Of a stretch of 64,000 bases of DNA, positions 1 to 64,000 are shown piece by piece (position 1 is the stretch's first letter; every line of letters starts with the position of its first letter). The notes under the pieces are model-generated. The model made no database searches, was not told the origin of the DNA, and was given only the letters and a program-made list of their open reading frames with translations. A program made the position numbers and the translations under genes. Source of the DNA: Adhaeribacter radiodurans (GTDB taxonomy: Bacteria > Bacteroidota > Bacteroidia > Cytophagales > Hymenobacteraceae); NCBI RefSeq assembly GCF_014075995.1, contig NZ_CP055153.1:5642001-5706000 (forward strand), read 5' to 3'.

Positions 1-47
1 AACAAAAAGCCGGATACTAATCCTAAGGTTAAAATTGTTTTCTTCAC
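1..47 (-). CDS. N-terminus of an exported protein, cut by the left edge
   Basis: Reading leftwards from a GTG at 45-47, the frame stays open to the window edge and encodes MKKTILTLGLVSGF. That is a lysine pair followed by a hydrophobic stretch, typical of a Sec signal peptide. No in-frame ATG is visible just upstream, so GTG is the best start. Only about 15 codons are present and the mature protein is outside the window, so function cannot be called. The call rests on signal-peptide character alone. Confidence 0.4.
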   Translation of the reverse strand, partial: MKKTILTLGLVSGFL

Positions 48-226
48 TGTAGTAGTTAATTTAAATAGTTGTATTTAAAAGGTGATTTGCAAGAATCGAT
101 TAGGCGCACGTGTTCCTTTCCGTACAAAAGGATGTACAGCTGATAGGTATTTAACCAATTATATTTTTATTAGTAGATCGGGCTAGTTACCCTTAGCTTA
201 AAAAGCCAATATTTAGCTGAGAGCTA

Positions 227-1243
227 TTATTGCGAAGTTGATTTATAACCGGCTAACCCCCCATTAGTAGTACCTAGCCATTTTCTTCCTTTACTATCCA
301 AGGCCATCGATAAGATGCCCGAACTTACTCCTGGAATAGTTAAAAACAAGGAAGTAGAGTTGCCAAAAAGATATAAAGCATTGCCACCCACCCAGATTTC
401 ATCCTTTTCCAGCAGAATGGTCTTTAACCCTGTTGCTTCTACCGGACCTGGTACTTCCTGCCAGCCATTATTGCTGTGGCGAATGACAGATTTCACCGAA
501 GTGCCCGTTAAAACTGCTACTACCATATTGTTCTGATCCACCGTTAGGGCATACGGGAAGGTAGAAGGATAACCCATTTGATCAAGATGGAAGGTAGACC
601 ATTGTTCTCCGGCAAACTGGCGGATGCTTCCGCGAAAAGCAAAGTGATTAAACATGCCCAGCCAAAGTGCTCCGTTTTGATCTACCGCCATAGAAAGAAT
701 TAAATCGTCTTCTAAGGCATCGTAAAGCTGCCAATTCTTATTCTCATCTATCTTAATCAAACCTTTAGCGGTACCTACCCAGATAATGTTCTGTTTGTTA
801 TCGTGCGCCAGGCACATAATAGCGTTATCGGGTAACACACTGTTGGCAGTATCATATACTATCCACCCCGTCTGATCATAGCGGACTAATCCTTTATTGG
901 TACCGATCCAGGCGGTACCATTTTGGGTTACTACCAGGGACTGAATAAAGGAAGAAGGCAAGGGAGAATTACTAGTGTTAAAGACGGTCCACTCTTCTCC
1001 ACTAATCCGGACGAGTCCGTTCGCCGTACCCACCCATTTTACATCGTTTAAATCAATGGCCAGGGCATTTACCTGATTATCGGGCAGCGTAGAATTAGCT
1101 GTATGAAAACGAATCCATTCCGGTTCTTCTTCATTGGGACCATCCGGATTGTCTTTATCTATTTCCTCTTTCTTACAACCAGTTGTAAAAATCATAACTA
1201 ATACCAAACACATACTAGCTAGTCGGATTACTTGTCCTTTCAT
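227..1243 (-). CDS. Two-component-regulator-type beta-propeller lipoprotein
   Basis: A predicted lipoprotein made of Reg_prop-type propeller blades. The frame opens at 1276, but the ATG at 1243 (MKGQVIRL) puts a hydrophobic signal directly before the lipobox TTGC, so I prefer it. The mature part repeats the blade motif W(V/I)GT..GL(V/I) at least three times (WVGTANGL, WIGTNKGL, WVGTAKGL), separated by PDN/PSS-type turns. These blades normally form the sensory periplasmic part of hybrid kinases; here no kinase or output domain follows, so it is a stand-alone, probably membrane-anchored propeller. Ligand unknown. It is monocistronic, with no related neighbour. Confidence 0.8.
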   Translation of the reverse strand: MKGQVIRLASMCLVLVMIFTTGCKKEEIDKDNPDGPNEEEPEWIRFHTANSTLPDNQVNALAIDLNDVKWVGTANGLVRISGEEWTVFNTSNSPLPSSFIQSLVVTQNGTAWIGTNKGLVRYDQTGWIVYDTANSVLPDNAIMCLAHDNKQNIIWVGTAKGLIKIDENKNWQLYDALEDDLILSMAVDQNGALWLGMFNHFAFRGSIRQFAGEQWSTFHLDQMGYPSTFPYALTVDQNNMVVAVLTGTSVKSVIRHSNNGWQEVPGPVEATGLKTILLEKDEIWVGGNALYLFGNSTSLFLTIPGVSSGILSMALDSKGRKWLGTTNGGLAGYKSTSQ

Positions 1244-1410
1244 GCGTAAGACTTTTGTTTGCATGATGATTTGCATTTAAGTACGCCGTAAAGGTGGGGC
1301 GTTACAGCAGCATTATCCTTGGTAAATACCATCATTTTAAATAATGTTTTGGGGATTAATTACTAAGTATGGTCCACTATGCCTAGGCAATTTGCCTATC
1401 CTTAATTATT

Positions 1411-2532
1411 TTACTGCACAAAAAATTTATCTACTTGATTGAGAAAGCGCTCATCGGACATTCCGGATCGGTTAAAAACTATTAAACTACCAATCCCTTT
1501 TTCCGGGTAAATTCTCATTTCAAGGTAGAAACCCCCTCCCCCTCCGGCATGCGTATAGTACCGGGTACCATTTAACTCCCCGGTAAACCAGGCTAAGCAC
1601 ATACCAGTGTTTTTATCGTTAGCTGTTTTCGTTTCCGTTAGTAACAGTCGTTTATTAGCTTGAGAAATAAGTCTGGTTTCCGGCTTCAAGAATTCCTGCA
1701 AGTATTTAACCAGGCCGTTTGTTGTTCCGATAAGCCCGCCATAGGCTTTCCCATTCACATAAAGAAATTTGAAGGGTTGCCAGGAGTTTTCGGCTTTACC
1801 CATAAATTTACTTTTATTAATAAAACAGGAAAGCAGCAAATTAGAAAAACTCCATTTTTTATGGTAGCCGGTAGCATGATTCCGAGTATCATAAATCTGA
1901 AAGCCTAAAGCACCGGGTGGTAAATTTAATTTACTTATAATATTTTGAGTAATGTATTTCTCATAAGAAATTCCCGATACTGCCGCGATCACCTGACCCA
2001 AAAGGACGTAACCTAAGTTGCTGTATTTAAACTTTTCTCCGGGCTTAAATTTCAATGTTCGGTTTTTTTCAAATACTGTTTTAAAAAACTTTTTTTCATT
2101 GAAGGTGCTGTCTTCTTCCACCAAATGAACCCAACTAAGCGGAATGGGATCCGCTATGCCGGAAGTATGGGTTAACAAATGCTTGATGGTAATTTCTGCT
2201 GGATAAGGGCAATCAGGCAAATAGGTACTAACCGATGCTTCCAAATCTACTTTACCTTGTTCAACTAACTGAAGGACGGCGAGGGCGGTAAATGTTTTAG
2301 TAAGAGAATAAGCGTTAAACGTGGTTTCATCCCGCACAATTTCGTGGTCTTTTATATTGGCTAATCCCTGTTGAAAATGATAGAGGACCATATTTTGATT
2401 AAAAACCATATATTGAACGGAAGGTGCATTGGCGTTTATCAGTTCTTTAACTAAAACTTGATCCGCATTTTGGCAGGAGTCGGGGACACAGGTAGTTATA
2501 GTTACCATAAATAATATTAATAACGTTTTCAC
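1411..2532 (-). CDS. Serine hydrolase, beta-lactamase class C / PBP4-like family
   Basis: A 373-residue exported hydrolase with the full set of class C/esterase VIII motifs: S76-L-T-K79 (nucleophile and general base), Y170-S-N172, and HAGG near the C-terminus. The N-terminus is hydrophobic, with TTC and DSC cysteines that might serve as a lipobox. Family members hydrolyse esters or D-amino-acid peptides; the substrate cannot be told. The start is GTG, overlapping the TAG stop of the upstream outer-membrane gene by one base (TAGTG), so the two are probably translationally coupled and co-transcribed. Confidence 0.85.
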   Translation of the reverse strand: MKTLLILFMVTITTCVPDSCQNADQVLVKELINANAPSVQYMVFNQNMVLYHFQQGLANIKDHEIVRDETTFNAYSLTKTFTALAVLQLVEQGKVDLEASVSTYLPDCPYPAEITIKHLLTHTSGIADPIPLSWVHLVEEDSTFNEKKFFKTVFEKNRTLKFKPGEKFKYSNLGYVLLGQVIAAVSGISYEKYITQNIISKLNLPPGALGFQIYDTRNHATGYHKKWSFSNLLLSCFINKSKFMGKAENSWQPFKFLYVNGKAYGGLIGTTNGLVKYLQEFLKPETRLISQANKRLLLTETKTANDKNTGMCLAWFTGELNGTRYYTHAGGGGGFYLEMRIYPEKGIGSLIVFNRSGMSDERFLNQVDKFFVQ

Positions 2533-3179
2533 TATTTCTTCTCTAATCGAATGAGCCCACCAGTTTTCACCTGGATAAAGAACCCGCCGGGTTGGTTATG
2601 AAACGGGGTTTTATAACTACTCCCTTCTTGTTCCCATCCTTGTTTCCCGTTTATAGCGGCACTGTAACCAATACTGAATCCCATTAACATTCCTTTCGCA
2701 TTAATTTTTTCTACACTTAAGGCCGGTGAAAGAATCATCGCATGCTGGGCATAAATACTACTTTGCCCTAGTGGCGTTACCTCATTGCTCTTGCTGGAAA
2801 ACAGCAGCTTGTTTTGGGTAACACCTACCCCAAGAATAGGGTAAAAGGACCATTCCTTTAGCTGTCCTAATTTGTATCCTGCCAGGAAGGCAGAATTAAA
2901 TCCGGCGTGGTGGGTGATAGTAGTGCTATTTTCCTGGTGCTTATTGGCGAAGTGAAATTCTGTACCTATAAGCAGTCGATTTTTCCGCCAGGAATAACCG
3001 GCACCAATGGTATAAGCGGAAGAGGGATTCTCTACGGTGTTGATGAAAAAGTTAGTTGCATTTACTTCCCGCAGCCCGAAAGAGGCATACAACCCGATAG
3101 CTGCTGGAGATCTTTGCTGGCTTTTAACAGTTCCTACTGCTAAAAACAGAATAGTGGTGATGATGGCTAATTGCTTCAT
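2532..3179 (-). CDS. Outer-membrane beta-barrel-like protein of unknown function
   Basis: The frame runs from 3254, but the ATG at 3179 begins a proper signal peptide (MKQLAIITTILFLAVG, cleavage after VKSQ), so that start is chosen, giving about 215 residues. The mature part has alternating hydrophobic and aromatic strands (GAGYSWRKNRLLIGTEFHF, FYPILGVGVTQNK), as in small PorT/OmpW-like barrels; no specific family is recognised. Its stop overlaps the GTG of the serine hydrolase by one base, and a Crp-like regulator gene ends 77 bp upstream on the same strand, so the three may form a unit. Confidence 0.65.
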   Translation of the reverse strand: MKQLAIITTILFLAVGTVKSQQRSPAAIGLYASFGLREVNATNFFINTVENPSSAYTIGAGYSWRKNRLLIGTEFHFANKHQENSTTITHHAGFNSAFLAGYKLGQLKEWSFYPILGVGVTQNKLLFSSKSNEVTPLGQSSIYAQHAMILSPALSVEKINAKGMLMGFSIGYSAAINGKQGWEQEGSSYKTPFHNQPGGFFIQVKTGGLIRLEKK

Positions 3180-3255
3180 AGTTGATATAATTTGTATGAA
3201 GCAAAGGTCTCCCGGAATTAGGTAAGCCTGATTATCAAATGATAAGAAATACAAA

Positions 3256-3840
3256 TTAGCCTATTTCGCTGCGCAAGCGACTAAAAGAAACCGGTGTAAC
3301 GCCTAAGAAAGAAGCAATTATAGTATGAGGAATGAAGTTCTCAACATTAACATATTCTTTTCGCAATAGGGCTAACCTTTCCTTTGCCGTCATACTTCGG
3401 AAGGCCATTTCCAACCTCAAAATGGCAGCCAACTGTTGCTCTACTACTCGCTGACCAAATAATCTCAAGTCGATATATGTATTCCGGAGGGTGTCCAGGT
3501 CAGTAACTCTAATTTTAATTAATATAATGTCGGTAAGGGCCTGAACAGCAAATAAACTAACTCCATTATTGGTTCTGGCAAAATTAGGAGTAATTGCCGT
3601 TTGCGGCATATAAAACCCGGTAGTAATTAACTCACCGGCTTCCGTAACATTATACCGATGGGCTATCCCTTGGATTAAAAAGTACTCAAAATCATTTCTT
3701 GTCCGCTCTTGAATGAGATGTTCAAAGCGACCTAGCCTTTCTAGCTGGCAATGATCTGCCAGAATATTGAAGGAAGAGGAAGAAACTTCTGAATACTTCT
3801 GAATGGTCTGATTAAATAACAATAGGTCTTTTGGAGTCAT
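3256..3840 (-). CDS. Crp/Fnr-family transcriptional regulator
   Basis: This 194-residue protein has the cNMP-binding-like beta-roll (about residues 30-115, e.g. FEYFLIQGIAHRYNV and FYMPQTAITPNF) and a C-terminal helix-turn-helix (about 172-194, IASFLGVTPVSFSRLRSEI). The architecture matches the many Bacteroidota Crp-like regulators of unknown ligand; the phosphate-binding RAA motif of true cAMP receptors is not seen. It lies upstream of, and on the same strand as, the barrel/serine-hydrolase pair and may regulate it; that is inference from position. Confidence 0.85.
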   Translation of the reverse strand: MTPKDLLLFNQTIQKYSEVSSSSFNILADHCQLERLGRFEHLIQERTRNDFEYFLIQGIAHRYNVTEAGELITTGFYMPQTAITPNFARTNNGVSLFAVQALTDIILIKIRVTDLDTLRNTYIDLRLFGQRVVEQQLAAILRLEMAFRSMTAKERLALLRKEYVNVENFIPHTIIASFLGVTPVSFSRLRSEIG

Positions 3841-3960
3841 CCTGATACTTTTACGGCAAAAAACTTAATATACAAAAGCGTTATTCTATTTATAAAACCA
3901 TACTAAGTGGTAGGGTTAATATAGGAAATAATAGGTTAAATCTTAAAACTAGAGCGTAAA

Positions 3961-4449
3961 ATGCAAACAGAAGTATTGACACTAAGATCAGGAAAATTGG
4001 ATGACTTAGCTGAAATGCAACAGTTGTACGTGGACACCATCACCACAATTTGTACGAAGGACTATAATAAGAAACAACTTCAGGTTTGGGCTGCTGGAGT
4101 TAAGAATAAGCAACGATGGCTGGCTATTTTCGAGAACCAATACGTTATTGTAGCACAGAAGGGGTCTAAGATTGTCGGCTATGGTACCTTAGAGAATGGC
4201 AGCTATATTGATCTTTTGTTTATTCATAAAGATTTTCAAAGACAAGGAATTGCCGACCAGTTGCTGAATGCCTTAGAAAATAAAGCAATTAAATTAAACT
4301 CCCCTAAATTGACTTCTAATGTAAGTAAAACAGCAAAGGGTCTGTTTGAAAGAAAAGGTTTTCAAGTCATTCAAGAACAAAATAATCTTATTAAAGGAGT
4401 TGAAATTGTAAATTATAAAATGTTTAAAAATCTGAATCAAGTAATATAA
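3961..4449 (+). CDS. GNAT-family N-acetyltransferase
   Basis: This 162-residue protein has the GNAT fold signature. Strand beta4 (YIDLLFIHKDF) is followed by the acetyl-CoA pyrophosphate loop QRQGIADQLL (about residues 97-106), the family's Q/R-x-x-G-x-G/A motif A. A C-terminal ARKGF-like strand turn (FERKGFQVI) follows. Family members acetylate amines of small molecules or proteins; the acceptor cannot be inferred. It is divergent from the Crp-like gene, and 178 bp separate it from the convergent permease gene. Confidence 0.85.
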   Translation: MQTEVLTLRSGKLDDLAEMQQLYVDTITTICTKDYNKKQLQVWAAGVKNKQRWLAIFENQYVIVAQKGSKIVGYGTLENGSYIDLLFIHKDFQRQGIADQLLNALENKAIKLNSPKLTSNVSKTAKGLFERKGFQVIQEQNNLIKGVEIVNYKMFKNLNQVI

Positions 4450-4508
4450 AAAGTAAAATGAAGGCCCAAAAAGTTTCCAGATAAGCTATTATAGGCTTAC
4501 TTTTAATT

Positions 4509-4622
4509 ACGACCGAGCACCTCTTTTTCTTGATATCTGCCTATCTCCTCCTTCTCTTCCGGTCAGGTACTATAAGTACCGTTATGTAAAACAACTTAAC
4601 GCATAATCAAGAGTTCGGTCGT
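4509..4622. repeat. Inverted-repeat element between convergent genes
   Basis: The arms ACGACCGA (from 4509) and TCGGTCGT (to 4622) are perfect inverted repeats separated by about 98 bases. They enclose a smaller palindrome, GGTAC-TATAA-GTACC. The right arm is followed by a T-run. A loop this long is unusual for an intrinsic terminator. It could be a bidirectional terminator for the convergent genes or a small MITE-like element. Confidence 0.35.
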
Positions 4623-4627
4623 TTTTT

Positions 4628-5965
4628 TTAACTTCCAATTTTAAAACGGTGCGTTTGTAAATACTTTAGTAGATAGAACAATATACTTAATACGACCAAG
4701 GTAATCAGCATGCCTATCATTTCTGATTGGGTCAGGTTAGACAAGAAAACAAGAATCGTGACCACGGCCAGAAGGGGCACCGTATATCCCCCAGGAATTC
4801 TAAAGGAAGCGGCGTCTGCCTTCTGCTTGATTCTTAACTTGATTACCGCTAAAGCAACCCCTAAATAAATCAGCAGCACCGAAGAGGAAGATAATATCGC
4901 TAACTGTTTGAACTCCCCCGTAATAGCCAGAACACAGCCTAAAGTGGTGAAGGCAATCACCGAAACATAAGGCGTGGCAAATTTAGGATGAATAAGCGCT
5001 AAAGCTCTGATGGGAATCACCCCGTCTTTAGCCGAACGGAATAATACCCGCGGCATATTCAAGATGTCACCGCTTAAATAACCAAACATGGAAATAGAGG
5101 CTCCAATGATCATTAAGGTTACGCCGAAAGGGCCCATTATTCTTTGGGCTACCTCCGCTAAAGGGGCCGCTTTATAATCAGGAAAGGAGTCGCCTAGAAT
5201 TCCCTGGGCAACCACTTGCACGGCTATATAAAGCAACAGAATAACCAATAAACTCAGCAAGATTGCTTTCGGGATAGTTTTGCGCGGGTGGTGAACTTCC
5301 CCACTGACGCTTAAACTATTTTCGGCACCTTGAAAAGCGAAAAAAAGAATCAGGGAAACACTACCAAAATCAGATAGGGAGGGTACTTTCTCCCATTTCA
5401 GGTTCTGCACCGCAATTTGGGTGGATCCCCAGAGCACTAAGAGCAGCAAGGGTGTCAGTTTAGCGATAGTTGTTAGCTTTACCAGGTTGATGCCTTGCTT
5501 TACCCCCATTACATTAACCAGGGTTAGCCCAGCAAACAGAACTATAAAAAAACCGGCTCTAAATAGTTGATCCTCGAAGACGGGAAGCAAGTAAGATAAA
5601 GTATCGGCTAACGCATTAGCTACCGCGGCCGTGGCCATTAAAGAAGCTCCAAAAATAAAGAGGTTGGTGGTGAGAAAGCCCAAGTATTTACCGAAGGCAG
5701 CTTCAATGTAAGCGTAAGCTCCTCCCGTCAGGGTTACTTTACTGCCTACCTCGGCAAAGCAAAGCATGATAATTGTGATGTGAAAGCCACAAAACAGGTA
5801 GGCCAATATGCCAGTTGCCCCCAGCCCCTGGCTAACTATGGCGGGCAAAACAAAGATGCCAGAGCCAATGACCACATTGATAATATTAGCTGTCAGCCCC
5901 CAAAGGCCTATTTCTCTTTTTAATCCTTCTTTCGTTGGAAAGCTACTCGCCGTAGTATGTTGCAT
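4628..5965 (-). CDS. APC-superfamily amino-acid permease
   Basis: An inner-membrane secondary transporter with about 12 membrane segments. The frame opens at 6028, but the ATG at 5965 (MQHTTASSFPTKEG) gives a normal cytoplasmic N-terminus of 445 residues, so it is preferred. TM1 carries the APC substrate-binding motif GSGIFVLPA, and TM6 has FFAFQGAENSLSVSGEV, typical of the LAT/YjeH-like branch. Substrates are usually amino acids, taken up by proton symport or exchanged; specificity is not determinable. Confidence 0.88.
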   Translation of the reverse strand: MQHTTASSFPTKEGLKREIGLWGLTANIINVVIGSGIFVLPAIVSQGLGATGILAYLFCGFHITIIMLCFAEVGSKVTLTGGAYAYIEAAFGKYLGFLTTNLFIFGASLMATAAVANALADTLSYLLPVFEDQLFRAGFFIVLFAGLTLVNVMGVKQGINLVKLTTIAKLTPLLLLVLWGSTQIAVQNLKWEKVPSLSDFGSVSLILFFAFQGAENSLSVSGEVHHPRKTIPKAILLSLLVILLLYIAVQVVAQGILGDSFPDYKAAPLAEVAQRIMGPFGVTLMIIGASISMFGYLSGDILNMPRVLFRSAKDGVIPIRALALIHPKFATPYVSVIAFTTLGCVLAITGEFKQLAILSSSSVLLIYLGVALAVIKLRIKQKADAASFRIPGGYTVPLLAVVTILVFLSNLTQSEMIGMLITLVVLSILFYLLKYLQTHRFKIGS

Positions 5966-6278
5966 AAAAAATAGGTAGTTGGCCTTTCTTCTAAAACCAG
6001 AAAGCTTTATGGAAGGTCTGGCTGGCATAGTAACTGCTAAATAGAACCAATGTTTTATTTTAGGGCAAGTATTCGGGAAGAAATCGACGTTAATACTCTT
6101 ACCGGAAAAGGCAATGCTCCCTTAAGTGGTTGATCCAATCACTCTTATTTGTAAAGTTATCCTCTATAACCAGTAATATAATAAATTAACCCGTTTACTC
6201 TGGTATAAATAGCTACTCTTCCCCCCTTGCCTGGAGAAAGTAGATAAGGGCCATTTGCCGGGTGGCAGTATTTTGTTT

Positions 6279-6587
6279 TTAAACGGCCATAGCTAAGGCT
6301 TTGCGGGTACCCACCAATACCACTAACTTTTTGGCCCAGGTAATACCGGTATAAACCAGATTCCGGAATAACATGCCAAAGTGTTGGATAACTAAGGGAA
6401 TGATTGTTTCAAATTCACTGCCCTGAGATTTATGAATGGTAATGACCTAGGCTAAATCTAGCTCCAGCATATGCTCTTTTGGGGAGTGTACGTCATGTTT
6501 AAAGTTAATAATTCTTTTCTTATCTACTCTAAAGGTTGAAAAATACGCTCTGCCTGGAAGTGGACATTCTTTTAGGCAGTTTCAATT
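6279..6587 (-). pseudogene. C-terminal remnant of a RecD-like (SF1) DNA helicase
   Basis: Reading leftwards from 6587 to a TAA at 6279-6281 there are about 102 codons with one internal TAG (6447-6449). Downstream of the TAG the translation is VITIHKSQGSEFE, then LVYTGITWAKKLVVLVG and KALAMAV. This matches the UvrD_C_2 end of RecD/RecD2 helicases (usual form: YAITVHKSQGSEF, then LLYTAITRAKKLVVLVG). The TAG replaces the aromatic residue before VIT, and the motif VI arginine has become tryptophan. No helicase N-terminus is present, so this is a decayed fragment. Confidence 0.75.
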
Positions 6588-6670
6588 ATATCTGGTCCAA
6601 GCCCAAATTTAAATCTATAAGAATTTACTTACGCAAAATTGGTGTCCGATATAATTCCGAATAAAACAAA

Positions 6671-6699
6671 AAAACCTCATTACTTACTTTAGAGAGGTT
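6671..6699 (-). terminator. Terminator of tRNA-Arg
   Basis: On the minus strand, just past the tRNA 3' end, AACCTC and GAGGTT form a 6-bp stem whose right arm runs directly into a T-run (T8). This is a plausible intrinsic terminator for the single tRNA transcript. Confidence 0.55.
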
Positions 6700-6704
6700 C
6701 GAAG

Positions 6705-6776
6705 TGGTCTCACCCAGAATCGAACTGGGATCAAAAGTTTAGGAAACTTCTATTCTATCCGTTGAACTATGAGACC
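6705..6776 (-). tRNA. tRNA-Arg (anticodon CCT)
   Basis: The minus strand folds as a full cloverleaf. The acceptor stem GGTCTCA pairs with TGAGACC, with A as discriminator base (6705). The D-arm is GTTC-AACGGATA-GAAT. The anticodon stem GAAGT/ACTTT holds the 7-base loop TTCCTAA, which places CCT at positions 34-36. The T-arm is CCCAG-TTCGATT-CTGGG. CCA is not encoded. It reads AGG codons. It has its own promoter and terminator and lies next to a helicase remnant. Confidence 0.95.
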
Positions 6777-6794
6777 TAATAAGTTGGTAAGCTG

Positions 6795-6825
6795 CAAATT
6801 TAGCGGAAATATTGCGTTATACAAA
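6795..6825 (-). promoter_or_regulatory. Bacteroidetes-type promoter of tRNA-Arg
   Basis: On the minus strand TTTG (6822-6825) is followed after exactly 19 bases by TAAATTTG (6795-6802). This fits the -33 TTTG / -7 TAnnTTTG consensus of the primary sigma factor in Bacteroidota. The -7 box ends 18 bases before the tRNA 5' end. Confidence 0.75.
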
Positions 6826-7040
6826 CCCGGATAAATGGGATAAAATACCCCGGTTAAGAAACCCTTATTCCCTTGCCTCCGTGTAATAGACGAAAGTTAG
6901 TTAAAGCATTTCTAACCGTTTCGTTGGTTGCCAACAGATTTAAGAATAAATTAATTTACTTTAACTGGCCCGCCGGCAGGCTCACCGTTTATCCGGCCAC
7001 CTTATATAAAAATTTAATTGCCTGATACGAACGATACAAG

Positions 7041-8198
7041 ATGGCTTTGTTAGATAAAAGAAGTACTGCTCAAGCGCCGGAAGCTTACATTGATGATGAC
7101 GATACCCAGCCTGCCCTGATTTTTATTCCGGATATTAGCGGTTTTACCAAGTTTGTGAATGAAGCCGGCATTGCGCAGAGCCGCACGCTTATCGCTGATT
7201 TACTCGAAATTATTATCGAGGCTAATATTCTGGATATGAAACTTAGCGAAATTCAGGGAGATGCGGTTCTATTTTACCGACCGGGGCCACCTCCTTCTAT
7301 TCAGGAAGTAATAAACCAGTGCAAGCAAATTTTTCTCGACTTCCAGAATTACCTCAGAATTGTAGAGCGCGACCGGGGCTCTTCGCTCAGTGCGTCTTTA
7401 TCAGGCAGTAATCTCACGTTAAAAGTAGTGGTGCATTATGGGCAGTTGAGTGTTACCTTAATCCGCAACCATATAAAACTGATGGGGAAAGATGTAATTA
7501 TTGCGCACCGGTTGTTAAAAAACAATGTGGAGAGCGATGAATACGTACTGCTGTCAGAGGGATTTTTAAAAACGCAAACCGAAGAAGCCATTCGGCAGAG
7601 CTTTAGTAGCTGGACCCAGTTACGAACTGGTTCCACCCATTACGAGCACCTCGGCGAAATCCGGTACCAATACGCTTATCTTACTCCCCTACGTTTATTG
7701 GTTACCAATCACCGCAGCCTGGATGGTAGTAAAAGATACCCCAACACATTTGCCAGTAGTGTTACCATTAAGGCTCCGGCCCGTTACATACTGCGGATTA
7801 TTAGTAATTTCCGGTTGAAACCTTCCTGGATGAAAGGTATGACCAACGTGTATTACGATACAACTAAGGCTAACCGCATGGGCATGGCGTATAAATGCAA
7901 CCTGAACCGCGGCCAGATTGACATTCAAACGGTACAAAGTTTTATCGGCGAAGACCACATTGAATACGTAGAAAAGATTTACAATTTTCGGGTATTCCCC
8001 AACGCACTTTTGTTTTTTTACCTGACCGTAGTTGATGCAGAGCATACCTATCTTTCTATCAAATTCCATTACAGCCGGGTAGTAAAAAACCGTTTCTTTT
8101 ACTTTTACATGCGTCGCCGGATGAGGCTTTTCCTGGGTAAATCGCTGTTAAACTTAAAAAGCCTCTGCGAAAAAATGTACCAGCAAAACCCTCGTTAA
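7041..8198 (+). CDS. DUF2652 protein: cyclase-like domain plus SRPBCC-like domain
   Basis: This 385-residue cytoplasmic protein starts with a DUF2652 domain (about residues 25-200: FIPDISGFTKFVNEA, then IQGDAVLFY). The fold and the DISGFT / GDAV motifs resemble class III nucleotide cyclases. The first metal-site aspartate (in PDISGF) and the second (in GDAV) are both visible, but catalysis has not been shown for the family as far as I know. The C-terminal half (about 230-370, VTIKAPARYILRIISNF onward) resembles an SRPBCC/START lipid-binding domain. This pairing is common in Bacteroidota. No operon partner. Confidence 0.7.
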   Translation: MALLDKRSTAQAPEAYIDDDDTQPALIFIPDISGFTKFVNEAGIAQSRTLIADLLEIIIEANILDMKLSEIQGDAVLFYRPGPPPSIQEVINQCKQIFLDFQNYLRIVERDRGSSLSASLSGSNLTLKVVVHYGQLSVTLIRNHIKLMGKDVIIAHRLLKNNVESDEYVLLSEGFLKTQTEEAIRQSFSSWTQLRTGSTHYEHLGEIRYQYAYLTPLRLLVTNHRSLDGSKRYPNTFASSVTIKAPARYILRIISNFRLKPSWMKGMTNVYYDTTKANRMGMAYKCNLNRGQIDIQTVQSFIGEDHIEYVEKIYNFRVFPNALLFFYLTVVDAEHTYLSIKFHYSRVVKNRFFYFYMRRRMRLFLGKSLLNLKSLCEKMYQQNPR

Positions 8199-8584
8199 TA
8201 GCTGCCTATATGTAGAGAGCCCCAAGTATCAAGATAGTAGATAGTAGACTTCTACATAGATTAAAATTACTAAACTGCGCGGCTCTTCAATCGAATAAGC
8301 CTTACACATGTCCGACTTTTCAATCATTCGTAAATGAATATTTAAACTTTTCTTAACCGATACGATGAAGTAGAAGTGCCACTTATAGTTAAGCAAATAG
8401 GAGGTAAATAAGAACTTTTTTAATGAAACTAGGCGTTGATTTAGCAGATACCCACGTTACATAGGGCAGTTGACGCATTATTTTTTAGCTCAAGTCCGTT
8501 TATGTAAGCTGGATAGAGTATATTTACGTCCGATTTTTTCTAGCAGGAAAAATTGTTTCTTATTGTTGATTTTGTTTGGATAGA
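8199..8584. other. Intergenic region with a degenerate word tract
   Basis: No gene is seen. The first 60 bases contain AAGTATCAAGA (8224-8234) and the phrases GATAGTAGATAGTAGAC, the same kind of degenerate word tract found near 50,400 and 58,400. The rest should hold the promoter of the penicillin-binding protein gene, but I find no clear TTTG/TAnnTTTG pair. Confidence 0.4.
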
Positions 8585-10918
8585 ATGGCTGAAAAGCAAC
8601 AAAGATCTATATATCAAAAGATTGTCAATTTTCTTTGGCGGGGTTTTCTGGTAGGGTTGGTGTTCCTGGTTATTTATGTAGTATTTGTTTCAGTAAATTT
8701 TCTGTATTTATTCGGCTCCTCGCCTGGTCTCGAAAACCTGGAAAATCCCAGCAGCGAAATTGCGTCAGAACTATATACCGCCGATGGCTTATTAATTGGT
8801 AAGTATTTTACTGAAAACCGTAGCCCGGTATCCTACGGTAAAATCTCACCTATACTCATTAAAACGCTGGTTGCCACCGAAGATGTACGGTTTTACCAAC
8901 ATTCCGGCATCGACGCACGAGCGCTTGGATCTGTTTTTTATTTTACATTGCGTGGGGAAAAACGGGGTGGTAGTACCATTACGCAACAGTTGGCTAAAAA
9001 TCTGTATAAAACCCGTACCGACGATTCGCGGGGCGCCCTGGGGCATATCCCGGTATTAAATACGCTTATTAGTAAAACCAAGGAGTGGACTTTGGCGGTG
9101 CAGCTCGAGCGCAATTATACCAAAGAAGAAATTTTAACCATGTACCTGAATACAGTAGACTTTGGTTCGAATTCTTACGGAATAAAAGTAGCTTCCAAAA
9201 CATTTTTTAGTACGTCGCCGGATAGTTTAAAGCCCGAAGAGGCGGCCATGATGGTAGGTTTAGTAAATGCACCCTCGCGGTACAGTCCTAAATTTAACCC
9301 GAAAAATGCGCTGGCAAAACGAAATTTCGTGATTGATAAAATGGCGAAATACCGCATTGTAACCAAAGCAGCAGCCGATTCTTTAAAAGCTTTACCTATT
9401 ACCTTAAAATACAAAATAGAAAAACATTACGAAGGACCCGCTACTTATTTTAGAGGCGCCGTAAACGATTTTGTAAAAAAATGGTGCGAAGAAGAAAATA
9501 AAAAAGCCGGTTACGAAAAATACGATATTTATACCAGCGGTTTAAAAATTTACACCACCATTGACTCGCGCATGCAGGCTTTAGCGGAGCAAGCGGTAGA
9601 AGAAAAAATGCGTGATTTGCAAAAGAAATTTAACCGCCACTGGAAAGGCAAAAATCCTTGGGTAGATGAGAAAGATAATGAAATACCCAATTTTATCGAG
9701 ACCATTGCGCAACGAACGGAATATTACCACAAGTTAAAACGGCTTTACGGCAAAGATCAGGCAAAAATTAATGAATTGATGAATTCGCCCCGTAAAATGA
9801 CGGTTTTTACCTGGCAAGGCGAAAAAGATACTACCTTAAGCCCTCTTGATTCTTTACGTTATTATAAGCGTTACCTGCACGCTGGCATGATGACCATGGA
9901 CCCATTTACCGGACAAATAAAAACCTGGGTAGGAGGAATTAATTTTAAATATTTCAAATACGATCACGTGCGTCAGGCCAAGCGACAGGCGGGTTCTACT
10001 TTTAAACCTTTCGTTTACTTAACAGCCCTGGACAACGGTTACACTCCCTGCGACCGCATCCGCGACGAGCGAATTACCATAAAATACGTTGAAAACGGCA
10101 AGCCTATGGAGTGGCAGCCCAACAATGTAACCCGATCTTATACCGGTATTAACATGACTTTACGTCAAGCTATGGCCCGCTCCGTAAATTCAGTAACGGC
10201 CCAGTTAACAGAGCAGGTAGGTTGGGATAGAGTAGCGCAATACGCACATCGCTTAGGTATTACTACGCCCTTACAATCTGTTCCTTCTATTGGTTTAGGC
10301 TCGGGTGGCGATGTATCGGTGTACGACATGGTAAGTGCGTATGCTACCTTCGTGAACAACGGTTTCCGGAGCGACCCTATGTTTGTTACCCGCATCGAAG
10401 ACCGGAACGGCAACGTAATTCACCAGTTCAGCCCGAAACAAAAAAAGGTAATCAGCGAAGAAACTGCCTTTTTAATGGTGCACATGCTTAAAGGGGGCAT
10501 GGAAGAACCCGGTGGTACATCGCAGGCTTTATGGGAATACGACCTCTGGAAAAACGGCAACGAAATTGGTGGCAAAACAGGTACTACTTCTAATTATTCC
10601 GATGGCTGGTACATGGGCATTACCAAAGATTTAGTTTCGGGAGTATGGGTAGGTGGCGAAGATCGCAGCATCCATTTCCGGACTTCAGCTACCGGCGAAG
10701 GCTCTAAAACAGCGCTGCCCATCTTTGGGTTGTTTATGGAAAAGCTCTACAAAGAAAAAGAACTAGGCTATAAAATGGGTCGATTCCCGAAACCAACGGT
10801 AAAAATCCGAAAAAATTATTATTGCCCTACTCCGCGTTACTCCGCTCCCAAAACCGATTCTGTTTCTACGGATCAATTATTAGAAAAACTCAACGATAGT
10901 TTACCGGATGATATTTAG
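8585..10918 (+). CDS. Class A penicillin-binding protein (PBP1A-type)
   Basis: A bifunctional peptidoglycan synthase anchored by one N-terminal membrane segment (about residues 15-45). The GT51 glycosyltransferase domain has the catalytic-glutamate motif ATEDVRFYQHSGID and GGSTITQQLAKN. The transpeptidase domain has S471-T-F-K474, the SVN motif in ARSVNSVT, and K664-T-G. It polymerises lipid II and cross-links stem peptides in the periplasm. A TTG three codons upstream is possible, but the ATG at 8585 (MAEKQQ) is preferred. The length (777 residues) is normal. A hairpin follows the stop. Confidence 0.95.
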   Translation: MAEKQQRSIYQKIVNFLWRGFLVGLVFLVIYVVFVSVNFLYLFGSSPGLENLENPSSEIASELYTADGLLIGKYFTENRSPVSYGKISPILIKTLVATEDVRFYQHSGIDARALGSVFYFTLRGEKRGGSTITQQLAKNLYKTRTDDSRGALGHIPVLNTLISKTKEWTLAVQLERNYTKEEILTMYLNTVDFGSNSYGIKVASKTFFSTSPDSLKPEEAAMMVGLVNAPSRYSPKFNPKNALAKRNFVIDKMAKYRIVTKAAADSLKALPITLKYKIEKHYEGPATYFRGAVNDFVKKWCEEENKKAGYEKYDIYTSGLKIYTTIDSRMQALAEQAVEEKMRDLQKKFNRHWKGKNPWVDEKDNEIPNFIETIAQRTEYYHKLKRLYGKDQAKINELMNSPRKMTVFTWQGEKDTTLSPLDSLRYYKRYLHAGMMTMDPFTGQIKTWVGGINFKYFKYDHVRQAKRQAGSTFKPFVYLTALDNGYTPCDRIRDERITIKYVENGKPMEWQPNNVTRSYTGINMTLRQAMARSVNSVTAQLTEQVGWDRVAQYAHRLGITTPLQSVPSIGLGSGGDVSVYDMVSAYATFVNNGFRSDPMFVTRIEDRNGNVIHQFSPKQKKVISEETAFLMVHMLKGGMEEPGGTSQALWEYDLWKNGNEIGGKTGTTSNYSDGWYMGITKDLVSGVWVGGEDRSIHFRTSATGEGSKTALPIFGLFMEKLYKEKELGYKMGRFPKPTVKIRKNYYCPTPRYSAPKTDSVSTDQLLEKLNDSLPDDI

Positions 10919-10937
10919 CTAAGAATAGGTAAATAAG

Positions 10938-10997
10938 GATAAGTGGTATTAAAGGCCTGAATCAATATGATATTTTGGGCGTTTAGTACCACTTATC
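10938..10997 (+). terminator. Hairpin downstream of the penicillin-binding protein gene
   Basis: The arms GATAAGTGGTATTAA (10938-10952) and TTAGTACCACTTATC (10983-10997) pair at 14 of 15 positions around a 30-base loop. The right arm is followed by CTTTAT and a T-rich stretch. The position 20 bases after the stop suggests a terminator or an mRNA 3'-end stabiliser. Confidence 0.5.
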
Positions 10998-11275
10998 TTT
11001 ATGGCTTTTCTCTTTTTTGTAAGGTAACTACCGTAAACCTGATCCATATTCCTTATTAAGAGTTAAATAGTTATCAGCCCAATTCATCTAAGACAAAACA
11101 TTTATAATTTTTTATTATATAAATCTTAATTTGAAATAATTGCAAGAATTGGTTGAAAATAGCTTCGAAAATTATTAATTTAATAAAAAAATAATAGTAT
11201 TTAAGTGCCATATTTTGGCAGAAAAAACGTTATACAAGGGTAGAATGATATAATTGGTTGTAACAGAATTATGCT

Positions 11276-11947
11276 ATGTTTAAGATAAATAAACTATTTT
11301 TTTACTTTTTAATATTACTCAGTTTTTACTTTATTAATGGTTCCGTTAGGGCCCAGCGCGTAGATATTCAGGAATGGCCGAAAGGGCGGGTAGTTTTAAC
11401 TTCCGGCGATACGTTAAGTGGCCCATTAACCTACCATCGTACCGAAGATATTGTGCGGGTTACCTTAAAAGATGGTTCTATTCAGGCCTATGCGCCGGTA
11501 AATGTAGTTAGCTTTACTGTTTCAGATGGTCGTTTTTCGCAAACGTTTAAACCCTACATGTGGAACCGGGGTAATGATTACAGCGATTACAAAGCGCCGG
11601 CATTTTTTGAACAATTAAACGAAGGCAAATACAGCCTGGTGAAACGTGAAACCATTGTGCGTCGCAACATGAATACGGGGCCCATGTACGCCGGTTATGG
11701 ACGTTATTACGACCCTTATGGCTATGGCAATTACTCCCGCTACGTAGAACAAGTGCAAGATTTATTTTACTTACATACCCCTGATAACAATATAATTGCT
11801 TTACGCCGACCAAAACGCGACCTGGAAGATATTTTCGGAAAGAAAAATAAAGAAATGAAAGCCTTTATTTCGGCTAATAAATTAGATTATGATAATGCCC
11901 GCGACTTGGTGGTAATCGTTAGCCACTTTAATCAAATAAGTCAGTAG
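11276..11947 (+). CDS. Exported protein of unknown function
   Basis: This 223-residue protein has a signal peptide (MFKINKLFFYFLILL, cleavage near VRAQ). The mature N-terminus holds short beta strands (GRVVLTSGDTLSGPLTYH, VRVTLKDGSIQAYAP), as in Bacteroidota exported proteins that read like a small barrel or Sm-like fold. The middle has a Tyr/Gly-rich patch (YAGYGRYYDPYGYGNY). The C-terminal 60 residues are charged and helical. I do not recognise a named family. It is monocistronic, with a strong terminator. Confidence 0.65.
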   Translation: MFKINKLFFYFLILLSFYFINGSVRAQRVDIQEWPKGRVVLTSGDTLSGPLTYHRTEDIVRVTLKDGSIQAYAPVNVVSFTVSDGRFSQTFKPYMWNRGNDYSDYKAPAFFEQLNEGKYSLVKRETIVRRNMNTGPMYAGYGRYYDPYGYGNYSRYVEQVQDLFYLHTPDNNIIALRRPKRDLEDIFGKKNKEMKAFISANKLDYDNARDLVVIVSHFNQISQ

Positions 11948-11963
11948 TAATTTAATTCACCCG

Positions 11964-12006
11964 TAAAACAAAACAGCCGCTTCGAAAGAGCGGCTGTTTT
12001 GTTTTA
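11964..12006 (+). terminator. Intrinsic terminator
   Basis: A near-perfect stem with arms TAAAACAAAACAGCCGCT (11964-11981) and AGCGGCTGTTTTGTTTTA (11989-12006) around a 7-base loop, ending in T-rich sequence. It starts 16 bases after the stop of the preceding exported-protein gene and could work in both directions. Confidence 0.85.
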
Positions 12007-12120
12007 CATATTTCCCTTATCCCCTGAATTTGCCGGAGCTGTGCTATAACCGAACACTAAACCGGACAGTTACGTCCGGAAACGTACAACTTTTTAACTA
12101 AAATTCTTCAAAAACAGCTA

Positions 12121-12153
12121 TTGAAAGCCCTTATTTAGTCTTTTATAGTTTTG
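12121..12153 (+). promoter_or_regulatory. Candidate Bacteroidetes promoter of the small SH3-like gene
   Basis: TTG (12121-12123) and TAGTTTTG (12146-12153) match the -33 TTG and -7 TAnnTTTG boxes with 22 bases between them, slightly long but within the reported range. The start codon lies 89 bases further on. A short hairpin (CCGGAC-AGTTAC-GTCCGG) precedes it at about 12,063. Confidence 0.45.
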
Positions 12154-12241
12154 GCACAACCGTTGCAAAACCTCTAAACGAGATCAATTATTAAAATACC
12201 TGATTTTCAAAATAAAAAACGCAAACTAAAGAAATAAAACT

Positions 12242-12541
12242 ATGAAAAAGCTTCTTCTTTCTTTCGTGCTGATTGCTCAATTAGGTTTTGCAATGGCCGA
12301 CAATAAAACTCCCTTAATGGTGGTGCAAGTTCGGAACAACAATGTAAAAATGTTTCAGCAAGCCGGCACTTCCACCCCCGTTATTGAAACTGTTACTACT
12401 GCCGACCGGGTAGAACTCATTCGTAAATGGAACACGCATTGGGCTTTGGTAAAAGTGAATGACAAAGTAGGTTATGTATTATTTTCGGAATTAACTAACC
12501 TGAAAGCACAACCCCAATCAAAAGCTCTTGCTACTCGCTAA
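12242..12541 (+). CDS. Small exported SH3-like domain protein
   Basis: This 99-residue protein has a clear signal peptide (MKKLLLSFVLIAQLGFAMA). The remaining 80 residues look like a bacterial SH3 domain: a VQVRNNNVKMFQQAG start, TADRVELIRKWNTHWALVKV, then GYVLFSEL, the usual W..V...G(W/Y)V...L ending. Such domains bind peptidoglycan or peptides in the periplasm; nothing shows the ligand. It has its own promoter and terminator. Confidence 0.75.
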   Translation: MKKLLLSFVLIAQLGFAMADNKTPLMVVQVRNNNVKMFQQAGTSTPVIETVTTADRVELIRKWNTHWALVKVNDKVGYVLFSELTNLKAQPQSKALATR

Positions 12542-12566
12542 GGTTCTAATTTAGCCGGAAGGCAAA

Positions 12567-12603
12567 AACAAAAGGTGAACCCGTAAGTTCACCTTTTGTT
12601 TTT
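12567..12603 (+). terminator. Intrinsic terminator
   Basis: The arms AACAAAAGGTGAAC and GTTCACCTTTTGTT pair perfectly around CCGTAA and are followed by TTTTA. It lies about 25 bases after the small SH3-like gene. Confidence 0.85.
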
Positions 12604-12714
12604 TATGGGTATACCTAATTTATTTAGAATAAAGTTGAAGCTATTAAATATTACAAAGCAATAGCTTTATTTATTAGTAGATCTTTAAGGTATACTTTCC
12701 CTTAATTTAATTCT

Positions 12715-13806
12715 TTACATCTTGCTGTTTTTGCCGGCAAACTTCTGGTATTCGGCGTTAATCTGGTCGTCGGTAAGGGTACTACCGGAGTGAACAATCA
12801 AGCGGTGGCGGAATGTAATTGATTTACCAGCCGGCAGTTTGTAATTTAGTTCTTCTTTACCGTCGCTCAATGCTTTTTGACCCAGAGGATTTGCGGCGAA
12901 TAAACCGTAACCACGAGCGTGCCAATAAGTAGGGAAGCCCACATTCTGCGGATTATCGAGCATTACTACGGATACGGGTTCCTGATTGATTTTTCCTGTT
13001 AAGTTTACCCATTTACCCCGCGTACCCCATACGGCATCGCCTTCTTTACCTTCAGAACTGCGGTATTTACCCGTTACGCCTTCGTTATTTAACTTTGCTA
13101 CTGGAGTAGCTTTGCCACTTGCATCAGTAAAAACTTCTGGTTTATCTGACGGATGTTCTAATTCACGAGCCAACCGGAGGCCAATTACTCCTTCTTTGTT
13201 ATCTTTAAAAGAAACGTCTTCCTGTAAAGCCGTAAGGGTGGTAATCCGGTCGATGTAGCGGTCGTTTCCTTTGCCACTGAATACAAAACGAGTATCCTCA
13301 CGCAATAAGTTAGTACCATCGGGTTTCTGCCAGTCCATGGTTACGGCAAGTTCGGCCTGGTTTTCCCCGTTTGTCATTTTGGTTACTTTCCGGTGCTTAA
13401 TGGTACCGTAACTATTTTTCTTATCGGCTTCAATGGCAGTAGAATTATTCCAAAAATCAAGACCATTTACATCGCCGTAGTTAAACCACAAGCCTACGTG
13501 GTGCGGATGGTCGACGCGCTCACCTGGACGCGGGTCATAAGGCCAGCCCCGGGTAATGAGTGTTCCTTTAGCGGTGCGTATGGGGTACAAAACCGGCTTC
13601 ATTAAGTCATCCGGGTAAAAATAAGACGTAAATGGTTGTCCATTTACTAAAACATCTACCCGCTTACTTTTTTCATCGGCTACTAAAGTAAATTTTTGAG
13701 CTTTAGATTTCGGCGGATTCTGAGGTTTTAAAATAAAACTAACGCTAACAAGTAAAATGGTAAAGAGCCCGATTGGCAGCAAGGGGAAATATTTTTTTTG
13801 CTTCAT
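12715..13806 (-). CDS. DUF6807 (PmoA-like) exported protein
   Basis: The frame opens at 13914, but the ATG at 13806 starts a signal anchor (MKQKKYFPLLPIGLFTILL), giving 363 residues; the upstream extension is not protein-like. The body carries the DUF6807/'methane oxygenase PmoA' family signature HPHHVGLWFNYGDVNG and a late YWHARGYGLFAANPLG. Despite the old name, no methane oxidation is implied. In Bacteroidota the family occurs with sugar oxidoreductases, and a carbohydrate-binding or sugar-processing role is inferred. It is the last gene of the enzyme block, 131 bp after the oxidoreductase. Confidence 0.8.
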   Translation of the reverse strand: MKQKKYFPLLPIGLFTILLVSVSFILKPQNPPKSKAQKFTLVADEKSKRVDVLVNGQPFTSYFYPDDLMKPVLYPIRTAKGTLITRGWPYDPRPGERVDHPHHVGLWFNYGDVNGLDFWNNSTAIEADKKNSYGTIKHRKVTKMTNGENQAELAVTMDWQKPDGTNLLREDTRFVFSGKGNDRYIDRITTLTALQEDVSFKDNKEGVIGLRLARELEHPSDKPEVFTDASGKATPVAKLNNEGVTGKYRSSEGKEGDAVWGTRGKWVNLTGKINQEPVSVVMLDNPQNVGFPTYWHARGYGLFAANPLGQKALSDGKEELNYKLPAGKSITFRHRLIVHSGSTLTDDQINAEYQKFAGKNSKM

Positions 13807-13937
13807 AATTAGCATACTAGCAGATACAAGGTATTTCAAAACAAAGTATTTTTTTAAGAAAAAGGGATGATAAACTTTCGTATTACCACCCCTTCCCATA
13901 ATAAGCATCAACAAGAGTTTTATAGCTAATAAATCTT

Positions 13938-15278
13938 TTAGCTAACGGTTAAATCTTGTTTGGCATCGTCGAAAGTAATTTTTTTACCGGTAGTTAAAGC
14001 CGCATAGGTCATTTGGTTGGCTACAGAGTGATTGTAACCGGCCCGCACCGAAGCATTCGGAGTTTTACGGCTGCGTACGCATTCCATCCAATTGCGCATG
14101 TGCAAGGAGGTCATTGGGTCGCCACCGGTATTAGCGGCAGTTTCCATTTTAGCGGCATTCGGTAAAGTAAATTCCTGTAAAAGGTTGGCTTTCATACCCA
14201 TTTCGTCGGCCATTTTCTGCGTTAAACCGCCCTCTGAAGTAATCTTGTTCGTATCCAGGTTCATCATACCGCCATTAGAGTAGTACAATTCTTTCGTACC
14301 GCCTGCCCCATTATGGAACCGCGACGAGAATACTACCTGGAAGCCTTTGCTCATATCGTCTTTCGGACCATAATCAAACACAGCAGTCATGGTATCGGCA
14401 TTTTTGCGGCCATCTTTCCACATGTAAATACCGCCGTTAGCCGATACGCTGCGTGGGTGTTCTAAACCGGTAAACCAATGTACGGTATCAATCTGGTGCG
14501 ACATCCATTGGCCCGGAATACCAGTTGAATACGGGTAAAATAAACGGAATTCCAAATACTTTCGTGGATCCCAGGCTTCTTTCGGACGGTTCATCAGGAA
14601 ACGATCCCAATCAGTATCTTCTTTGCGGATTTCTTTGGTAAGCGGTACCCGCCAGCGGCCGGGCTGGTTTACGTTCCAGCACATTTCTACCATGGTAATA
14701 TCACCAAATTTACCGGACCGGATAAATTCATTAGCGGCAATGTAATTAGGTGCGCTACGGCGTTGCGAACCAATCTGCACAATTCTGTCCGATTCTTCTA
14801 CGGCTTTTAAAATAGCCCGGGCATCTTCCATACTCTCGGCCATCGGCTTTTCAATGTAGGCATCGCGACCGGCTTTAACGGCCTCCACTCCCATTAAAGC
14901 ATGCTGAAAATCGGCGGTAGAAATAATAACAGCATCAATATTTTTATTAGCGTATAGCTCATCGTTGTTGCGGTATTTTTTAATTTTCATACCGGCTTTT
15001 TCTTTAATATACGCTTCGGCTTCATCGCGGCGGCGGTTCCAGATATCAGAAACAGCTACAAAATCAAAATTTAATTCTTTATGGTGGTCCAGGAAAGAAG
15101 GAACCAGGGAGCTTTTAAACCGGTTCGAGAAACCCACAATGCCCACATTTACGCGGTCGTTAGCGCCCATAATGCGGCCGTAACTTTTGGCACTGATGCC
15201 CATAGCTGCTACACTTAGGGTGCCTAAAGCAGCTTTTTTAATAAATTCTCGCCGGGAGTTTTCGTTATGATTTTCCAT
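13938..15278 (-). CDS. Gfo/Idh/MocA-family oxidoreductase with Tat signal
   Basis: This 446-residue periplasmic NAD(P)-dependent dehydrogenase is exported folded, with its cofactor: twin-arginine signal SRREFIKKAALGTLSVAA at the N-terminus. A Rossmann fold follows (VNVGIVGFSNRF, cofactor loop), then AVIISTADFQHALMGVEAVKAG and YIEKPMA, which holds the family's EKP lysine. In 3-keto-glycoside pathways such enzymes oxidise the C3 hydroxyl of a glycoside. It sits next to a DUF1080 hydrolase and a TIM-barrel isomerase, which supports that role by inference. Confidence 0.9.
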   Translation of the reverse strand: MENHNENSRREFIKKAALGTLSVAAMGISAKSYGRIMGANDRVNVGIVGFSNRFKSSLVPSFLDHHKELNFDFVAVSDIWNRRRDEAEAYIKEKAGMKIKKYRNNDELYANKNIDAVIISTADFQHALMGVEAVKAGRDAYIEKPMAESMEDARAILKAVEESDRIVQIGSQRRSAPNYIAANEFIRSGKFGDITMVEMCWNVNQPGRWRVPLTKEIRKEDTDWDRFLMNRPKEAWDPRKYLEFRLFYPYSTGIPGQWMSHQIDTVHWFTGLEHPRSVSANGGIYMWKDGRKNADTMTAVFDYGPKDDMSKGFQVVFSSRFHNGAGGTKELYYSNGGMMNLDTNKITSEGGLTQKMADEMGMKANLLQEFTLPNAAKMETAANTGGDPMTSLHMRNWMECVRSRKTPNASVRAGYNHSVANQMTYAALTTGKKITFDDAKQDLTVS

Positions 15279-15321
15279 TATTAATTAAAGTTTGATAGCA
15301 CTATTTAATTATATCTGCTAA

Positions 15322-16092
15322 TTAAAGCGTTCTGATTTTAATATTGCGGTAATACACCGTGTTACCGTGGTCCTGCAATAAAATACGCCCTTGGGCAGCT
15401 TCCCCAAAATTAGGATAGTCTTTGTATTTACTTTGCGCTACCAAGGCCCGGTACTCCGGACTGGCCCGGGTGTATTCTACTACTTTGGTGCCGTTGAGCC
15501 AGTGTTCTACGAGGTTGTTCTTCGACACAATGCGTACCTGGTTCCATTCGCCAATGGGTTTGGCCTTTTTGTTTTTGGCCGGAATTAAATCGTACAATGA
15601 ACCAATAGTACGATTTCCGTTTTTACCCATTTTAGCGTCGGGGTGGCGGACATCATCTAAAATCTGATACTCCAGGCCAATAGCTGAGCCCGGATGCGCA
15701 GGTTCTTTTTCAGTGACAAAATATTTAACCCCGCTGTTAGCACCTTCGGTTAGTTTAGCTTCAAGGGTTAGTTCAAAATTGCCGTATTGCTGATTTGTTA
15801 CAATATCACCGCCATTCCGCGATTCAGCGCCATCGGACTGTAAAACGGTTAATTCGCCGTTTTCAATCTGCCACCCTTGCGTCGGGAATGCCTCTTTATG
15901 CGCTCCACGCCAACCGTTCGTCGTTTTACCATCAAAGAGCAATTGCCAGCCTTGTTTTTTTTCAGTGGCCGTTAAGGTATTAACCGGCTGATTTTTCGCC
16001 ACACTTTTACTTGCGCTTTCTTGGGCCAAGCCAGTACCCCAAAAGCTGAGAACAACAAAACCAGTAAGAATACATTTTTCTATTTTTTTCAT
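15322..16092 (-). CDS. DUF1080 protein, probable 3-keto-glycoside hydrolase
   Basis: This 256-residue exported protein (signal MKKIEKCILTGFVVLSFWG) has a concanavalin-like DUF1080 domain: GWQLLFDGKTTNGWRG at the start, GDIVTNQQYGNFEL in the middle, GRILLQDHGNTVYYRNIKI at the end. The family is now linked to cleavage of 3-keto-disaccharides and glucosides. The gene lies 35 bp after the epimerase gene and 43 bp before the oxidoreductase gene, which fits a shared pathway; the substrate is not known. Confidence 0.88.
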   Translation of the reverse strand: MKKIEKCILTGFVVLSFWGTGLAQESASKSVAKNQPVNTLTATEKKQGWQLLFDGKTTNGWRGAHKEAFPTQGWQIENGELTVLQSDGAESRNGGDIVTNQQYGNFELTLEAKLTEGANSGVKYFVTEKEPAHPGSAIGLEYQILDDVRHPDAKMGKNGNRTIGSLYDLIPAKNKKAKPIGEWNQVRIVSKNNLVEHWLNGTKVVEYTRASPEYRALVAQSKYKDYPNFGEAAQGRILLQDHGNTVYYRNIKIRTL

Positions 16093-16127
16093 TATTAATT
16101 ATTCTATTATACTTAAGCAAATGAAAA

Positions 16128-17054
16128 TCAGATGTTAAACTTTAGCTGATTTTTCAAGTAATTGCGCGTTATCTGGCCACTTTCCAGGGGAGTGCGGTTT
16201 TTCTCGGGCACAGCATCCAATTCAATAATGGCGTAACCTTTAAAATTTACTTCTTTTAAAGCGGCAAAAATGCCCGGAAAGTTTACCCGTCCCTGGCCTA
16301 ATTCCACGAACTGATAAGGTTTGCTGGGGTCAATAGCATTTTTATCGCGTACGTCTTTAATGTGCAAAGCTTTCAGCCGATTTTTGTATTGCCGAATGGC
16401 TTTGGCCGGATCGCCGCCTCCTTGCTGGTAATGCGCTACATCTAGCAGCAAACTCACGTATTTAGGGTCAGTATTTTTCAGAATTACGTCTACTTCTTCC
16501 GGCGTTTCGCCGAGTTGATGCATGTGGTTGTGGTAAGTAGTTTCGATGCCTAGCGGTTGCGTACGTTTGCCTACTTCGGTTAGCATCTTACCATATTTTA
16601 CTAAATCTTCTTCGGTAGGAGCCCCGTTTTTTGGCCGCGATGAATTAGTTACCTGAATGTATTTACCGCCCAGGGCTTTCACGAATTTAGCGTGGGTTAC
16701 GTGCTTGCTGATTTCGGCTTCGTCGTTGCCGGTATTTATATTAGCGTTACCGCTCGAAAACATGGCTAGCTCTAGTTTCGCCTCGTCTAATAGCTTTTTA
16801 AGTTCAGCGGGTTTCTGGCCGTATTCCGGATAGGTATTGGCCCGTAACTGAATACCGGTAAAACCTAATTGGGAGATTTCTTTAATGGCTTGTACATCGT
16901 TGCCGCCCCAGGTAATAGCCGAGTAACCAAACTTAATTCCGGAAGCCGCTAAAGCCGCTGCGAAAGTTTGAGGTGAGTTAACAATAATGGGAACGGCAAC
17001 AGTTGCAAAACCAAGATGGCTTATAAATTGACGACGGGTTACTTTTACTGACAT
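16128..17054 (-). CDS. Sugar phosphate isomerase/epimerase-like TIM-barrel protein
   Basis: This 308-residue protein is exported by Tat (VTRRQFISHLGFATVA). The xylose-isomerase-like/AP-endonuclease-2 barrel has metal-ligand motifs in order: TTYHNHMHQLGETPEE, LLLDVAHYQQGG, KALHIKD and AIIELDA. It likely isomerises or epimerises a keto-sugar made in the periplasm. It is the first gene of the enzyme block behind susCD, with an operator-like sequence about 170 bp upstream. A paralogue lies at 53849-54691. Confidence 0.88.
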   Translation of the reverse strand: MSVKVTRRQFISHLGFATVAVPIIVNSPQTFAAALAASGIKFGYSAITWGGNDVQAIKEISQLGFTGIQLRANTYPEYGQKPAELKKLLDEAKLELAMFSSGNANINTGNDEAEISKHVTHAKFVKALGGKYIQVTNSSRPKNGAPTEEDLVKYGKMLTEVGKRTQPLGIETTYHNHMHQLGETPEEVDVILKNTDPKYVSLLLDVAHYQQGGGDPAKAIRQYKNRLKALHIKDVRDKNAIDPSKPYQFVELGQGRVNFPGIFAALKEVNFKGYAIIELDAVPEKNRTPLESGQITRNYLKNQLKFNI

Positions 17055-17220
17055 GGTATTTAGTTGAACACTTTTAATAATTTATCTAAGAAAAGATTTT
17101 AGATAAACTCATAAAAACACAGCCCAATAAGCTTAAAAAATAAAAATTGGGCACTTACGCTTTTTAAACTTATATTATTTTACCTTCCTATCATAGTAAA
17201 AAAGTAAGATTTTTTCCGGT

Positions 17221-17238
17221 AACGTTTCCGTTAATGTT
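17221..17238. promoter_or_regulatory. Operator-like site before the enzyme block
   Basis: The 18-bp AACGTTTCCGTTAATGTT matches the site at 22397-22414 at 16 of 18 positions. It sits inside a wider imperfect dyad (CCGGTAAC ... GTTATCGG). The position between susD and the epimerase gene suits a LacI-type repressor or activator site controlling an internal promoter. The regulator is not in the window. Confidence 0.5.
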
Positions 17239-17246
17239 ATCGGAAT

Positions 17247-17288
17247 ACTAAAACAGAGCCTTTTTTTAAGCAACAGCTCTGTTTTAGT
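17247..17288 (-). terminator. Hairpin after susD
   Basis: ACTAAAACAGAGC (17247-17259) and GCTCTGTTTTAGT (17276-17288) form a perfect 13-bp stem with a 16-base loop. It begins 17 bases after the susD stop. It probably ends or attenuates susCD transcription before the enzyme block; no long T-run follows, so it may be partial. Confidence 0.6.
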
Positions 17289-17304
17289 AAAGAAGAGTAT
17301 TAGA

Positions 17305-18924
17305 TTAATAACCAGGATTTTGCGGGAAAGAAGCCGCTCCTCCTTCAGTCCGGTCAATTTGGTCGTTTGGAATTGGGCGCAGTACATGGAACGGTTGAAT
17401 ATTGGGAGCACCATCCGGATTATATTTTTTAACCCGATCTATTAAGGTACCGGTTCTTACTAAATCAAACCAACGATCCATTTCTCCTAATAACTCGCGG
17501 GCCCGCTCATCTAAAATAAAATCTATGTTGAGTTGGTCAGCTGTTATTTCCATGGCTGTTTCTTTACCGGGCAAAGCTGCCCGGCGCCGCACTGCGTTTA
17601 TATATTGTACCGCTTCTTCAATATTTCCAACTTTATACAAAGCTTCGGCGGCAATAAGATACGTTTCTGCTAAACGGGCCACCATAAAATCGCGGGAACC
17701 GGGTTCATGCTGTATGGAAGGCCGAAGGGGATCTAAAAATTTACTTAATGAAGGAAAATAACGGTAATTACCCGGAGCTAATACGGCCGTCCGATCAATA
17801 ATTTCATAATTTTTAGTTGCTTTTACTTCTGCGGGAACATCATAAGGTGCTACCCAAATAGCTGTATCGCCCAGTTTCATACCAGGAGCTAGAGTAGCCG
17901 GATTATTGGCGTAAAACACTTGCTTAAAGGAGCCGTCGTAGCGCGAATCTTTGGTGCGATCGAATAAGTCGAGCGTATACAAAGTAGGCTTAAATCGCTT
18001 AAACGGACGACCATTGGCGATATCGCGCATTGTTCCTTTATGGCCGGCATCGTATTCCATTAAAAAGTAAAGGTGCCCACTATTACCCGTACTATTTGTT
18101 ATTAAATCCTGGGTATATTGCACCGACCATACCACTTCGGAGTGCTGCTGGTTGCCCTGATCAAACACCGAAGCAAACCTGGGCAATAAAGCAAAATCAT
18201 AGTTAGAAATTACTCCTTTGGCCAGATCTGCTGCCCGTTGGTTATCGTCTGGTTTAGCGGCCTCCGGAATACTTGCCCGGGTTAAAAGCACTTTAGCTAA
18301 TAAGTGTTCCGCAGCGGGTTTAGTAGCCCGCCCGTAATCGTTTTGTTTTGCTGGTAATACGGCAATGGCACTTTCCAGGTCAGAGACAATAACATCGTAC
18401 ACATCTTTTACCGGCGACCGGCTGGCGGTGATCTGTACGTCGGTAGTTTCTTTAAGAGCCAAATGCAATGGTCCGTAGGTTTGTACCAGCACAAAATAAT
18501 ACTGCGCTCGCAAAAATCTAGCCTCTGCTACCCGAATGCCTTTTAGGGTTTCATCTAATTGAATGGTAGGAGCCCGATCAATTACTGTATTAGTAGTGTT
18601 AATAGCCCGGTAAAAATCATTCCAGAGATCCCGGATATAATCTACCTGCGCATTTAAATTAGGAGTATAATCGTTTACGAATTTATAATCGCCGTCGGCA
18701 CCTTTGGTATAGGTATCGGTACCAAAAACCGTGAGCGTAAAACCGCGCTGGGTTCCGTACCAGGTCCGTAAGGGTTCGTACGATGCTTTTACTGCGTCTT
18801 CGAAACCCGTAGCGGTTGCATAATACTCCGGAGTAACACTGGATACTACTTTTTCGTCCAGAACATCCTTACAAGCTTGACTAAAAAAAGCCAGACTGCC
18901 TATTAGTAATAATATCTTCTTCAT
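17305..18924 (-). CDS. SusD/RagB-family glycan-binding outer-membrane lipoprotein
   Basis: This 539-residue lipoprotein (MKKILLLIGSLAFFSQAC, lipobox SQAC) is the surface lid of the SusCD importer. SusD features are the helical TPR-like scaffold (ARFLRAQYYFVLVQTYG, TYLIAAEALYKVGN), the VQYINAVRRRA motif, and the C-terminal ERARELLGEMDRWFDLVRT. It binds the incoming glycan at the cell surface; the ligand is unknown. It is 21 bp behind susC and surely co-transcribed. Confidence 0.95.
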   Translation of the reverse strand: MKKILLLIGSLAFFSQACKDVLDEKVVSSVTPEYYATATGFEDAVKASYEPLRTWYGTQRGFTLTVFGTDTYTKGADGDYKFVNDYTPNLNAQVDYIRDLWNDFYRAINTTNTVIDRAPTIQLDETLKGIRVAEARFLRAQYYFVLVQTYGPLHLALKETTDVQITASRSPVKDVYDVIVSDLESAIAVLPAKQNDYGRATKPAAEHLLAKVLLTRASIPEAAKPDDNQRAADLAKGVISNYDFALLPRFASVFDQGNQQHSEVVWSVQYTQDLITNSTGNSGHLYFLMEYDAGHKGTMRDIANGRPFKRFKPTLYTLDLFDRTKDSRYDGSFKQVFYANNPATLAPGMKLGDTAIWVAPYDVPAEVKATKNYEIIDRTAVLAPGNYRYFPSLSKFLDPLRPSIQHEPGSRDFMVARLAETYLIAAEALYKVGNIEEAVQYINAVRRRAALPGKETAMEITADQLNIDFILDERARELLGEMDRWFDLVRTGTLIDRVKKYNPDGAPNIQPFHVLRPIPNDQIDRTEGGAASFPQNPGY

Positions 18925-18945
18925 AAAATAAATGCTTTCTTTTAA

Positions 18946-21900
18946 TTAAAACTTAGCGTTTAATCCAAACATAATCAGTCGGGCAGACGGCGTTCCGATG
19001 CTAATTAAGTTTGATTGTTCCCGGTCGTTGTTGCGCCCCCGGGCTTGTTCCGGATCCAGGTTATTGCCGTAATTGGAGAAAATAAAAGGATTTTGCGCAC
19101 TGGCATAAACCCGTAAAGAGGCCATTTTTAATTTATTACTAATAGCCGTTGGAATGTTATATCCTAAACTAATATTTCTAATTTTAGTGAAAGAGCCGTC
19201 GAAATAAGACATAGTAGTGTTATACAATGGACGCTCCTGGTTCTGGTTTGGCCGTGGATAAGCATTGGTTGGGTTATTGGGGGTCCAGTAGTCTACGTCC
19301 ATATTATTATAACGGCCCGCTAAAAAATTCAGGTTATTGTACAAATCGCTCTGAATCATACTTCCCTGGCGGGTGAAAATAAAGAAGGAGAAGTCAATGC
19401 CTTTATAGCTGAAACGGTTGGTAATACCGCCGGACCAGTCCGGAATATCAGAGCCTAATATTACCCGGTCTAAAGCATTAATGGCACCATCGTTATTCAG
19501 GTCTTTTACTTTTATTTCACCGGGCGCCTGCTTGTATAGTAAAGCCTGGTCTTTCTCAGCCGTTTGCCAGATTCCTAATTTCTCATAATCATAATAAACG
19601 GTTAAGGGTTGGCCAATAAAGTACAAACTTCCTACATCGTCTTTCTTCCCGTTATAAATTTCTACAATTTGCTCTTTGTTCGAGTTAAAATTAATATCAG
19701 TAGTCCATTTAAAACCATTTCCTCCCATATCCACATTTACCGTGGAAACAGCTATCTCCAAGCCAGAATTTTTGCTTTTTCCTACATTTTGCAAAACACT
19801 GCCATAGCCACTGGTAAAGGGCAGGTTTCTGGGCATTAATAAATCGAAGGTATTCTGCTGGTACACTTCCACTGAACCGGAAATCCGGTTATTGATAAAT
19901 CCAAAATCTAAGCCCACGTTAGTGGTAGCCGTAGTTTCCCAGCGTAAATCCGGATTTACTAAAGTCCGGGGAGAATATCCAAATGCTCCGGTAGTTCCAA
20001 AAGCATACGTAGTCCGGTTTAAAGAACCTTGGGTAGCGTAAGCGCCTATGCCCTGGTTACCGGTAAGACCATAGCTAGCTCTTAATTTTAAATTATCGAT
20101 AAAGGCAATACTCTTTATAAAAGGCTCTTCGCTAATACGCCAGCCAATGGCTGCTGAAGGGAAAAAACCATATTTCTTGGTATCGCCGAATAATCCAGTT
20201 TCACCGGCAAATTTAGACGAACCATCAATCCGGGTGGTTAACGTTAAAAGGTATTTATCCCTAAAACCGTAATTAACCCGACCCATGTAAGACAATAAAC
20301 CACTTTCGTTTAAGTCACTGTCTATCCCTTCAATATTTGGTGCATGTGATAATTTATAAAATAATTGCCTGGCAGAAGTTAAACCACTTGCCTTGATTTG
20401 ATAAAATTCACGACGCTCTTTTTGAATAGAAAATAAGCCGGTAATATTTAAATCATGCACCTCATTAAACTTCTTACTATAGTTCAGGATATTTTCCAGA
20501 GTATAAGAGAATAAATAATTATTATCGTTCTGGGCAAAAGGAGTTCCGCCCGAACGAGCATTAGTAAGGCTGGCTATAAACTGGCCGCTACGCCGCGAAG
20601 AATAATCTGGCCCGAAGTTTAAGCGGTAAGATAAGCCCTTTGCAATTTGGTATTCGGCAAATAAGCTGGTAAAAATACGGCCCCGCCGGTTTTCATTAAC
20701 TACGGCATTGGGTACTACTTCTAACAAAGGGTTGGTCTGAGCGCCATCCGTGGTATTCCGAAAAAGCAGGTTGCCGTTGGCATCGTAAGGCGAACCTAAT
20801 GGATTTTCCCGTAACGTAACGCCAAAAGGATTAGGCCCAATATTCAGCTTACCCAAACTTCCCATCATGGTTACCCCAAATTTTAATTTATCGGTAATCT
20901 GTTGGTCCAGGGAAATCCGGATGTTATCGCGGGTAAAATCCTGGCCAATCGTTACTCCTTTTTCAAAGAAATGATTAAAAGAAACCGAATAGCGGGTTTT
21001 TTCGGTACCGCCCGATATGCCTAATTGATGGCTTTGCTGCGTACCCGTACGTGTAATGTAATCCTGGTAATTAGTAGAACGGCCCGAAGCAATACCTTCT
21101 AATTCCACGGCATCAAATATAAGTTTATCCGCGGCAGGATCTGTAGGTCCGGCCGGGTACCTTCCAACTGTCCGGCGCGATTCGCGTTTGTATTCGGCAA
21201 ACTCTGGCCCGTTCATTACATCGTACTGGTTAATAATTTTATTTACCCCAAAATACCCATCGTAGGAAATGCTTATTTTCCCGGGCGCTCCTCTCTTGGT
21301 TGTAACAATTACTACCCCGTTGGCCCCCCTGGACCCGTAAATGGCCGTAGAAGAAGCATCTTTTAAAACTTCCATTGATTCAATATCCTGCGGATTTATG
21401 TCGTTGATGTCGCCTGAAAGCGGAATACCATCTACCACAAAAAGCGGATCGTTACCGGCATTAAAAGAACGCCGTCCCCGGATACGCACGTTTACGCCTC
21501 CTCCCGGACTGCTTCCCTGGCTTAAAACTTCTACCCCGGCTGCTCTCCCCTGCAAAGCTTGCTGCGGATTGGTAATAGGCAGTTCCGATATTTCTTTGGA
21601 GGACACAGAAGAAATTGCCCCAGTTACCTGGCTTTTCTTTTGCGTACCGTAACCTACTACTACTACTTCCTGCAAAGCTTTGGTATCATCGGTCATCGAA
21701 ATGTTTACGGCACCAGGCCCATTTATTTGTTTTTCCTGAGTGGTGTACCCAATAAAAGAAAACACCAGGGTAACTGGTTTTTCGGGTATAGCCAATGAAT
21801 AAGTTCCATCGGGAGCAGTGGTTGCCCCCAGAGTGGTACCTTTTACTAAAACAGTTACCCCCGGTAGAGGTTCGTTGTTAGCAGTGGTAACCTTACCAGT

Positions 21901-22068
21901 TATCTGCCAATCAAATACTACTCCCTTTATACCAACCTTAGAAGATGCAAGCTTAAAAGAGTACGAATGCGGCTCTGACCTTGGTGCCGCATGAGCCTTA
22001 AAAAAAGCGGTAGCGCTTATTAATAAAATACAAATTTTTAAGTTGTTCCAAAGAGTAAAACTTTTCAT
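18946..22068 (-). CDS. SusC/RagA-family TonB-dependent outer-membrane transporter
   Basis: The frame opens at 22116; the ATG at 22068 starts the signal peptide (MKSFTLWNNLKICILLIS), so about 1,040 residues. A CarboxypepD_reg-like domain comes first (GKVTTANNEPLPGVTVLVKG), then the SusC signature VVVVGYGTQKKSQVTGAISS around the TonB box, a plug with GSRGANGVVIVTTKRG, a 22-strand barrel, and a terminal phenylalanine. It pulls SusD-bound oligosaccharide across the outer membrane using TonB. No sigma/anti-sigma or hybrid kinase gene is adjacent. Confidence 0.95.
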   Translation of the reverse strand: MKSFTLWNNLKICILLISATAFFKAHAAPRSEPHSYSFKLASSKVGIKGVVFDWQITGKVTTANNEPLPGVTVLVKGTTLGATTAPDGTYSLAIPEKPVTLVFSFIGYTTQEKQINGPGAVNISMTDDTKALQEVVVVGYGTQKKSQVTGAISSVSSKEISELPITNPQQALQGRAAGVEVLSQGSSPGGGVNVRIRGRRSFNAGNDPLFVVDGIPLSGDINDINPQDIESMEVLKDASSTAIYGSRGANGVVIVTTKRGAPGKISISYDGYFGVNKIINQYDVMNGPEFAEYKRESRRTVGRYPAGPTDPAADKLIFDAVELEGIASGRSTNYQDYITRTGTQQSHQLGISGGTEKTRYSVSFNHFFEKGVTIGQDFTRDNIRISLDQQITDKLKFGVTMMGSLGKLNIGPNPFGVTLRENPLGSPYDANGNLLFRNTTDGAQTNPLLEVVPNAVVNENRRGRIFTSLFAEYQIAKGLSYRLNFGPDYSSRRSGQFIASLTNARSGGTPFAQNDNNYLFSYTLENILNYSKKFNEVHDLNITGLFSIQKERREFYQIKASGLTSARQLFYKLSHAPNIEGIDSDLNESGLLSYMGRVNYGFRDKYLLTLTTRIDGSSKFAGETGLFGDTKKYGFFPSAAIGWRISEEPFIKSIAFIDNLKLRASYGLTGNQGIGAYATQGSLNRTTYAFGTTGAFGYSPRTLVNPDLRWETTATTNVGLDFGFINNRISGSVEVYQQNTFDLLMPRNLPFTSGYGSVLQNVGKSKNSGLEIAVSTVNVDMGGNGFKWTTDINFNSNKEQIVEIYNGKKDDVGSLYFIGQPLTVYYDYEKLGIWQTAEKDQALLYKQAPGEIKVKDLNNDGAINALDRVILGSDIPDWSGGITNRFSYKGIDFSFFIFTRQGSMIQSDLYNNLNFLAGRYNNMDVDYWTPNNPTNAYPRPNQNQERPLYNTTMSYFDGSFTKIRNISLGYNIPTAISNKLKMASLRVYASAQNPFIFSNYGNNLDPEQARGRNNDREQSNLISIGTPSARLIMFGLNAKF

Positions 22069-22396
22069 ATAAGCAACTATTAAAATTATAAAGTTTCTAA
22101 AAATAGCGGATTGCAAGAAATTAAATTAAACCCAGCATTAAAAAGCAAGCGATTAACCTAATTAACAGATTAATAAAACAAATAAGAATAAACCCTATGT
22201 TTTATTAGGAAATATATAATATGGAAGCTTTAATAAATTCTAAAATTGTTTAATCTTAAAATTTATAGTGTTTGCACCTTAACGCAGGCGGCTCTAACGT
22301 AAATAGTGTTTTTAGAGCAAGGATTCAACAATCATACAAAATTTAAAAACAAATAACAAGCAAGTAAATACTGAAAAAATAACATTTATACACGCA

Positions 22397-22414
22397 AACG
22401 TTTCCGATAACGTT
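22397..22414. promoter_or_regulatory. Operator-like site upstream of susC
   Basis: The 18-bp AACGTTTCCGATAACGTT has two AACGTT half-words around TCCGAT and matches the site at 17221-17238 at 16 of 18 positions. It lies about 330 bp before the susC start. AACGTT-rich dyads are typical of LacI-family operators, so a LacI-like regulator of this locus is inferred. Confidence 0.5.
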
Positions 22415-22722
22415 CTCAACAAAAAGTATTTTGTTAAGCTCAAAAAAATTGGAGATTCTTCTGGAAAATTATGGCAAAGCTTAGAGCATTAAATTAATAT
22501 TTCAGCTTTTGGATCGTAAAAACTGGTTTAACCCGGAAAGGTGAAGCAGCATGAAATAACTACAATTAAAAAATCAAGAAAGAGGTAACAGGCAGGAAGA
22601 AAATGGGGAATTACAATATCTATTCTGTACCAATGCCACCTTTTGGCGAAAAGCTTTATGAATAAGTAAAAGAATTGGGATACTCCTATCGGCAGAACGG
22701 AGAATAGATGCAAGAACTTGTT

Positions 22723-22956
22723 TTAATAACGAATTACTAATTCTTCCGGTGATTCTGTGCCTACTTCCGGAATAAAATAACCTCCAATTACAATACCTGT
22801 TTGAGGTTTACCAGTAAAACAATTACCAACTACGTCCGTCAGGGTAGGGGCAATTGCAGAAGGACCAGAATGGTTATTCTGTTTTATAGGCCGAAAATCG
22901 CGGAAAATAAAAGTTTTACATACATCGTAAACTTTTAAACACGAAAATTTAATCAT
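22723..22956 (-). CDS. Possible small protein or gene remnant
   Basis: An open frame of 77 codons ending in GIVIGGYFIPEVGTESPEELVIRY, with fairly protein-like composition in its second half. It has no signal peptide, no recognisable domain and no convincing start context. It may be a real orphan or the tail of a lost gene. Confidence 0.25.
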   Translation of the reverse strand: MIKFSCLKVYDVCKTFIFRDFRPIKQNNHSGPSAIAPTLTDVVGNCFTGKPQTGIVIGGYFIPEVGTESPEELVIRY

Positions 22957-23264
22957 ATAGTATTCCTGTTCGCTCGATAATTAAGTAGTTTCTCAATTTT
23001 ACCATACAATAGTAACTGTTATTCTATGTTTTAAAAAAGAAAATTCGCTACGCTGAGTAACATGAATATACAACACGAATTTTGTTTAGCATTATTCTTT
23101 ATTACTACTAAACAATATAACCTATTATACAATTACAAAATACAACTAATTGATTACTATTGATTTATATATAAATATAAATTAAAAAGTTGTGTTACTT
23201 ACTCTTGATAATAATAAGTAAGTAATCAGTATTTACAGCAAAAAAGCCGTATTTATAACATAAT

Positions 23265-24371
23265 TTAGTTATTTCGGGCAGGATCTATCTTTACCAACAT
23301 GCGTTGCGCCAGTACCTGCAAAGAAAGAATAGTACTACATAAGGTAAGTGCCGGAAAAAACAATAACCACCAGGCTTGGTAATTAGCCTGAATTCCCTTC
23401 ATCATTCTTCCCCAACTAGCAATATCGGCCGGTACACCTATGTTTAAAAAAGACAAAGTGGCTTCCAGGCTCATCAAACTACCTAAACCAAAAGCTACTG
23501 CTACAATAACCGGGGGCAAGGCATTTGGTAAGGCTTCCCGGAAAAGAATACGTTTTTCAGATAACCCTACTGCTCGGGCAGCCTGAACATAAGGCAATTC
23601 TCTTATTTGCAAAAGCTCGCTTCGCACTAAACGGGCAATACTGGTCCAATATGTAAGAGTAGCCAGTAAAACAATATTCATCAGGGCAGGTTGGGCAAAA
23701 GCCGCCAAACACATCACTAACAACAATCGCGGAACTGATCCTATAATTTCAATCAGCTTAAGGATAAGCTGATCTACGGGTAAATTTACTTTTTTCTGCA
23801 GACCAAACCTTTTTAATACTTTTACCATTAACCAACCTAAAATACTGATTGTACTAAAAATTAGCAGTAAGTATCCGAATTGCTTTAAAATTGCTCCTGA
23901 ACCTGTTTGGAAGGCGTGCATCCAACTAAGTTGCTGAATGTAAAAGCCATAATAAATACCTGCTAAGAGTACAAGTACACTAACTGCCAACGAAACCAAA
24001 GAAACTTGAAAACCGGTATTTCCCCAGAAACCGGCCAAACTACCCAATGCTATTCCAATAATTGTGGCGAGCAACATAGCGGGTACACTCACGAGTAAAG
24101 CGGTTTGAGCCCCAGTTACCAGATTAGCCAGAACATCGCGTCCTAATAAATCGGTGCCCAGCCAATTAATTGCTTCGTTATTTAAAATTGTAGAAAAGCT
24201 GAAAGGAGGAGTATTGGCTTGTGCTAAGTTTATTTTATTAGGATCTGGTAGCCAGCCAGATTGAGGACCGACTAAGCCAATCAGTAAAAAAATAAATAAG
24301 TATCCAGCGGCGAGTTTCTCTTGCCAGCGCCAGTTTGCTCCTCTCCTACGCGTTGCATTTTCTTCAATCAT
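23265..24371 (-). CDS. Oligopeptide-type ABC transporter permease (DppC-like)
   Basis: A 368-residue inner-membrane permease. The N-terminus has TM1 followed by LLGTDLLGRDVLA-type sequence (NWLGTDLLGRDVLANL), diagnostic of DppC/OppC. The ATPase-contacting EAA loop is REALPNALPPVIVAVAFG. It is longer than the usual 290-300 residues because of an extra hydrophobic insertion at about residues 125-190. It overlaps the upstream permease gene by 4 bases (ATGA), so the two are translationally coupled. Confidence 0.9.
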   Translation of the reverse strand: MIEENATRRRGANWRWQEKLAAGYLFIFLLIGLVGPQSGWLPDPNKINLAQANTPPFSFSTILNNEAINWLGTDLLGRDVLANLVTGAQTALLVSVPAMLLATIIGIALGSLAGFWGNTGFQVSLVSLAVSVLVLLAGIYYGFYIQQLSWMHAFQTGSGAILKQFGYLLLIFSTISILGWLMVKVLKRFGLQKKVNLPVDQLILKLIEIIGSVPRLLLVMCLAAFAQPALMNIVLLATLTYWTSIARLVRSELLQIRELPYVQAARAVGLSEKRILFREALPNALPPVIVAVAFGLGSLMSLEATLSFLNIGVPADIASWGRMMKGIQANYQAWWLLFFPALTLCSTILSLQVLAQRMLVKIDPARNN

Positions 24372-25759
24372 GCCTGTACCCTTATGCGTGGGTCGGCCAG
24401 AAAATAGAATACATCTGCCAGAATGTGTGCTCCTATCTTTATTAAGCCCAGATAAAGTACTATACCCGTTAATACCGGAAAATCGCGGGCCTGCACCGTT
24501 CCAACCAGTAAAAGCCCCATACCCGGTATAGAATAAATATTTTCTATTACGGCGGCTCCCGTAATTACTGCTGGCAGAAAGCCGGTAAAAAGCGTAATAA
24601 CAGGTAACAAAGCATTGCGCAACACGTGCCGCCTTAACACTACTCGTTCTGATAGCCCTTTTGCCCTTGCCGTTAGAATAAAATCCCGTTGCTGTAAATG
24701 CTGCACAGCCTGGTATATTTGACCTGTTACGTAAGGCAAACTAGCTAGGGTTAAGCTCATTACCGGTAGAATAAAATAAGGTAGTTGATAGATCCAGGCA
24801 ACAATCTTTGGTATTCCAGCCGCGAGATTTCTTCCAGAACCATAAGTTGGAAAAAGAGGAAGATAAGCGGAACTGGCAAAAAAAGTAAGTAAAACCAAAG
24901 CAATTATAAAAAGCGGCACGCTATCTAAAGCGTATAAAATAGTTAAGAAAACCGAACGCCATTTAAACTGACTAGCTTTACTTAACCAAATACTTAATTC
25001 AAAAGCCAGAAAAAATATTAAGCCTAAACTTAAAACAGTAATAAAAAAAGTATTAGTAAATGCTTCGGCAATTTTTTCATTCACGGGAACCTGGTCGCGG
25101 CAGGAAACTCCTAAATCGCCGAGAATAAAATTTTTGAGCCAAGCATGATATTGATTTTTGGTGCCGTGCCAAGTAAAAGCCGGCAATAAATGACTGGCTG
25201 GCTGCGCTTGCTGCTGAATAATTTTTACTTGTTGCTGCCCTAATTTAACTTGGGAAATAAAATAAATGGGTAACAACTGGCGCCTTGCCTCTTGCTCCAC
25301 ATTTACTAAAGTTTGCCTTATTTGATTTGCACCTGTTAATTTAAAAACAGATTCGAGCTGTTGCGTAAGATGCTGCTTACCAGGTATTGCTAATTGCGGT
25401 ATCTGTGACAACTGCTTTTCTAAAGCTGCAAGCGTGTGGTAAAAAGTAGCTATTGCCGGCCAATTACCGTAGGTTAAAATTAAAGATTTTAGAAACAAAC
25501 GGTGGGTTTCTGGTTGTACCCGGTATAAAGTATCGGGTTCGGCCTGAGAACGGATAGAAAAATAAAAAAGAGGAACAATGGGTTCCGGATTATTAGTGCG
25601 ACCGGGAGATTCTACCTGATCAAGTGTTTGGCCAATTTCTCCTTGTTGCCAATCCTGACAAGTACCCGGAACCACTTTACTTAATATAAAAACTAAAGAA
25701 CAAATTATCCAGAGAGTAGGCAGTACCAGTAGCAAGCGTTTAAGTACATACCGCAGCAT
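24368..25759 (-). CDS. Oligopeptide-type ABC transporter permease (DppB-like)
   Basis: Starts MMLRYVLKRLLLVLPTLWI, a DppB-type TM1. A GTG one codon earlier (25762) abuts the lipoprotein stop, but the ATG at 25759 is preferred. The EAA loop is RHVLRNALLPVITLFTGF and the end is ADVFYFLADPRIR. At 463 residues it is about 130 longer than usual; the excess is a glutamine-rich periplasmic region at about 35-205 between TM1 and DLGVSCRDQVPV. Such insertions recur in Bacteroidota. No ATPase gene is adjacent. Confidence 0.88.
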   Translation of the reverse strand: MLRYVLKRLLLVLPTLWIICSLVFILSKVVPGTCQDWQQGEIGQTLDQVESPGRTNNPEPIVPLFYFSIRSQAEPDTLYRVQPETHRLFLKSLILTYGNWPAIATFYHTLAALEKQLSQIPQLAIPGKQHLTQQLESVFKLTGANQIRQTLVNVEQEARRQLLPIYFISQVKLGQQQVKIIQQQAQPASHLLPAFTWHGTKNQYHAWLKNFILGDLGVSCRDQVPVNEKIAEAFTNTFFITVLSLGLIFFLAFELSIWLSKASQFKWRSVFLTILYALDSVPLFIIALVLLTFFASSAYLPLFPTYGSGRNLAAGIPKIVAWIYQLPYFILPVMSLTLASLPYVTGQIYQAVQHLQQRDFILTARAKGLSERVVLRRHVLRNALLPVITLFTGFLPAVITGAAVIENIYSIPGMGLLLVGTVQARDFPVLTGIVLYLGLIKIGAHILADVFYFLADPRIRVQA

Positions 25760-25762
25760 CAC

Positions 25763-27487
25763 TTAATTATTCTTTAAATTAAAGGCACTAATATCATAGC
25801 CGGGTTTAATTGAAGAGATTTTTAAATTTGTATAATTTTTATGAATGGCAAGCCGATCAATATTAAAGTAAAGAAAAATAAGATTACTTTCTTCGTGCAT
25901 TACTTCCTGAAATTTGCGAAGTAACCTTGCCCGTTGCGAAATATCGGTGGTTTGTACAATATCCTCAATTAACGCATCACTTTGCTTTGTACCAAAACCA
26001 GTAAAATTTGCTCCTCCCGCAGCAGCGCTCTCAGAATGCAGAATGGGTTTATAATTAATTATTCCTGGGTTTCCGGTAGCGTTGCGAATCGTTACTTCAA
26101 AATCTTGTTCCCTTAACTTATTACTTAATAAAACGCTTTCTATAGGTTCAATAGTTACCGGGATGCGAATTTTAGAGGCAGCTTCCTGAAAAATAGCAGC
26201 AATATTCTCAAACTCAGGATTACCAACTTTATAATTAAATTTAATAGTTAAGGGAATTACCTGTCCATTTACCTGTTTTTGCCAGCCGTTATTATTCTGT
26301 TGCCAACCGGCCATTTGCAGCAAACGTTCTGCTTCCCGTAAATTAAAGAGATACGGCTGAATGCTATCGTTATAAAAATGCTTGTCTATGGGATTTACGA
26401 TGCCTACGGTGGGTCTGGCAAAGTTATGTTGGGTTACTTTAATTATCTTAGGAATATCCAATAAATGGGCGAGTGCTTGTCGCGTGTGCTTATCCGCAAA
26501 CTTCTTGCTTTTGCCGTTTATTCCAATATAGGTAAAATCGTAAGTGGCGGGGGTAAAAAGAGCATATCTTTCTAAAAAAGATTTATCTCGTTGTAATTGC
26601 ACAAAATTGTTAGGGGGTATGCCGGAATAAACATCTAATTGCTCATTATTTAAAGCCAAAAGTGCGGTGTAGCTTTCCGGAATAATCTGAAAATTGATAG
26701 AAGCCGGCTGCGCCGTAATGTAAGATGGTTGAGGTTTCAGGCGAGTTGCCCACCAATCTTTTTTTTGTTTTAGTTGTACGTATTGTCCGGTTTTCCAATC
26801 AACTAGTTCGTAGCCACCACTGCCTTTTAAAAAATCTTTATTGCGGGTAAACCGGGCACTGTTAAACCAATCTGCAAAGGCCTTTATTTTAGTATTTTGG
26901 CTAAGCGAATCATAACCATTTACTAAATTATGCACGGAAAATCCCGCTAAAAGGCGTTCCGGATCAACCAGGTGAGCAGGCAGAATGGCAAAATCACCGG
27001 TTTCCCAACCCATTTCGGGCACAAACCCTTTACATTCAATGGTAAACCTTCGCGGATCACGCGGGTCTAGCTTTATATCCTGAATATAATCCAGGCCTAT
27101 CCGTAATTTACTATTTTTTACCAGCGGAGCTTTAATAACTTTTAACGTAAAAGCTACATCTTGGGCAGTAATTGGTTTCTGATCGTCCCAAACAGCTTCT
27201 TTACGCAACTGGTAAGTAAAGTACGATTTATCTTTTTCTTGCAGTACCGCTGGTAGCTGTTCTACCAATAATGGTTTTAATTGCTGGTCTTGTAAATCTA
27301 TCGTTAAAAGCGACTGGTACAGTAGTGCAATAATCTGCCCTGCATTCATCGAATGAAAGGCAATCGGGTTTAAAGTTTCCGGATCCGCCGCCGCTCTAAC
27401 CACTACCTCTCCCTTATTACCCGAAGGTTGGCAAGCGTTAACAAACAACAAAAGTAGTAGAAAGAAGAAAAGCTTCTTTAGGCTCAT
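25763..27487 (-). CDS. ABC transporter substrate-binding lipoprotein (family 5)
   Basis: This 574-residue lipoprotein (signal MSLKKLFFFLLLLLF, lipobox VNAC) belongs to the SBP_bac_5/DppA class: AADPETLNPIAFHSMNAGQ at the start, KEAVWDDQKPITAQDVAFTL, and TRQALAHLLDIPKI. It captures peptides or similar ligands in the periplasm for the two permeases directly downstream (stop and next start abut). The ligand is not known; peptide and nickel binders share the fold. Confidence 0.9.
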   Translation of the reverse strand: MSLKKLFFFLLLLLFVNACQPSGNKGEVVVRAAADPETLNPIAFHSMNAGQIIALLYQSLLTIDLQDQQLKPLLVEQLPAVLQEKDKSYFTYQLRKEAVWDDQKPITAQDVAFTLKVIKAPLVKNSKLRIGLDYIQDIKLDPRDPRRFTIECKGFVPEMGWETGDFAILPAHLVDPERLLAGFSVHNLVNGYDSLSQNTKIKAFADWFNSARFTRNKDFLKGSGGYELVDWKTGQYVQLKQKKDWWATRLKPQPSYITAQPASINFQIIPESYTALLALNNEQLDVYSGIPPNNFVQLQRDKSFLERYALFTPATYDFTYIGINGKSKKFADKHTRQALAHLLDIPKIIKVTQHNFARPTVGIVNPIDKHFYNDSIQPYLFNLREAERLLQMAGWQQNNNGWQKQVNGQVIPLTIKFNYKVGNPEFENIAAIFQEAASKIRIPVTIEPIESVLLSNKLREQDFEVTIRNATGNPGIINYKPILHSESAAAGGANFTGFGTKQSDALIEDIVQTTDISQRARLLRKFQEVMHEESNLIFLYFNIDRLAIHKNYTNLKISSIKPGYDISAFNLKNN

Positions 27488-27631
27488 TGGATAATACTAT
27501 TAACTTATTTGAAGTTAAACAAAACTAAAACAAGTTAACAACAAATCTACTACTTAGCGTAAAATATAAGCTTATTTAGCAAGTAAGCCCTGTTTATGAG
27601 TACCAGATGCCGTACCTTTGACAAGGTACTT

Positions 27632-27805
27632 TTAGTTTCTGTCGTCCCAGCCGGAAGTACCAATACTTGTAGAAACAGTAGGGGGAGTAGAAGCTTTAAC
27701 AGTAGTGCTACTAGGTGATGTTGTTGTTGTTGTTGTTACAGTTGGAGCAGTGCCACTAGTTATTACAGAAATTTGAAAGAAGGCGGCGATAAGTAATTCT
27801 AACAT
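27632..27805 (-). CDS. Small threonine/serine-rich ORF (57 residues)
   Basis: ATG at 27803-27805, TAA at 27632-27634. The product starts with a hydrophobic MLELLIAAFFQISVI, then a linker with six consecutive threonines encoded by a GTT/ACA repeat, then a serine/threonine/proline-rich tail ending SGWDDRN. It looks like a short membrane or exported peptide with an O-glycosylation-type linker. It lies 145 bp upstream of the peptide-binding lipoprotein gene on the same strand. No family is recognised; the repeat may be chance low complexity. Confidence 0.4.
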   Translation of the reverse strand: MLELLIAAFFQISVITSGTAPTVTTTTTTSPSSTTVKASTPPTVSTSIGTSGWDDRN

Positions 27806-28180
27806 GATTTTATGGCTTTAAATTGTTATACAAGTTGGTTATTTTGTTGAAACAAATTTGGCACATAAAATAGGACTAGAAAAGGAAAAAGTGCCATTAA
27901 AGGTAACAATTAAAATTCCGGGGAAGTATATAAATAAACACATATAATTATTTATATATCTTTGTTTGGAATAAATGGCCTAAGGTTGCTTTATTGAGAT
28001 TTTGCTAATAATTTTGATAGAAGTAACAAAATACTGATAATTATACTATACAAATATCTTTCTATATATTTAGATTAGAAAGGAATATTTACAGCAAAAA
28101 GTAACGCCACTTTTTTGAAGCTTATAAATCATTTACTATTATAGATATTGATTTAAATGTACTCTTGAGCAGTTTTTAGG
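27806..28180. other. Intergenic region, divergent promoters expected
   Basis: An AT-rich 375-base stretch between divergent genes. One TATCTTTG (27957-27964, plus strand) matches a -7 box, but I find no TTTG at the right distance, so I do not call a promoter. No RNA gene is seen. Confidence 0.35.
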
Positions 28181-29662
28181 ATGGATGATTTGCGCAAATT
28201 AGTTAGAATAGTAACAAATAGAGGGCAAAAAAATTTCCCTCTATTAGAATTAAAAAATAAATCTACGAACAAAGAGGTAGACTTATTTAATAAAATTAAA
28301 TCGGGTCAGTGCGAAACCGATCAGCAAGCTGCTGCCTTAATGTATAAATCGAAACCCAATGACCCTCGCATAAAGATGCTAAAATCCAGACTGCGTAAAA
28401 AATTATTAAATCATTTATTTTTCTTAGATTTTACAGATCAAAGCCTTAAAATCTCACATCGCTACGAACAGCAAAGCCTTACTTTATTGTACCAGGCCCG
28501 GACTTTAATGAACGAAGGCGAAAACGCTACTTCTGCTGGTCTTTTACGCACGGCCCTGGATTTTGCGCAAGAAGCTGAATTTACTCAAATTGTAATTGAC
28601 TGCTACCAGTTATTACTAGAAAATTACTCGTTAAGTGCCTCTAATAAAGATTTTTATAAAACCAAAAATATTCTAGCTAAGTACCGAGCTATAGCTGCAT
28701 TAGAGCAAGAAGCCGCTGACTTGTATTATACCTCCCGTTTAGAATTAAATAAATCGGTTTCGGCTAAAAATAAGTACTTAGAGAAATTAAAAGTTGTTGT
28801 ACAGAAATTAGAAGAGCTCTGGAAAAAAACGCACTCGGCTACTATTTTTGATTATTATTACAAACTCAATATTTCTTTACACGAACTAACCGGCAACTTT
28901 GCCGAAATTCTTAAAACTACTGCCCTTTCCGAAGAGCTATTGCAAAAAGGCAAGATTAACAAAAAACGTTTCGACGACCGCTACAATAAGTTTATTAACG
29001 TGTATGCCTATTTACGGGTAAAGGAGTACGAAAAAGGGCTTCAAGCGGCTGCCTCATTTGTTCAGGTTTTTAACCGCTCTACCAATAATTGGTTTGCCTT
29101 TATGGAAAACTACTTTTTGCTGGCCATGCATGCCGGTGTGTACGAGCAAGCCTCTAAGCTGTACGCCGAAGTAATGCGAAATACTTTTTACAAAAAAATC
29201 TCCCGTTCGGCGCAGGAGCGCTGGTCGTTGTATGGCACTTATCTTTATTTTGTAAATCCCTCGGACGAAGTTTTAAAACAATCTAATTACCGTAAGTTAA
29301 TTTCGCAGGTACCAGAATACAGTAAGGATAAACAAGGTTTTAATGTGGCTATTTTAATTTTGCAGTATATGTATTTCGTGCGGGCTCAGGATATCGATGC
29401 ATTAGGCTACCGGATTGAATCGCTGAAAAAGTACGCCGGACGCCACTTAACGCACCAGCTTAGTAAACGAAACTTATTACTTTTTAAAATGCTGATGCTG
29501 CTGGTTAAAGAAGATTTGGATTACACGCAGTCCAAAAAGAAAGGAGAGACCTTATTGCAACGCCTCAAAACCACACCTGTTCCCGGCGATGCTTACGCTG
29601 AAATTGAGATTATTCCTTACGAACATCTTTGGACCTTAATTCTAGAAATGTTAAAGGAATAA
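28181..29662 (+). CDS. All-helical cytoplasmic protein of unknown function
   Basis: A 493-residue protein with no signal or membrane segment. The first 100 residues are basic and helical (MDDLRKLVRIVTNRG; RIKMLKSRLRKKLLNHLF). From about 100 to 480 helical pairs follow each other with TPR/alpha-solenoid spacing (LLYQARTLMNEGENATSAGLL; YLRVKEYEKGLQAAASF). This suggests a scaffold. I recognise no named family; homologues probably exist in Cytophagales. It stands alone between divergent and convergent neighbours. Confidence 0.75.
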   Translation: MDDLRKLVRIVTNRGQKNFPLLELKNKSTNKEVDLFNKIKSGQCETDQQAAALMYKSKPNDPRIKMLKSRLRKKLLNHLFFLDFTDQSLKISHRYEQQSLTLLYQARTLMNEGENATSAGLLRTALDFAQEAEFTQIVIDCYQLLLENYSLSASNKDFYKTKNILAKYRAIAALEQEAADLYYTSRLELNKSVSAKNKYLEKLKVVVQKLEELWKKTHSATIFDYYYKLNISLHELTGNFAEILKTTALSEELLQKGKINKKRFDDRYNKFINVYAYLRVKEYEKGLQAAASFVQVFNRSTNNWFAFMENYFLLAMHAGVYEQASKLYAEVMRNTFYKKISRSAQERWSLYGTYLYFVNPSDEVLKQSNYRKLISQVPEYSKDKQGFNVAILILQYMYFVRAQDIDALGYRIESLKKYAGRHLTHQLSKRNLLLFKMLMLLVKEDLDYTQSKKKGETLLQRLKTTPVPGDAYAEIEIIPYEHLWTLILEMLKE

Positions 29663-29860
29663 TCCTAAAGTTACCGGCTAAGCCATTGTACCATTTTAAC
29701 GTGTGTCCGAGGTAAGCACCTATCTACGCAAAGGATAATTAATTGCACTAGCCAGAAAGGTAAAGTTCTATTTATCCTGTTATTACTGTCTATTTGAGTC
29801 AATCAGGAGGGGTTTCCTGCTTTAATTTATAATTATCTTTATCTCGGCACGCAAATTATT

Positions 29861-31603
29861 CTAGTTACTGTTTAACGAGCTCTTACCGGCATTTACTAAG
29901 GCTTCCATTTTAGGTTTCCCAATTACTTTATAGGGTCCTTGACCTTTTAGAATAGCCACGTATTTGTTTTTATCCGTAAGTACTTTTATAGCTTCTTTTA
30001 CATCTACGTCGGTTTTAAACGAAGTCTCCAAACGACCTTTCTGAAAATAATAACGCGATACAATTTCACTTTCTAAAATCTCTTTTATTTCATCCTGACA
30101 GCGGCTTAAATCATCTTTTTTGTTTTGTACCAGCTTATTTTTCAGGGCATTGTATTCTAGTTTAATATCCTCAAAATACTTTTCCTTTTCGGCAATACTT
30201 TTTAACTCTTCCAGGTTCTTCTCACTCTTGGTAGTGTAGTTGTAATCTTTATCAGACAAGTATTTAGTAAATTCCTGGAAATCCGTATCGCTCAGATTAA
30301 AGGAACGAGCCGAAGGGATGGACGCATGGGTCATGCGGTAACGGGTGGCAAAATCAAAGTGTAAAGATTTGCTGATGATACTATAAGCAATGTTGTGGTA
30401 GCTTTTCTCTTTAGTAACTAAATCGGGGTAAATGCCATTGCCATCGTAAACAGATCGGCCGTTGGTGGTTTTATACTCCGCCATTAACGAATCGGATACT
30501 CTTCGAACGCTGCCGTCCGGGTTACGGTGTGCGTAATCCAAGGCCTGAATGCATCGGCCGCTGGGTGTATAGTATTTAGCAACCGTTACTTTTAACAACG
30601 AATTATAAGGCAGATTAATAGTTTGCTGCACCAGTCCTTTCCCAAAAGTACGGTTTCCGATAATAGTACCCCGATCCAGATCCTGAATAGCACCCGCTAC
30701 AATCTCCGAAGCAGAGGCAGAACCCCGATCAACCAATACTACTAATGGAATAAGCGGATCTACCGGCGCTAAGGTGGCCTTGTACACCATGTCTTTGTCT
30801 TTTATTTTTGCTTTTTGCGTAACTATTTTATTGCCTTTTTCTACAAACAAGTTCACAATATCTACCGATTCCTGCACGATACCACCGCCATTACCGCGTA
30901 AATCCAAAACCAATGCATTTATCCGGTGTTGCCGCTTCAGATTTAATAAAGATTGTTTTACCTCCTGGGCAGAGTTCTCCAGGAACTTATCGAGTTTAAT
31001 GTAACCAATGCTGTCTTGCAGCAAGCCCGTATAGGATACATTATTAAAAGTAATTACTTCGCGTAAAACTGTTTTTTCTAAAGGTTGTTTCTCGCCGTAG
31101 CGCTTTATGGCAAGTTTAACCGGAGCATCTTTTTGCCCTTTTAACATTTCGCTCACCGAACTACTTCCCCGCCCTTTTACAGATATACCGTTAACTGACA
31201 AAATCTCATCACCAGCCCGGATATCTGCCCGTTGCGCTGAAAAGCCTTCGTATGGTTCCGATACTATAATTTTATCTTTCCGGGTAAACACTGAAATTCC
31301 AATACCCGCGTATTGCTTACTCACGTAATTCATTTTAAAATCTTCGATATCAGATTCGGGAATGTATTCGGTGTAAGGGTCAAGGGAGCCGAGCATGGCA
31401 TCAATGCCTTCGCGTACCAAGTCAGCGGGGCTAACTTCGTCTACGTAATGGCTGTTTAACTGCCGGTAGATAGAAGCAAACGTATCCAGGTTTTTGGCTA
31501 TTTCGAAGTAACGGTCGGTAAACCCAAAAGAAAAAGCAAGTAAGAATAAGAGCAGATAGCTATAAATTACCTTGTGGTACGAAGAGAATAAATATTTTTT
31601 CAT
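29861..31603 (-). CDS. S41-family C-terminal processing peptidase (Ctp)
   Basis: A 580-residue periplasmic protease tethered by an N-terminal hydrophobic segment (about 10-29). A PDZ domain follows (about 95-165, YAGIGISVF to RAGDEILSVNG). The catalytic core has S297 in GSASASE and K322 in TFGKGLVQ, 25 residues apart as in CtpA/Prc. A helical C-terminal extension of about 180 residues is rich in Lys/Glu. It trims C-termini of exported proteins. It has the strand of the two-component genes but is separated by about 300 bp. Confidence 0.93.
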   Translation of the reverse strand: MKKYLFSSYHKVIYSYLLLFLLAFSFGFTDRYFEIAKNLDTFASIYRQLNSHYVDEVSPADLVREGIDAMLGSLDPYTEYIPESDIEDFKMNYVSKQYAGIGISVFTRKDKIIVSEPYEGFSAQRADIRAGDEILSVNGISVKGRGSSSVSEMLKGQKDAPVKLAIKRYGEKQPLEKTVLREVITFNNVSYTGLLQDSIGYIKLDKFLENSAQEVKQSLLNLKRQHRINALVLDLRGNGGGIVQESVDIVNLFVEKGNKIVTQKAKIKDKDMVYKATLAPVDPLIPLVVLVDRGSASASEIVAGAIQDLDRGTIIGNRTFGKGLVQQTINLPYNSLLKVTVAKYYTPSGRCIQALDYAHRNPDGSVRRVSDSLMAEYKTTNGRSVYDGNGIYPDLVTKEKSYHNIAYSIISKSLHFDFATRYRMTHASIPSARSFNLSDTDFQEFTKYLSDKDYNYTTKSEKNLEELKSIAEKEKYFEDIKLEYNALKNKLVQNKKDDLSRCQDEIKEILESEIVSRYYFQKGRLETSFKTDVDVKEAIKVLTDKNKYVAILKGQGPYKVIGKPKMEALVNAGKSSLNSN

Positions 31604-31909
31604 AACCCGAACAAATGCCGCAACATAAAAGAAACAACCTGGTGTAAAAAGTAATATTGTACAGAAAAAATTAGGTAAAACAGCCCCGCTTAAAATTACA
31701 CGAATTTGTTTTAAAGTGTCATTCTTACCTTTATTTACTTACAACTATCTTTCTTTATAGACACACAATTGCGTTTTTTATACCCTACTCGCCGAACATT
31801 TTTTTACAGATTACAAATAAATAGCAGATGGACTGGAACAGCAAGATACCCGAATAAGGATATAAAGCGGTTAAACGAACATTGAAAACAAACTTGACAA
31901 AGCCGTAAC
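31604..31909. other. Intergenic region, nothing identified
   Basis: About 300 AT-rich bases between the protease and the response regulator. It should contain the protease promoter, but no TTTG/TAnnTTTG pair or stable hairpin was recognised. Confidence 0.35.
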
Positions 31910-32611
31910 TTAACCTGCAACCGTGGTTAGTTCTTCCAGCTTATACCCAACCCCGTGAATGGTAGAAATCCGCAGCGATGAGTCGGGACGCAGGTATTTG
32001 CGTAGTTTAGAAATAAAAACATCCATGCTCCGGGCCACAAAATAGCCGTTGTCTTCCCAAATGGTTTTTAAAATAAGCTCGCGTTTTACAATGGTGTTTA
32101 ACTCTAAACATAACATCCGGAGCACATCAGCTTCTTTTTGCGTGAGCTGTTGTTTTTTATCTTGCACCCACAACAAAAGGTTAGGGTAATCGAGCTGACT
32201 TTTGCCGAAAGCTATAGTTGTTTTTGGGCTAGGTTTAGCAGTACTTTGGGTAGTGCGTTTTAAAATTGCTTTCAGGCGCAGGTTTAACTCTTCCAGGCGA
32301 AAAGGTTTGGTAAGGTAATCATCGGCACCTAAGCGCAAACCGTGAATCCGGTCGTCGGGCTGGGCTTTAGCCGTCAGAAAAATGAAAGGAATAAAAGCAT
32401 TCTTTTTACGAATTTCCTCGGCCAGGGTAAAACCATCCAGTACGGGCAACATTACATCCAGAATACACAAGTCAAAAGTTTGTTGCGCAAATACCTGCAA
32501 TCCGGTAAGGCCATCGGCACATAACTGCACTGTATAGCCTTCGTTTTCCAGGTTATCCTGTACCAGAAAGCCTAGGTTTTCGTCGTCTTCTACGAGTAAA
32601 ATGCGTATCAC
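31910..32611 (-). CDS. OmpR-family response regulator
   Basis: This 233-residue regulator has a receiver domain (phosphoacceptor D52 in CILDVMLP, acidic pair ED at 8-10, K102 in TKPF) followed by a winged helix (about 130-228) ending ISTIHGVGYKLE. The start is GTG. It is 112 bp downstream of the histidine kinase on the same strand and is its obvious partner. Targets are not known; the neighbouring protease is one possibility. Confidence 0.95.
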   Translation of the reverse strand: MIRILLVEDDENLGFLVQDNLENEGYTVQLCADGLTGLQVFAQQTFDLCILDVMLPVLDGFTLAEEIRKKNAFIPFIFLTAKAQPDDRIHGLRLGADDYLTKPFRLEELNLRLKAILKRTTQSTAKPSPKTTIAFGKSQLDYPNLLLWVQDKKQQLTQKEADVLRMLCLELNTIVKRELILKTIWEDNGYFVARSMDVFISKLRKYLRPDSSLRISTIHGVGYKLEELTTVAG

Positions 32612-32723
32612 TTTTATTAAGCTTTGCTTAAATATTGACTCTTTGATTTCTATTGTAGTAGAAACCTAAATTACCTTTACTATATTCCTAGACACCAACA
32701 AATTGACAAATTTACTATTTACC

Positions 32724-33986
32724 TTAAGCGCGAAACGGTAAATACACTTCAAAGCAGCTGCCTTGGTTCTCCTGACTTTTTACTCGAACAGAACCTTGGT
32801 GTGCCTGAATAATATTTTTAACGTAGCTTAACCCAAGCCCAAAACCCCGCACATTGTGAATATTACCGCTAGGCACCCGGTAAAACGTGTCGAAAATAAA
32901 TTGTTGTACTTCTTTCCGGATTCCCTGGCCCTTATCGGCAATAGAAATTAAAATGCCCTGTTGGTAGTTGCGCGTCGAGATTTGGATATTAGGTGTTTGC
33001 GGCGAATATTTTTCGGCGTTGTCGAGTAAGTTATACAAAGCATTAGTCAGATGCAGGCTATCGGCTTCAATGGTTGCTTTTTCGGCGTTTAAACAGCAGG
33101 TAACCTGGCCCGAGCGTTTCTGTAACCGCAGGCTAAGCCGTTGCAAACTATCTTGGAGCAGTTGGTGTACATTAATGCTGGTTTTATTAAGGCTCATAGC
33201 TTTTCTTTCTAACTCGGCCATTTGCAACACCTGCTCTACCTGTGATTTTAACCGCTCGTTCTCCTGAAAAATAATCTGGTGATAACGTTGCGCTTTAGCA
33301 GCTGATAAATTAGAGTCGACGTTTTTTAAAATCTCGCTGGCAATAGCAATATTAGTAATGGGTGTTTGCAGTTCATGGGTCATGTTATTAATAAAATCTG
33401 CTTTTAGCTCAGATAACCGTTTTTCCTGCAAAATAGAATGGAGAGTATACGCAAAAAACACAATTACTATTAGTAAAGCCAAAGTAGAGTAAAGCCAGAG
33501 CTGCATTTCGCTGAGAATATGCGTGGTTTTAGTGGGGAAAGCCACCACAAAATTATAATGACCACTTGGTGCGGTTTGAATAGTAACTTCTTGATAATTT
33601 GCAACTTGCTTCAGTTTTAAAGTTGCCGGTACATAATTTCCAAAAACCAGTGTGTCATCTTCGGCATTTAAAATGCCATATTCATAAGGAATACTTAAAT
33701 GCCGGCGGGCAAATTCCTGGCGCAGTAAAGTATCTAGTTCCTGGGCTTTTACCGGCGCATTTACTTCGGCCAGAAAAAAACTGGAAGTTAGTTGCTTAAT
33801 TGGTTTAACTGTTATTACCGGATTTAATTGCTGCACTGTTTGGCTCATGGCCACCTGCACTGCCAGATTAAACTCCTTTTCTTCGGATTTAAAAGCTTTA
33901 TTCAACCACAGTAACTGCACAGTTAGCAAGCCTCCTAAAGCTACTGTAGCCAGTACAATAATTATTCTGATTTTTCTGCGGCTCAT
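32724..33986 (-). CDS. Membrane sensor histidine kinase
   Basis: This 420-residue kinase has TM1 (about 8-28), a periplasmic sensor of about 130 residues without a recognised fold, TM2 (about 163-183), HisKA with H204 in NNMTHELQTPI, and HATPase_c (N box LYNLLDNAEKYS, G1 DKGQGI, G2 GFGLGLSYV). It phosphorylates the downstream OmpR-type regulator. The signal is unknown. Confidence 0.94.
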   Translation of the reverse strand: MSRRKIRIIIVLATVALGGLLTVQLLWLNKAFKSEEKEFNLAVQVAMSQTVQQLNPVITVKPIKQLTSSFFLAEVNAPVKAQELDTLLRQEFARRHLSIPYEYGILNAEDDTLVFGNYVPATLKLKQVANYQEVTIQTAPSGHYNFVVAFPTKTTHILSEMQLWLYSTLALLIVIVFFAYTLHSILQEKRLSELKADFINNMTHELQTPITNIAIASEILKNVDSNLSAAKAQRYHQIIFQENERLKSQVEQVLQMAELERKAMSLNKTSINVHQLLQDSLQRLSLRLQKRSGQVTCCLNAEKATIEADSLHLTNALYNLLDNAEKYSPQTPNIQISTRNYQQGILISIADKGQGIRKEVQQFIFDTFYRVPSGNIHNVRGFGLGLSYVKNIIQAHQGSVRVKSQENQGSCFEVYLPFRA

Positions 33987-34264
33987 AGTTTTAATCTTTT
34001 CTTTTCCGGAGCTTAAGTATTTAATTCAAAACGTTTCAATTTACAATATAAATAAACCATTGCGTTAACAGGCAATAAACTGCTTTATCAAGCTAGTTAC
34101 TTTTCTAAAAAGCAGTGCGTTAACTCCATTTACTATCAAAAATAAGCTATTAAATCAGATTCCGGTTTTTTTTAACATTTCATTAACATCTTTTTACAAA
34201 TCATTAACCAGGGTGCTTGCTTTTGCCGGGTATGTTTGCTGATACAACACAAACTTTGAAGTAC

Positions 34265-37200
34265 ATGCAACCGGCAGTTTTATTTAGCAAACGTAATTAC
34301 CTGATTTTACTATTTGGACTGAGTATTCTGGTTATAGGCTTTATACTTATGTGTCTAGATGATAAACCTTATGGCTTTGGAGTGTTAGGGCTAACTGTTG
34401 GTCCGGCTTTAGTTGTAATTGGTTTATTAATTCCGTTCGGCTCTATTTTGCTTAAAAATAGTAATGACGGTAAGACTACCCCCATACCCAAGTTTGATAA
34501 GATTAATAATTGGATTGGTTGGCTCGTGTGTATCTTCAGTTTGGGCGTTTACTTAATTACCTTAGAACCTACTGCCAGCTTTTGGGACTGTGGCGAGTTT
34601 ATTGCCGCAGCTTATAAATTGCAGGTACCGCACGCACCCGGTGCACCTTTGTTCTTGCTTTTAGGCCGCATGTTTTCATTGCTGGCTTTAGGAGAAGTAA
34701 CCAAAGTTGCCTTTTGGATAAATAGTATCTCGGCTTTAGCCAGCGCTTTTACCGTGCTGTTTTTGTTCTGGACCATTACTATTTTAACCCGAAAAGCTGT
34801 TTTAAAATCGGAAACTACTCCTACCAACTGGCAAATATTTTTAATTATTAGCAGCGGCGTTATAGGTGCTTTAAGTTTTGCTTTTTCCGATTCGTTCTGG
34901 TTTTCGGCCGTTGAAGCTGAGGTATACGCCTTATCTTCTTTCTTTACGGCTTTTGTGGTTTGGGCCATGCTGAAATGGGAAAGCAGTTTTTCGCCTAAAG
35001 TGGGTTACCGCTGGCTCTTGCTTATTGCCTATTTAATGGGGCTTTCTATTGGAGTGCATTTGCTTAACCTGCTGGCTATTCCAGCTATGGCTTTTATTTA
35101 CTATTACCGGCATTATTCTTTTACCTGGCGCGGTGCAGCACTTACTTTTGCTATTAGCCTGTTGCTGATTGGCCTATTTATGACTGGTATTATTACGGGT
35201 CTACCTACTTTAGCCGGGGCTTTCGAGTTATTCTTTGTCAATTCAGTTGGGTTACCTTTCCGGAGCGGATTAGTAATTTTCAGTTTGCTGTTTATAGGCT
35301 TGCTTTTGTACGGATTGCGCCGGGCCCATCAAAAACAAAAACCAGTAGCGCAACTGCTTCTGCTAAGCTTTATTTTTATCCTGGTTGGCTATTCTTCTTA
35401 CCTGATAATTCCTATTCGCTCCAACTATAACCCTTTACTCGACGAAAATAATCCGGAAGATATTCTCAGCTTTATTGCCTACCTCAAACGGGAACAATAC
35501 GAACAACGCCCACTATTGTACGGTCCGCAATACGCCACCGAATTAATTGACCAGGAACAAGGTAAACCGGAATATGTAAAAGGAAAAGAGCGATATGAAG
35601 TAGCCGATTACAAAATTGTACCCATTTACGACCCCAAAGGTTTGCAGCTTTTACCCCGGCTCTATAGTAAAGAACCAAGCCATTTAAATGAATACCAAAA
35701 ATGGGTAACCATTGATAAGAATATACCGCCTACCTTCCGGCAAAACCTATTATACCTGTTGCGTTACCAGTTAAGCCACATGTACGGGCGGTATTTCCTG
35801 TGGAACTTTGTGGGGCGCGACAGTGATATTCAGCACGCAGGAGTTAACTGGCCCTGGAAAAGTAACCAACAACTGCCGTACCATATTGCCACCAACAAAG
35901 CCCGAAATGCGTACTATGCCTTACCCCTGCTGTTAGGGCTTCTCGGCTTTTGGTACCACTACCGGCGTCAGAAAAAGGATGCTACGGTGGTAGGCCTATT
36001 GTTCTTATTTACCGGTGCCGCCATTGCTTTTTACCTGAATCAGCCGCCTATAGAACCCCGGGAGCGGGATTATGCCTTTGTGGGTTCGTTTTATGCCTTT
36101 GCTATTTGGATAGGCTTGGGCGTACCAGCTTTAGCACATGGTTTCCGGCGAATTAGTAAATCTTTAGTAATTCCGATAGCCGTAGCTGCTGCTTTAGGCT
36201 TACTCATACCTATTCTTCTCCTTCAACAAAACTGGGACGACCACGACCGCTCTGAACGGTATTTTGCGACGGATATGGCCCGTAATATTCTTGCCTCTTG
36301 CGCTCCCAATGCAATTTTATTTACGAATGGAGATAACGATACTTTCCCGTTGTGGTACGCCCAGGAAGTTGAAGGTTTCCGGACGGATGTGCGGGTGATT
36401 GTGCTGAGCTACTTAAACACTGATTGGTACATTAGTCAGATGAAGCGGCCCGCCTATATCTCGGCTCCCTTACCTATTTCACTGGAAAAAGAACAATACC
36501 AGTTTAGCACAAATAGCTATTTACCTTACGTAGCTCAGCCGCAGGTGGCGAATGGCATGGATGTAACCCAGTTTATTTCCCTGGTAAAACACAATCACCC
36601 GGCATTACAGGTTCAGGCTCAGGATGGACGAATGTTTTTATCTTTTCCGACTAAAAAATTCTTTTTACCAATTAACAAAGCAGCGGTATTGCAACAAGGT
36701 ATTATTCCGGCAGACCGCCAGGCACAAGTAGTTGAGCAGATGAATTGGGAAATTTCGCAAAATGGAATGGAGAAAAAGCAATTACTAATTTTTGATATTC
36801 TTGCTACTAATAACTGGCACCGACCGGTTTATTTTTCATCTACGTTGAACCAGGATGATTTCATGTACTTTAAACCTTACCTGCAAAACGAAGGCATGAC
36901 TTACCGTTTACTCCCCGCCTTAAACCCTAATCCGGAACCGGAACCTTATGTAGCGAAAGAAATAATGTACCAAAACCTGATGCAGAAATTCCAATGGCGC
37001 AATTTGCAGAACCCGCGTATTTTTTACGACGAAACTTATCAGGCTACCTTGGTTACCAATTACCGCCAACAATTTTATGTTTTAGCCGAAGCTTATTTTA
37101 TGGCTGGTGATGCCGCTCAAGCTAGAAATATAATTAATCGTTGCTTAACAGTTTTGCCCGACCAATCGTTGCCTTACGATTACCAAACCGTACAACTAGC

Positions 37201-37441
37201 CGAACTACTGGCCAAAACCGGCGAAAAAGAAAAAAGTGAAGCTATTCGGGATACAATAACCAAGCGGGCTACTCAGGCACTACAATATTATTTAACCGAT
37301 ACTAATTCTGTGTTTACCCGCGAAATTCAAATAAACCTGCTCACTCTGCAACAATTAACGGTAACAGCTCATAACCTAAACCAAAAGCAAAAAGCGGCAG
37401 AATTAGAGAATTTATTTATGACTTATTATAACCGGTTATAA
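34265..37441 (+). CDS. DUF3098-DUF2723 fusion, multi-pass membrane protein
   Basis: The frame opens with TTG at 34217 and has an ATG at 34232. The ATG at 34265 (MQPAVLFSKRNYL) starts exactly where a DUF3098 domain would: two membrane helices around GFILMCLDDKPYGFGVLGLT (about 8-60). A DUF2723 domain follows (GVYLITLEPTASFWDCGEFI; HAPGAPLFLLLGRMF), a GT-C-like glycosyltransferase fold with about 12 helices. The soluble C-terminus after about residue 640 contains NGDNDTFPLWYAQEVEG and helical repeats. It probably glycosylates exported proteins; that is inference from fold. DUF3098 is normally a separate small protein. Confidence 0.85.
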   Translation: MQPAVLFSKRNYLILLFGLSILVIGFILMCLDDKPYGFGVLGLTVGPALVVIGLLIPFGSILLKNSNDGKTTPIPKFDKINNWIGWLVCIFSLGVYLITLEPTASFWDCGEFIAAAYKLQVPHAPGAPLFLLLGRMFSLLALGEVTKVAFWINSISALASAFTVLFLFWTITILTRKAVLKSETTPTNWQIFLIISSGVIGALSFAFSDSFWFSAVEAEVYALSSFFTAFVVWAMLKWESSFSPKVGYRWLLLIAYLMGLSIGVHLLNLLAIPAMAFIYYYRHYSFTWRGAALTFAISLLLIGLFMTGIITGLPTLAGAFELFFVNSVGLPFRSGLVIFSLLFIGLLLYGLRRAHQKQKPVAQLLLLSFIFILVGYSSYLIIPIRSNYNPLLDENNPEDILSFIAYLKREQYEQRPLLYGPQYATELIDQEQGKPEYVKGKERYEVADYKIVPIYDPKGLQLLPRLYSKEPSHLNEYQKWVTIDKNIPPTFRQNLLYLLRYQLSHMYGRYFLWNFVGRDSDIQHAGVNWPWKSNQQLPYHIATNKARNAYYALPLLLGLLGFWYHYRRQKKDATVVGLLFLFTGAAIAFYLNQPPIEPRERDYAFVGSFYAFAIWIGLGVPALAHGFRRISKSLVIPIAVAAALGLLIPILLLQQNWDDHDRSERYFATDMARNILASCAPNAILFTNGDNDTFPLWYAQEVEGFRTDVRVIVLSYLNTDWYISQMKRPAYISAPLPISLEKEQYQFSTNSYLPYVAQPQVANGMDVTQFISLVKHNHPALQVQAQDGRMFLSFPTKKFFLPINKAAVLQQGIIPADRQAQVVEQMNWEISQNGMEKKQLLIFDILATNNWHRPVYFSSTLNQDDFMYFKPYLQNEGMTYRLLPALNPNPEPEPYVAKEIMYQNLMQKFQWRNLQNPRIFYDETYQATLVTNYRQQFYVLAEAYFMAGDAAQARNIINRCLTVLPDQSLPYDYQTVQLAELLAKTGEKEKSEAIRDTITKRATQALQYYLTDTNSVFTREIQINLLTLQQLTVTAHNLNQKQKAAELENLFMTYYNRL

Positions 37442-37525
37442 GAGTTAAGTAAAAGGAAATAGTTTTTAAAGAAAATTAGAATAATAGAATCTGAAGGTAA
37501 TAAGGAGGCCTGATCTTTTTGAAAT

Positions 37526-37665
37526 TTGTAATAACGTCTAAATGTTTATGAAGTTGTGGCATTTGAAAAACGTCAACTTCAATTAGCCACAAAAGCAAAA
37601 TAGTGATTTATAGGCGAATGACTAACGTCCAGCCACAATTTTATAAACACACTGTTGCCAGCAGT
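37526..37665. repeat. Structured cassette-end-like repeat region
   Basis: Contains the palindromic stem TGAAGTTG ... CAACTTCA, GCCACAA twice with TTGTGGC once (nested inverted repeats), and CTGTTGCCAGCAGT (37652-37665). The last is inverted relative to TTGCTGGCAGCAGT at 38698-38711 on the far side of the TIR gene (11 of 12 shared: TGCTGGCA[A/G]CAG). It resembles the folded ends that bound single accessory-gene cassettes; identity is inferred. Confidence 0.45.
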
Positions 37666-37669
37666 CTTT

Positions 37670-38680
37670 TTATTGGATATGCTTTGCAATCAAGTCAGCA
37701 CCACCTATGTATCCCCTTTTGATTATGTCGCTCGAAAGTTCAATCAGATCTAATGTCCTGCCCGTTCCCGCAAGTAGATTATTGATAATGATTATAATCT
37801 CGTTTCTTTTAGTGTCAATCAGATCCATATCAGCTACTGCTTTACGGATTTTTGATTTGTTCCCTTTTCTTCCCAAATCCATAAGCATAGCATAAAAGTT
37901 ATCATGATGCTTATAGTCGGGATTGTCCACATAAAAGTTATCACCAAAAAGCGTAACAATCGTCTTCAATTCGGACAAAAGCACTGCTATTTTTTTAAAG
38001 CTGTCTTTAAACTCCTTCGTTTTAAATTCTGACGCTTTCGAATATTCATCTACTAACGTTTTATCTCGTCGAAACAACTTTCCAGTATTTAATGCAGCTT
38101 GGGTATCATCTATTGCTTCATTTAATTGACGAAGGAATAATTCCCAAATACAAGATGTTCTAAATGCTGGTCTTTCAAATGCTGTCAAATGATTTTCTAA
38201 AAGTCTTTTATCTTCTTGCAGATATACTGTCTCAAATGATTTTTGTCCTCCTCTGACGGCATCTTTGTCTCTCAAAACATTTACTAGTTCCTGAAGTGTT
38301 TCATTATAATTATTGTCGTTTGTAAAATCAATATAGATTAACGGTGTCAGGATAGAAGGTATGTTACAAGGTTTTCGCAGTAACGGAATTATTGTCCTAA
38401 GTTTTGCTGCTGGGTCACGCATAATTGCAGTAGAACGTTCTAAAGCAACCCAATCTGATTTAAAAGCTTGAGGGGACATAACTAACCCAAGAAACCTGCT
38501 ACCTGTTAAACCTTTCTCAAGTTCTTCAGGTAAATTAGCTCCTGGTTTAATATCCCATTTGTCAAAAAAGACTTTCAACGGTCGTCCTTCAGTATTGCTT
38601 TCAATATCGTAAGCTAACTTTTCTGTCCAAGGTTTGTCAGCGCCATTGTGGCTTAAGAAGATGTCATAGATGTAACTCAT
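37670..38680 (-). CDS. TIR-domain protein, candidate defence NADase
   Basis: A 336-residue protein. The N-terminal TIR domain (about 1-140) starts YDIFLSHNGADKPWTEKLA; a WVALERS segment supplies the putative catalytic glutamate E81, as in NAD-cleaving TIRs. The C-terminal half (about 145-336) is helical, charged and unrecognised (DDTQAALNTGKLFRRDK, NEIIIIINNLLAGTG); it may sense a trigger or oligomerise. Bacterial TIR proteins act in antiphage defence by depleting NAD or making cyclic ADP-ribose signals. It is a lone gene flanked by short inverted repeats and unrelated to its neighbours, so recent acquisition is likely. Confidence 0.85.
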   Translation of the reverse strand: MSYIYDIFLSHNGADKPWTEKLAYDIESNTEGRPLKVFFDKWDIKPGANLPEELEKGLTGSRFLGLVMSPQAFKSDWVALERSTAIMRDPAAKLRTIIPLLRKPCNIPSILTPLIYIDFTNDNNYNETLQELVNVLRDKDAVRGGQKSFETVYLQEDKRLLENHLTAFERPAFRTSCIWELFLRQLNEAIDDTQAALNTGKLFRRDKTLVDEYSKASEFKTKEFKDSFKKIAVLLSELKTIVTLFGDNFYVDNPDYKHHDNFYAMLMDLGRKGNKSKIRKAVADMDLIDTKRNEIIIIINNLLAGTGRTLDLIELSSDIIKRGYIGGADLIAKHIQ

Positions 38681-38697
38681 ATAGCGGTAGTTTAAAA

Positions 38698-38711
38698 TTG
38701 CTGGCAGCAGT
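38698..38711. repeat. Right inverted-repeat copy flanking the TIR gene
   Basis: TTGCTGGCAGCAGT lies 18 bases upstream of the TIR start. Reverse-complemented, it matches CTGTTGCCAGCAGT on the other side (37652-37665), sharing TGCTGGCA[A/G]CAG. Confidence 0.45.
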
Positions 38712-38747
38712 AGTATATCACAAACTTAAGGTTTCTAAACACATCAC

Positions 38748-40727
38748 TTACCTACTCAGAATTTTAACCTCAGTGCGGCGGTTGATTTGGTGTTCGAGTT
38801 CGGAGCAGGATACGCCGTCTTTGCAGCCGTTGAGCAGTTGCGTTTCGCCGTAACCTTTCGCAGTTAAACGGCTAGGATCAATGCCTTGGGAGATTATGTA
38901 GTTCACGGCGGCATCGGCGCGTAATTGCGATAACTTTCTGTTATATTCTCCGGTTTGGCGACTATCCGTATGGGAACCCAGTTCAATCCGGATAGTAGGA
39001 TTATCTTGTAAAATGCGTACCAGTTTATCTAATTCTGGCTTGGCTTCCGGTCGAATATCATACTTATCAAAATCATAATAAATATTTTCCAGAATAATGG
39101 TACTGTTAATTGTATTGCGATCTAAAACAATACTTAGTTTTACCTGATCTGCTTCCGGTGGGCAATCCGGGGTGAGGTCGGTAGTTTTAACTAAATACCC
39201 TTCTTTATTAGCTTGTAATGTGTATGCCAGACCGGTTTTAACCGGAAAAGTAAAATTACCCTGCGCATCGGAATAAATATTACGTGCGGTGGTGTCACCC
39301 GCTAAATTAAAGCGAAGTAGTGCTCCGGCTACTGGTTTTTCTGTGAACTCTCCTTTTTTCTGTTGAACGCGTTCAATTACTCTACCGGCTACTAAACAAG
39401 GCGACCGTACCAGTTTAAACGCGTAAATATCGTCGGTGCCATTATCGCTGTTTCGATTAGAAGAAAGAAAACCGGCTTCTTTGGTTTGGTCGAATACAAT
39501 TCCAAAATCGTCGGCAGAAGAATTAAGCGGATATTTTAAATTTTTTACATTTTTCCAGGTAGCACCTTTTCCTTCGGCCGAGAAAATATCTAAACCACCC
39601 ATACCCGGATGTCCTTCCGAAGAAAAATATAGCTTATTGGTAGCGACAACTACTGGAAATACTTCTTTACCGGCCGTATTAATTTCTTTACCCGCATTAA
39701 CCGGCTTACTCCAGGAGCCATCTGCCTGTTTCGTGCAATAGTAAATATCTGTATCGCCCAAGCCGCCCGGCATATCCGATACAAAATAAAGTATATTACC
39801 GTCCGGGGAAATGGCTGGGTGCCCTACCGAGTATGAACCGGTTTTGTTGTACGCAAATGGCTTTGGGTCGCCCCAGTTATCACCTTGTTTCCGGGCAATA
39901 TAAATTTCCAGGCGGTTTACAATAGACTTTGGTTTATCGAACTTTACCCAACTAAACGGATCGGTATTGCCCTCTTTTACTTCGGTTTTAACCTGATTAA
40001 TGCGGGTAAAATACAGCGTTTGCCCATCTGCGGACAAGGTTGCAGAACCATTATGGTATTGATTATTAATCGGTGCACCCAAAGCTACCGGTGAGCCAAA
40101 GCGGCCATCATTTTGTTTAGGAGCTAAATAAATTTTAGGATAGGGATTCCCCGTCCAGCCAGAAACTTTTTTACTTTTATCTTGCGGGCGGTCAGAAGTA
40201 AAGACCAAATCATTTTGGTATATAACCGGACTGAAATCAGAATTCTGAGAATTAATGTTTTCTGGTTTTTGCAGTTCGTACGGTTCTGGCTTTAGTAACC
40301 ATAACTGGGCGCTATCGCAACCGGCAGCCAGTTGAGTTGCCAGGCTAGCCTGAGCCGGAACTCGCTGGCCAAATTGCTCATACAGCAATTTAGCCCGGTC
40401 GTATTTACCGTTCTTACGCGCCGCGTCGGCTGCGTATCTAAGGGCATCGGGTTTAAAATCAGGAAACTGAATTACCCGGTTGTACCATTGTTCGGCTTCC
40501 CTGGAATTATTTAATTGACGGTAGCACTCGGCAATGCGTTGGGTAAGATATAAGGTTGGTTTTTGATCTTTTAATAACTTTTGGTAAGCCGGTAATGCTA
40601 AAGCATATTGAAATTGGCTAAATAAAGCATCTGCTTCTTTCAAAGTTACCTTTTGTGCTTGTACCGGGTTATGAACCCAGACCAGCAGGATGAAAAAAGT
40701 TAAAGTAAGTCTGAAATATAAGTTCAT
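38748..40727 (-). CDS. OmpA-family protein with TPR and PD40 repeats (PorE/SprE-like set)
   Basis: The ATG at 40727 (MNLYFRLTLTFFILL, signal peptide) is preferred over a TTG six codons upstream; about 659 residues. Domains: TPR region (about 25-150), PD40/WD40-like blades (about 170-440, e.g. DGNILYFVSDMPGGLGDTDIYY), a CarboxypepD_reg-like segment, and a C-terminal OmpA domain (DKYDIRPEAKPELDKL, GSHTDSRQTGEYNRKLS) that binds peptidoglycan. The architecture is that of type IX secretion/gliding accessory proteins. It is the last gene of a three-gene unit with PorP/SprF. Confidence 0.92.
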   Translation of the reverse strand: MNLYFRLTLTFFILLVWVHNPVQAQKVTLKEADALFSQFQYALALPAYQKLLKDQKPTLYLTQRIAECYRQLNNSREAEQWYNRVIQFPDFKPDALRYAADAARKNGKYDRAKLLYEQFGQRVPAQASLATQLAAGCDSAQLWLLKPEPYELQKPENINSQNSDFSPVIYQNDLVFTSDRPQDKSKKVSGWTGNPYPKIYLAPKQNDGRFGSPVALGAPINNQYHNGSATLSADGQTLYFTRINQVKTEVKEGNTDPFSWVKFDKPKSIVNRLEIYIARKQGDNWGDPKPFAYNKTGSYSVGHPAISPDGNILYFVSDMPGGLGDTDIYYCTKQADGSWSKPVNAGKEINTAGKEVFPVVVATNKLYFSSEGHPGMGGLDIFSAEGKGATWKNVKNLKYPLNSSADDFGIVFDQTKEAGFLSSNRNSDNGTDDIYAFKLVRSPCLVAGRVIERVQQKKGEFTEKPVAGALLRFNLAGDTTARNIYSDAQGNFTFPVKTGLAYTLQANKEGYLVKTTDLTPDCPPEADQVKLSIVLDRNTINSTIILENIYYDFDKYDIRPEAKPELDKLVRILQDNPTIRIELGSHTDSRQTGEYNRKLSQLRADAAVNYIISQGIDPSRLTAKGYGETQLLNGCKDGVSCSELEHQINRRTEVKILSR

Positions 40728-40761
40728 GTATTTTGTCCTGTTCAAGCACCGGACTAAAAAT

Positions 40762-41703
40762 TTAAAAATAACGAATACTTTGCGTTCTGCCTTCTTCTTT
40801 CCGGAAAAAGTAAAAACCTAAAGATAGTTCGTGCCCGGCATAATCCCGTAAGCTGGTTAAAGTAAAATCGTGAGCGTAGCCCACTTTAATTTTTTCGGTA
40901 AGATAAATTTCAGTAGCCAGCGCCCAGGCATTGGCTACGTCCAATTCCTGATAATTGTTTTTAAAGAGCTTAGTACCAGTCCGGTAAGAGCCCCCCAGCC
41001 AAATACGGTCCCCAATTAGCATAAAGGCATTTACATCAATGTTTGTGGGGCTCTTAAAATCTTCTTTCAATAAAAAGCTGGGTTTAAAAGTAAGCCAATC
41101 ATTTAACGGGATAATATAACCAGAAGTAAGATAAAAGTGCCGGGCCGGTGTTACAATAAATTTATTTTTAAACCGGATCAGATTAGAAGCCGATAAACCT
41201 GCGTAAAAACGATCGGTATTAAAAAATAAACCGGCTTTAGTATCAGGTAAAATTGTACTAACCTTAGTAGTAGGAATACTAGGATCAAAGTTCAGGTCGT
41301 TGGGGTGCAGTTTGGTGCCATCGGTATAATACTCCGAAATACCTGCCGCAATGCCTAAAGCAATACGGGCATTTTCGCTGATACTTACCCGAAAAGCTGT
41401 ATTGGTTAAGGCAGTTTTTTGCCCCTGAGCCCCTATCTGGTCGTTAATTAATAAAAGTCCTACTCCTACTTTCTGTTTGGCAATAGCTGCATCTACACTA
41501 ATAGTTTGGGTAGTCGGCGCGCCTTCCAGGCCTACCCATTGCGTGCGATAAATGCCATTTACATTAATCAAACCTTTGCTCCCCGCATAAGCCGGATTTA
41601 TTCCTAAACCATTAAATATGTACTGGGTATATTGGGCATTCTGCTGCGCCCAAACACCGTAACTTGCCAACCAACCAATTAGTATTAGTAAAATTTTCCG
41701 CAT
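40762..41703 (-). CDS. PorP/SprF-family type IX secretion outer-membrane protein
   Basis: A 313-residue barrel with signal peptide (MRKILLILIGWLASYGVWAQ) and the family opening QNAQYTQYIFNGLGINPAYAGS, ending LSLGFYFF. PorP/SprF paralogues travel with large secreted adhesins that carry type B C-terminal domains and help hold them at the surface. It lies between such an adhesin and an OmpA/PD40 protein, as expected. Confidence 0.94.
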   Translation of the reverse strand: MRKILLILIGWLASYGVWAQQNAQYTQYIFNGLGINPAYAGSKGLINVNGIYRTQWVGLEGAPTTQTISVDAAIAKQKVGVGLLLINDQIGAQGQKTALTNTAFRVSISENARIALGIAAGISEYYTDGTKLHPNDLNFDPSIPTTKVSTILPDTKAGLFFNTDRFYAGLSASNLIRFKNKFIVTPARHFYLTSGYIIPLNDWLTFKPSFLLKEDFKSPTNIDVNAFMLIGDRIWLGGSYRTGTKLFKNNYQELDVANAWALATEIYLTEKIKVGYAHDFTLTSLRDYAGHELSLGFYFFRKEEGRTQSIRYF

Positions 41704-41832
41704 ACATCTAAATATTTCTAAACTGAATTTCAGCTATTATGCTATGTTATTGCCACTCTGTTCTTCATAAAAAGGCCTTTATTGAAAAAAGTACAGCTGT
41801 TTGTTAACTATACTCCTTCCTGGATTATAACC

Positions 41833-44800
41833 TTAGTTTTGGCGCATTACCATCACGTATCCTTTTTGAGTAGTATAGGAGCCATCGCAAATTTTTACTT
41901 TTAACACGTAATAGTAAGTTCCATCGGTTAAATTGCCCCCGTTCCAGTTATTCTGATACGATTTTGCTTTATATACTTCACTGCCCCAACGGTTTATTAG
42001 TACGACCTCATTTTCGGGATAGTTTTGAATATTGGTAATGGTCCAGGTATCATTTACTCCGTCTCCGTTCGGAGAGAACACGTTTGCTACCTGTAAATTA
42101 CTTAGGCCCAAGTTAGGATTAACCGTTAAAGTAGTAACCCCGCTGGTGCAGGCACTGGTTTGGGTAGTTACTCCTATTGCTCCTTCTTTACTGCCTGCCG
42201 GAGCGTTTACTTTAATTCGGATAGTTCCCTGCCCCTCCGTTATACTCCAGCCTTCAGGCACGGTCCAGTTGTAACCGGTAGCACCTGTTACAGCATCAAC
42301 AGAATAGGTTAATCCGGTACAGGCCGAACTTTCGTCTTTAATAAATGCGGGAGCAAGGGGCGCCGAATTTATAGAAACCGCCAAAGTACTGGGAATGCTG
42401 CTCGTACAAGCATTAAATGCCGTTACGGAAATAGTACCTTCCGTAGAACCAGCATTTACTTTAATGGTATTTGTGTTGTCTCCAGTTACAATTTTCCATC
42501 CTGCTGGTAAGCTCCAGGTATAACCGGTTGCTCCGCTTACAGCAGCTACAGAATAAGTTAATTCCGTTTGATTAGAACAAACAATTGTAGGACCCGAGAT
42601 AGAATCAATGGGTACCTCTGCCGAACCACCTGGGTTAATGGTTATAGCGGAAACGTCGCTAATACCACATCCGTTTATAACTTGTACGGAAATAGTAGCT
42701 GCTTGTGCCCCTGCTGTTACTTGAATGCTGGTAGTTCCCAGGCCGGCCGTAATTACCCAATCACCTGCTGCTTCCAAATTCCACTGGTAAGCTATTGCCC
42801 CTTGTACCGGATCAATGGTGTACGTTATATTCTGTTGGCCACTACAAATTAAAGCTTTACTATCACCCCCAATAGGTCCCGGTACAAAGGCTGATTCACT
42901 GGCAGAAGTAACGGCTAAAACACCTGTTATCCCGCTTCCGCAAGCAGTAGCAACGGTTACTTCAACGTTACCAGTTTCCTGGCCGGCCGTTACCAAAATA
43001 GAGTTGGATCCTTGACCAGATTCAATCTTCCAATCTTGCGGAACTTTCCAGTTATAACCCGAGGCTCCGTTTACGCTGGCTATCTGGTAAATTTGGCTGT
43101 TACTACCCGCACATTGTTCTTTGGCACCAATTATTTGCGGCGGCTCTGTAGGTAAAGTAAATATGTTCACGGCAAAAGAACTTGCCGGCCCCGACCCGCA
43201 GCCGTTAACTGCTTTTACCGTTAAATTGCCACTTTTAGAGCCAGCTTGTACTACTACATCTGTTGTTCCCTGTCCCGAAATTATGCGCCAACCATCTGCC
43301 TCTGGCACCTCCCAGAAATAACCCGACACCCCACTTACCGCATCTATAGAATAGTTTAAATTTGTTTCTCCGGCACAAGCCTGCTGATCGCCGCTGATAA
43401 TACCCGGCGCAATTGCCGCCTCGGTTGTAACTGTTACAACTAAATCACTGGCACTTACCGCTGCTCCGCAGCCATTTCTAGGCAGAACGGAGATGGTACC
43501 CGAATTTGTTTTAGCATTAACTTTAATTTGAGTAGTTCCCTGGCCCGCCGTTATTTCCCAACCGGTTGGCACTGTCCAGACGTAATTAGAAACATTGGCA
43601 ACCGGTACTACGCTGTAAATTATATCTGTTTGATCACGGCATACACTCGGGCTACCCGTAATTTCGCCTAATGCAGTTGGTTCCGTAGTACTAGGTGTAA
43701 CAGTTAAAGTAACTGAGTTACTTTCAAAACAATTGTTTTTTGCTTTTACCGCCAAAGTACCACCTGTTCCAGTGGTTGACACGGTAATTGCAGCTGTTCC
43801 GGCTCCAGCGGTAATCGTCCAGCCTTCGGGTAATTCCCAAACGTAACCCGTAGCGCCCGGTACGGCCGTAGCGGTATATTTAATACCAGTGCTACCATTA
43901 CACGGAATAGATTCACCGGTTATAGCTGCTGGAGCAGCCGGTTTGGCCGTAACCGAAACAGCTAATGGAACACTGGCTGGTCCAGGCCCACAGTTATTAT
44001 ACGCTACCACGTAAATAGCACCGTTTTTTGTGCCGGCAGTAACAGTTATAGTATTGGTAGTTTGGCCCGAAGTAATTAACCAGCCTTCCGGCACAGACCA
44101 GTTATAAATAGTTACCCCGGGTATAGCGGCTACCGAATAAGTAAGATTTGTTTCATTAACACATACCGTAGTTTTACTGGCAGTTACACTACCCAGTGAA
44201 GGCGGTCGGCTAGTAGATGGCACTACTTTTTTCTGGCTCGCAAGAGAACTTTCACCGCAAATGTTTTTAGCCTTAACAGTTATATAACCTTCCTTAGCTC
44301 CTGCTTTTACCGTTATTTGCGTTGTTCCCTGACCTGCCGTAATTGTCCAGCCGCTTGGCACTGTCCAGACATAAGAAGTTGCTCCGGATACTGCTTTAAC
44401 GGAATAGCGAAGATTAGTGCTGCTCGCGCAAACATTAGTATTACCGGTAATAGTAGCTGGTACCGATGGCGGGGTTTTAACTGGTGTTACAATTACGGTT
44501 CGAGCTTCGCTGTTGCCGCAATTGTTAATTGCTGCTACAGAAATATTTACCGGATTACTACCAGCCGTCACTGTAATGGTTTTCTGATCCGGACTAACGG
44601 ATGTAATTTCCCAACCAGCCGTTGGTTGGCCATTCGTACCCAAAATCTGCCAGTTATAGCCATTGGCACCTGTTACTCCTGGTACAGAAAAAGTTAATCC
44701 GGTAGTACCCGCACAAGGAGCTAAAGTAGCTGCCTGAATGTTTGCCGGAACTGGCAATTTAATTTCAGGCGTAATAGTTAAAAATTGTTCCTGACCGAAA

Positions 44801-46959
44801 CCGCACTCATTACTTAAACTTACACTCAAACTTCCCCCACCTGGCTTTATCAATACCGAAACTGAATCGCGGGTAGTATTACCTACTAATTCCAGATTAC
44901 CTACTACTTTCCAGGCGAAAGCAGTTGCTCCCGTAGCTTTTACCCGATAGGTTACCGTTGTACCACTGCACGGCGTAAGTAAGCCCGTAATTGGCCCCGA
45001 AGAAATGGCGCCAATAGCATTTACTGTAATAGCAATTGCCTCGGAAGTACCGCAATAATTTACGGCAGCTACGGTAATAGTACCTTGGGTATTAACAGCC
45101 GTAGATGGAGCTATAACCTGAATTTGATTAGTTCCTTGTCCGGATAGAGTCCAACCAACCGGAACTATCCAGTTATACTGGTTACCCGCCACGCCTGTAA
45201 CAGTAAACAAACCACTTTGTGTACCCACACAAACAGAAGAAGGTCCAGTAACAGTAGTTGGTTTAATCGGATCGCCTAAGGTTGGCTTAATACGTAAGGT
45301 ACTGGCCGGGCTAGTGCCACAAAAGTTCTTTGCTCTAACAAAAATAATTACTTCTTCCTGGCCAGCTTTTACTCTGATCTGTGCGGTATTTTGCCCAGCA
45401 ACAATCTCCCAACCGCCATTTTTAGTTGAATCGCCGGGAGTGCCAATCACCCATTCATACGATTGGGCATTAGCCACCGGTTCAATCTGGTAAGTAAAGT
45501 ATGTTTCTGTATTCCGAATGCAAGGATTAAGGCCGTTTGGATCGTTGGTTGTAATTGGCCCCGGTGGTAAGGCAATTAAAGTAGTAGCCGTAACTTCTAA
45601 AGTACTTGGTTCACTGTCGCCGCACCCATTGTTTACCGTAACAGCAACAAACCCTTCCGAGGCAGTAGGATCATCGGGAGTACTTACTGGCAATTCTACG
45701 GTAATAGAATTGGTAGGGGATTCGCCATTTTCCGTTGGTAAAATTTTCCAGCCTGATGGAACAATCCAGGTATAAGACTGAACTCCCGGAATGGCTGCTA
45801 CGCTAAAAACACTCGTTTTACTCCCAATACATACCTGGCTAGGACCGGTAATTTCGCCCGGATTAGAAATTTTTGCGCAAATAGCCGGAACGATACTAGC
45901 TGAATTATTCTCAAAATTATCGTCGGTAACCGTACCCAATATTGTGGCAGTGTTACCAATTCCTCCCGGATTTTTAATTCTTACTTTGATGGTAAGTGTA
46001 ATTACTTCGCCGTTTTTAAATTCACTGGTTGTCCATTGAAAAACGCGGGAGTCTTTATTAAAAGAAAAAGTATTTACCTGTTTACCCGCGATAGAACTTC
46101 GCGCTGTGGCCTCAATATACTCCAGATCTACATCTAATTGATCGACAATTCTTATGTTATAATCGTTAATAGGCCCATAATTGCGACCTACAATAGTAAA
46201 GGTAACTACCTCCCCCACAGAGTAAGGATTGACCCCATTTTGTCCGAGACTTTTGGTTTTAGTAATTCCTAAATCAGTAGAAGTAGTAACCGGATTATTT
46301 TTGTTTAATACAACCTTACTGCTTAAGGAGAGTAACCGGCCACCGTTAATAGCCGCATCTTTACCCAGTCGAATAGAATTCTGGGCCAATATGTTGCCGG
46401 CCAAATTGCTTCTGGTTCCAATATTAACCGTATCTGTTACCTGCCAGAAAATATTCATCCGCCGGGCATTATTTAACAACCTTATAGTGGTACTTGCGGC
46501 TGTTATCAACCCCCCTCTTACCTGAAAAATAAATATAGCATTCGGATCATTGGCAGCGTCCAGGTTAATTGTGCCACTAAGCGTAGTAGTATTATCAAAT
46601 GTATACACCCCCGGACTTAAAACTTGACCGTTTAAGCTGGTGCCCGTTAAATTTTTATCCGGAGTAGTAACCAGTGCGTTTATGCTATTGTAAGCACTTT
46701 GCAGATCGGTTTGTGCTTGTTGAGCCGTAGCATCGCCTGGGTGCGCAGTACCGTTAAGCATAGCGGCTGTAAAACCTTGAATAGTATTTCCCGGCCACAC
46801 GCCAATATTACCACTAACCTTAGTTGCATCTCTATTGTAAATACCCGTTCCAGCCAGAATAGTAAAATCAGTAGCGGTACCCAGGTTAGGTCTTGTTTGA
46901 GTGCTACCTTTAAAAACAAAGCCGAGAAGAAACAAAGATAAAAGTATAACTTTTTTCAT
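41833..46959 (-). CDS. Giant modular surface protein: DUF3494 ice-binding-like, DUF11, 14 PKD/Ig-like modules, T9SS sorting domain
   Basis: A 1,708-residue exported protein (signal MKKVILLSLFLLGFVFKGST). DUF3494 (about 25-220; LGTATDFTILAGTGIYN, FIFQVRGGL) is the fold of bacterial ice-binding proteins. A DUF11 domain (about 228-355) follows, then 14 modules of about 85-95 residues, each with a cysteine near its start and a YxWxVPxGWxIxxGxGT core (e.g. YVWTVPSGWTITAGQGTTQI). The end (from about 1,615: NVFSPNGDGVNDTW) is a type B sorting domain for type IX secretion. It is likely an adhesin; ice binding is only a fold-based guess. Confidence 0.92.
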   Translation of the reverse strand: MKKVILLSLFLLGFVFKGSTQTRPNLGTATDFTILAGTGIYNRDATKVSGNIGVWPGNTIQGFTAAMLNGTAHPGDATAQQAQTDLQSAYNSINALVTTPDKNLTGTSLNGQVLSPGVYTFDNTTTLSGTINLDAANDPNAIFIFQVRGGLITAASTTIRLLNNARRMNIFWQVTDTVNIGTRSNLAGNILAQNSIRLGKDAAINGGRLLSLSSKVVLNKNNPVTTSTDLGITKTKSLGQNGVNPYSVGEVVTFTIVGRNYGPINDYNIRIVDQLDVDLEYIEATARSSIAGKQVNTFSFNKDSRVFQWTTSEFKNGEVITLTIKVRIKNPGGIGNTATILGTVTDDNFENNSASIVPAICAKISNPGEITGPSQVCIGSKTSVFSVAAIPGVQSYTWIVPSGWKILPTENGESPTNSITVELPVSTPDDPTASEGFVAVTVNNGCGDSEPSTLEVTATTLIALPPGPITTNDPNGLNPCIRNTETYFTYQIEPVANAQSYEWVIGTPGDSTKNGGWEIVAGQNTAQIRVKAGQEEVIIFVRAKNFCGTSPASTLRIKPTLGDPIKPTTVTGPSSVCVGTQSGLFTVTGVAGNQYNWIVPVGWTLSGQGTNQIQVIAPSTAVNTQGTITVAAVNYCGTSEAIAITVNAIGAISSGPITGLLTPCSGTTVTYRVKATGATAFAWKVVGNLELVGNTTRDSVSVLIKPGGGSLSVSLSNECGFGQEQFLTITPEIKLPVPANIQAATLAPCAGTTGLTFSVPGVTGANGYNWQILGTNGQPTAGWEITSVSPDQKTITVTAGSNPVNISVAAINNCGNSEARTVIVTPVKTPPSVPATITGNTNVCASSTNLRYSVKAVSGATSYVWTVPSGWTITAGQGTTQITVKAGAKEGYITVKAKNICGESSLASQKKVVPSTSRPPSLGSVTASKTTVCVNETNLTYSVAAIPGVTIYNWSVPEGWLITSGQTTNTITVTAGTKNGAIYVVAYNNCGPGPASVPLAVSVTAKPAAPAAITGESIPCNGSTGIKYTATAVPGATGYVWELPEGWTITAGAGTAAITVSTTGTGGTLAVKAKNNCFESNSVTLTVTPSTTEPTALGEITGSPSVCRDQTDIIYSVVPVANVSNYVWTVPTGWEITAGQGTTQIKVNAKTNSGTISVLPRNGCGAAVSASDLVVTVTTEAAIAPGIISGDQQACAGETNLNYSIDAVSGVSGYFWEVPEADGWRIISGQGTTDVVVQAGSKSGNLTVKAVNGCGSGPASSFAVNIFTLPTEPPQIIGAKEQCAGSNSQIYQIASVNGASGYNWKVPQDWKIESGQGSNSILVTAGQETGNVEVTVATACGSGITGVLAVTSASESAFVPGPIGGDSKALICSGQQNITYTIDPVQGAIAYQWNLEAAGDWVITAGLGTTSIQVTAGAQAATISVQVINGCGISDVSAITINPGGSAEVPIDSISGPTIVCSNQTELTYSVAAVSGATGYTWSLPAGWKIVTGDNTNTIKVNAGSTEGTISVTAFNACTSSIPSTLAVSINSAPLAPAFIKDESSACTGLTYSVDAVTGATGYNWTVPEGWSITEGQGTIRIKVNAPAGSKEGAIGVTTQTSACTSGVTTLTVNPNLGLSNLQVANVFSPNGDGVNDTWTITNIQNYPENEVVLINRWGSEVYKAKSYQNNWNGGNLTDGTYYYVLKVKICDGSYTTQKGYVMVMRQN

Positions 46960-47577
46960 TTAACCAACTCAACAACCAAAATAAAACGCTGATTCTGCAT
47001 TAACCAACTTAAAAATAAATACAATTTTAATCTATACAAATTTATTTAAATAGTTTATTTTCTACTAATAAATAGTAAATAAAAAATTGATTATTAATTA
47101 AATAAAGGCATCTTAAATAAAAATAATAGTATTAACAACAATAAAGAGTAAACCCTATAATACTCTAATCTTACTTGTATAATACAAGCAGTAAGAATTA
47201 AAGCAAATTCAATGTTAGTTGATTTAATTTTTGCACTTTAACATTATTTATATTAAAATAATCAATAATCGTCCGTAAGCAGCTGTACCAAGCAGGTAGG
47301 AAGGTGAGTAATTATTAAATAACTCTATTTTGATCTGCATTGTAATAATATAATCAAGGAGAATGGATATAGCCAGCCTTACTATTTCCTTTATACATAC
47401 TCCCAAAGAAGAACTTTGCTTCGAGAGGAGTTAAGAAGTACGTACAACAGGGCAAAAGAAGTTAATATATCTAACTAAATTTTCTGTATTCTATCAGGCA
47501 AATAATATGGTTTAAGAACCAAGCATAAACGCATAAGCGCTTTATGTTTATACGTTATATGTTTAAATATAAAGTGC
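46960..47577. other. AT-rich intergenic region
   Basis: About 620 bases without a credible gene. It should hold the promoter and leader of the T9SS operon. A hairpin lies at 47173-47198 (CTTGTAT/ATACAAG core with CTTAC/GTAAG ends). An imperfect palindrome at 47535-47580, overlapping the rnd stop, may serve as its terminator (AAGCGCTTTAT ... ATAAAGTGCTT). Confidence 0.4.
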
Positions 47578-48726
47578 TTACAAAGAAAGATGTAAATCGT
47601 GGGCTGTTTTTTCGATTAATTGACGTGCGTATTCTTTCTTAATTTCTAAAGGTTTACCGTCGGCGTACTCGTTTATCATACCCGGAGATAAAATCATATT
47701 TACCACATTTTCTCCTACTTCTTGCGCAATGTGTGTTTGCACCGCCTGAATTCGCTGCCGGCGTAACATTGCTTCGTCCGCTCCGACTAATGGCTCGGCG
47801 CGGCGCGGCCGGAAAGGACGTTGGTGGGTAAGTTGTAATTCTTCTGCTTCTTGCCAGGCTTTGTCCAGCACATACCGATACTCTTTAAAAGTTTGATTAT
47901 CTTTTAACTGCCCCATTAAGCCTTTTGTGCTTTGCCAGCTTCTAAAATCGGTTACGGGCTGTAAAGCAAGAGCCACTAAGGTTTCGTTGGCAATAACCAT
48001 GGCCGGCGGCCGATTGTACTGTTGGGCTAATTGGTTACGAAAATTAAATAATTGTTTTAGTAAATATTGCTGAAAGTAAGTCAACCGTTCCGAACCTTTT
48101 AATTTTAAGTACCGTTCCGATTGTTCTTTTATTTCTAAATCTTCTAATAATTGGCATTCTTCGGCCAGCCAAAGCCCACGCTCTAATGCTACCAACTCCT
48201 GCCAAAGCACATCTTTTAATTCGTGCAAGTGTAATACATCGGTAGCGGCGTAGGTAAGTTGGTCTTCGGTGAGGGGCCGGATATTCCAATTACTTACCTG
48301 GTTGGTTTTATCTACTTCAATCCCGAAAAGTAGCTGTAAAATGTTGGCGTACGACGTACGCTGGTGATTTAGTAAACGGGTCGCAACTTCTGTATCAAAA
48401 ATTCCCCTTGGCCGGCAACCTAGTTTTTTCAGCAGCAATATATCGTTCGTAGAAGAGTGTATAATTTTAGTAATATGCGGATCATCTACCAGCTCCCACA
48501 AAGGTTCCAGGTCTGCAATTGTAAAAGGGTCGATTAAATAGCATTGTTGCCGGTCGGCAATTTGTATTAAACATAAATTTAAACCATACGTGTACCGGTT
48601 ATCATCAAATTCTAAATCTAATGCTAGTTCCGGCGACTGTGCTAATTGCGTTACAGCCGCTAAAAAATCGGTTTGGGTAGAAATGTACGAGAAAAAACGG
48701 CCAGTCGACCGCAATGCATATGCCAT
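47578..48726 (-). CDS. rnd: Ribonuclease D-like 3'-5' exonuclease
   Basis: A 382-residue DEDDy exonuclease: motif I LALDLEFDDNRYTYG, motif II IIHSSTNDILLL, motif III with YAATDVLHLHEL (tyrosine and aspartate). An HRDC-type helical region lies at about 215-290 (LFNFRNQLAQQYNRPPAMV). It trims 3' ends of tRNA and other structured RNAs. It is about 70 bp from the esterase gene on the same strand. Confidence 0.92.
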   Translation of the reverse strand: MAYALRSTGRFFSYISTQTDFLAAVTQLAQSPELALDLEFDDNRYTYGLNLCLIQIADRQQCYLIDPFTIADLEPLWELVDDPHITKIIHSSTNDILLLKKLGCRPRGIFDTEVATRLLNHQRTSYANILQLLFGIEVDKTNQVSNWNIRPLTEDQLTYAATDVLHLHELKDVLWQELVALERGLWLAEECQLLEDLEIKEQSERYLKLKGSERLTYFQQYLLKQLFNFRNQLAQQYNRPPAMVIANETLVALALQPVTDFRSWQSTKGLMGQLKDNQTFKEYRYVLDKAWQEAEELQLTHQRPFRPRRAEPLVGADEAMLRRQRIQAVQTHIAQEVGENVVNMILSPGMINEYADGKPLEIKKEYARQLIEKTAHDLHLSL

Positions 48727-48795
48727 ACTTACGGATTTATCGCAACAAGCAGCAATTTACAATTATAATACGCAAGGCAAATTTTTGACTAGTAT

Positions 48796-49479
48796 TTACA
48801 ATACATCTTTTAAGATTTGCCAGGTATTTTCCGCCAGGATTTTTTGCCCTTGAGCCGTTGGGTGCACCCCATCGCCCTGATTTAAACTACGTTCACCGGC
48901 TACTCCTTCGAGCAGAAATGGAATAAAAGACAGATTATTTTTTTCGGCCAATTGCCGGAAAACTACTCGAAATTGAGCAGCGTAAGCCCCGCCCATGCTA
49001 GGGGGAATTTCCATACCGGCCAAAACAATTTTTACGTTTGGGTATTTTGCTTTTACTTTATCAACAATAGCTTGCAGGTTATCTTTGGTAGATTGGGGCG
49101 GAATACCTCGCAACCCATCGTTTGCGCCCAACTCAAGCACAAATACATCTACGGGTTGTTTTAATATCCAATCAATCCGGTTTTTACCGCCAGCGGTAGT
49201 TTCTCCGCTTAAACCAGCATTTATTACTTTATAAGGTAAATCTAAAGAATCTATTTTCTTTTGTATAAGGGCCGGGAAAGCTTCGGAAGGCTGCAGGCCA
49301 TAACCAGCCGTTAAACTATTACCAAAAAATAATATTGTCTTCATAACAACAGGTTTCTTCTTTTCCGGACTAGCCAATTTTGGTACGTCGGCTTGTTTTT
49401 CTTCGGTGCTGCCAGAATTACAACCGGCTGCCAGTAGTACGAAAAAAGAAGCAAAAAGAAAGTTTAAATAAGTGCGCAC
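48796..49479 (-). CDS. SGNH/GDSL esterase lipoprotein (TesA-like arylesterase)
   Basis: A 227-residue lipoprotein (lipobox LAAGC) with start GTG. SGNH blocks in order: FFGNSLTAGYGL (nucleophile serine), GLSGE, GANDGLRGI (oxyanion asparagine), and DGVHPTAQG (catalytic Asp and His). It hydrolyses esters or thioesters of lipids in the periplasm. It is divergent from a LolD/FtsX-like ABC pair, the usual partner of tesA-like genes (ybbA/ybbP in E. coli), which supports a link. Confidence 0.92.
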   Translation of the reverse strand: MRTYLNFLFASFFVLLAAGCNSGSTEEKQADVPKLASPEKKKPVVMKTILFFGNSLTAGYGLQPSEAFPALIQKKIDSLDLPYKVINAGLSGETTAGGKNRIDWILKQPVDVFVLELGANDGLRGIPPQSTKDNLQAIVDKVKAKYPNVKIVLAGMEIPPSMGGAYAAQFRVVFRQLAEKNNLSFIPFLLEGVAGERSLNQGDGVHPTAQGQKILAENTWQILKDVL

Positions 49480-49709
49480 AGGTAATTATTTTAAAAATTA
49501 TATAAATATGTAAACATGTATAACCGCTTACTGGTTTTGGGTGGTGTATGTTTAGTTTATAAACTCTGCTAAATACGTTAAAAATTGATTGGCGGTCAGC
49601 TATATTCTTTAATCAAGCGTAAGTAGTAGTTCATAAATTTTCATAATCTATATAGGAACGATCTTTTTAATCGTTTCAGAAATAATTATTTAATCAGAAA
49701 TTTAGTACT

Positions 49710-50390
49710 GTGGCTATATTACGCGTAGAGCAGCTCGGCAAATCGTACCGGAGCGGCGGCAAAGAACTTAACGTTTTACATGATATTTCCTTTACCCTTA
49801 ACGCCGGCGACACCTTTGCTATTGTCGGACCATCAGGCAGTGGCAAAACCACCTTGCTGGGTTTATGCGCTGGCTTAGATGCTGCTACTACTGGTTCTGT
49901 GGAGTTAAACGGCATCCGGCTAGAAAACCTTTCCGAAGATGAACGGGCTCAGGTCCGTAATCAGTACGTTGGCTTTATCTTTCAGAATTTTCAACTAATT
50001 CCTACGCTTACTGCATTAGAAAATGTAATGGTACCGTTAGAACTACGGGGTGAAAAACAGGCGGGAAAACAAGCATTGGAGTTACTAGAGCGAGTGGGGT
50101 TGCAACATCGGCATCATCATTACCCTTCGCAACTATCTGGTGGCGAGCAGCAACGGGTAGCTTTGGCTCGGGCTTTCTCTAATCAACCTAAAATTTTGTT
50201 TGCCGATGAACCAACGGGTAATCTGGATGCTGAAACCAGCGAAAAGGTAGTAAATCTGCTCTTCGATTTAAACCGGGAAAGGGGTACAACCTTGGTTTTA
50301 GTAACGCACGATCTGGAATTAGCAGGAAAAACGCAGCGGCTTATTCGCATTAAAGGCGGTCACGTTATTTCTGATTCAGTATTAGCTTAA
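49710..50390 (+). CDS. ABC transporter ATPase, LolD/YbbA-like
   Basis: A 226-residue ATPase: Walker A GPSGSGKT (40-47), Q-loop FIFQNFQLIP, signature LSGGEQQRV (142-150), Walker B ILFADEP, H-loop H200. Start GTG. It belongs to the MacB/LolD clade that powers FtsX-type permeases, and the permease gene follows 164 bp on. Together with the divergent SGNH esterase the set matches the tesA-ybbA-ybbP arrangement. Confidence 0.94.
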   Translation: MAILRVEQLGKSYRSGGKELNVLHDISFTLNAGDTFAIVGPSGSGKTTLLGLCAGLDAATTGSVELNGIRLENLSEDERAQVRNQYVGFIFQNFQLIPTLTALENVMVPLELRGEKQAGKQALELLERVGLQHRHHHYPSQLSGGEQQRVALARAFSNQPKILFADEPTGNLDAETSEKVVNLLFDLNRERGTTLVLVTHDLELAGKTQRLIRIKGGHVISDSVLA

Positions 50391-50554
50391 AATGGTAGCA
50401 AGTAGTAAGTATCAGGAATCAGGACAGTGTTTAATCACTCCTTCTTAAATTAAACGGTACAACCTACCAGTAGAAGGCTTCTGCTTAATTTACTTTATTT
50501 TAGTATTAAGGCAAGTCCTGATACTTGTGTCCTGGTACTTATGTCTCAAAAAAC
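50391..50554. repeat. Inverted copies of a degenerate word tract between the ABC genes
   Basis: AAGTATCAGGA at 50407-50417 recurs inverted as TCCTGATACTT at 50516-50526, each within longer degenerate text (e.g. ATCAGGACAG; GTCCTGGTACTTATG). The arms could fold the intergenic mRNA. The same word, with one change, is at 8224-8234. Confidence 0.4.
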
Positions 50555-53113
50555 ATGGATAGAATATTAATAAAACCTAAGTTACAACTGGATTGGCTTT
50601 TAAAAATGGCTTGGCGGGATAGCCGCCGGAACCGTTCGCGGCTGCTGTTGTTTGTATCTTCTATCATTCTGGGAATTGCCGCCTTAGTTGCCATTCAATC
50701 GTTCAGCGAAAATCTCCGCGACGATATTGACAACCAGGCCAAAACTTTACTGGGTGCTGATTTGGGTATTTACACCAACCAATCGGTAACTAAACCCATG
50801 CAGAAGATTTTACATAACTTAGGTGGCCGCCAAGCGCGCGAATATTACTTTGCCTCCATGATTTTATTTCCCAAAAACAATGGCAGTCGCTTAGTTCAGA
50901 TTAGAGCTTTGCAAGGCAATTATCCGTTTTATGGGGCTATTGAAACCACACCCGCTACAGCCAGCCAAACGTTTCGGAGCGGCCGTAATGCTTTAGTAGA
51001 CAAAACAGTATTACTGCAATTTAATGCTCGCCCGGGCGATTCGGTTAAAATCGGGAATCTTACTTTTAAGATTGTGGGAGAGTTAAACAAAATACCGGGG
51101 CAAACAGGAATAGCGGCGTCCATGGCGCCGGCGGTTTATATTCCCATGCAATATTTAGATCAAACGGGTTTAATGCAAAAAGGCAGTCGTATTAATTACC
51201 GGTTTTATTATCAATTTCCGGCAAAAACTGATGTAGACAAGCTGGTAAAACGAATTGAGCCCCAACTTGAAAAAGACGGATTAAGCTACGAAACCATCGC
51301 TTCTAAAAAAGAAAACACCGGAAAAGCCTTTAGCGATTTAACGCGCTTTTTAACATTAGTGGGCTTTATTGCTCTTTTACTAGGCTGTGTAGGCGTAGCT
51401 AGTGCTGTGCACATTTACGTTAAAGAGAAAATTCAGACAATTGCCATTTTACGTTGTCTGGGAACCCAAAGTAAACAAGCATTTTACATTTACCTGATTC
51501 AGATTCTAGCCATGGGGATGTTAGGTTCTATTATTGGGGTAATTTTAGGTACTTTGGTGCAGCGGGTTTTACCTGTGGTTTTAGCCGATTTCCTGCCGGT
51601 AGATATTACGGTAAGCATTTCCTGGAAAGCCATTTTATTAGGAATTGGTACCGGTCTGTTTATTTCCTTTTTATTTGCTTTGCTGCCTCTGGTTTCTATC
51701 CGCAACATCTCGCCTCTTAATACCCTACGGGTTTCTTTTGAAACAGAAAAACTGCAACCTGATGTTTGGCGCTGGGCGGTTTATGGCTTAATAATATTTT
51801 TTATTTTAGGGTTTGCGGCCTTGCAGATGGACACGCTAAAACAGGCTGCTTACTTTACCGGAGGCTTGTTAGTAGCTTTTCTGGTGCTAGCCGGAATTGC
51901 CAGTTTATTTATCTGGTTAGTGCGCCGATTTTTTCCTGTATCGTGGAGTTATTTGTGGCGGCAAAGTATTGCAAATTTATATCGGCCCAATAACCAAACG
52001 TTAATCTTAATTGTTGCCATCGGCTTAGGCACGGGTTTAATTGCTACTTTATTTTTTATTCAAAACCTGCTTATTGGCCAGGTAACCCTTTCGGGCAGCG
52101 GCAATCAACCTAATATGGTATTATTTGATATTCAGACGAACCAAAAAGACCAGGTGGCTGCTTTAGCTAAGCAATACAAATTACCTTTAATGCAACAGGT
52201 ACCAATAGTAACCATGCGCCTCGAAGGAGTTAATGGCCGCACGGATGGTGATGTAAGAAAAGACAGTACCTTAAGAGTACCGAAATGGGCGTTTACCCGA
52301 GAGTACCGCGTTACTTACCGCGACACGTTGATTAGTTCTGAAAAAATTGCGAAAGGTAAATGGCATGGCACCATAACCGGTTTAAACGATACTATTTACG
52401 TTTCGCTGGATGAGAATTTTGCGGAAAGGATAAAAGTAAAACTGGGAGACACTTTATTATTTAACGTGCAGGGTGCACCGGTACAAACTATTGTTGGCAG
52501 TTTTCGCAAAGTAGACTGGAACCGCATACAAAGTAATTTTTTAGTTTTATTTCCGAAAGGAATTCTGGAAGAAGCACCGCAGTTCCATGTAATTGCCACG
52601 CAGGTACGTTCCAATAAAAATTCTGCCGATTTTCAACGGGCTTTGGTTACTCGATTTCCGAATGTATCCGTAATTGATTTAGCTCTTATTCTTACTACCC
52701 TGGACGATATTTTAAGTAAAATTGCCTTTGTCATCCGGTTTATGGCAGGCTTTAGTATTGCTACCGGCATCCTGGTATTAATCGGTTCGGTGCTGATCAG
52801 TAAATTTCAGCGCATTCAGGAAAGCGTTCTGTTACGTACTTTAGGTGCCAGTCGCCGTCAAATATTAATTATAACTGCGCTGGAATACTTCTTTTTAGGA
52901 GCTCTGGCCGCTGCAACGGGTTTAACCCTGGCTATTGGGGGGAGTTGGGCTCTCGCCCGTTACTCTTTTGAAATACCTTTTACTCCCGCCTGGCTGCCTA
53001 TTATAATTTTATTTACTGCTGTAACCTTACTTACCGTTTTTATCGGTTTATTTAATAGCCGCAGTATTTTAAACCGGCCACCGTTAGAAGTATTACGCAG
53101 CGAAGTAGTTTAA
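50555..53113 (+). CDS. ABC transporter permease, FtsX-like (YbbP-type)
   Basis: Starting at ATG 50555 (MDRILIKPKLQL; a TTG ten codons upstream is not needed), this 852-residue permease has N-terminal TM1 (LLLFVSSIILGIAALVAI), a MacB-like periplasmic region, three TM (about 260-390), a middle TM pair (about 410-460), a second periplasmic region, and three C-terminal TM ending RPPLEVLRSE. Two FtsX domains in one chain is the YbbP layout. It probably moves lipoproteins or lipid-linked substrates with the preceding ATPase. Confidence 0.92.
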   Translation: MDRILIKPKLQLDWLLKMAWRDSRRNRSRLLLFVSSIILGIAALVAIQSFSENLRDDIDNQAKTLLGADLGIYTNQSVTKPMQKILHNLGGRQAREYYFASMILFPKNNGSRLVQIRALQGNYPFYGAIETTPATASQTFRSGRNALVDKTVLLQFNARPGDSVKIGNLTFKIVGELNKIPGQTGIAASMAPAVYIPMQYLDQTGLMQKGSRINYRFYYQFPAKTDVDKLVKRIEPQLEKDGLSYETIASKKENTGKAFSDLTRFLTLVGFIALLLGCVGVASAVHIYVKEKIQTIAILRCLGTQSKQAFYIYLIQILAMGMLGSIIGVILGTLVQRVLPVVLADFLPVDITVSISWKAILLGIGTGLFISFLFALLPLVSIRNISPLNTLRVSFETEKLQPDVWRWAVYGLIIFFILGFAALQMDTLKQAAYFTGGLLVAFLVLAGIASLFIWLVRRFFPVSWSYLWRQSIANLYRPNNQTLILIVAIGLGTGLIATLFFIQNLLIGQVTLSGSGNQPNMVLFDIQTNQKDQVAALAKQYKLPLMQQVPIVTMRLEGVNGRTDGDVRKDSTLRVPKWAFTREYRVTYRDTLISSEKIAKGKWHGTITGLNDTIYVSLDENFAERIKVKLGDTLLFNVQGAPVQTIVGSFRKVDWNRIQSNFLVLFPKGILEEAPQFHVIATQVRSNKNSADFQRALVTRFPNVSVIDLALILTTLDDILSKIAFVIRFMAGFSIATGILVLIGSVLISKFQRIQESVLLRTLGASRRQILIITALEYFFLGALAAATGLTLAIGGSWALARYSFEIPFTPAWLPIIILFTAVTLLTVFIGLFNSRSILNRPPLEVLRSEVV

Positions 53114-53119
53114 TTTACG

Positions 53120-53509
53120 TTAAGTCAAAATTGGTTTAGTTATTACTAACGTCATAATTTCGGTTAGTAATATATCCGCATCAATTGGCTTAGAAATAAA
53201 CGTATTGGCTCCTAATAATAACGACTTAATATGCTCCTGATGGTCACTGGGGCTGGTAACAACAATAATAGGAATATTGCTTTTATGCCCCATCTTTTCC
53301 CGAATATGCCTGGTAGCGGTGTAGCCATCCATTTCCGGCATATTCACATCCATCAAAATAAGATCATAATGTTGCTCAGCGAGTTTCTCCACGGCTTCTT
53401 TACCAGTTTCTACTATATCTAAAGCAAAACCAAAATCCTCTATTACTTTTTTTATCATCAACTGATTAAGCTTGTTATCCTCAGCCAGAAGAATCTGTAA
53501 CTCACTCAT
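53120..53509 (-). CDS. Stand-alone response-regulator receiver protein
   Basis: A 129-residue CheY-like single domain: acidic pair E10-D11 in LLAEDNKLNQ, phosphoacceptor D54 in LILMDVNMPEMDG, T85 and K107 in FISKPID. The LAEDNKLNQ start is typical of receivers split from hybrid kinases. It has no output domain and no kinase next to it, so the partner is unknown. It is convergent with the permease gene, with only 6 bp between stops. Confidence 0.93.
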   Translation of the reverse strand: MSELQILLAEDNKLNQLMIKKVIEDFGFALDIVETGKEAVEKLAEQHYDLILMDVNMPEMDGYTATRHIREKMGHKSNIPIIVVTSPSDHQEHIKSLLLGANTFISKPIDADILLTEIMTLVITKPILT

Positions 53510-53848
53510 TCTTAATTCTATTTAATTATCTTATTTTAATTGTATACAAAGATAACCAGATAAATAATCGATGGTTTTGTATCGCTCGATTATCAGAAAT
53601 CTTAATATGAATATCCTATAAATTTCCCGTTTATATACAAAAAGCTCTACTTTACTACAAATTATACGAGCATTTCTATCAAGTATAAATATCGGAATAA
53701 TACAAATATACACCTCATTGAGCTTATCTCTTTAAAGTTAAACAAAACCGTAACATTTGCTAGTATTACCTTGCAACTCATTACGCAACCCCTTACCTTA
53801 GGCAATTAGTAATAATTTATTGTTATTAAAGCGCAGTAACTACTTCCT
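53510..53848. other. Intergenic region, nothing identified
   Basis: About 340 AT-rich bases between divergent genes. A 60-codon minus-strand open frame has no protein-like features. No RNA, promoter match or stable hairpin was recognised. Confidence 0.35.
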
Positions 53849-54691
53849 ATGAAATACACTCGTAACGATTTTCTAAAAACAGCTGGCTTAGGCTTAGCGG
53901 CTAGTGTAATGCCTATTTCTTTTAATAAACTGGTGGCGCAAAATCCGGTTAATTCTAAACCAGAACGCCTGAAATTAGGCTTAGCATCTTACACCTTGCA
54001 TAAGTTTAATCTCGACGATACCATTAAAATTTTGCAACGCTTAGAATTAAAAGAAGTATCGCTGAAAGATATGCATTTACCTTTTGATGCCACGGCCGCT
54101 CAGCTCCAGGAAATGACCTCAAAAGTTCGGCAGGCGGGTATAAATCTGTATGGCGTTGGGGTGATTTACATGAAATCGGAGCAGGAAATAGACCGGGCCT
54201 TTGCTTATGCTAAAAATGCGGGCGTTAAAATGATTGTGGGCGTACCTAACCACGAATTATTACCTTACACCGAAAAAAAAGTAAAAGAATACGACATACG
54301 AGTAGCCATTCATAATCATGGCCCGGGTGATAAAGTATATCCTAGCCCGGAAAGTGTTTATGAAAAAATTAAAGGTCTGGATAAACGTATTGGCTTGTGC
54401 ATCGATATTGGGCATACGCAACGAATTGGCTTAGACCCCATAAAAGACACTTTACGTTTTGCCGACCGGCTGTATGACGTGCATATAAAAGATGTAACGG
54501 GCAGCACCGAAAAAGATACTCCCACCGAAATTGGCCGTGGTGTAATTGATATTCCGGGCTTTCTGCGGGCACTTCTAAAAATAAAATATGCCGGTAGTGT
54601 ATCTATGGAGTACGAAAAAAATGCTAACGATCCGGTACCTGGTTTAGCTGAATCGGTTGGTTATACCAGAGGCGTGTTACGCTTAATTTAA
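53849..54691 (+). CDS. Exported sugar isomerase/epimerase-like TIM-barrel protein
   Basis: This 280-residue protein has a Tat-like N-terminus with a single arginine (RNDFLKTAGLGLAASVMP). Metal-ligand motifs appear as in the xylose-isomerase-like family: IHNHGPGDKVYPS, LCIDIGHTQRIG, YDVHIKD, and GSVSMEYE. It is related to the enzyme at 16128-17054 but sits alone, outside any glycan locus. The substrate is unknown. Confidence 0.85.
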   Translation: MKYTRNDFLKTAGLGLAASVMPISFNKLVAQNPVNSKPERLKLGLASYTLHKFNLDDTIKILQRLELKEVSLKDMHLPFDATAAQLQEMTSKVRQAGINLYGVGVIYMKSEQEIDRAFAYAKNAGVKMIVGVPNHELLPYTEKKVKEYDIRVAIHNHGPGDKVYPSPESVYEKIKGLDKRIGLCIDIGHTQRIGLDPIKDTLRFADRLYDVHIKDVTGSTEKDTPTEIGRGVIDIPGFLRALLKIKYAGSVSMEYEKNANDPVPGLAESVGYTRGVLRLI

Positions 54692-54773
54692 CTATAAGCA
54701 GTCTTTAATTCACTTTAAATCAGAATAATCCTTTAGATAGAAATTTGACTGAAGGTACATGCATTTAGCTCTG

Positions 54774-54823
54774 ACTATCCTAAAAGTGCATTGTTTAACT
54801 AAGCAATACACTTTTAGGATAGT
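54774..54823. repeat. 20-bp-arm hairpin
   Basis: The arms ACTATCCTAAAAGTGCATTG (54774-54793) and CAATACACTTTTAGGATAGT (54804-54823) pair at 19 of 20 positions around a 10-base loop. It lies 80 bases after the epimerase stop. No T-run follows, so it is not a textbook terminator; an mRNA 3'-end element or a small dispersed repeat are options. Confidence 0.6.
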
Positions 54824-54990
54824 TACTGGTTGATTTTCGACTTAACAGAATTCTTTCGGAGAACAACACTTAAATTAACTTTCGATACAGCTATTTCTTG
54901 CTATTAACTTTTCTGGCTAGTTTAGGTAAAGTAGGTTTATAGTTGAGCCTACTTTATTTGTATCCAGGCTATTCATTTACGTTGAGAGTA

Positions 54991-55779
54991 ATGGTAATTA
55001 CAGGAGCAGTTGTATTAAGTTTCATATTTATTTTATTAGGAGTTATTTACAACTTTCAGGATAGACTTATTTTCTTTCCTGAGAAATTACCCCACGATTA
55101 TAGATTCTCCTTTGCTAATCCCTTTCAAGAACTATTTTTCAAAGCTTCTGATGGAGCGGAGATTCATGCCTTGCACTTCCGGGTAAAAGAACCAAAAGGA
55201 GTAATCCTTTATTTTCATGGAAATGCCGGAAGCTTACGTACATGGGGCTACCTGGCGGAAGAGTACACCCCCTACCACTACGATGTTTTTATGGTTGATT
55301 ACCGTGGATTTGGTAAAAGCACTGGTATACGTACCGAAGCAGCTTTGCATAAGGATGCGCAGTTAGCTTACCAGCATTTAGTACAGGAATATGAAGAAAG
55401 TAAAATTATAGTATTTGGCCGTTCACTCGGTACCGGCATTGCTGTTCTTGTAGCGGCTCAGAATCAACCGAAATGCTTAATACTAGAAACACCGTTCTTT
55501 AATTTTGCCGATGTAGCAAAAACACATTATTCATTTCTGCCGGTTACTTTATTATTAAAATATGCTTTCCGATCAGATGAGTGGATTCAAAAAGTAAATT
55601 GTCCGATTTATATCTTTCACGGCACTTCGGATAATGTAGTTCCTTACCCTTCCGGGGAAAAATTAGCCCAGTTAGCAGATCCGGCTAAAACAAAGTTTAT
55701 TACCATTCAGAACGGCAACCACAACGATTTAAGTAATTTCCGGCAGTATCAGCAGGTTCTACAAGCCATTTTAGAATAA
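54991..55779 (+). CDS. Alpha/beta hydrolase, BEM46/S33-like
   Basis: A TTG at 54943 opens the frame, but the ATG at 54991 gives a clean N-terminal membrane anchor (VITGAVVLSFIFILLG); 262 residues. Next come FQDRLIFFPEKLP, the oxyanion turn FHGNAGS, VDYRGFGKS, the nucleophile elbow GRSLGTG, an acidic residue in FHGTSDNVVP, and histidine in NGNHNDL. It is a membrane-anchored serine hydrolase like BEM46/ABHD13; the substrate is unknown. Confidence 0.88.
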   Translation: MVITGAVVLSFIFILLGVIYNFQDRLIFFPEKLPHDYRFSFANPFQELFFKASDGAEIHALHFRVKEPKGVILYFHGNAGSLRTWGYLAEEYTPYHYDVFMVDYRGFGKSTGIRTEAALHKDAQLAYQHLVQEYEESKIIVFGRSLGTGIAVLVAAQNQPKCLILETPFFNFADVAKTHYSFLPVTLLLKYAFRSDEWIQKVNCPIYIFHGTSDNVVPYPSGEKLAQLADPAKTKFITIQNGNHNDLSNFRQYQQVLQAILE

Positions 55780-55865
55780 AAAATAGCTTAAGCGCTACAA
55801 ACACCTAAGCTACCAACTTAAACCCTGTATGAGAATTGAAAACGTTTTACAATCCTCAGAAAACG

Positions 55866-57143
55866 TTATATAATAAAATGATAAAACTCCGGCCGGTTAT
55901 TAATGTACTCGCAATTGAAGTTGCGCTCGGCCATACGTTGCACCAGCGCGTCAAAATCAGACGGATTTTTTAACTCAATTCCAACCAAGGCTGGACCTTT
56001 TTCCCGGCTGTTCTTTTTGGTGTATTCAAAGTGGGTAATATCGTCGGTGGGGCCTAAAATATCATTCACAAATTCTTTTAACGCCCCAGCCCGTTGCGGA
56101 AAGTTCACAATAAAATAGTGTTTCAGACCTTCGTACAACAGCGAGCGTTCTTTAATTTCTTCGGTGCGGGTAATGTCGTTATTTCCTCCGCTTACTACGC
56201 ACACCACAGTTTTTCCTTTAATTTCGTCTTTAAAGAAATCCAGAGCGGCAATACTTAAAGCACCTGCCGGTTCCACCACCATCGCCTCTTCGTTGTAAAG
56301 CTGCAAAATAGTAGAACATACTTTTCCTTCGGGCACTGTAATTACTTTATCCAGGTTTTCCCGGCAAATTTGCAAGGTTAAATCGCCTACTGCTTTTACA
56401 GCCGCACCATCTACAAACTTATCAATGTGGTCCAGGGTAATCTTTCTACCGGCTTCGATTGATTTTTTCATGGCCGGAGCGCCTTCCGGCTCAATACCAA
56501 TAAGAGTAGTTTCAGGACTTTCTTCCCGGAAATAACTAGATACTCCAGATGCTAAACCGCCCCCACCTACTGGTAGCAAAAGCAAATCAATTGGCTGGCG
56601 CATGGCTTCCAAAATTTCCAAACCAACCGTACCCTGGCCGGCCATAACCTGCGGATCGTTGAAGGGGTGAATAAAGACTTTATTATTTTTATTCGAAAAC
56701 TCCAGAGCCTGGTGATAAGAGTCATCGAAAGTATCGCCCGTAAGCACCACTTCTACGTGCTCTTTCCCAAATAATTGTACTTGTTTTAATTTCTGCTGAG
56801 GGGTAGTTACCGGCATAAAAATATGGCCTTTAATGCCCATTTTATGACACGAGTAGGCTACACCTTGCGCATGATTACCGGCACTGGCACAAACAACGCC
56901 ATTCGCTAATTGCTCTGAGGCCAGACTGCTCATTTTGTTATAAGCTCCACGCAGTTTGTAAGAGCGCACCACCTGCAAATCTTCGCGTTTCAGGTAAATA
57001 TTAGCCTGGTATTTTTCCGATAAATTTACACTCCTAAGCAGCGGCGTATGATTCACAACGTCCTGCAAACGGGCGGCAGCTACTTTAACATCCTCGGCGC
57101 TTATCAGAGTCGCCTTTTCTACCTCAACTTCTTCTTCCGACAT
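55866..57143 (-). CDS. ilvA: Threonine ammonia-lyase (threonine dehydratase)
   Basis: A PLP enzyme that converts threonine to 2-oxobutanoate, the entry to isoleucine. PLP lysine is in SYKLRGAY, the phosphate loop in GGGGLASG, and a single C-terminal ACT-like regulatory domain (about 330-420) points to the short form. The frame opens at 57200, but those 19 extra residues (NEQRVTNNEQ) are encoded by a low-complexity repeat copied inverted upstream, so the ATG at 57143 is preferred. It is the last gene of the ilv operon. Confidence 0.94.
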   Translation of the reverse strand: MSEEEVEVEKATLISAEDVKVAAARLQDVVNHTPLLRSVNLSEKYQANIYLKREDLQVVRSYKLRGAYNKMSSLASEQLANGVVCASAGNHAQGVAYSCHKMGIKGHIFMPVTTPQQKLKQVQLFGKEHVEVVLTGDTFDDSYHQALEFSNKNNKVFIHPFNDPQVMAGQGTVGLEILEAMRQPIDLLLLPVGGGGLASGVSSYFREESPETTLIGIEPEGAPAMKKSIEAGRKITLDHIDKFVDGAAVKAVGDLTLQICRENLDKVITVPEGKVCSTILQLYNEEAMVVEPAGALSIAALDFFKDEIKGKTVVCVVSGGNNDITRTEEIKERSLLYEGLKHYFIVNFPQRAGALKEFVNDILGPTDDITHFEYTKKNSREKGPALVGIELKNPSDFDALVQRMAERNFNCEYINNRPEFYHFII

Positions 57144-57145
57144 GA

Positions 57146-57277
57146 CTTTATTTAGTTGTTCGTTGTTGGTTACTCGTTGTTCGTTAGAATTTAATTTCAT
57201 AATAACATTACTACTCCTTAAAAGTAAATTCAGCCGGAAAGCAACTTTTATCTAAATCGAACAACGAACAACGAGTA
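57146..57277. repeat. Inverted low-complexity repeat between ilvC and ilvA
   Basis: TACTCGTTGTTCG (57171-57183) and CGAACAACGAGTA (57265-57277) are perfect inverted copies embedded in longer AACAACGAAC-type text on both sides. They could form a long hairpin in the ilvC-ilvA mRNA near the ilvA start. Confidence 0.5.
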
Positions 57278-57290
57278 CTAACAACTAATA

Positions 57291-58337
57291 TTAATTATTT
57301 TGTGGGCGCAGTTTACGAACCTGAGCGCCAGCTTGCCACATTTCTGAATCGCGTAGTTCTTTTAATTCAGCATCCAACTTTTCGCGGTAATCGGGCTGGC
57401 TGTTGGTATCGATAGAACGTTGCGCCTCTTGGCCAGTAGCTACGCTTTCGTATAATTCTTCAAATACCGGAGCTACGGCGTCGCGGAACTTGTTTTTCCA
57501 GTCTAATGCGCCCCGTTGAGCTGTTGTAGAACAGTTGGCATACATCCAATCCATACCATTTTCAGCTACCAGCAGAATTAAGCTTTCGGTTAATTCTTCT
57601 ACTGTTTCGTTGAAAGACTCTGATGGAGAATGGCCTTTTTTGCGTAACAGGTTGTACTGGGCTTCCAAAATGCCGGCTAAAGCACCCATTAACGTACCAC
57701 GCTCACCAGTTAAATCAGAATAAACTTCTTTTTTAAAGTCGGTTTCGAATAAGTAACCAGAACCTACGCCAATACCCAGAGCAATTACTTTTTCGCGGGC
57801 TTTTCCAGTAGCATCCTGGAAAACAGCAAAGCTGGAATTTAAACCTTTCCCTTCCAGGAACATACGACGTAAGCTGGTACCAGAACCTTTTGGTGCCACT
57901 AAAATTACATCTACATCGGTCGGCGGCACAATACCCGTACGTTCTTTGAAAGTAACGCCAAAGCCATGAGAGAAATACAAGGTTTTGCCTGGTTTAAGGG
58001 CATTTTTTACCATTGGCCAAGCAGCAATCTGGCCGGCGTCTGAAAGTAAGAATTGCAAAATAGTACCGCGTTCGCAGGCTTCTTCCAGTTCAAATAAAGT
58101 TTCGCCAGGAACCCAGCCATCATTTACGGCTTTTTCCCAGGTTTTTGAATCTTTCCGCTGCCCAACAATTACATTAAATCCGTTGTCGCGTAGGTTTAAT
58201 GCTTGGCCAGGACCTTGCACGCCGTAACCGAGTACCGCAATTGTTTCATTTTTTAAAACTTCTCTTGCTTGCTCCAAAGGAAATTCTTCCCGGGTTACAA
58301 CACTTTCTTCAGTTCCGCCAAAGTTGATTTTTGCCAT
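57291..58337 (-). CDS. ilvC: Ketol-acid reductoisomerase
   Basis: A 348-residue class I enzyme that isomerises and reduces acetolactate/acetohydroxybutyrate using NADPH and Mg2+. Rossmann loop GYGVQGPGQALNL, then VAPKGSG, DLTGERGTLMGA and the helical knotted C-domain with ESLNET-type sequence (PSESFNETVEELTE). The GQRKDSK stretch supplies NADPH-phosphate contacts. It is between ilvN and ilvA on the same strand. Confidence 0.96.
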   Translation of the reverse strand: MAKINFGGTEESVVTREEFPLEQAREVLKNETIAVLGYGVQGPGQALNLRDNGFNVIVGQRKDSKTWEKAVNDGWVPGETLFELEEACERGTILQFLLSDAGQIAAWPMVKNALKPGKTLYFSHGFGVTFKERTGIVPPTDVDVILVAPKGSGTSLRRMFLEGKGLNSSFAVFQDATGKAREKVIALGIGVGSGYLFETDFKKEVYSDLTGERGTLMGALAGILEAQYNLLRKKGHSPSESFNETVEELTESLILLVAENGMDWMYANCSTTAQRGALDWKNKFRDAVAPVFEELYESVATGQEAQRSIDTNSQPDYREKLDAELKELRDSEMWQAGAQVRKLRPQNN

Positions 58338-58382
58338 TGTTTTTAAATAGTTTATAGATTATTATAATAGGTTTCTTTTTTT

Positions 58383-58546
58383 AGACTCTAAATACTAGCT
58401 ATTAGATTCTGGACTTCTCAGTTGATGTACTTTAACTTCGTCTCTCCAATGGCATTGTATCCAAATTGGAACTAGACTTTTAAAATTTCTAGCTTACTAG
58501 TCCAACCTCTAGTGTCTTGTATCTAGCGTCTTTTGTCTATCACGAA
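58383..58546. repeat. Degenerate CTAGA/GTCTT word tract between ilvN and ilvC
   Basis: The 160 bases repeat variants of TAGACTCTA, ACTAGCTATTAGA, AACTAGAC, CTAGTGTCTTGTATCTAG and GTCTTTTGTCTAT. It is not an exact tandem repeat and codes for nothing. It resembles the tracts near 8,224 and 50,407 in style. Confidence 0.4.
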
Positions 58547-58547
58547 C

Positions 58548-59111
58548 TTACAAATAAGCTTCTTCCTGTTCGCGCAGGTAAGTGCTTAAATCTTTCATGT
58601 GTTTGGTAATGGCAATGCGGCCACTACGGGTAAATTGCAGAATACCAAAGGGTGCTAACTTTTCGAATAATGCCCGGGTTTCGTTGCTGTGGCCCGTTTT
58701 TTCAATAATAATGTAGTTAGTATCCACCGTTAGAATTCGGGCGTTGCTGTCGCGCACAATTCCTTCTACCTGACTGCCATTAATCATGGAGCTCATTGGT
58801 ATTTTATACATCGCAATTTCCTGGAAAACGGTTTCTTCTTCCGGGTAAAACGAAGCCCGTAGCACATCTACTTGTTTTGCAATTTGTTTTACAAGCTTTT
58901 CTACTTGGGCAAAAGTAGTTTTAATAATAATAGTGTAGCGATACACGTTTTTCACTTCCGACTCTGAGACGGTAATACTCTCGATGTTGATATGACGTCG
59001 GGTAAAAATGATGGTGATGCGGTTAAGCAGACCAACTTTATTTTCGGTAAAGGCAAAAATGGTATACGTTTTTTCTTCGCCTAAATCTATCTGGTAATCT
59101 TCTATCGCCAT
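58548..59111 (-). CDS. ilvN: Acetolactate synthase small (regulatory) subunit
   Basis: A 187-residue subunit with an N-terminal ACT domain (about 15-90: FAFTENKVGLLNRITIIFTRRHINIESITVS) that binds valine for feedback inhibition, and an IlvH-type C-terminal domain (GHSNETRALFEKLAPFGILQF). It activates IlvB. It is 145 bp downstream of ilvB, with a hairpin between them. Confidence 0.95.
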   Translation of the reverse strand: MAIEDYQIDLGEEKTYTIFAFTENKVGLLNRITIIFTRRHINIESITVSESEVKNVYRYTIIIKTTFAQVEKLVKQIAKQVDVLRASFYPEEETVFQEIAMYKIPMSSMINGSQVEGIVRDSNARILTVDTNYIIIEKTGHSNETRALFEKLAPFGILQFTRSGRIAITKHMKDLSTYLREQEEAYL

Positions 59112-59213
59112 TGCTGTGGGTGAATACGAATTGCAGTACTGGTATATTTTTTTTCTGAAAGCCTGTTTATAAACTTACACTATGCTTTTTACTACTAAGA
59201 GGCTAACTAAATT

Positions 59214-59249
59214 TTTCTCACCCTTCTCCATCTGAAGAAGGGTGAGAAA
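59214..59249 (-). promoter_or_regulatory. Intercistronic hairpin between ilvB and ilvN
   Basis: TTTCTCACCCTTCT (59214-59227) and AGAAGGGTGAGAAA (59236-59249) form a perfect 14-bp stem with an 8-base loop, starting 8 bases after the ilvB stop. No T-run follows in transcription direction, so processing or mRNA stabilisation is more likely than termination. Confidence 0.6.
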
Positions 59250-59256
59250 TAAGGCA

Positions 59257-61002
59257 TTAGGATAAGCGAATATTAGCTACGGAGTCGCCGGCTGGCACCA
59301 TGGGAAACACGTTATCTTCCTTCTCTACTACTACTTCCAATACATACGGCCCTTCGTGGTCGAGCATGGCTTGAATAGAGTCTTGCAGATTTTCCCGTTC
59401 GGTTACTTTACTGGCAGCAATACCATAAGCTTTGGCAATACCCACAAAATCCGGGTTTACCATTTCGGTAAAGGAGTAGCGTTTCTGGTGGAATAATTGC
59501 TGCCACTGGCGTACCATGCCTAAAAAGTTATTATTTAAAATCAGCACTTTTACCCCAATCTGGTACTGAAAAATACAACCTAACTCTTGCAAGGTCATCT
59601 GGAAACCACCATCGCCAATAACCGCAATTACCTGGCGATCGGGAGCTCCTACTTTAGCACCCATAGCGGCGGGCAAACAGAAACCCATGGTTCCTAAACC
59701 ACCAGATGTTATGTTGCTGCGACGGATATCTTTAAAATTGTAATAGCGCATGGCTGTCATTTGGTGCTGACCCACATCGGTAACAAGCACCGCCTGGCCT
59801 TCTGATAACTCTGAAACCTGATGAATTACTTCGGCCATTTTTAACTTTCCTTCTGTTGGAAGTATTTCAGGGGCCATTACTTTTTCGTACTCAATTTTAG
59901 CACATTCGTTAAATTTCTGTAACCAGGCTTCGTGCTTGTTTTCGTTTACTAAAGGCAAAAGTGCTTGCAAGGCCGCTTTGGCATCTGCATTTACAGCTAC
60001 ATCTACCCGAATATTTTTATTTATTTCGGCTGGATCAATCTCAATATGAATAATTTTAGCCTGCTGGGCATAACGCTTTAAGTCGCCGGTTACCCGGTCG
60101 TCGAAACGCATTCCTATAGCAATTAAAACGTCGCACTCATTTGTTAATAAGTTAGGCCCGTAATTACCGTGCATACCCAGCATACCCACATTAAGCGGGT
60201 GGTCGGTAGGCAAGGCCCCTAAGCCCAAGATAGTCCAGGCAGCCGGAATACCAACTTTTTCAATGAATGCCTGTAAGTCTTGCTGCGCATTAGCCAGTAA
60301 TACCCCTTGTCCCCAAAGCACATAAGGCTTTTTAGCATTATTAATTAATTCGGCGGCGGCAGCAATGGATTTTTCGTTCAGTTTAGGTACCGGGTAATAA
60401 CTCGAAATGCGTTTACATTTCTTGTATTCAAACTCGAACTTGGCATTTTGTGCGTCTTTGGTAATATCAATTAACACCGGACCCGGCCGACCAGAAGTAG
60501 CAATGTAGAAAGCTTTGGCAATAGCTTCAGGAATCTCTTCGGCACGGGTAACCTGGTAATTCCATTTGGTAACCGGCATGGTAACGCCTAAAACATCTGT
60601 TTCCTGGAAAGCATCCGTACCCAGTAAGTGCGAAAATACCTGACCAGTTATACATATCAGAGGAGTAGAATCAATTTGAGCATCGGCGATACCTGTAATT
60701 AAGTTGGTAGCACCCGGACCAGATGTAGCAAAACAAACTCCTGGTTTGCCAGTAATACGCGCGTAACCTTGGGCGGCGTGAGCGCCACCTTGTTCGTGGC
60801 GCACTAAGTGATGTTTTAGTTGATCTTTAAAGTCGTATAGGGCATCATAGATAGGCATAATGGCTCCGCCCGGATACCCGAATATCGTATCGACCCCTTC
60901 TTCGAGTAAAGAAAGCAACAGCCCCTGGGCTCCTGTTACTATTTTCTTCTCGGTTGCTGTTACCTTTTCCTTTTCTGTTGCCTCAGCTACTAGTGCATTC
61001 AT
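59257..61002 (-). CDS. ilvB: Acetolactate synthase large (catalytic) subunit
   Basis: A 581-residue ThDP enzyme that condenses two pyruvates, or pyruvate with 2-oxobutanoate. Catalytic glutamate in VRHEQGGAHAAQGYAR, ThDP/Mg motif GDGGFQMTLQELG with NNNFLG, and FAD-type central domain. Thirty N-terminal residues before GAQGLLLSLLEEG are non-conserved. It follows ilvD by 125 bp and precedes its regulatory subunit gene. Confidence 0.96.
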   Translation of the reverse strand: MNALVAEATEKEKVTATEKKIVTGAQGLLLSLLEEGVDTIFGYPGGAIMPIYDALYDFKDQLKHHLVRHEQGGAHAAQGYARITGKPGVCFATSGPGATNLITGIADAQIDSTPLICITGQVFSHLLGTDAFQETDVLGVTMPVTKWNYQVTRAEEIPEAIAKAFYIATSGRPGPVLIDITKDAQNAKFEFEYKKCKRISSYYPVPKLNEKSIAAAAELINNAKKPYVLWGQGVLLANAQQDLQAFIEKVGIPAAWTILGLGALPTDHPLNVGMLGMHGNYGPNLLTNECDVLIAIGMRFDDRVTGDLKRYAQQAKIIHIEIDPAEINKNIRVDVAVNADAKAALQALLPLVNENKHEAWLQKFNECAKIEYEKVMAPEILPTEGKLKMAEVIHQVSELSEGQAVLVTDVGQHQMTAMRYYNFKDIRRSNITSGGLGTMGFCLPAAMGAKVGAPDRQVIAVIGDGGFQMTLQELGCIFQYQIGVKVLILNNNFLGMVRQWQQLFHQKRYSFTEMVNPDFVGIAKAYGIAASKVTERENLQDSIQAMLDHEGPYVLEVVVEKEDNVFPMVPAGDSVANIRLS

Positions 61003-61085
61003 GACTTTTGGACTTTAGAACTTGGGTATATTTATGGTTTATATTAGTATATAAGCCATTTTTAATGCAAATAATTTCACTTTCA

Positions 61086-61115
61086 CCTAATTTCCGTTAA
61101 GCAAAACGGAATAGG
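61086..61115 (-). promoter_or_regulatory. Hairpin between ilvD and ilvB
   Basis: TTCCGTT (61092-61098) pairs with AACGGAA (61105-61111), extended by CCTA/TAGG. It begins 13 bases after the ilvD stop and, like the ilvB-ilvN hairpin, lacks a T-run in transcription direction. Confidence 0.45.
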
Positions 61116-61127
61116 TCAATTTTTAAG

Positions 61128-62831
61128 TTATCTATCGGTTACGCAACCTTCGGAGGCCGATGAAACCGTTTTAGCGTATTTATATAAAATACCCGAATTT
61201 TTGCGTAATGGCCGGGGTTGCCAGGCTGCCCGGCGTTTCGCAATTTCTTCTTCGCTTAAATCTACTTCTAAGCGATTGTTTACGGCATCAATGGTTATTT
61301 TATCACCATTCTGAAGTAAGCCAATCATACCGCCCACGTGCGCTTCCGGGGTAATGTGGCCTACCACAAAACCGTGCGTACCGCCCGAGAAACGTCCATC
61401 GGTAATTAAAGCTACCGATTTACCTAAGCCCGCTCCCATAATTAAAGAAGTAGGTTTCAGCATTTCGGGCATACCCGGTCCTCCTTGCGGCCCTTCGTAC
61501 CGAATTACTAACACATCGCCTTCTTTAACCTGACCCGATAAAATACCATCGTTGGCTTCAAACTCGCCGTCGAATACTACTGCGGTACCGGTAAAAACTT
61601 CGCCTTCTTTACCCGTGATTTTAGCAACCCCACCTTGCTCAGCTAAATTGCCATAAAGAATGCGGATGTGACCCGTTTCTTTTATCGGCTGATCCAGCGG
61701 CATAATTACATCTTGTCCTTCGGCCATGTCAGGCACATTTTCTAAATTCTCGGCAATAGTTTTACCCGTAACGGTTAAGCAATCGCCGTGTAGTAAACCA
61801 GCTTTCAATAACATTTTCATCACGGCCGGAATACCGCCAATTTTATGTACGGCTTCCATGTGGTACTTGCCACTGGGTTTCATATCGGCTAGTAGCGGGG
61901 TTTTATCGCTGATGCGTTGGAAATCATCAATGGTTAGATCTATACCCGCTGTTTTGGCAATCGCTAATAAATGCAATACCGCATTAGTAGAACCACCCAA
62001 AACAGTAAGCACCACCATGGCATTTTCGAAAGCCTTTTTGGTCATGATGTCCAAGGGCTTAATATCTTTAGCCAGAAGTTCCCGGATGGCAATACCAGCC
62101 TGCACCGACTCTTCGGCTTTTTCCGGGCTAATAGCTGGGTTAGAAGAATTATAAGGCAAGGTCATCCCCATTGCTTCGGCGGCGGAGGCCATGGTATTAG
62201 CGGTATACATACCACCGCAGGCACCTGCACCCGGACAAGCATGTTCTATTACACCTTTAAAATCTTCCGGCGAAATAGTACCGGCGTATTTTTCACCCAG
62301 CGCTTCAAACGCCGAAACAATATCTAATTTCTTACCCGCAAATTTACCGGCCGCATCGCAGTAGTTACCGGGGGCAATGGTACCACCATAAACCATAATA
62401 GCCGGACGGTTTAAGCGGGCAAAGCTGATCAGCGCACCCGGCATATTCTTGTCGCAACCTACCACGGCCACTACGCCATCGTAGCTTTGCGCATTTACTA
62501 CTGTCTCAATAGAATCAGCAATAAGATCGCGCGACGGTAAAGAATAACGCATGCCAGGGGTCCCCATAGAAATGCCATCACTTACCCCAATGGTATGGAA
62601 CACTAAACCAATTACATCCTCGGTGGTATTTACCCCATTTTTAACCAGTTTAGCTAAATCATTCAGGTGCATATTACACGGGTTGCCATCGAACCCGGTA
62701 CTCACCACCCCAATCTGGGCCTTTTTCAGGTCGTCGTTGCTTAAGCCAATAGCGTGCAACATAGCCTGGGCGGCCGGATTGGTTTCTTCCTGGGTAACGA
62801 GGTAACTGTAACGGTTTAATGTAGTACTCAT
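61128..62831 (-). CDS. ilvD: Dihydroxy-acid dehydratase
   Basis: A 567-residue Fe-S dehydratase that makes the 2-keto acid precursors of valine and isoleucine. Cluster cysteines are visible in VGCDKNMPG and [16 protein letters not shown]; the late [16 protein letters not shown] block holds the catalytic-loop serine. It is the first gene of the operon, 119 bp behind a terminator-like structure and a leader ORF, so its transcription is probably controlled by attenuation. Confidence 0.96.
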
Positions 62832-62949
62832 TTTGGTTCCTTTATTTTAAAGCTTTTAAGGTTATATAACTGCCTTATTTCTAAATCTTAGAATCTGCTA
62901 TGATTAAAACTTATCAGCGCTTTATGCCTATAATTTTAACCATTATGGT

Positions 62950-62983
62950 AAAAAAAAGCGCCACTCTGTTGAAGGAATGGCGC
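62950..62983 (-). terminator. Leader terminator of the ilv operon (attenuator)
   Basis: On the minus strand GCGCCATTC (62975-62983) pairs with GAGTGGCGC (62958-62966; one mismatch) around an 8-base loop, followed immediately by T8 (62950-62957). No gene lies upstream for it to terminate other than the leader ORF, and ilvD starts 119 bases further on. Confidence 0.8.
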
Positions 62984-63006
62984 CGAGTATATTTTATCAA
63001 AATAGA

Positions 63007-63081
63007 TTACACCATCCATCGTTTAGCGTCGATAATGACGCTAAGAATAATTCGGTTCAGGACAGATGAAGTAAATAACAT
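63007..63081 (-). CDS. Ile/Val/Leu-rich leader peptide of the ilv operon
   Basis: A 24-codon ORF (ATG 63079-63081, TAA 63007-63009). Ten of 24 residues are branched-chain: 4 Ile, 3 Val, 3 Leu, with the core RIILSVIID. AGAAGA lies 3 bases before the ATG, a rare Shine-Dalgarno-like sequence in this genome. The stop is 23 bases before the terminator stem. Composition, size and position are those of a leader peptide that senses charged Ile/Val/Leu tRNA. Confidence 0.7.
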   Translation of the reverse strand: MLFTSSVLNRIILSVIIDAKRWMV

Positions 63082-63868
63082 GAGATCTTCTTTCGGGTAA
63101 TTTGTTTGTTAAAGCGTCGCTAATGTAAAAACAATTTTTAAAAACCAAAAATTAAGATTTTAATTTCTATTCATTTTTTTGATTTCAGTTCGAAAATCAC
63201 AAAGTTTCAACTTAGTTTTATTTAAAATTTTACAACAAAAAAAATCATTTAAAGGAGTATGTTAAGAAATTTTTAAATTTTTAGCTTTCCTTTTGTAAAA
63301 TGATGAAAATTATAGAAATACTCTTTTAAACCAAACAACTACTCCCTGATAATCAGGCACAAACATTAATCTTTTACTATTTACCCCTATCTCCGAAAAA
63401 CTAAATCTTTCTGATTACAACGAATCGTATTTACCTTTCATATTGCTTAAAATGCCTTTCTTTATATAACCTACCCGGTTTACAACTTTATTTTAGTAGG
63501 AAACTTTTCTTCGCCAAAATTTTAGAAATTGGTGTTACCCAGATTTGAGCTTCTCCATTTATCTAATTTTTTCATTAACAGAAAAACTAAATTGCGGGAG
63601 TAAATTACCCTGACAAATTCCGGTTTTTTGCTTTTAGTAAGGGGAGTTTTATAACAATTTGCTTTTTGTTGTTAGACAGAACGTAATAAATTAAGTAACT
63701 GACTGAAAGTTTTGTTTACTTTGTTTTGAGATTTTGAAAATTATCGAGTTTCTTTCGCCTCGCAAAAAATTCAGGTTTTTAAATCTGGCAAAATCAACCT
63801 TATTCCATTATACTTTAACCATGTAGAAAGCAGCGTTAAAGTTTTTTTTAGTTTTTATAAACGTTCGC
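63082..63868. other. Divergent promoter region between the ilv leader and aspartokinase
   Basis: About 790 very AT-rich bases. It must hold the ilv and aspartokinase promoters, but I find no exact TTTG-N19-TAnnTTTG pair; TAATTTTTG upstream of the ilv leader is one base off. No leader peptide is evident for the aspartokinase gene. AGCGTCGCTAATG (63114-63126) partly repeats sequence inside the ilv leader ORF. Confidence 0.4.
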
Positions 63869-64000
63869 ATGATAGTTTTAAAATTTGGCGGTTCTTCGGT
63901 AAGTACCCCGGAGAACATCTTAAAAGTACTAGGAGTGGTAAAATCACATTCCTCGGTGCATGAATTAGCAGTAGTAGTTTCGGCATTTGGTGGCGTTACA
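63869..64000 (+). CDS. thrA: Aspartate kinase N-terminus (thrA-like), cut by the right edge
   Basis: The first 44 codons: MIVLKFGGSSVSTPENILKV, then VVVSAFGGVT. KFGGSSV is the ATP/aspartate-binding signature of aspartokinase. In Bacteroidota an aspartokinase starting this way is usually fused to homoserine dehydrogenase (ThrA), but the fusion part is outside the window, so the symbol is tentative. It makes aspartyl phosphate for threonine, which feeds ilvA; the divergent arrangement with ilvDBNCA fits. Confidence 0.85.
   Translation, partial: MIVLKFGGSSVSTPENILKVLGVVKSHSSVHELAVVVSAFGGVT

Follow-up and report, generated by a model that had tools for sequence, protein, structure and literature searches.

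A candidate ribosome-mediated attenuator before ilvD in Adhaeribacter radiodurans, and ILV-rich leaders, single and in tandem, in other Bacteroidota

In the window, by which we mean the whole stretch of 64,000 nucleotides of Adhaeribacter radiodurans DNA that was analysed, a short open reading frame (ORF) rich in Ile, Leu and Val (ILV) codons lies upstream of ilvD and is followed by a hairpin with a run of T. An initial annotation of this DNA had read the arrangement as leader-peptide attenuation. Does translation of this short ORF decide whether transcription enters the ilv genes, and is such a leader confined to one genome? Conservation within the genus and recurrence before ilvD or ilvE in relatives support the earlier reading, and the locus is very probably a ribosome-mediated transcription attenuator of ilvDBNCA that senses charged Ile, Val and Leu tRNAs, although the mechanism itself is one that we infer.

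The ilv operon and its leader

Gene identities were assigned with NCBIfam models, and the five genes presumably form one transcript, ilvDBNCA:

61128-62831, minus strand: ilvD, dihydroxy-acid dehydratase, first gene of the operon (TIGR00110, 742.7 bits, over cut-off)
59257-61002, minus strand: ilvB, acetolactate synthase large subunit (TIGR00118, 730.2 bits, over cut-off)
58548-59111, minus strand: ilvN/ilvH, acetolactate synthase small subunit (TIGR00119, 106.4 bits, over cut-off)
57291-58337, minus strand: ilvC, ketol-acid reductoisomerase (TIGR00465, 308.1 bits, over cut-off)
55866-57200, minus strand: ilvA, threonine ammonia-lyase (NF006390, 662 bits, over cut-off)

The whole neighbourhood is a Thr/Ile/Val/Leu cluster. 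A gene for a bifunctional aspartokinase/homoserine dehydrogenase (63869-64000 of the window) is divergent from the ilv operon, and beyond the window (L262, G000:C2:5704700-5712600, where G000 is the window's genome) there are thrB- and thrC-like genes, recognised by eye, and a leuA-like gene (TIGR00973, below cut-off). An ILV leader before leuA was found in 0 of the 7 testable genus members, the eighth (L257) having only 70 nt upstream; this genome alone in the genus has a TTG-initiated ORF there, with at least 3 Leu in 7 codons, that precedes a hairpin.

Upstream of ilvD, the following elements were read:

63120-63150, minus strand: promoter-like element, TTTTGG (63150-63145) and TACATTAG (63127-63120), with a predicted transcript start at about 63113
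63007-63081, minus strand: leader ORF of 24 codons, peptide MLFTSSVLNRIILSVIIDAKRWMV, 10 I/L/V codons, kept in 8/8 genus members
63031-63051, minus strand: presumed control codons 11-17 (Ile-Ile-Leu-Ser-Val-Ile-Ile), with I or V at codons 11, 12, 15, 16 and 17 in 8/8
63023-63044, minus strand: internal hairpin over the control codons, TTAGCGTC-ATTATC-GACGCTAA, 8 pairs, of putative role, paired in 8/8
63010-63017, minus strand: antiterminator segment, GGATGGTG, which lies within the last leader codons and can pair with 62982-62974 (CGCCATTCC)
62957-62984, minus strand: intrinsic terminator stem-loop, 10 pairs, GC-rich, its left arm common to the antiterminator, 80/80 cells paired in the genus
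62950-62957, minus strand: T8 tract and predicted premature 3' end, T8 in seven of the eight genus members and TTTTATTT in the remaining one

The ORF extends from an ATG at 63081 to a TAA that ends at 63007, as the initial annotation had it. That annotation had expected relatives to keep a short ORF of constant ILV richness while its sequence drifts, and this is what alignment of the genus revealed. The ORF, the antiterminator segment, the terminator and the T-run are all kept in 8/8 genomes, the window's included, and the ilvD of the other seven is 86-98% identical to the window's. Leader length is constant at 24 codons, with 9 or 10 ILV codons in each of the eight, the residues at 2, 4-7, 9 and 10 vary, and codon 13 specifies Leu in 2 members and Phe in 6.

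The promoter-like pair TTTTGG...TACATTAG, which we take to resemble the Bacteroidota promoter consensus, has TACATTAG in 4 genus members and TACTTAG in the remaining 4. A Shine-Dalgarno (SD)-like AGAAGA had also been counted among the parts of the leader. This motif stands before the ATG in this genome only, the 7 other genus members having varied A-rich sequence at that place, and ribosomes of Bacteroidia are described in the passage cited as failing to recognise SD sequences (PMC9976891). For both reasons the SD element should be dropped; the feature that the eight sequences share ahead of the ATG is an A-rich stretch.

The peptide SVIIDAKR (codons 14-21, window 63019-63042) is invariant in 8/8 genus members, with 4 codons showing synonymous changes only, and the cause may be either the overlapping hairpin or a function of the peptide itself. 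Such invariance would be expected of a specific arrest peptide acting in place of tRNA-limited stalling, but most of the SVIIDAKR codons also encode the hairpin, and the peptides of other clades (see below) differ except in ILV richness. If the ORF were instead a reinitiation uORF, its stop codon would have to act over 117-198 nt to ilvD in the genus, which is long for reinitiation. An arrest peptide or a reinitiation uORF is thus very unlikely, and stalling for want of charged tRNA is the reading that we retain.

Two structural claims of the initial annotation, a strong terminator with T8 and an alternative pairing of 63010-63017 with the left arm of the terminator, were borne out. Terminator and T-run are kept in 8/8 genus members, and so is the alternative pairing (58/64 cells paired), the segment being GGATGGTG in five and TTAATGGTG in three members with its pairing to the left arm preserved. 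Energies across the eight members were -15.5 to -16.5 kcal/mol for the terminator and -11.3 to -15.4 kcal/mol for folds of the antiterminator stretch, and the fold of the 160-nt leader beat 200/200 shuffles (z -3.87). The claimed internal hairpin over the control codons held as a structure, nearly invariant across the 8 members, and its role is putative. Covariation in both hairpins, which the same annotation had named as further support, was not obtained: the stems are nearly invariant, and terminator and internal hairpin have 144/144 cells paired with no pair changed on both sides, so that covariation is uninformative in the genus, while a second clade yielded one both-sides pair change, no better than shuffles.

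A nearly invariant internal hairpin would also suit a riboswitch or a protein-bound leader in which this hairpin is the sensor. Two results make that reading exceedingly unlikely. First, no Rfam family exceeded its gathering score on the window leader (best 16.8 bits vs 46) or, with Rfam 15, on the leaders of 20 loci, two matches lying elsewhere in L024 and L028. Second, when 241 genomes of the order were searched with a covariance model that includes the hairpin (R1), the window's genome and G004, of the same genus, were the only strong matches; ILV ORFs, by contrast, are general.

The next R1 match was in G022 (E 9e-7), where it is a leader before ilvE. R1 matched 11/241 genomes at E<=0.01 and was rejected as a test of distribution, the other matches (E 8e-4 to 9e-3, two of them in the window's genome) resembling unrelated terminators. 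Of these weak matches, those examined (all but the one in G287) seemed to have no convincing ILV ORF; three had short ORFs with at least 4 ILV in 7 codons. A repeat or mobile hairpin was rejected as well: the hairpin 22-mer, searched with up to 3 mismatches allowed, has a single genomic occurrence, and the leader had no match among plasmid records.

ILV leaders before ilvD and ilvE in relatives

Other genomes were searched with a two-part detector: an ATG-initiated ORF, 8-40 codons long and holding 5 or more ILV in a stretch of 7 codons, within 400 nt before ilvD, and a hairpin below -10 kcal/mol with a T-run within 140 nt after the ORF. Counts use ATG starts unless stated. In the genus, the module was found in 8/8 genomes, against 0/8 reverse complements and 1/24 shuffles (0/24 when ATG, GTG and TTG were allowed). 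The other Bacteroidota contigs most similar to this ilvD (80, from which L023 was left out for its 34 nt of upstream sequence) had it in 26/79, as compared to 4/79 reverse complements and 2/237 shuffles; this set is not independent, since it holds many near kin (several Aquimarina and Tenacibaculum). Within the same family it was present in 18/82 genomes (reverse complement 0/82, shuffles 0/246), with G138 left out and 59/150 family genomes having no ilvD match at the cut-off. The phylum sample, 60 of 64 places (G196, G418, G451 and G375 left out) with 94/158 genomes lacking an ilvD match at the cut-off, gave 18/60 (reverse complement 2/60, shuffles 4/300); 13 of these 18 come from a single family, which supplies 15 of the 60 places, and three (L223, L226 and L227) are >90% alike. 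With ATG, GTG and TTG starts, the counts were 29/79 for the contigs (reverse complement 8, shuffles 5/237), 20/82 for the family (reverse complement 1, shuffles 4/246) and 8/8 for the genus (0; 0/24).

Leaders differ between clades, as in MKPFITIIIIIVVVIII, MRHRSVICFIVITPLPQGG and MLSTIISLVIIQVIIGEYRLGK, and are ILV-rich throughout; in other parts of the phylum, too, leaders of differing sequence but like composition precede ilvD or ilvE. ILV leaders occur in 70/229 ilvD upstreams, as compared to 0-7/229 when any one of ten other amino-acid triplets is sought instead; 159/229 ilvD upstreams fail the detector.

When an ilvE-like gene lies upstream of ilvD, the leader stands before that gene, in 14/14 contigs. 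Among other long ORFs in the set of similar contigs, 5/178 have such a leader, and 4 of the 5 are just upstream of an ilvB-like gene after ilvD. The 14 ilvE-like calls were made with a short motif that was settled on once the matches had been seen, a stricter first pattern having found 1; the one gene checked by a model, ilvE of G022, scored 272.4 bits with TIGR01122. With that protein as query, ilvE gave no match in the genus at E<=1e-40, a result that is uninformative on absence. In L087, whose contig bears the title Thalassovita sp. (MAG NP30), ilvD is accompanied by an ilvE-like gene that has a Bacteroidota-type ILV leader; the title may reflect a mis-binned record.

These distributions bear on the simplest alternative, namely that the hairpin is a plain partial terminator that lowers basal ilv expression, or yields a small RNA, and that the ORF is incidental. 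Such a terminator needs no ORF, and about one site of this kind is expected by chance in the region (1 found vs 0.9 expected in a terminator scan); an ILV-rich ORF of comparable kind arose in 62/2000 shuffles of the 281 nt before ilvD. ORF and terminator are therefore unremarkable singly, and it is their combination and its conservation that go beyond chance. An incidental ORF sits poorly with the retention of ORF, ILV content and segment in 8/8 genus members, with an ILV ORF and terminator before ilvD or ilvE in 40/79 similar contigs, in other sequences, and with the enrichment of ILV alone among the 11 triplets. We consider it very unlikely, and attenuation by a translated leader is the reading taken further here.

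A tree built from 57 ilvD proteins places the genus together with Saprospiraceae, Flavobacteriaceae and a few other sequences (branch 98/96) and apart from the 22 sequences of other genera in its own family (parting branch 90/85). Sampling was by similarity, with 27 of the 57 sequences drawn from the 80 similar contigs and a midpoint root only. A displacement of the ilv operon in this genus is possible, and the tree offers it as a lead.

Antiterminator position and a model of the switch

In an attenuator of this kind, a segment centred at the leader stop is what is needed, because a ribosome finishing the leader covers it. The best partner of the terminator left arm had its centre no more than 12 nt from the leader stop in 60/70 loci, vs 33.8% in shuffles; by set, this was the case in 8/8 of the genus, 22/26 of the contigs, 18/18 of the family and 12/18 of the phylum sample. 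Antiterminator energy was at p<=0.05 against shuffles in 43/70 loci (genus 5/8, similar contigs 10/26, or 9/26 in another calculation, family 17/18, phylum 11/18). Neither centring nor energy was among the criteria by which the 70 loci were selected.

The effect of a ribosome on the folding of the leader was modelled by masking in six of the eight genus members. The antiterminator had a probability of 0.92-0.99 for A-site positions from codon 8 to codon 18; it fell to 0.1-0.37 at codon 19 and to 0 from codon 20 on. A stall anywhere in codons 8-18 acts alike in this model, and control codons 11-17 are not singled out. With no ribosome, the antiterminator probability was 0.86 in the window and 0.31-0.96 in the six, at least 0.8 in 5/6. 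A protector (1:2) hairpin is present in the full-length minimum-energy fold and unfavoured in 5/6 of the partial transcripts modelled. Termination in untranslated transcripts through such a hairpin is not supported by the model, and since the ribosome-free model forms the antiterminator in 5/6, no protector hairpin is claimed.

The mechanism that we propose would operate as follows. Transcription would start about 30 nt before the leader ORF, with a ribosome trailing the polymerase. Given an ample supply of charged Ile, Val and Leu tRNAs, this ribosome would reach the stop codon and cover the antiterminator segment, the terminator would form, and transcription would end near 62950. When the charged tRNAs are scarce, the ribosome would stall on codons 11-17 and leave the segment free to pair with the left arm of the terminator, which would permit read-through into ilvD.

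Tandem modules and known attenuators

Two ILV leader-ORF and terminator modules stand adjacent upstream of one ilvE/ilvD operon, 131-231 nt from ORF to ORF, in 23/109 loci. Any two modules within 1500 nt were found in 26/109 loci, some of which have <1500 nt of upstream sequence, as compared to 1/109 reverse complements and 0/218 shuffles; three of the 26 (L003, L009 and L084) were set aside for modules that are far apart. The tandem loci are L014, L015, L018, L024, L025, L028, L036, L038, L041, L049, L057, L072, L079, L080, L085, L093, L097, L100, L106, L109 and L111, together with L016 and L065, each of which has one doubtful module. Examples include L024 (Bizionia arctica), L079 (Sinomicrobium oceani), L080 (Pedobacter) and L014 (Tenacibaculum caenipelagi), where a leader MKKQVLNIISIIIVIVIISQG is followed by MNQIFNIVVIIIVIISSPPS. 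In the same family as the window, the tandem form is present in 6/22 genomes (L093, L097, L100, L106, L109 and L111). For the 46 tandem modules, the antiterminator was at p<=0.05 in 32 and centred at the stop in 40. The window's genome has a single module, with no second one within 1500 nt upstream.

Leader-peptide attenuation has previously been inferred in this phylum, for Flavobacterium psychrophilum and for Bacteroid-trp. The transcript map of F. psychrophilum gave strong clues for leader-peptide attenuation before amino-acid biosynthesis operons (PMC9723704); the phylum and the class of operon are the same as here and the transcripts were mapped, and the passage cited names no operon. The small ORFs in a map of B. 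thetaiotaomicron are described, in the passage cited, as reminiscent of leader peptides (PMC7366714). According to the cited part of its source, Bacteroid-trp probably acts as a cis-regulatory RNA in Bacteroidetes (PMC2864571). Among 39 relatives it was matched once, at L173 (G163:C17:57307-57433), in a genome of the window's own taxonomic order: the match lies before a trpE-like gene and encodes a leader MKTMTGTKQWWWYVN (WWW), with a terminator-like hairpin behind it. We take the Bacteroid-trp family to be a leader-peptide attenuator, as the L173 leader also suggests. Both it and the present leader belong to Bacteroidota, but Bacteroid-trp uses Trp codons; the family (RF01692) was not found in the window's genome.

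Outside the phylum, the closest likeness is with classical ribosome-mediated attenuators such as that of ilvBNC in Corynebacterium (ilvB-II motif), which, in the passage cited, similarly has an ILV-rich short ORF, a terminator with a U-run and a competing antiterminator before branched-chain amino acid (BCAA) genes (PMC10272879). The leader described here differs from it in sequence and folds, heads ilvD, has a Bacteroidota host and shows neither a conserved SD nor an Rfam match at gathering score. Published tandem attenuators, among the matches listed, are mostly from Salmonella, with mgtCBR foremost. According to the excerpt cited, mgtCBR has two attenuators in one leader, as do the relatives described here, but they answer different signals, ATP and proline (PMC3641672), whereas both ORFs of the tandem loci are ILV-rich. 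In the open-access literature, ilvD, 'leader peptide' and 'Bacteroid-' were found nowhere together, subscription journals lying mostly outside the scope of that search.

Taken alone, the single locus is textbook biology in a new place. We lean, with less assurance than for the locus itself, towards a broader view in which BCAA attenuators of this kind are phylum-wide in Bacteroidota. Their constants would be ILV codons and an antiterminator at the stop codon, many lineages would stack two as a two-step gate for the same signal, the window's genus would keep a single one, and the ribosomes that read them would be largely SD-blind. The tandem form is the part that a specialist might find new, and it raises the question of how two like sensors in series shape the response. 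For annotation, the rule offered is to look for an ILV ORF and a terminator ahead of ilvE or ilvD. In ribosome-mediated attenuation a ribosome has to follow the polymerase closely, and a widespread attenuator combined with SD-independent initiation would make transcription-translation coupling in this phylum testable with one reporter.
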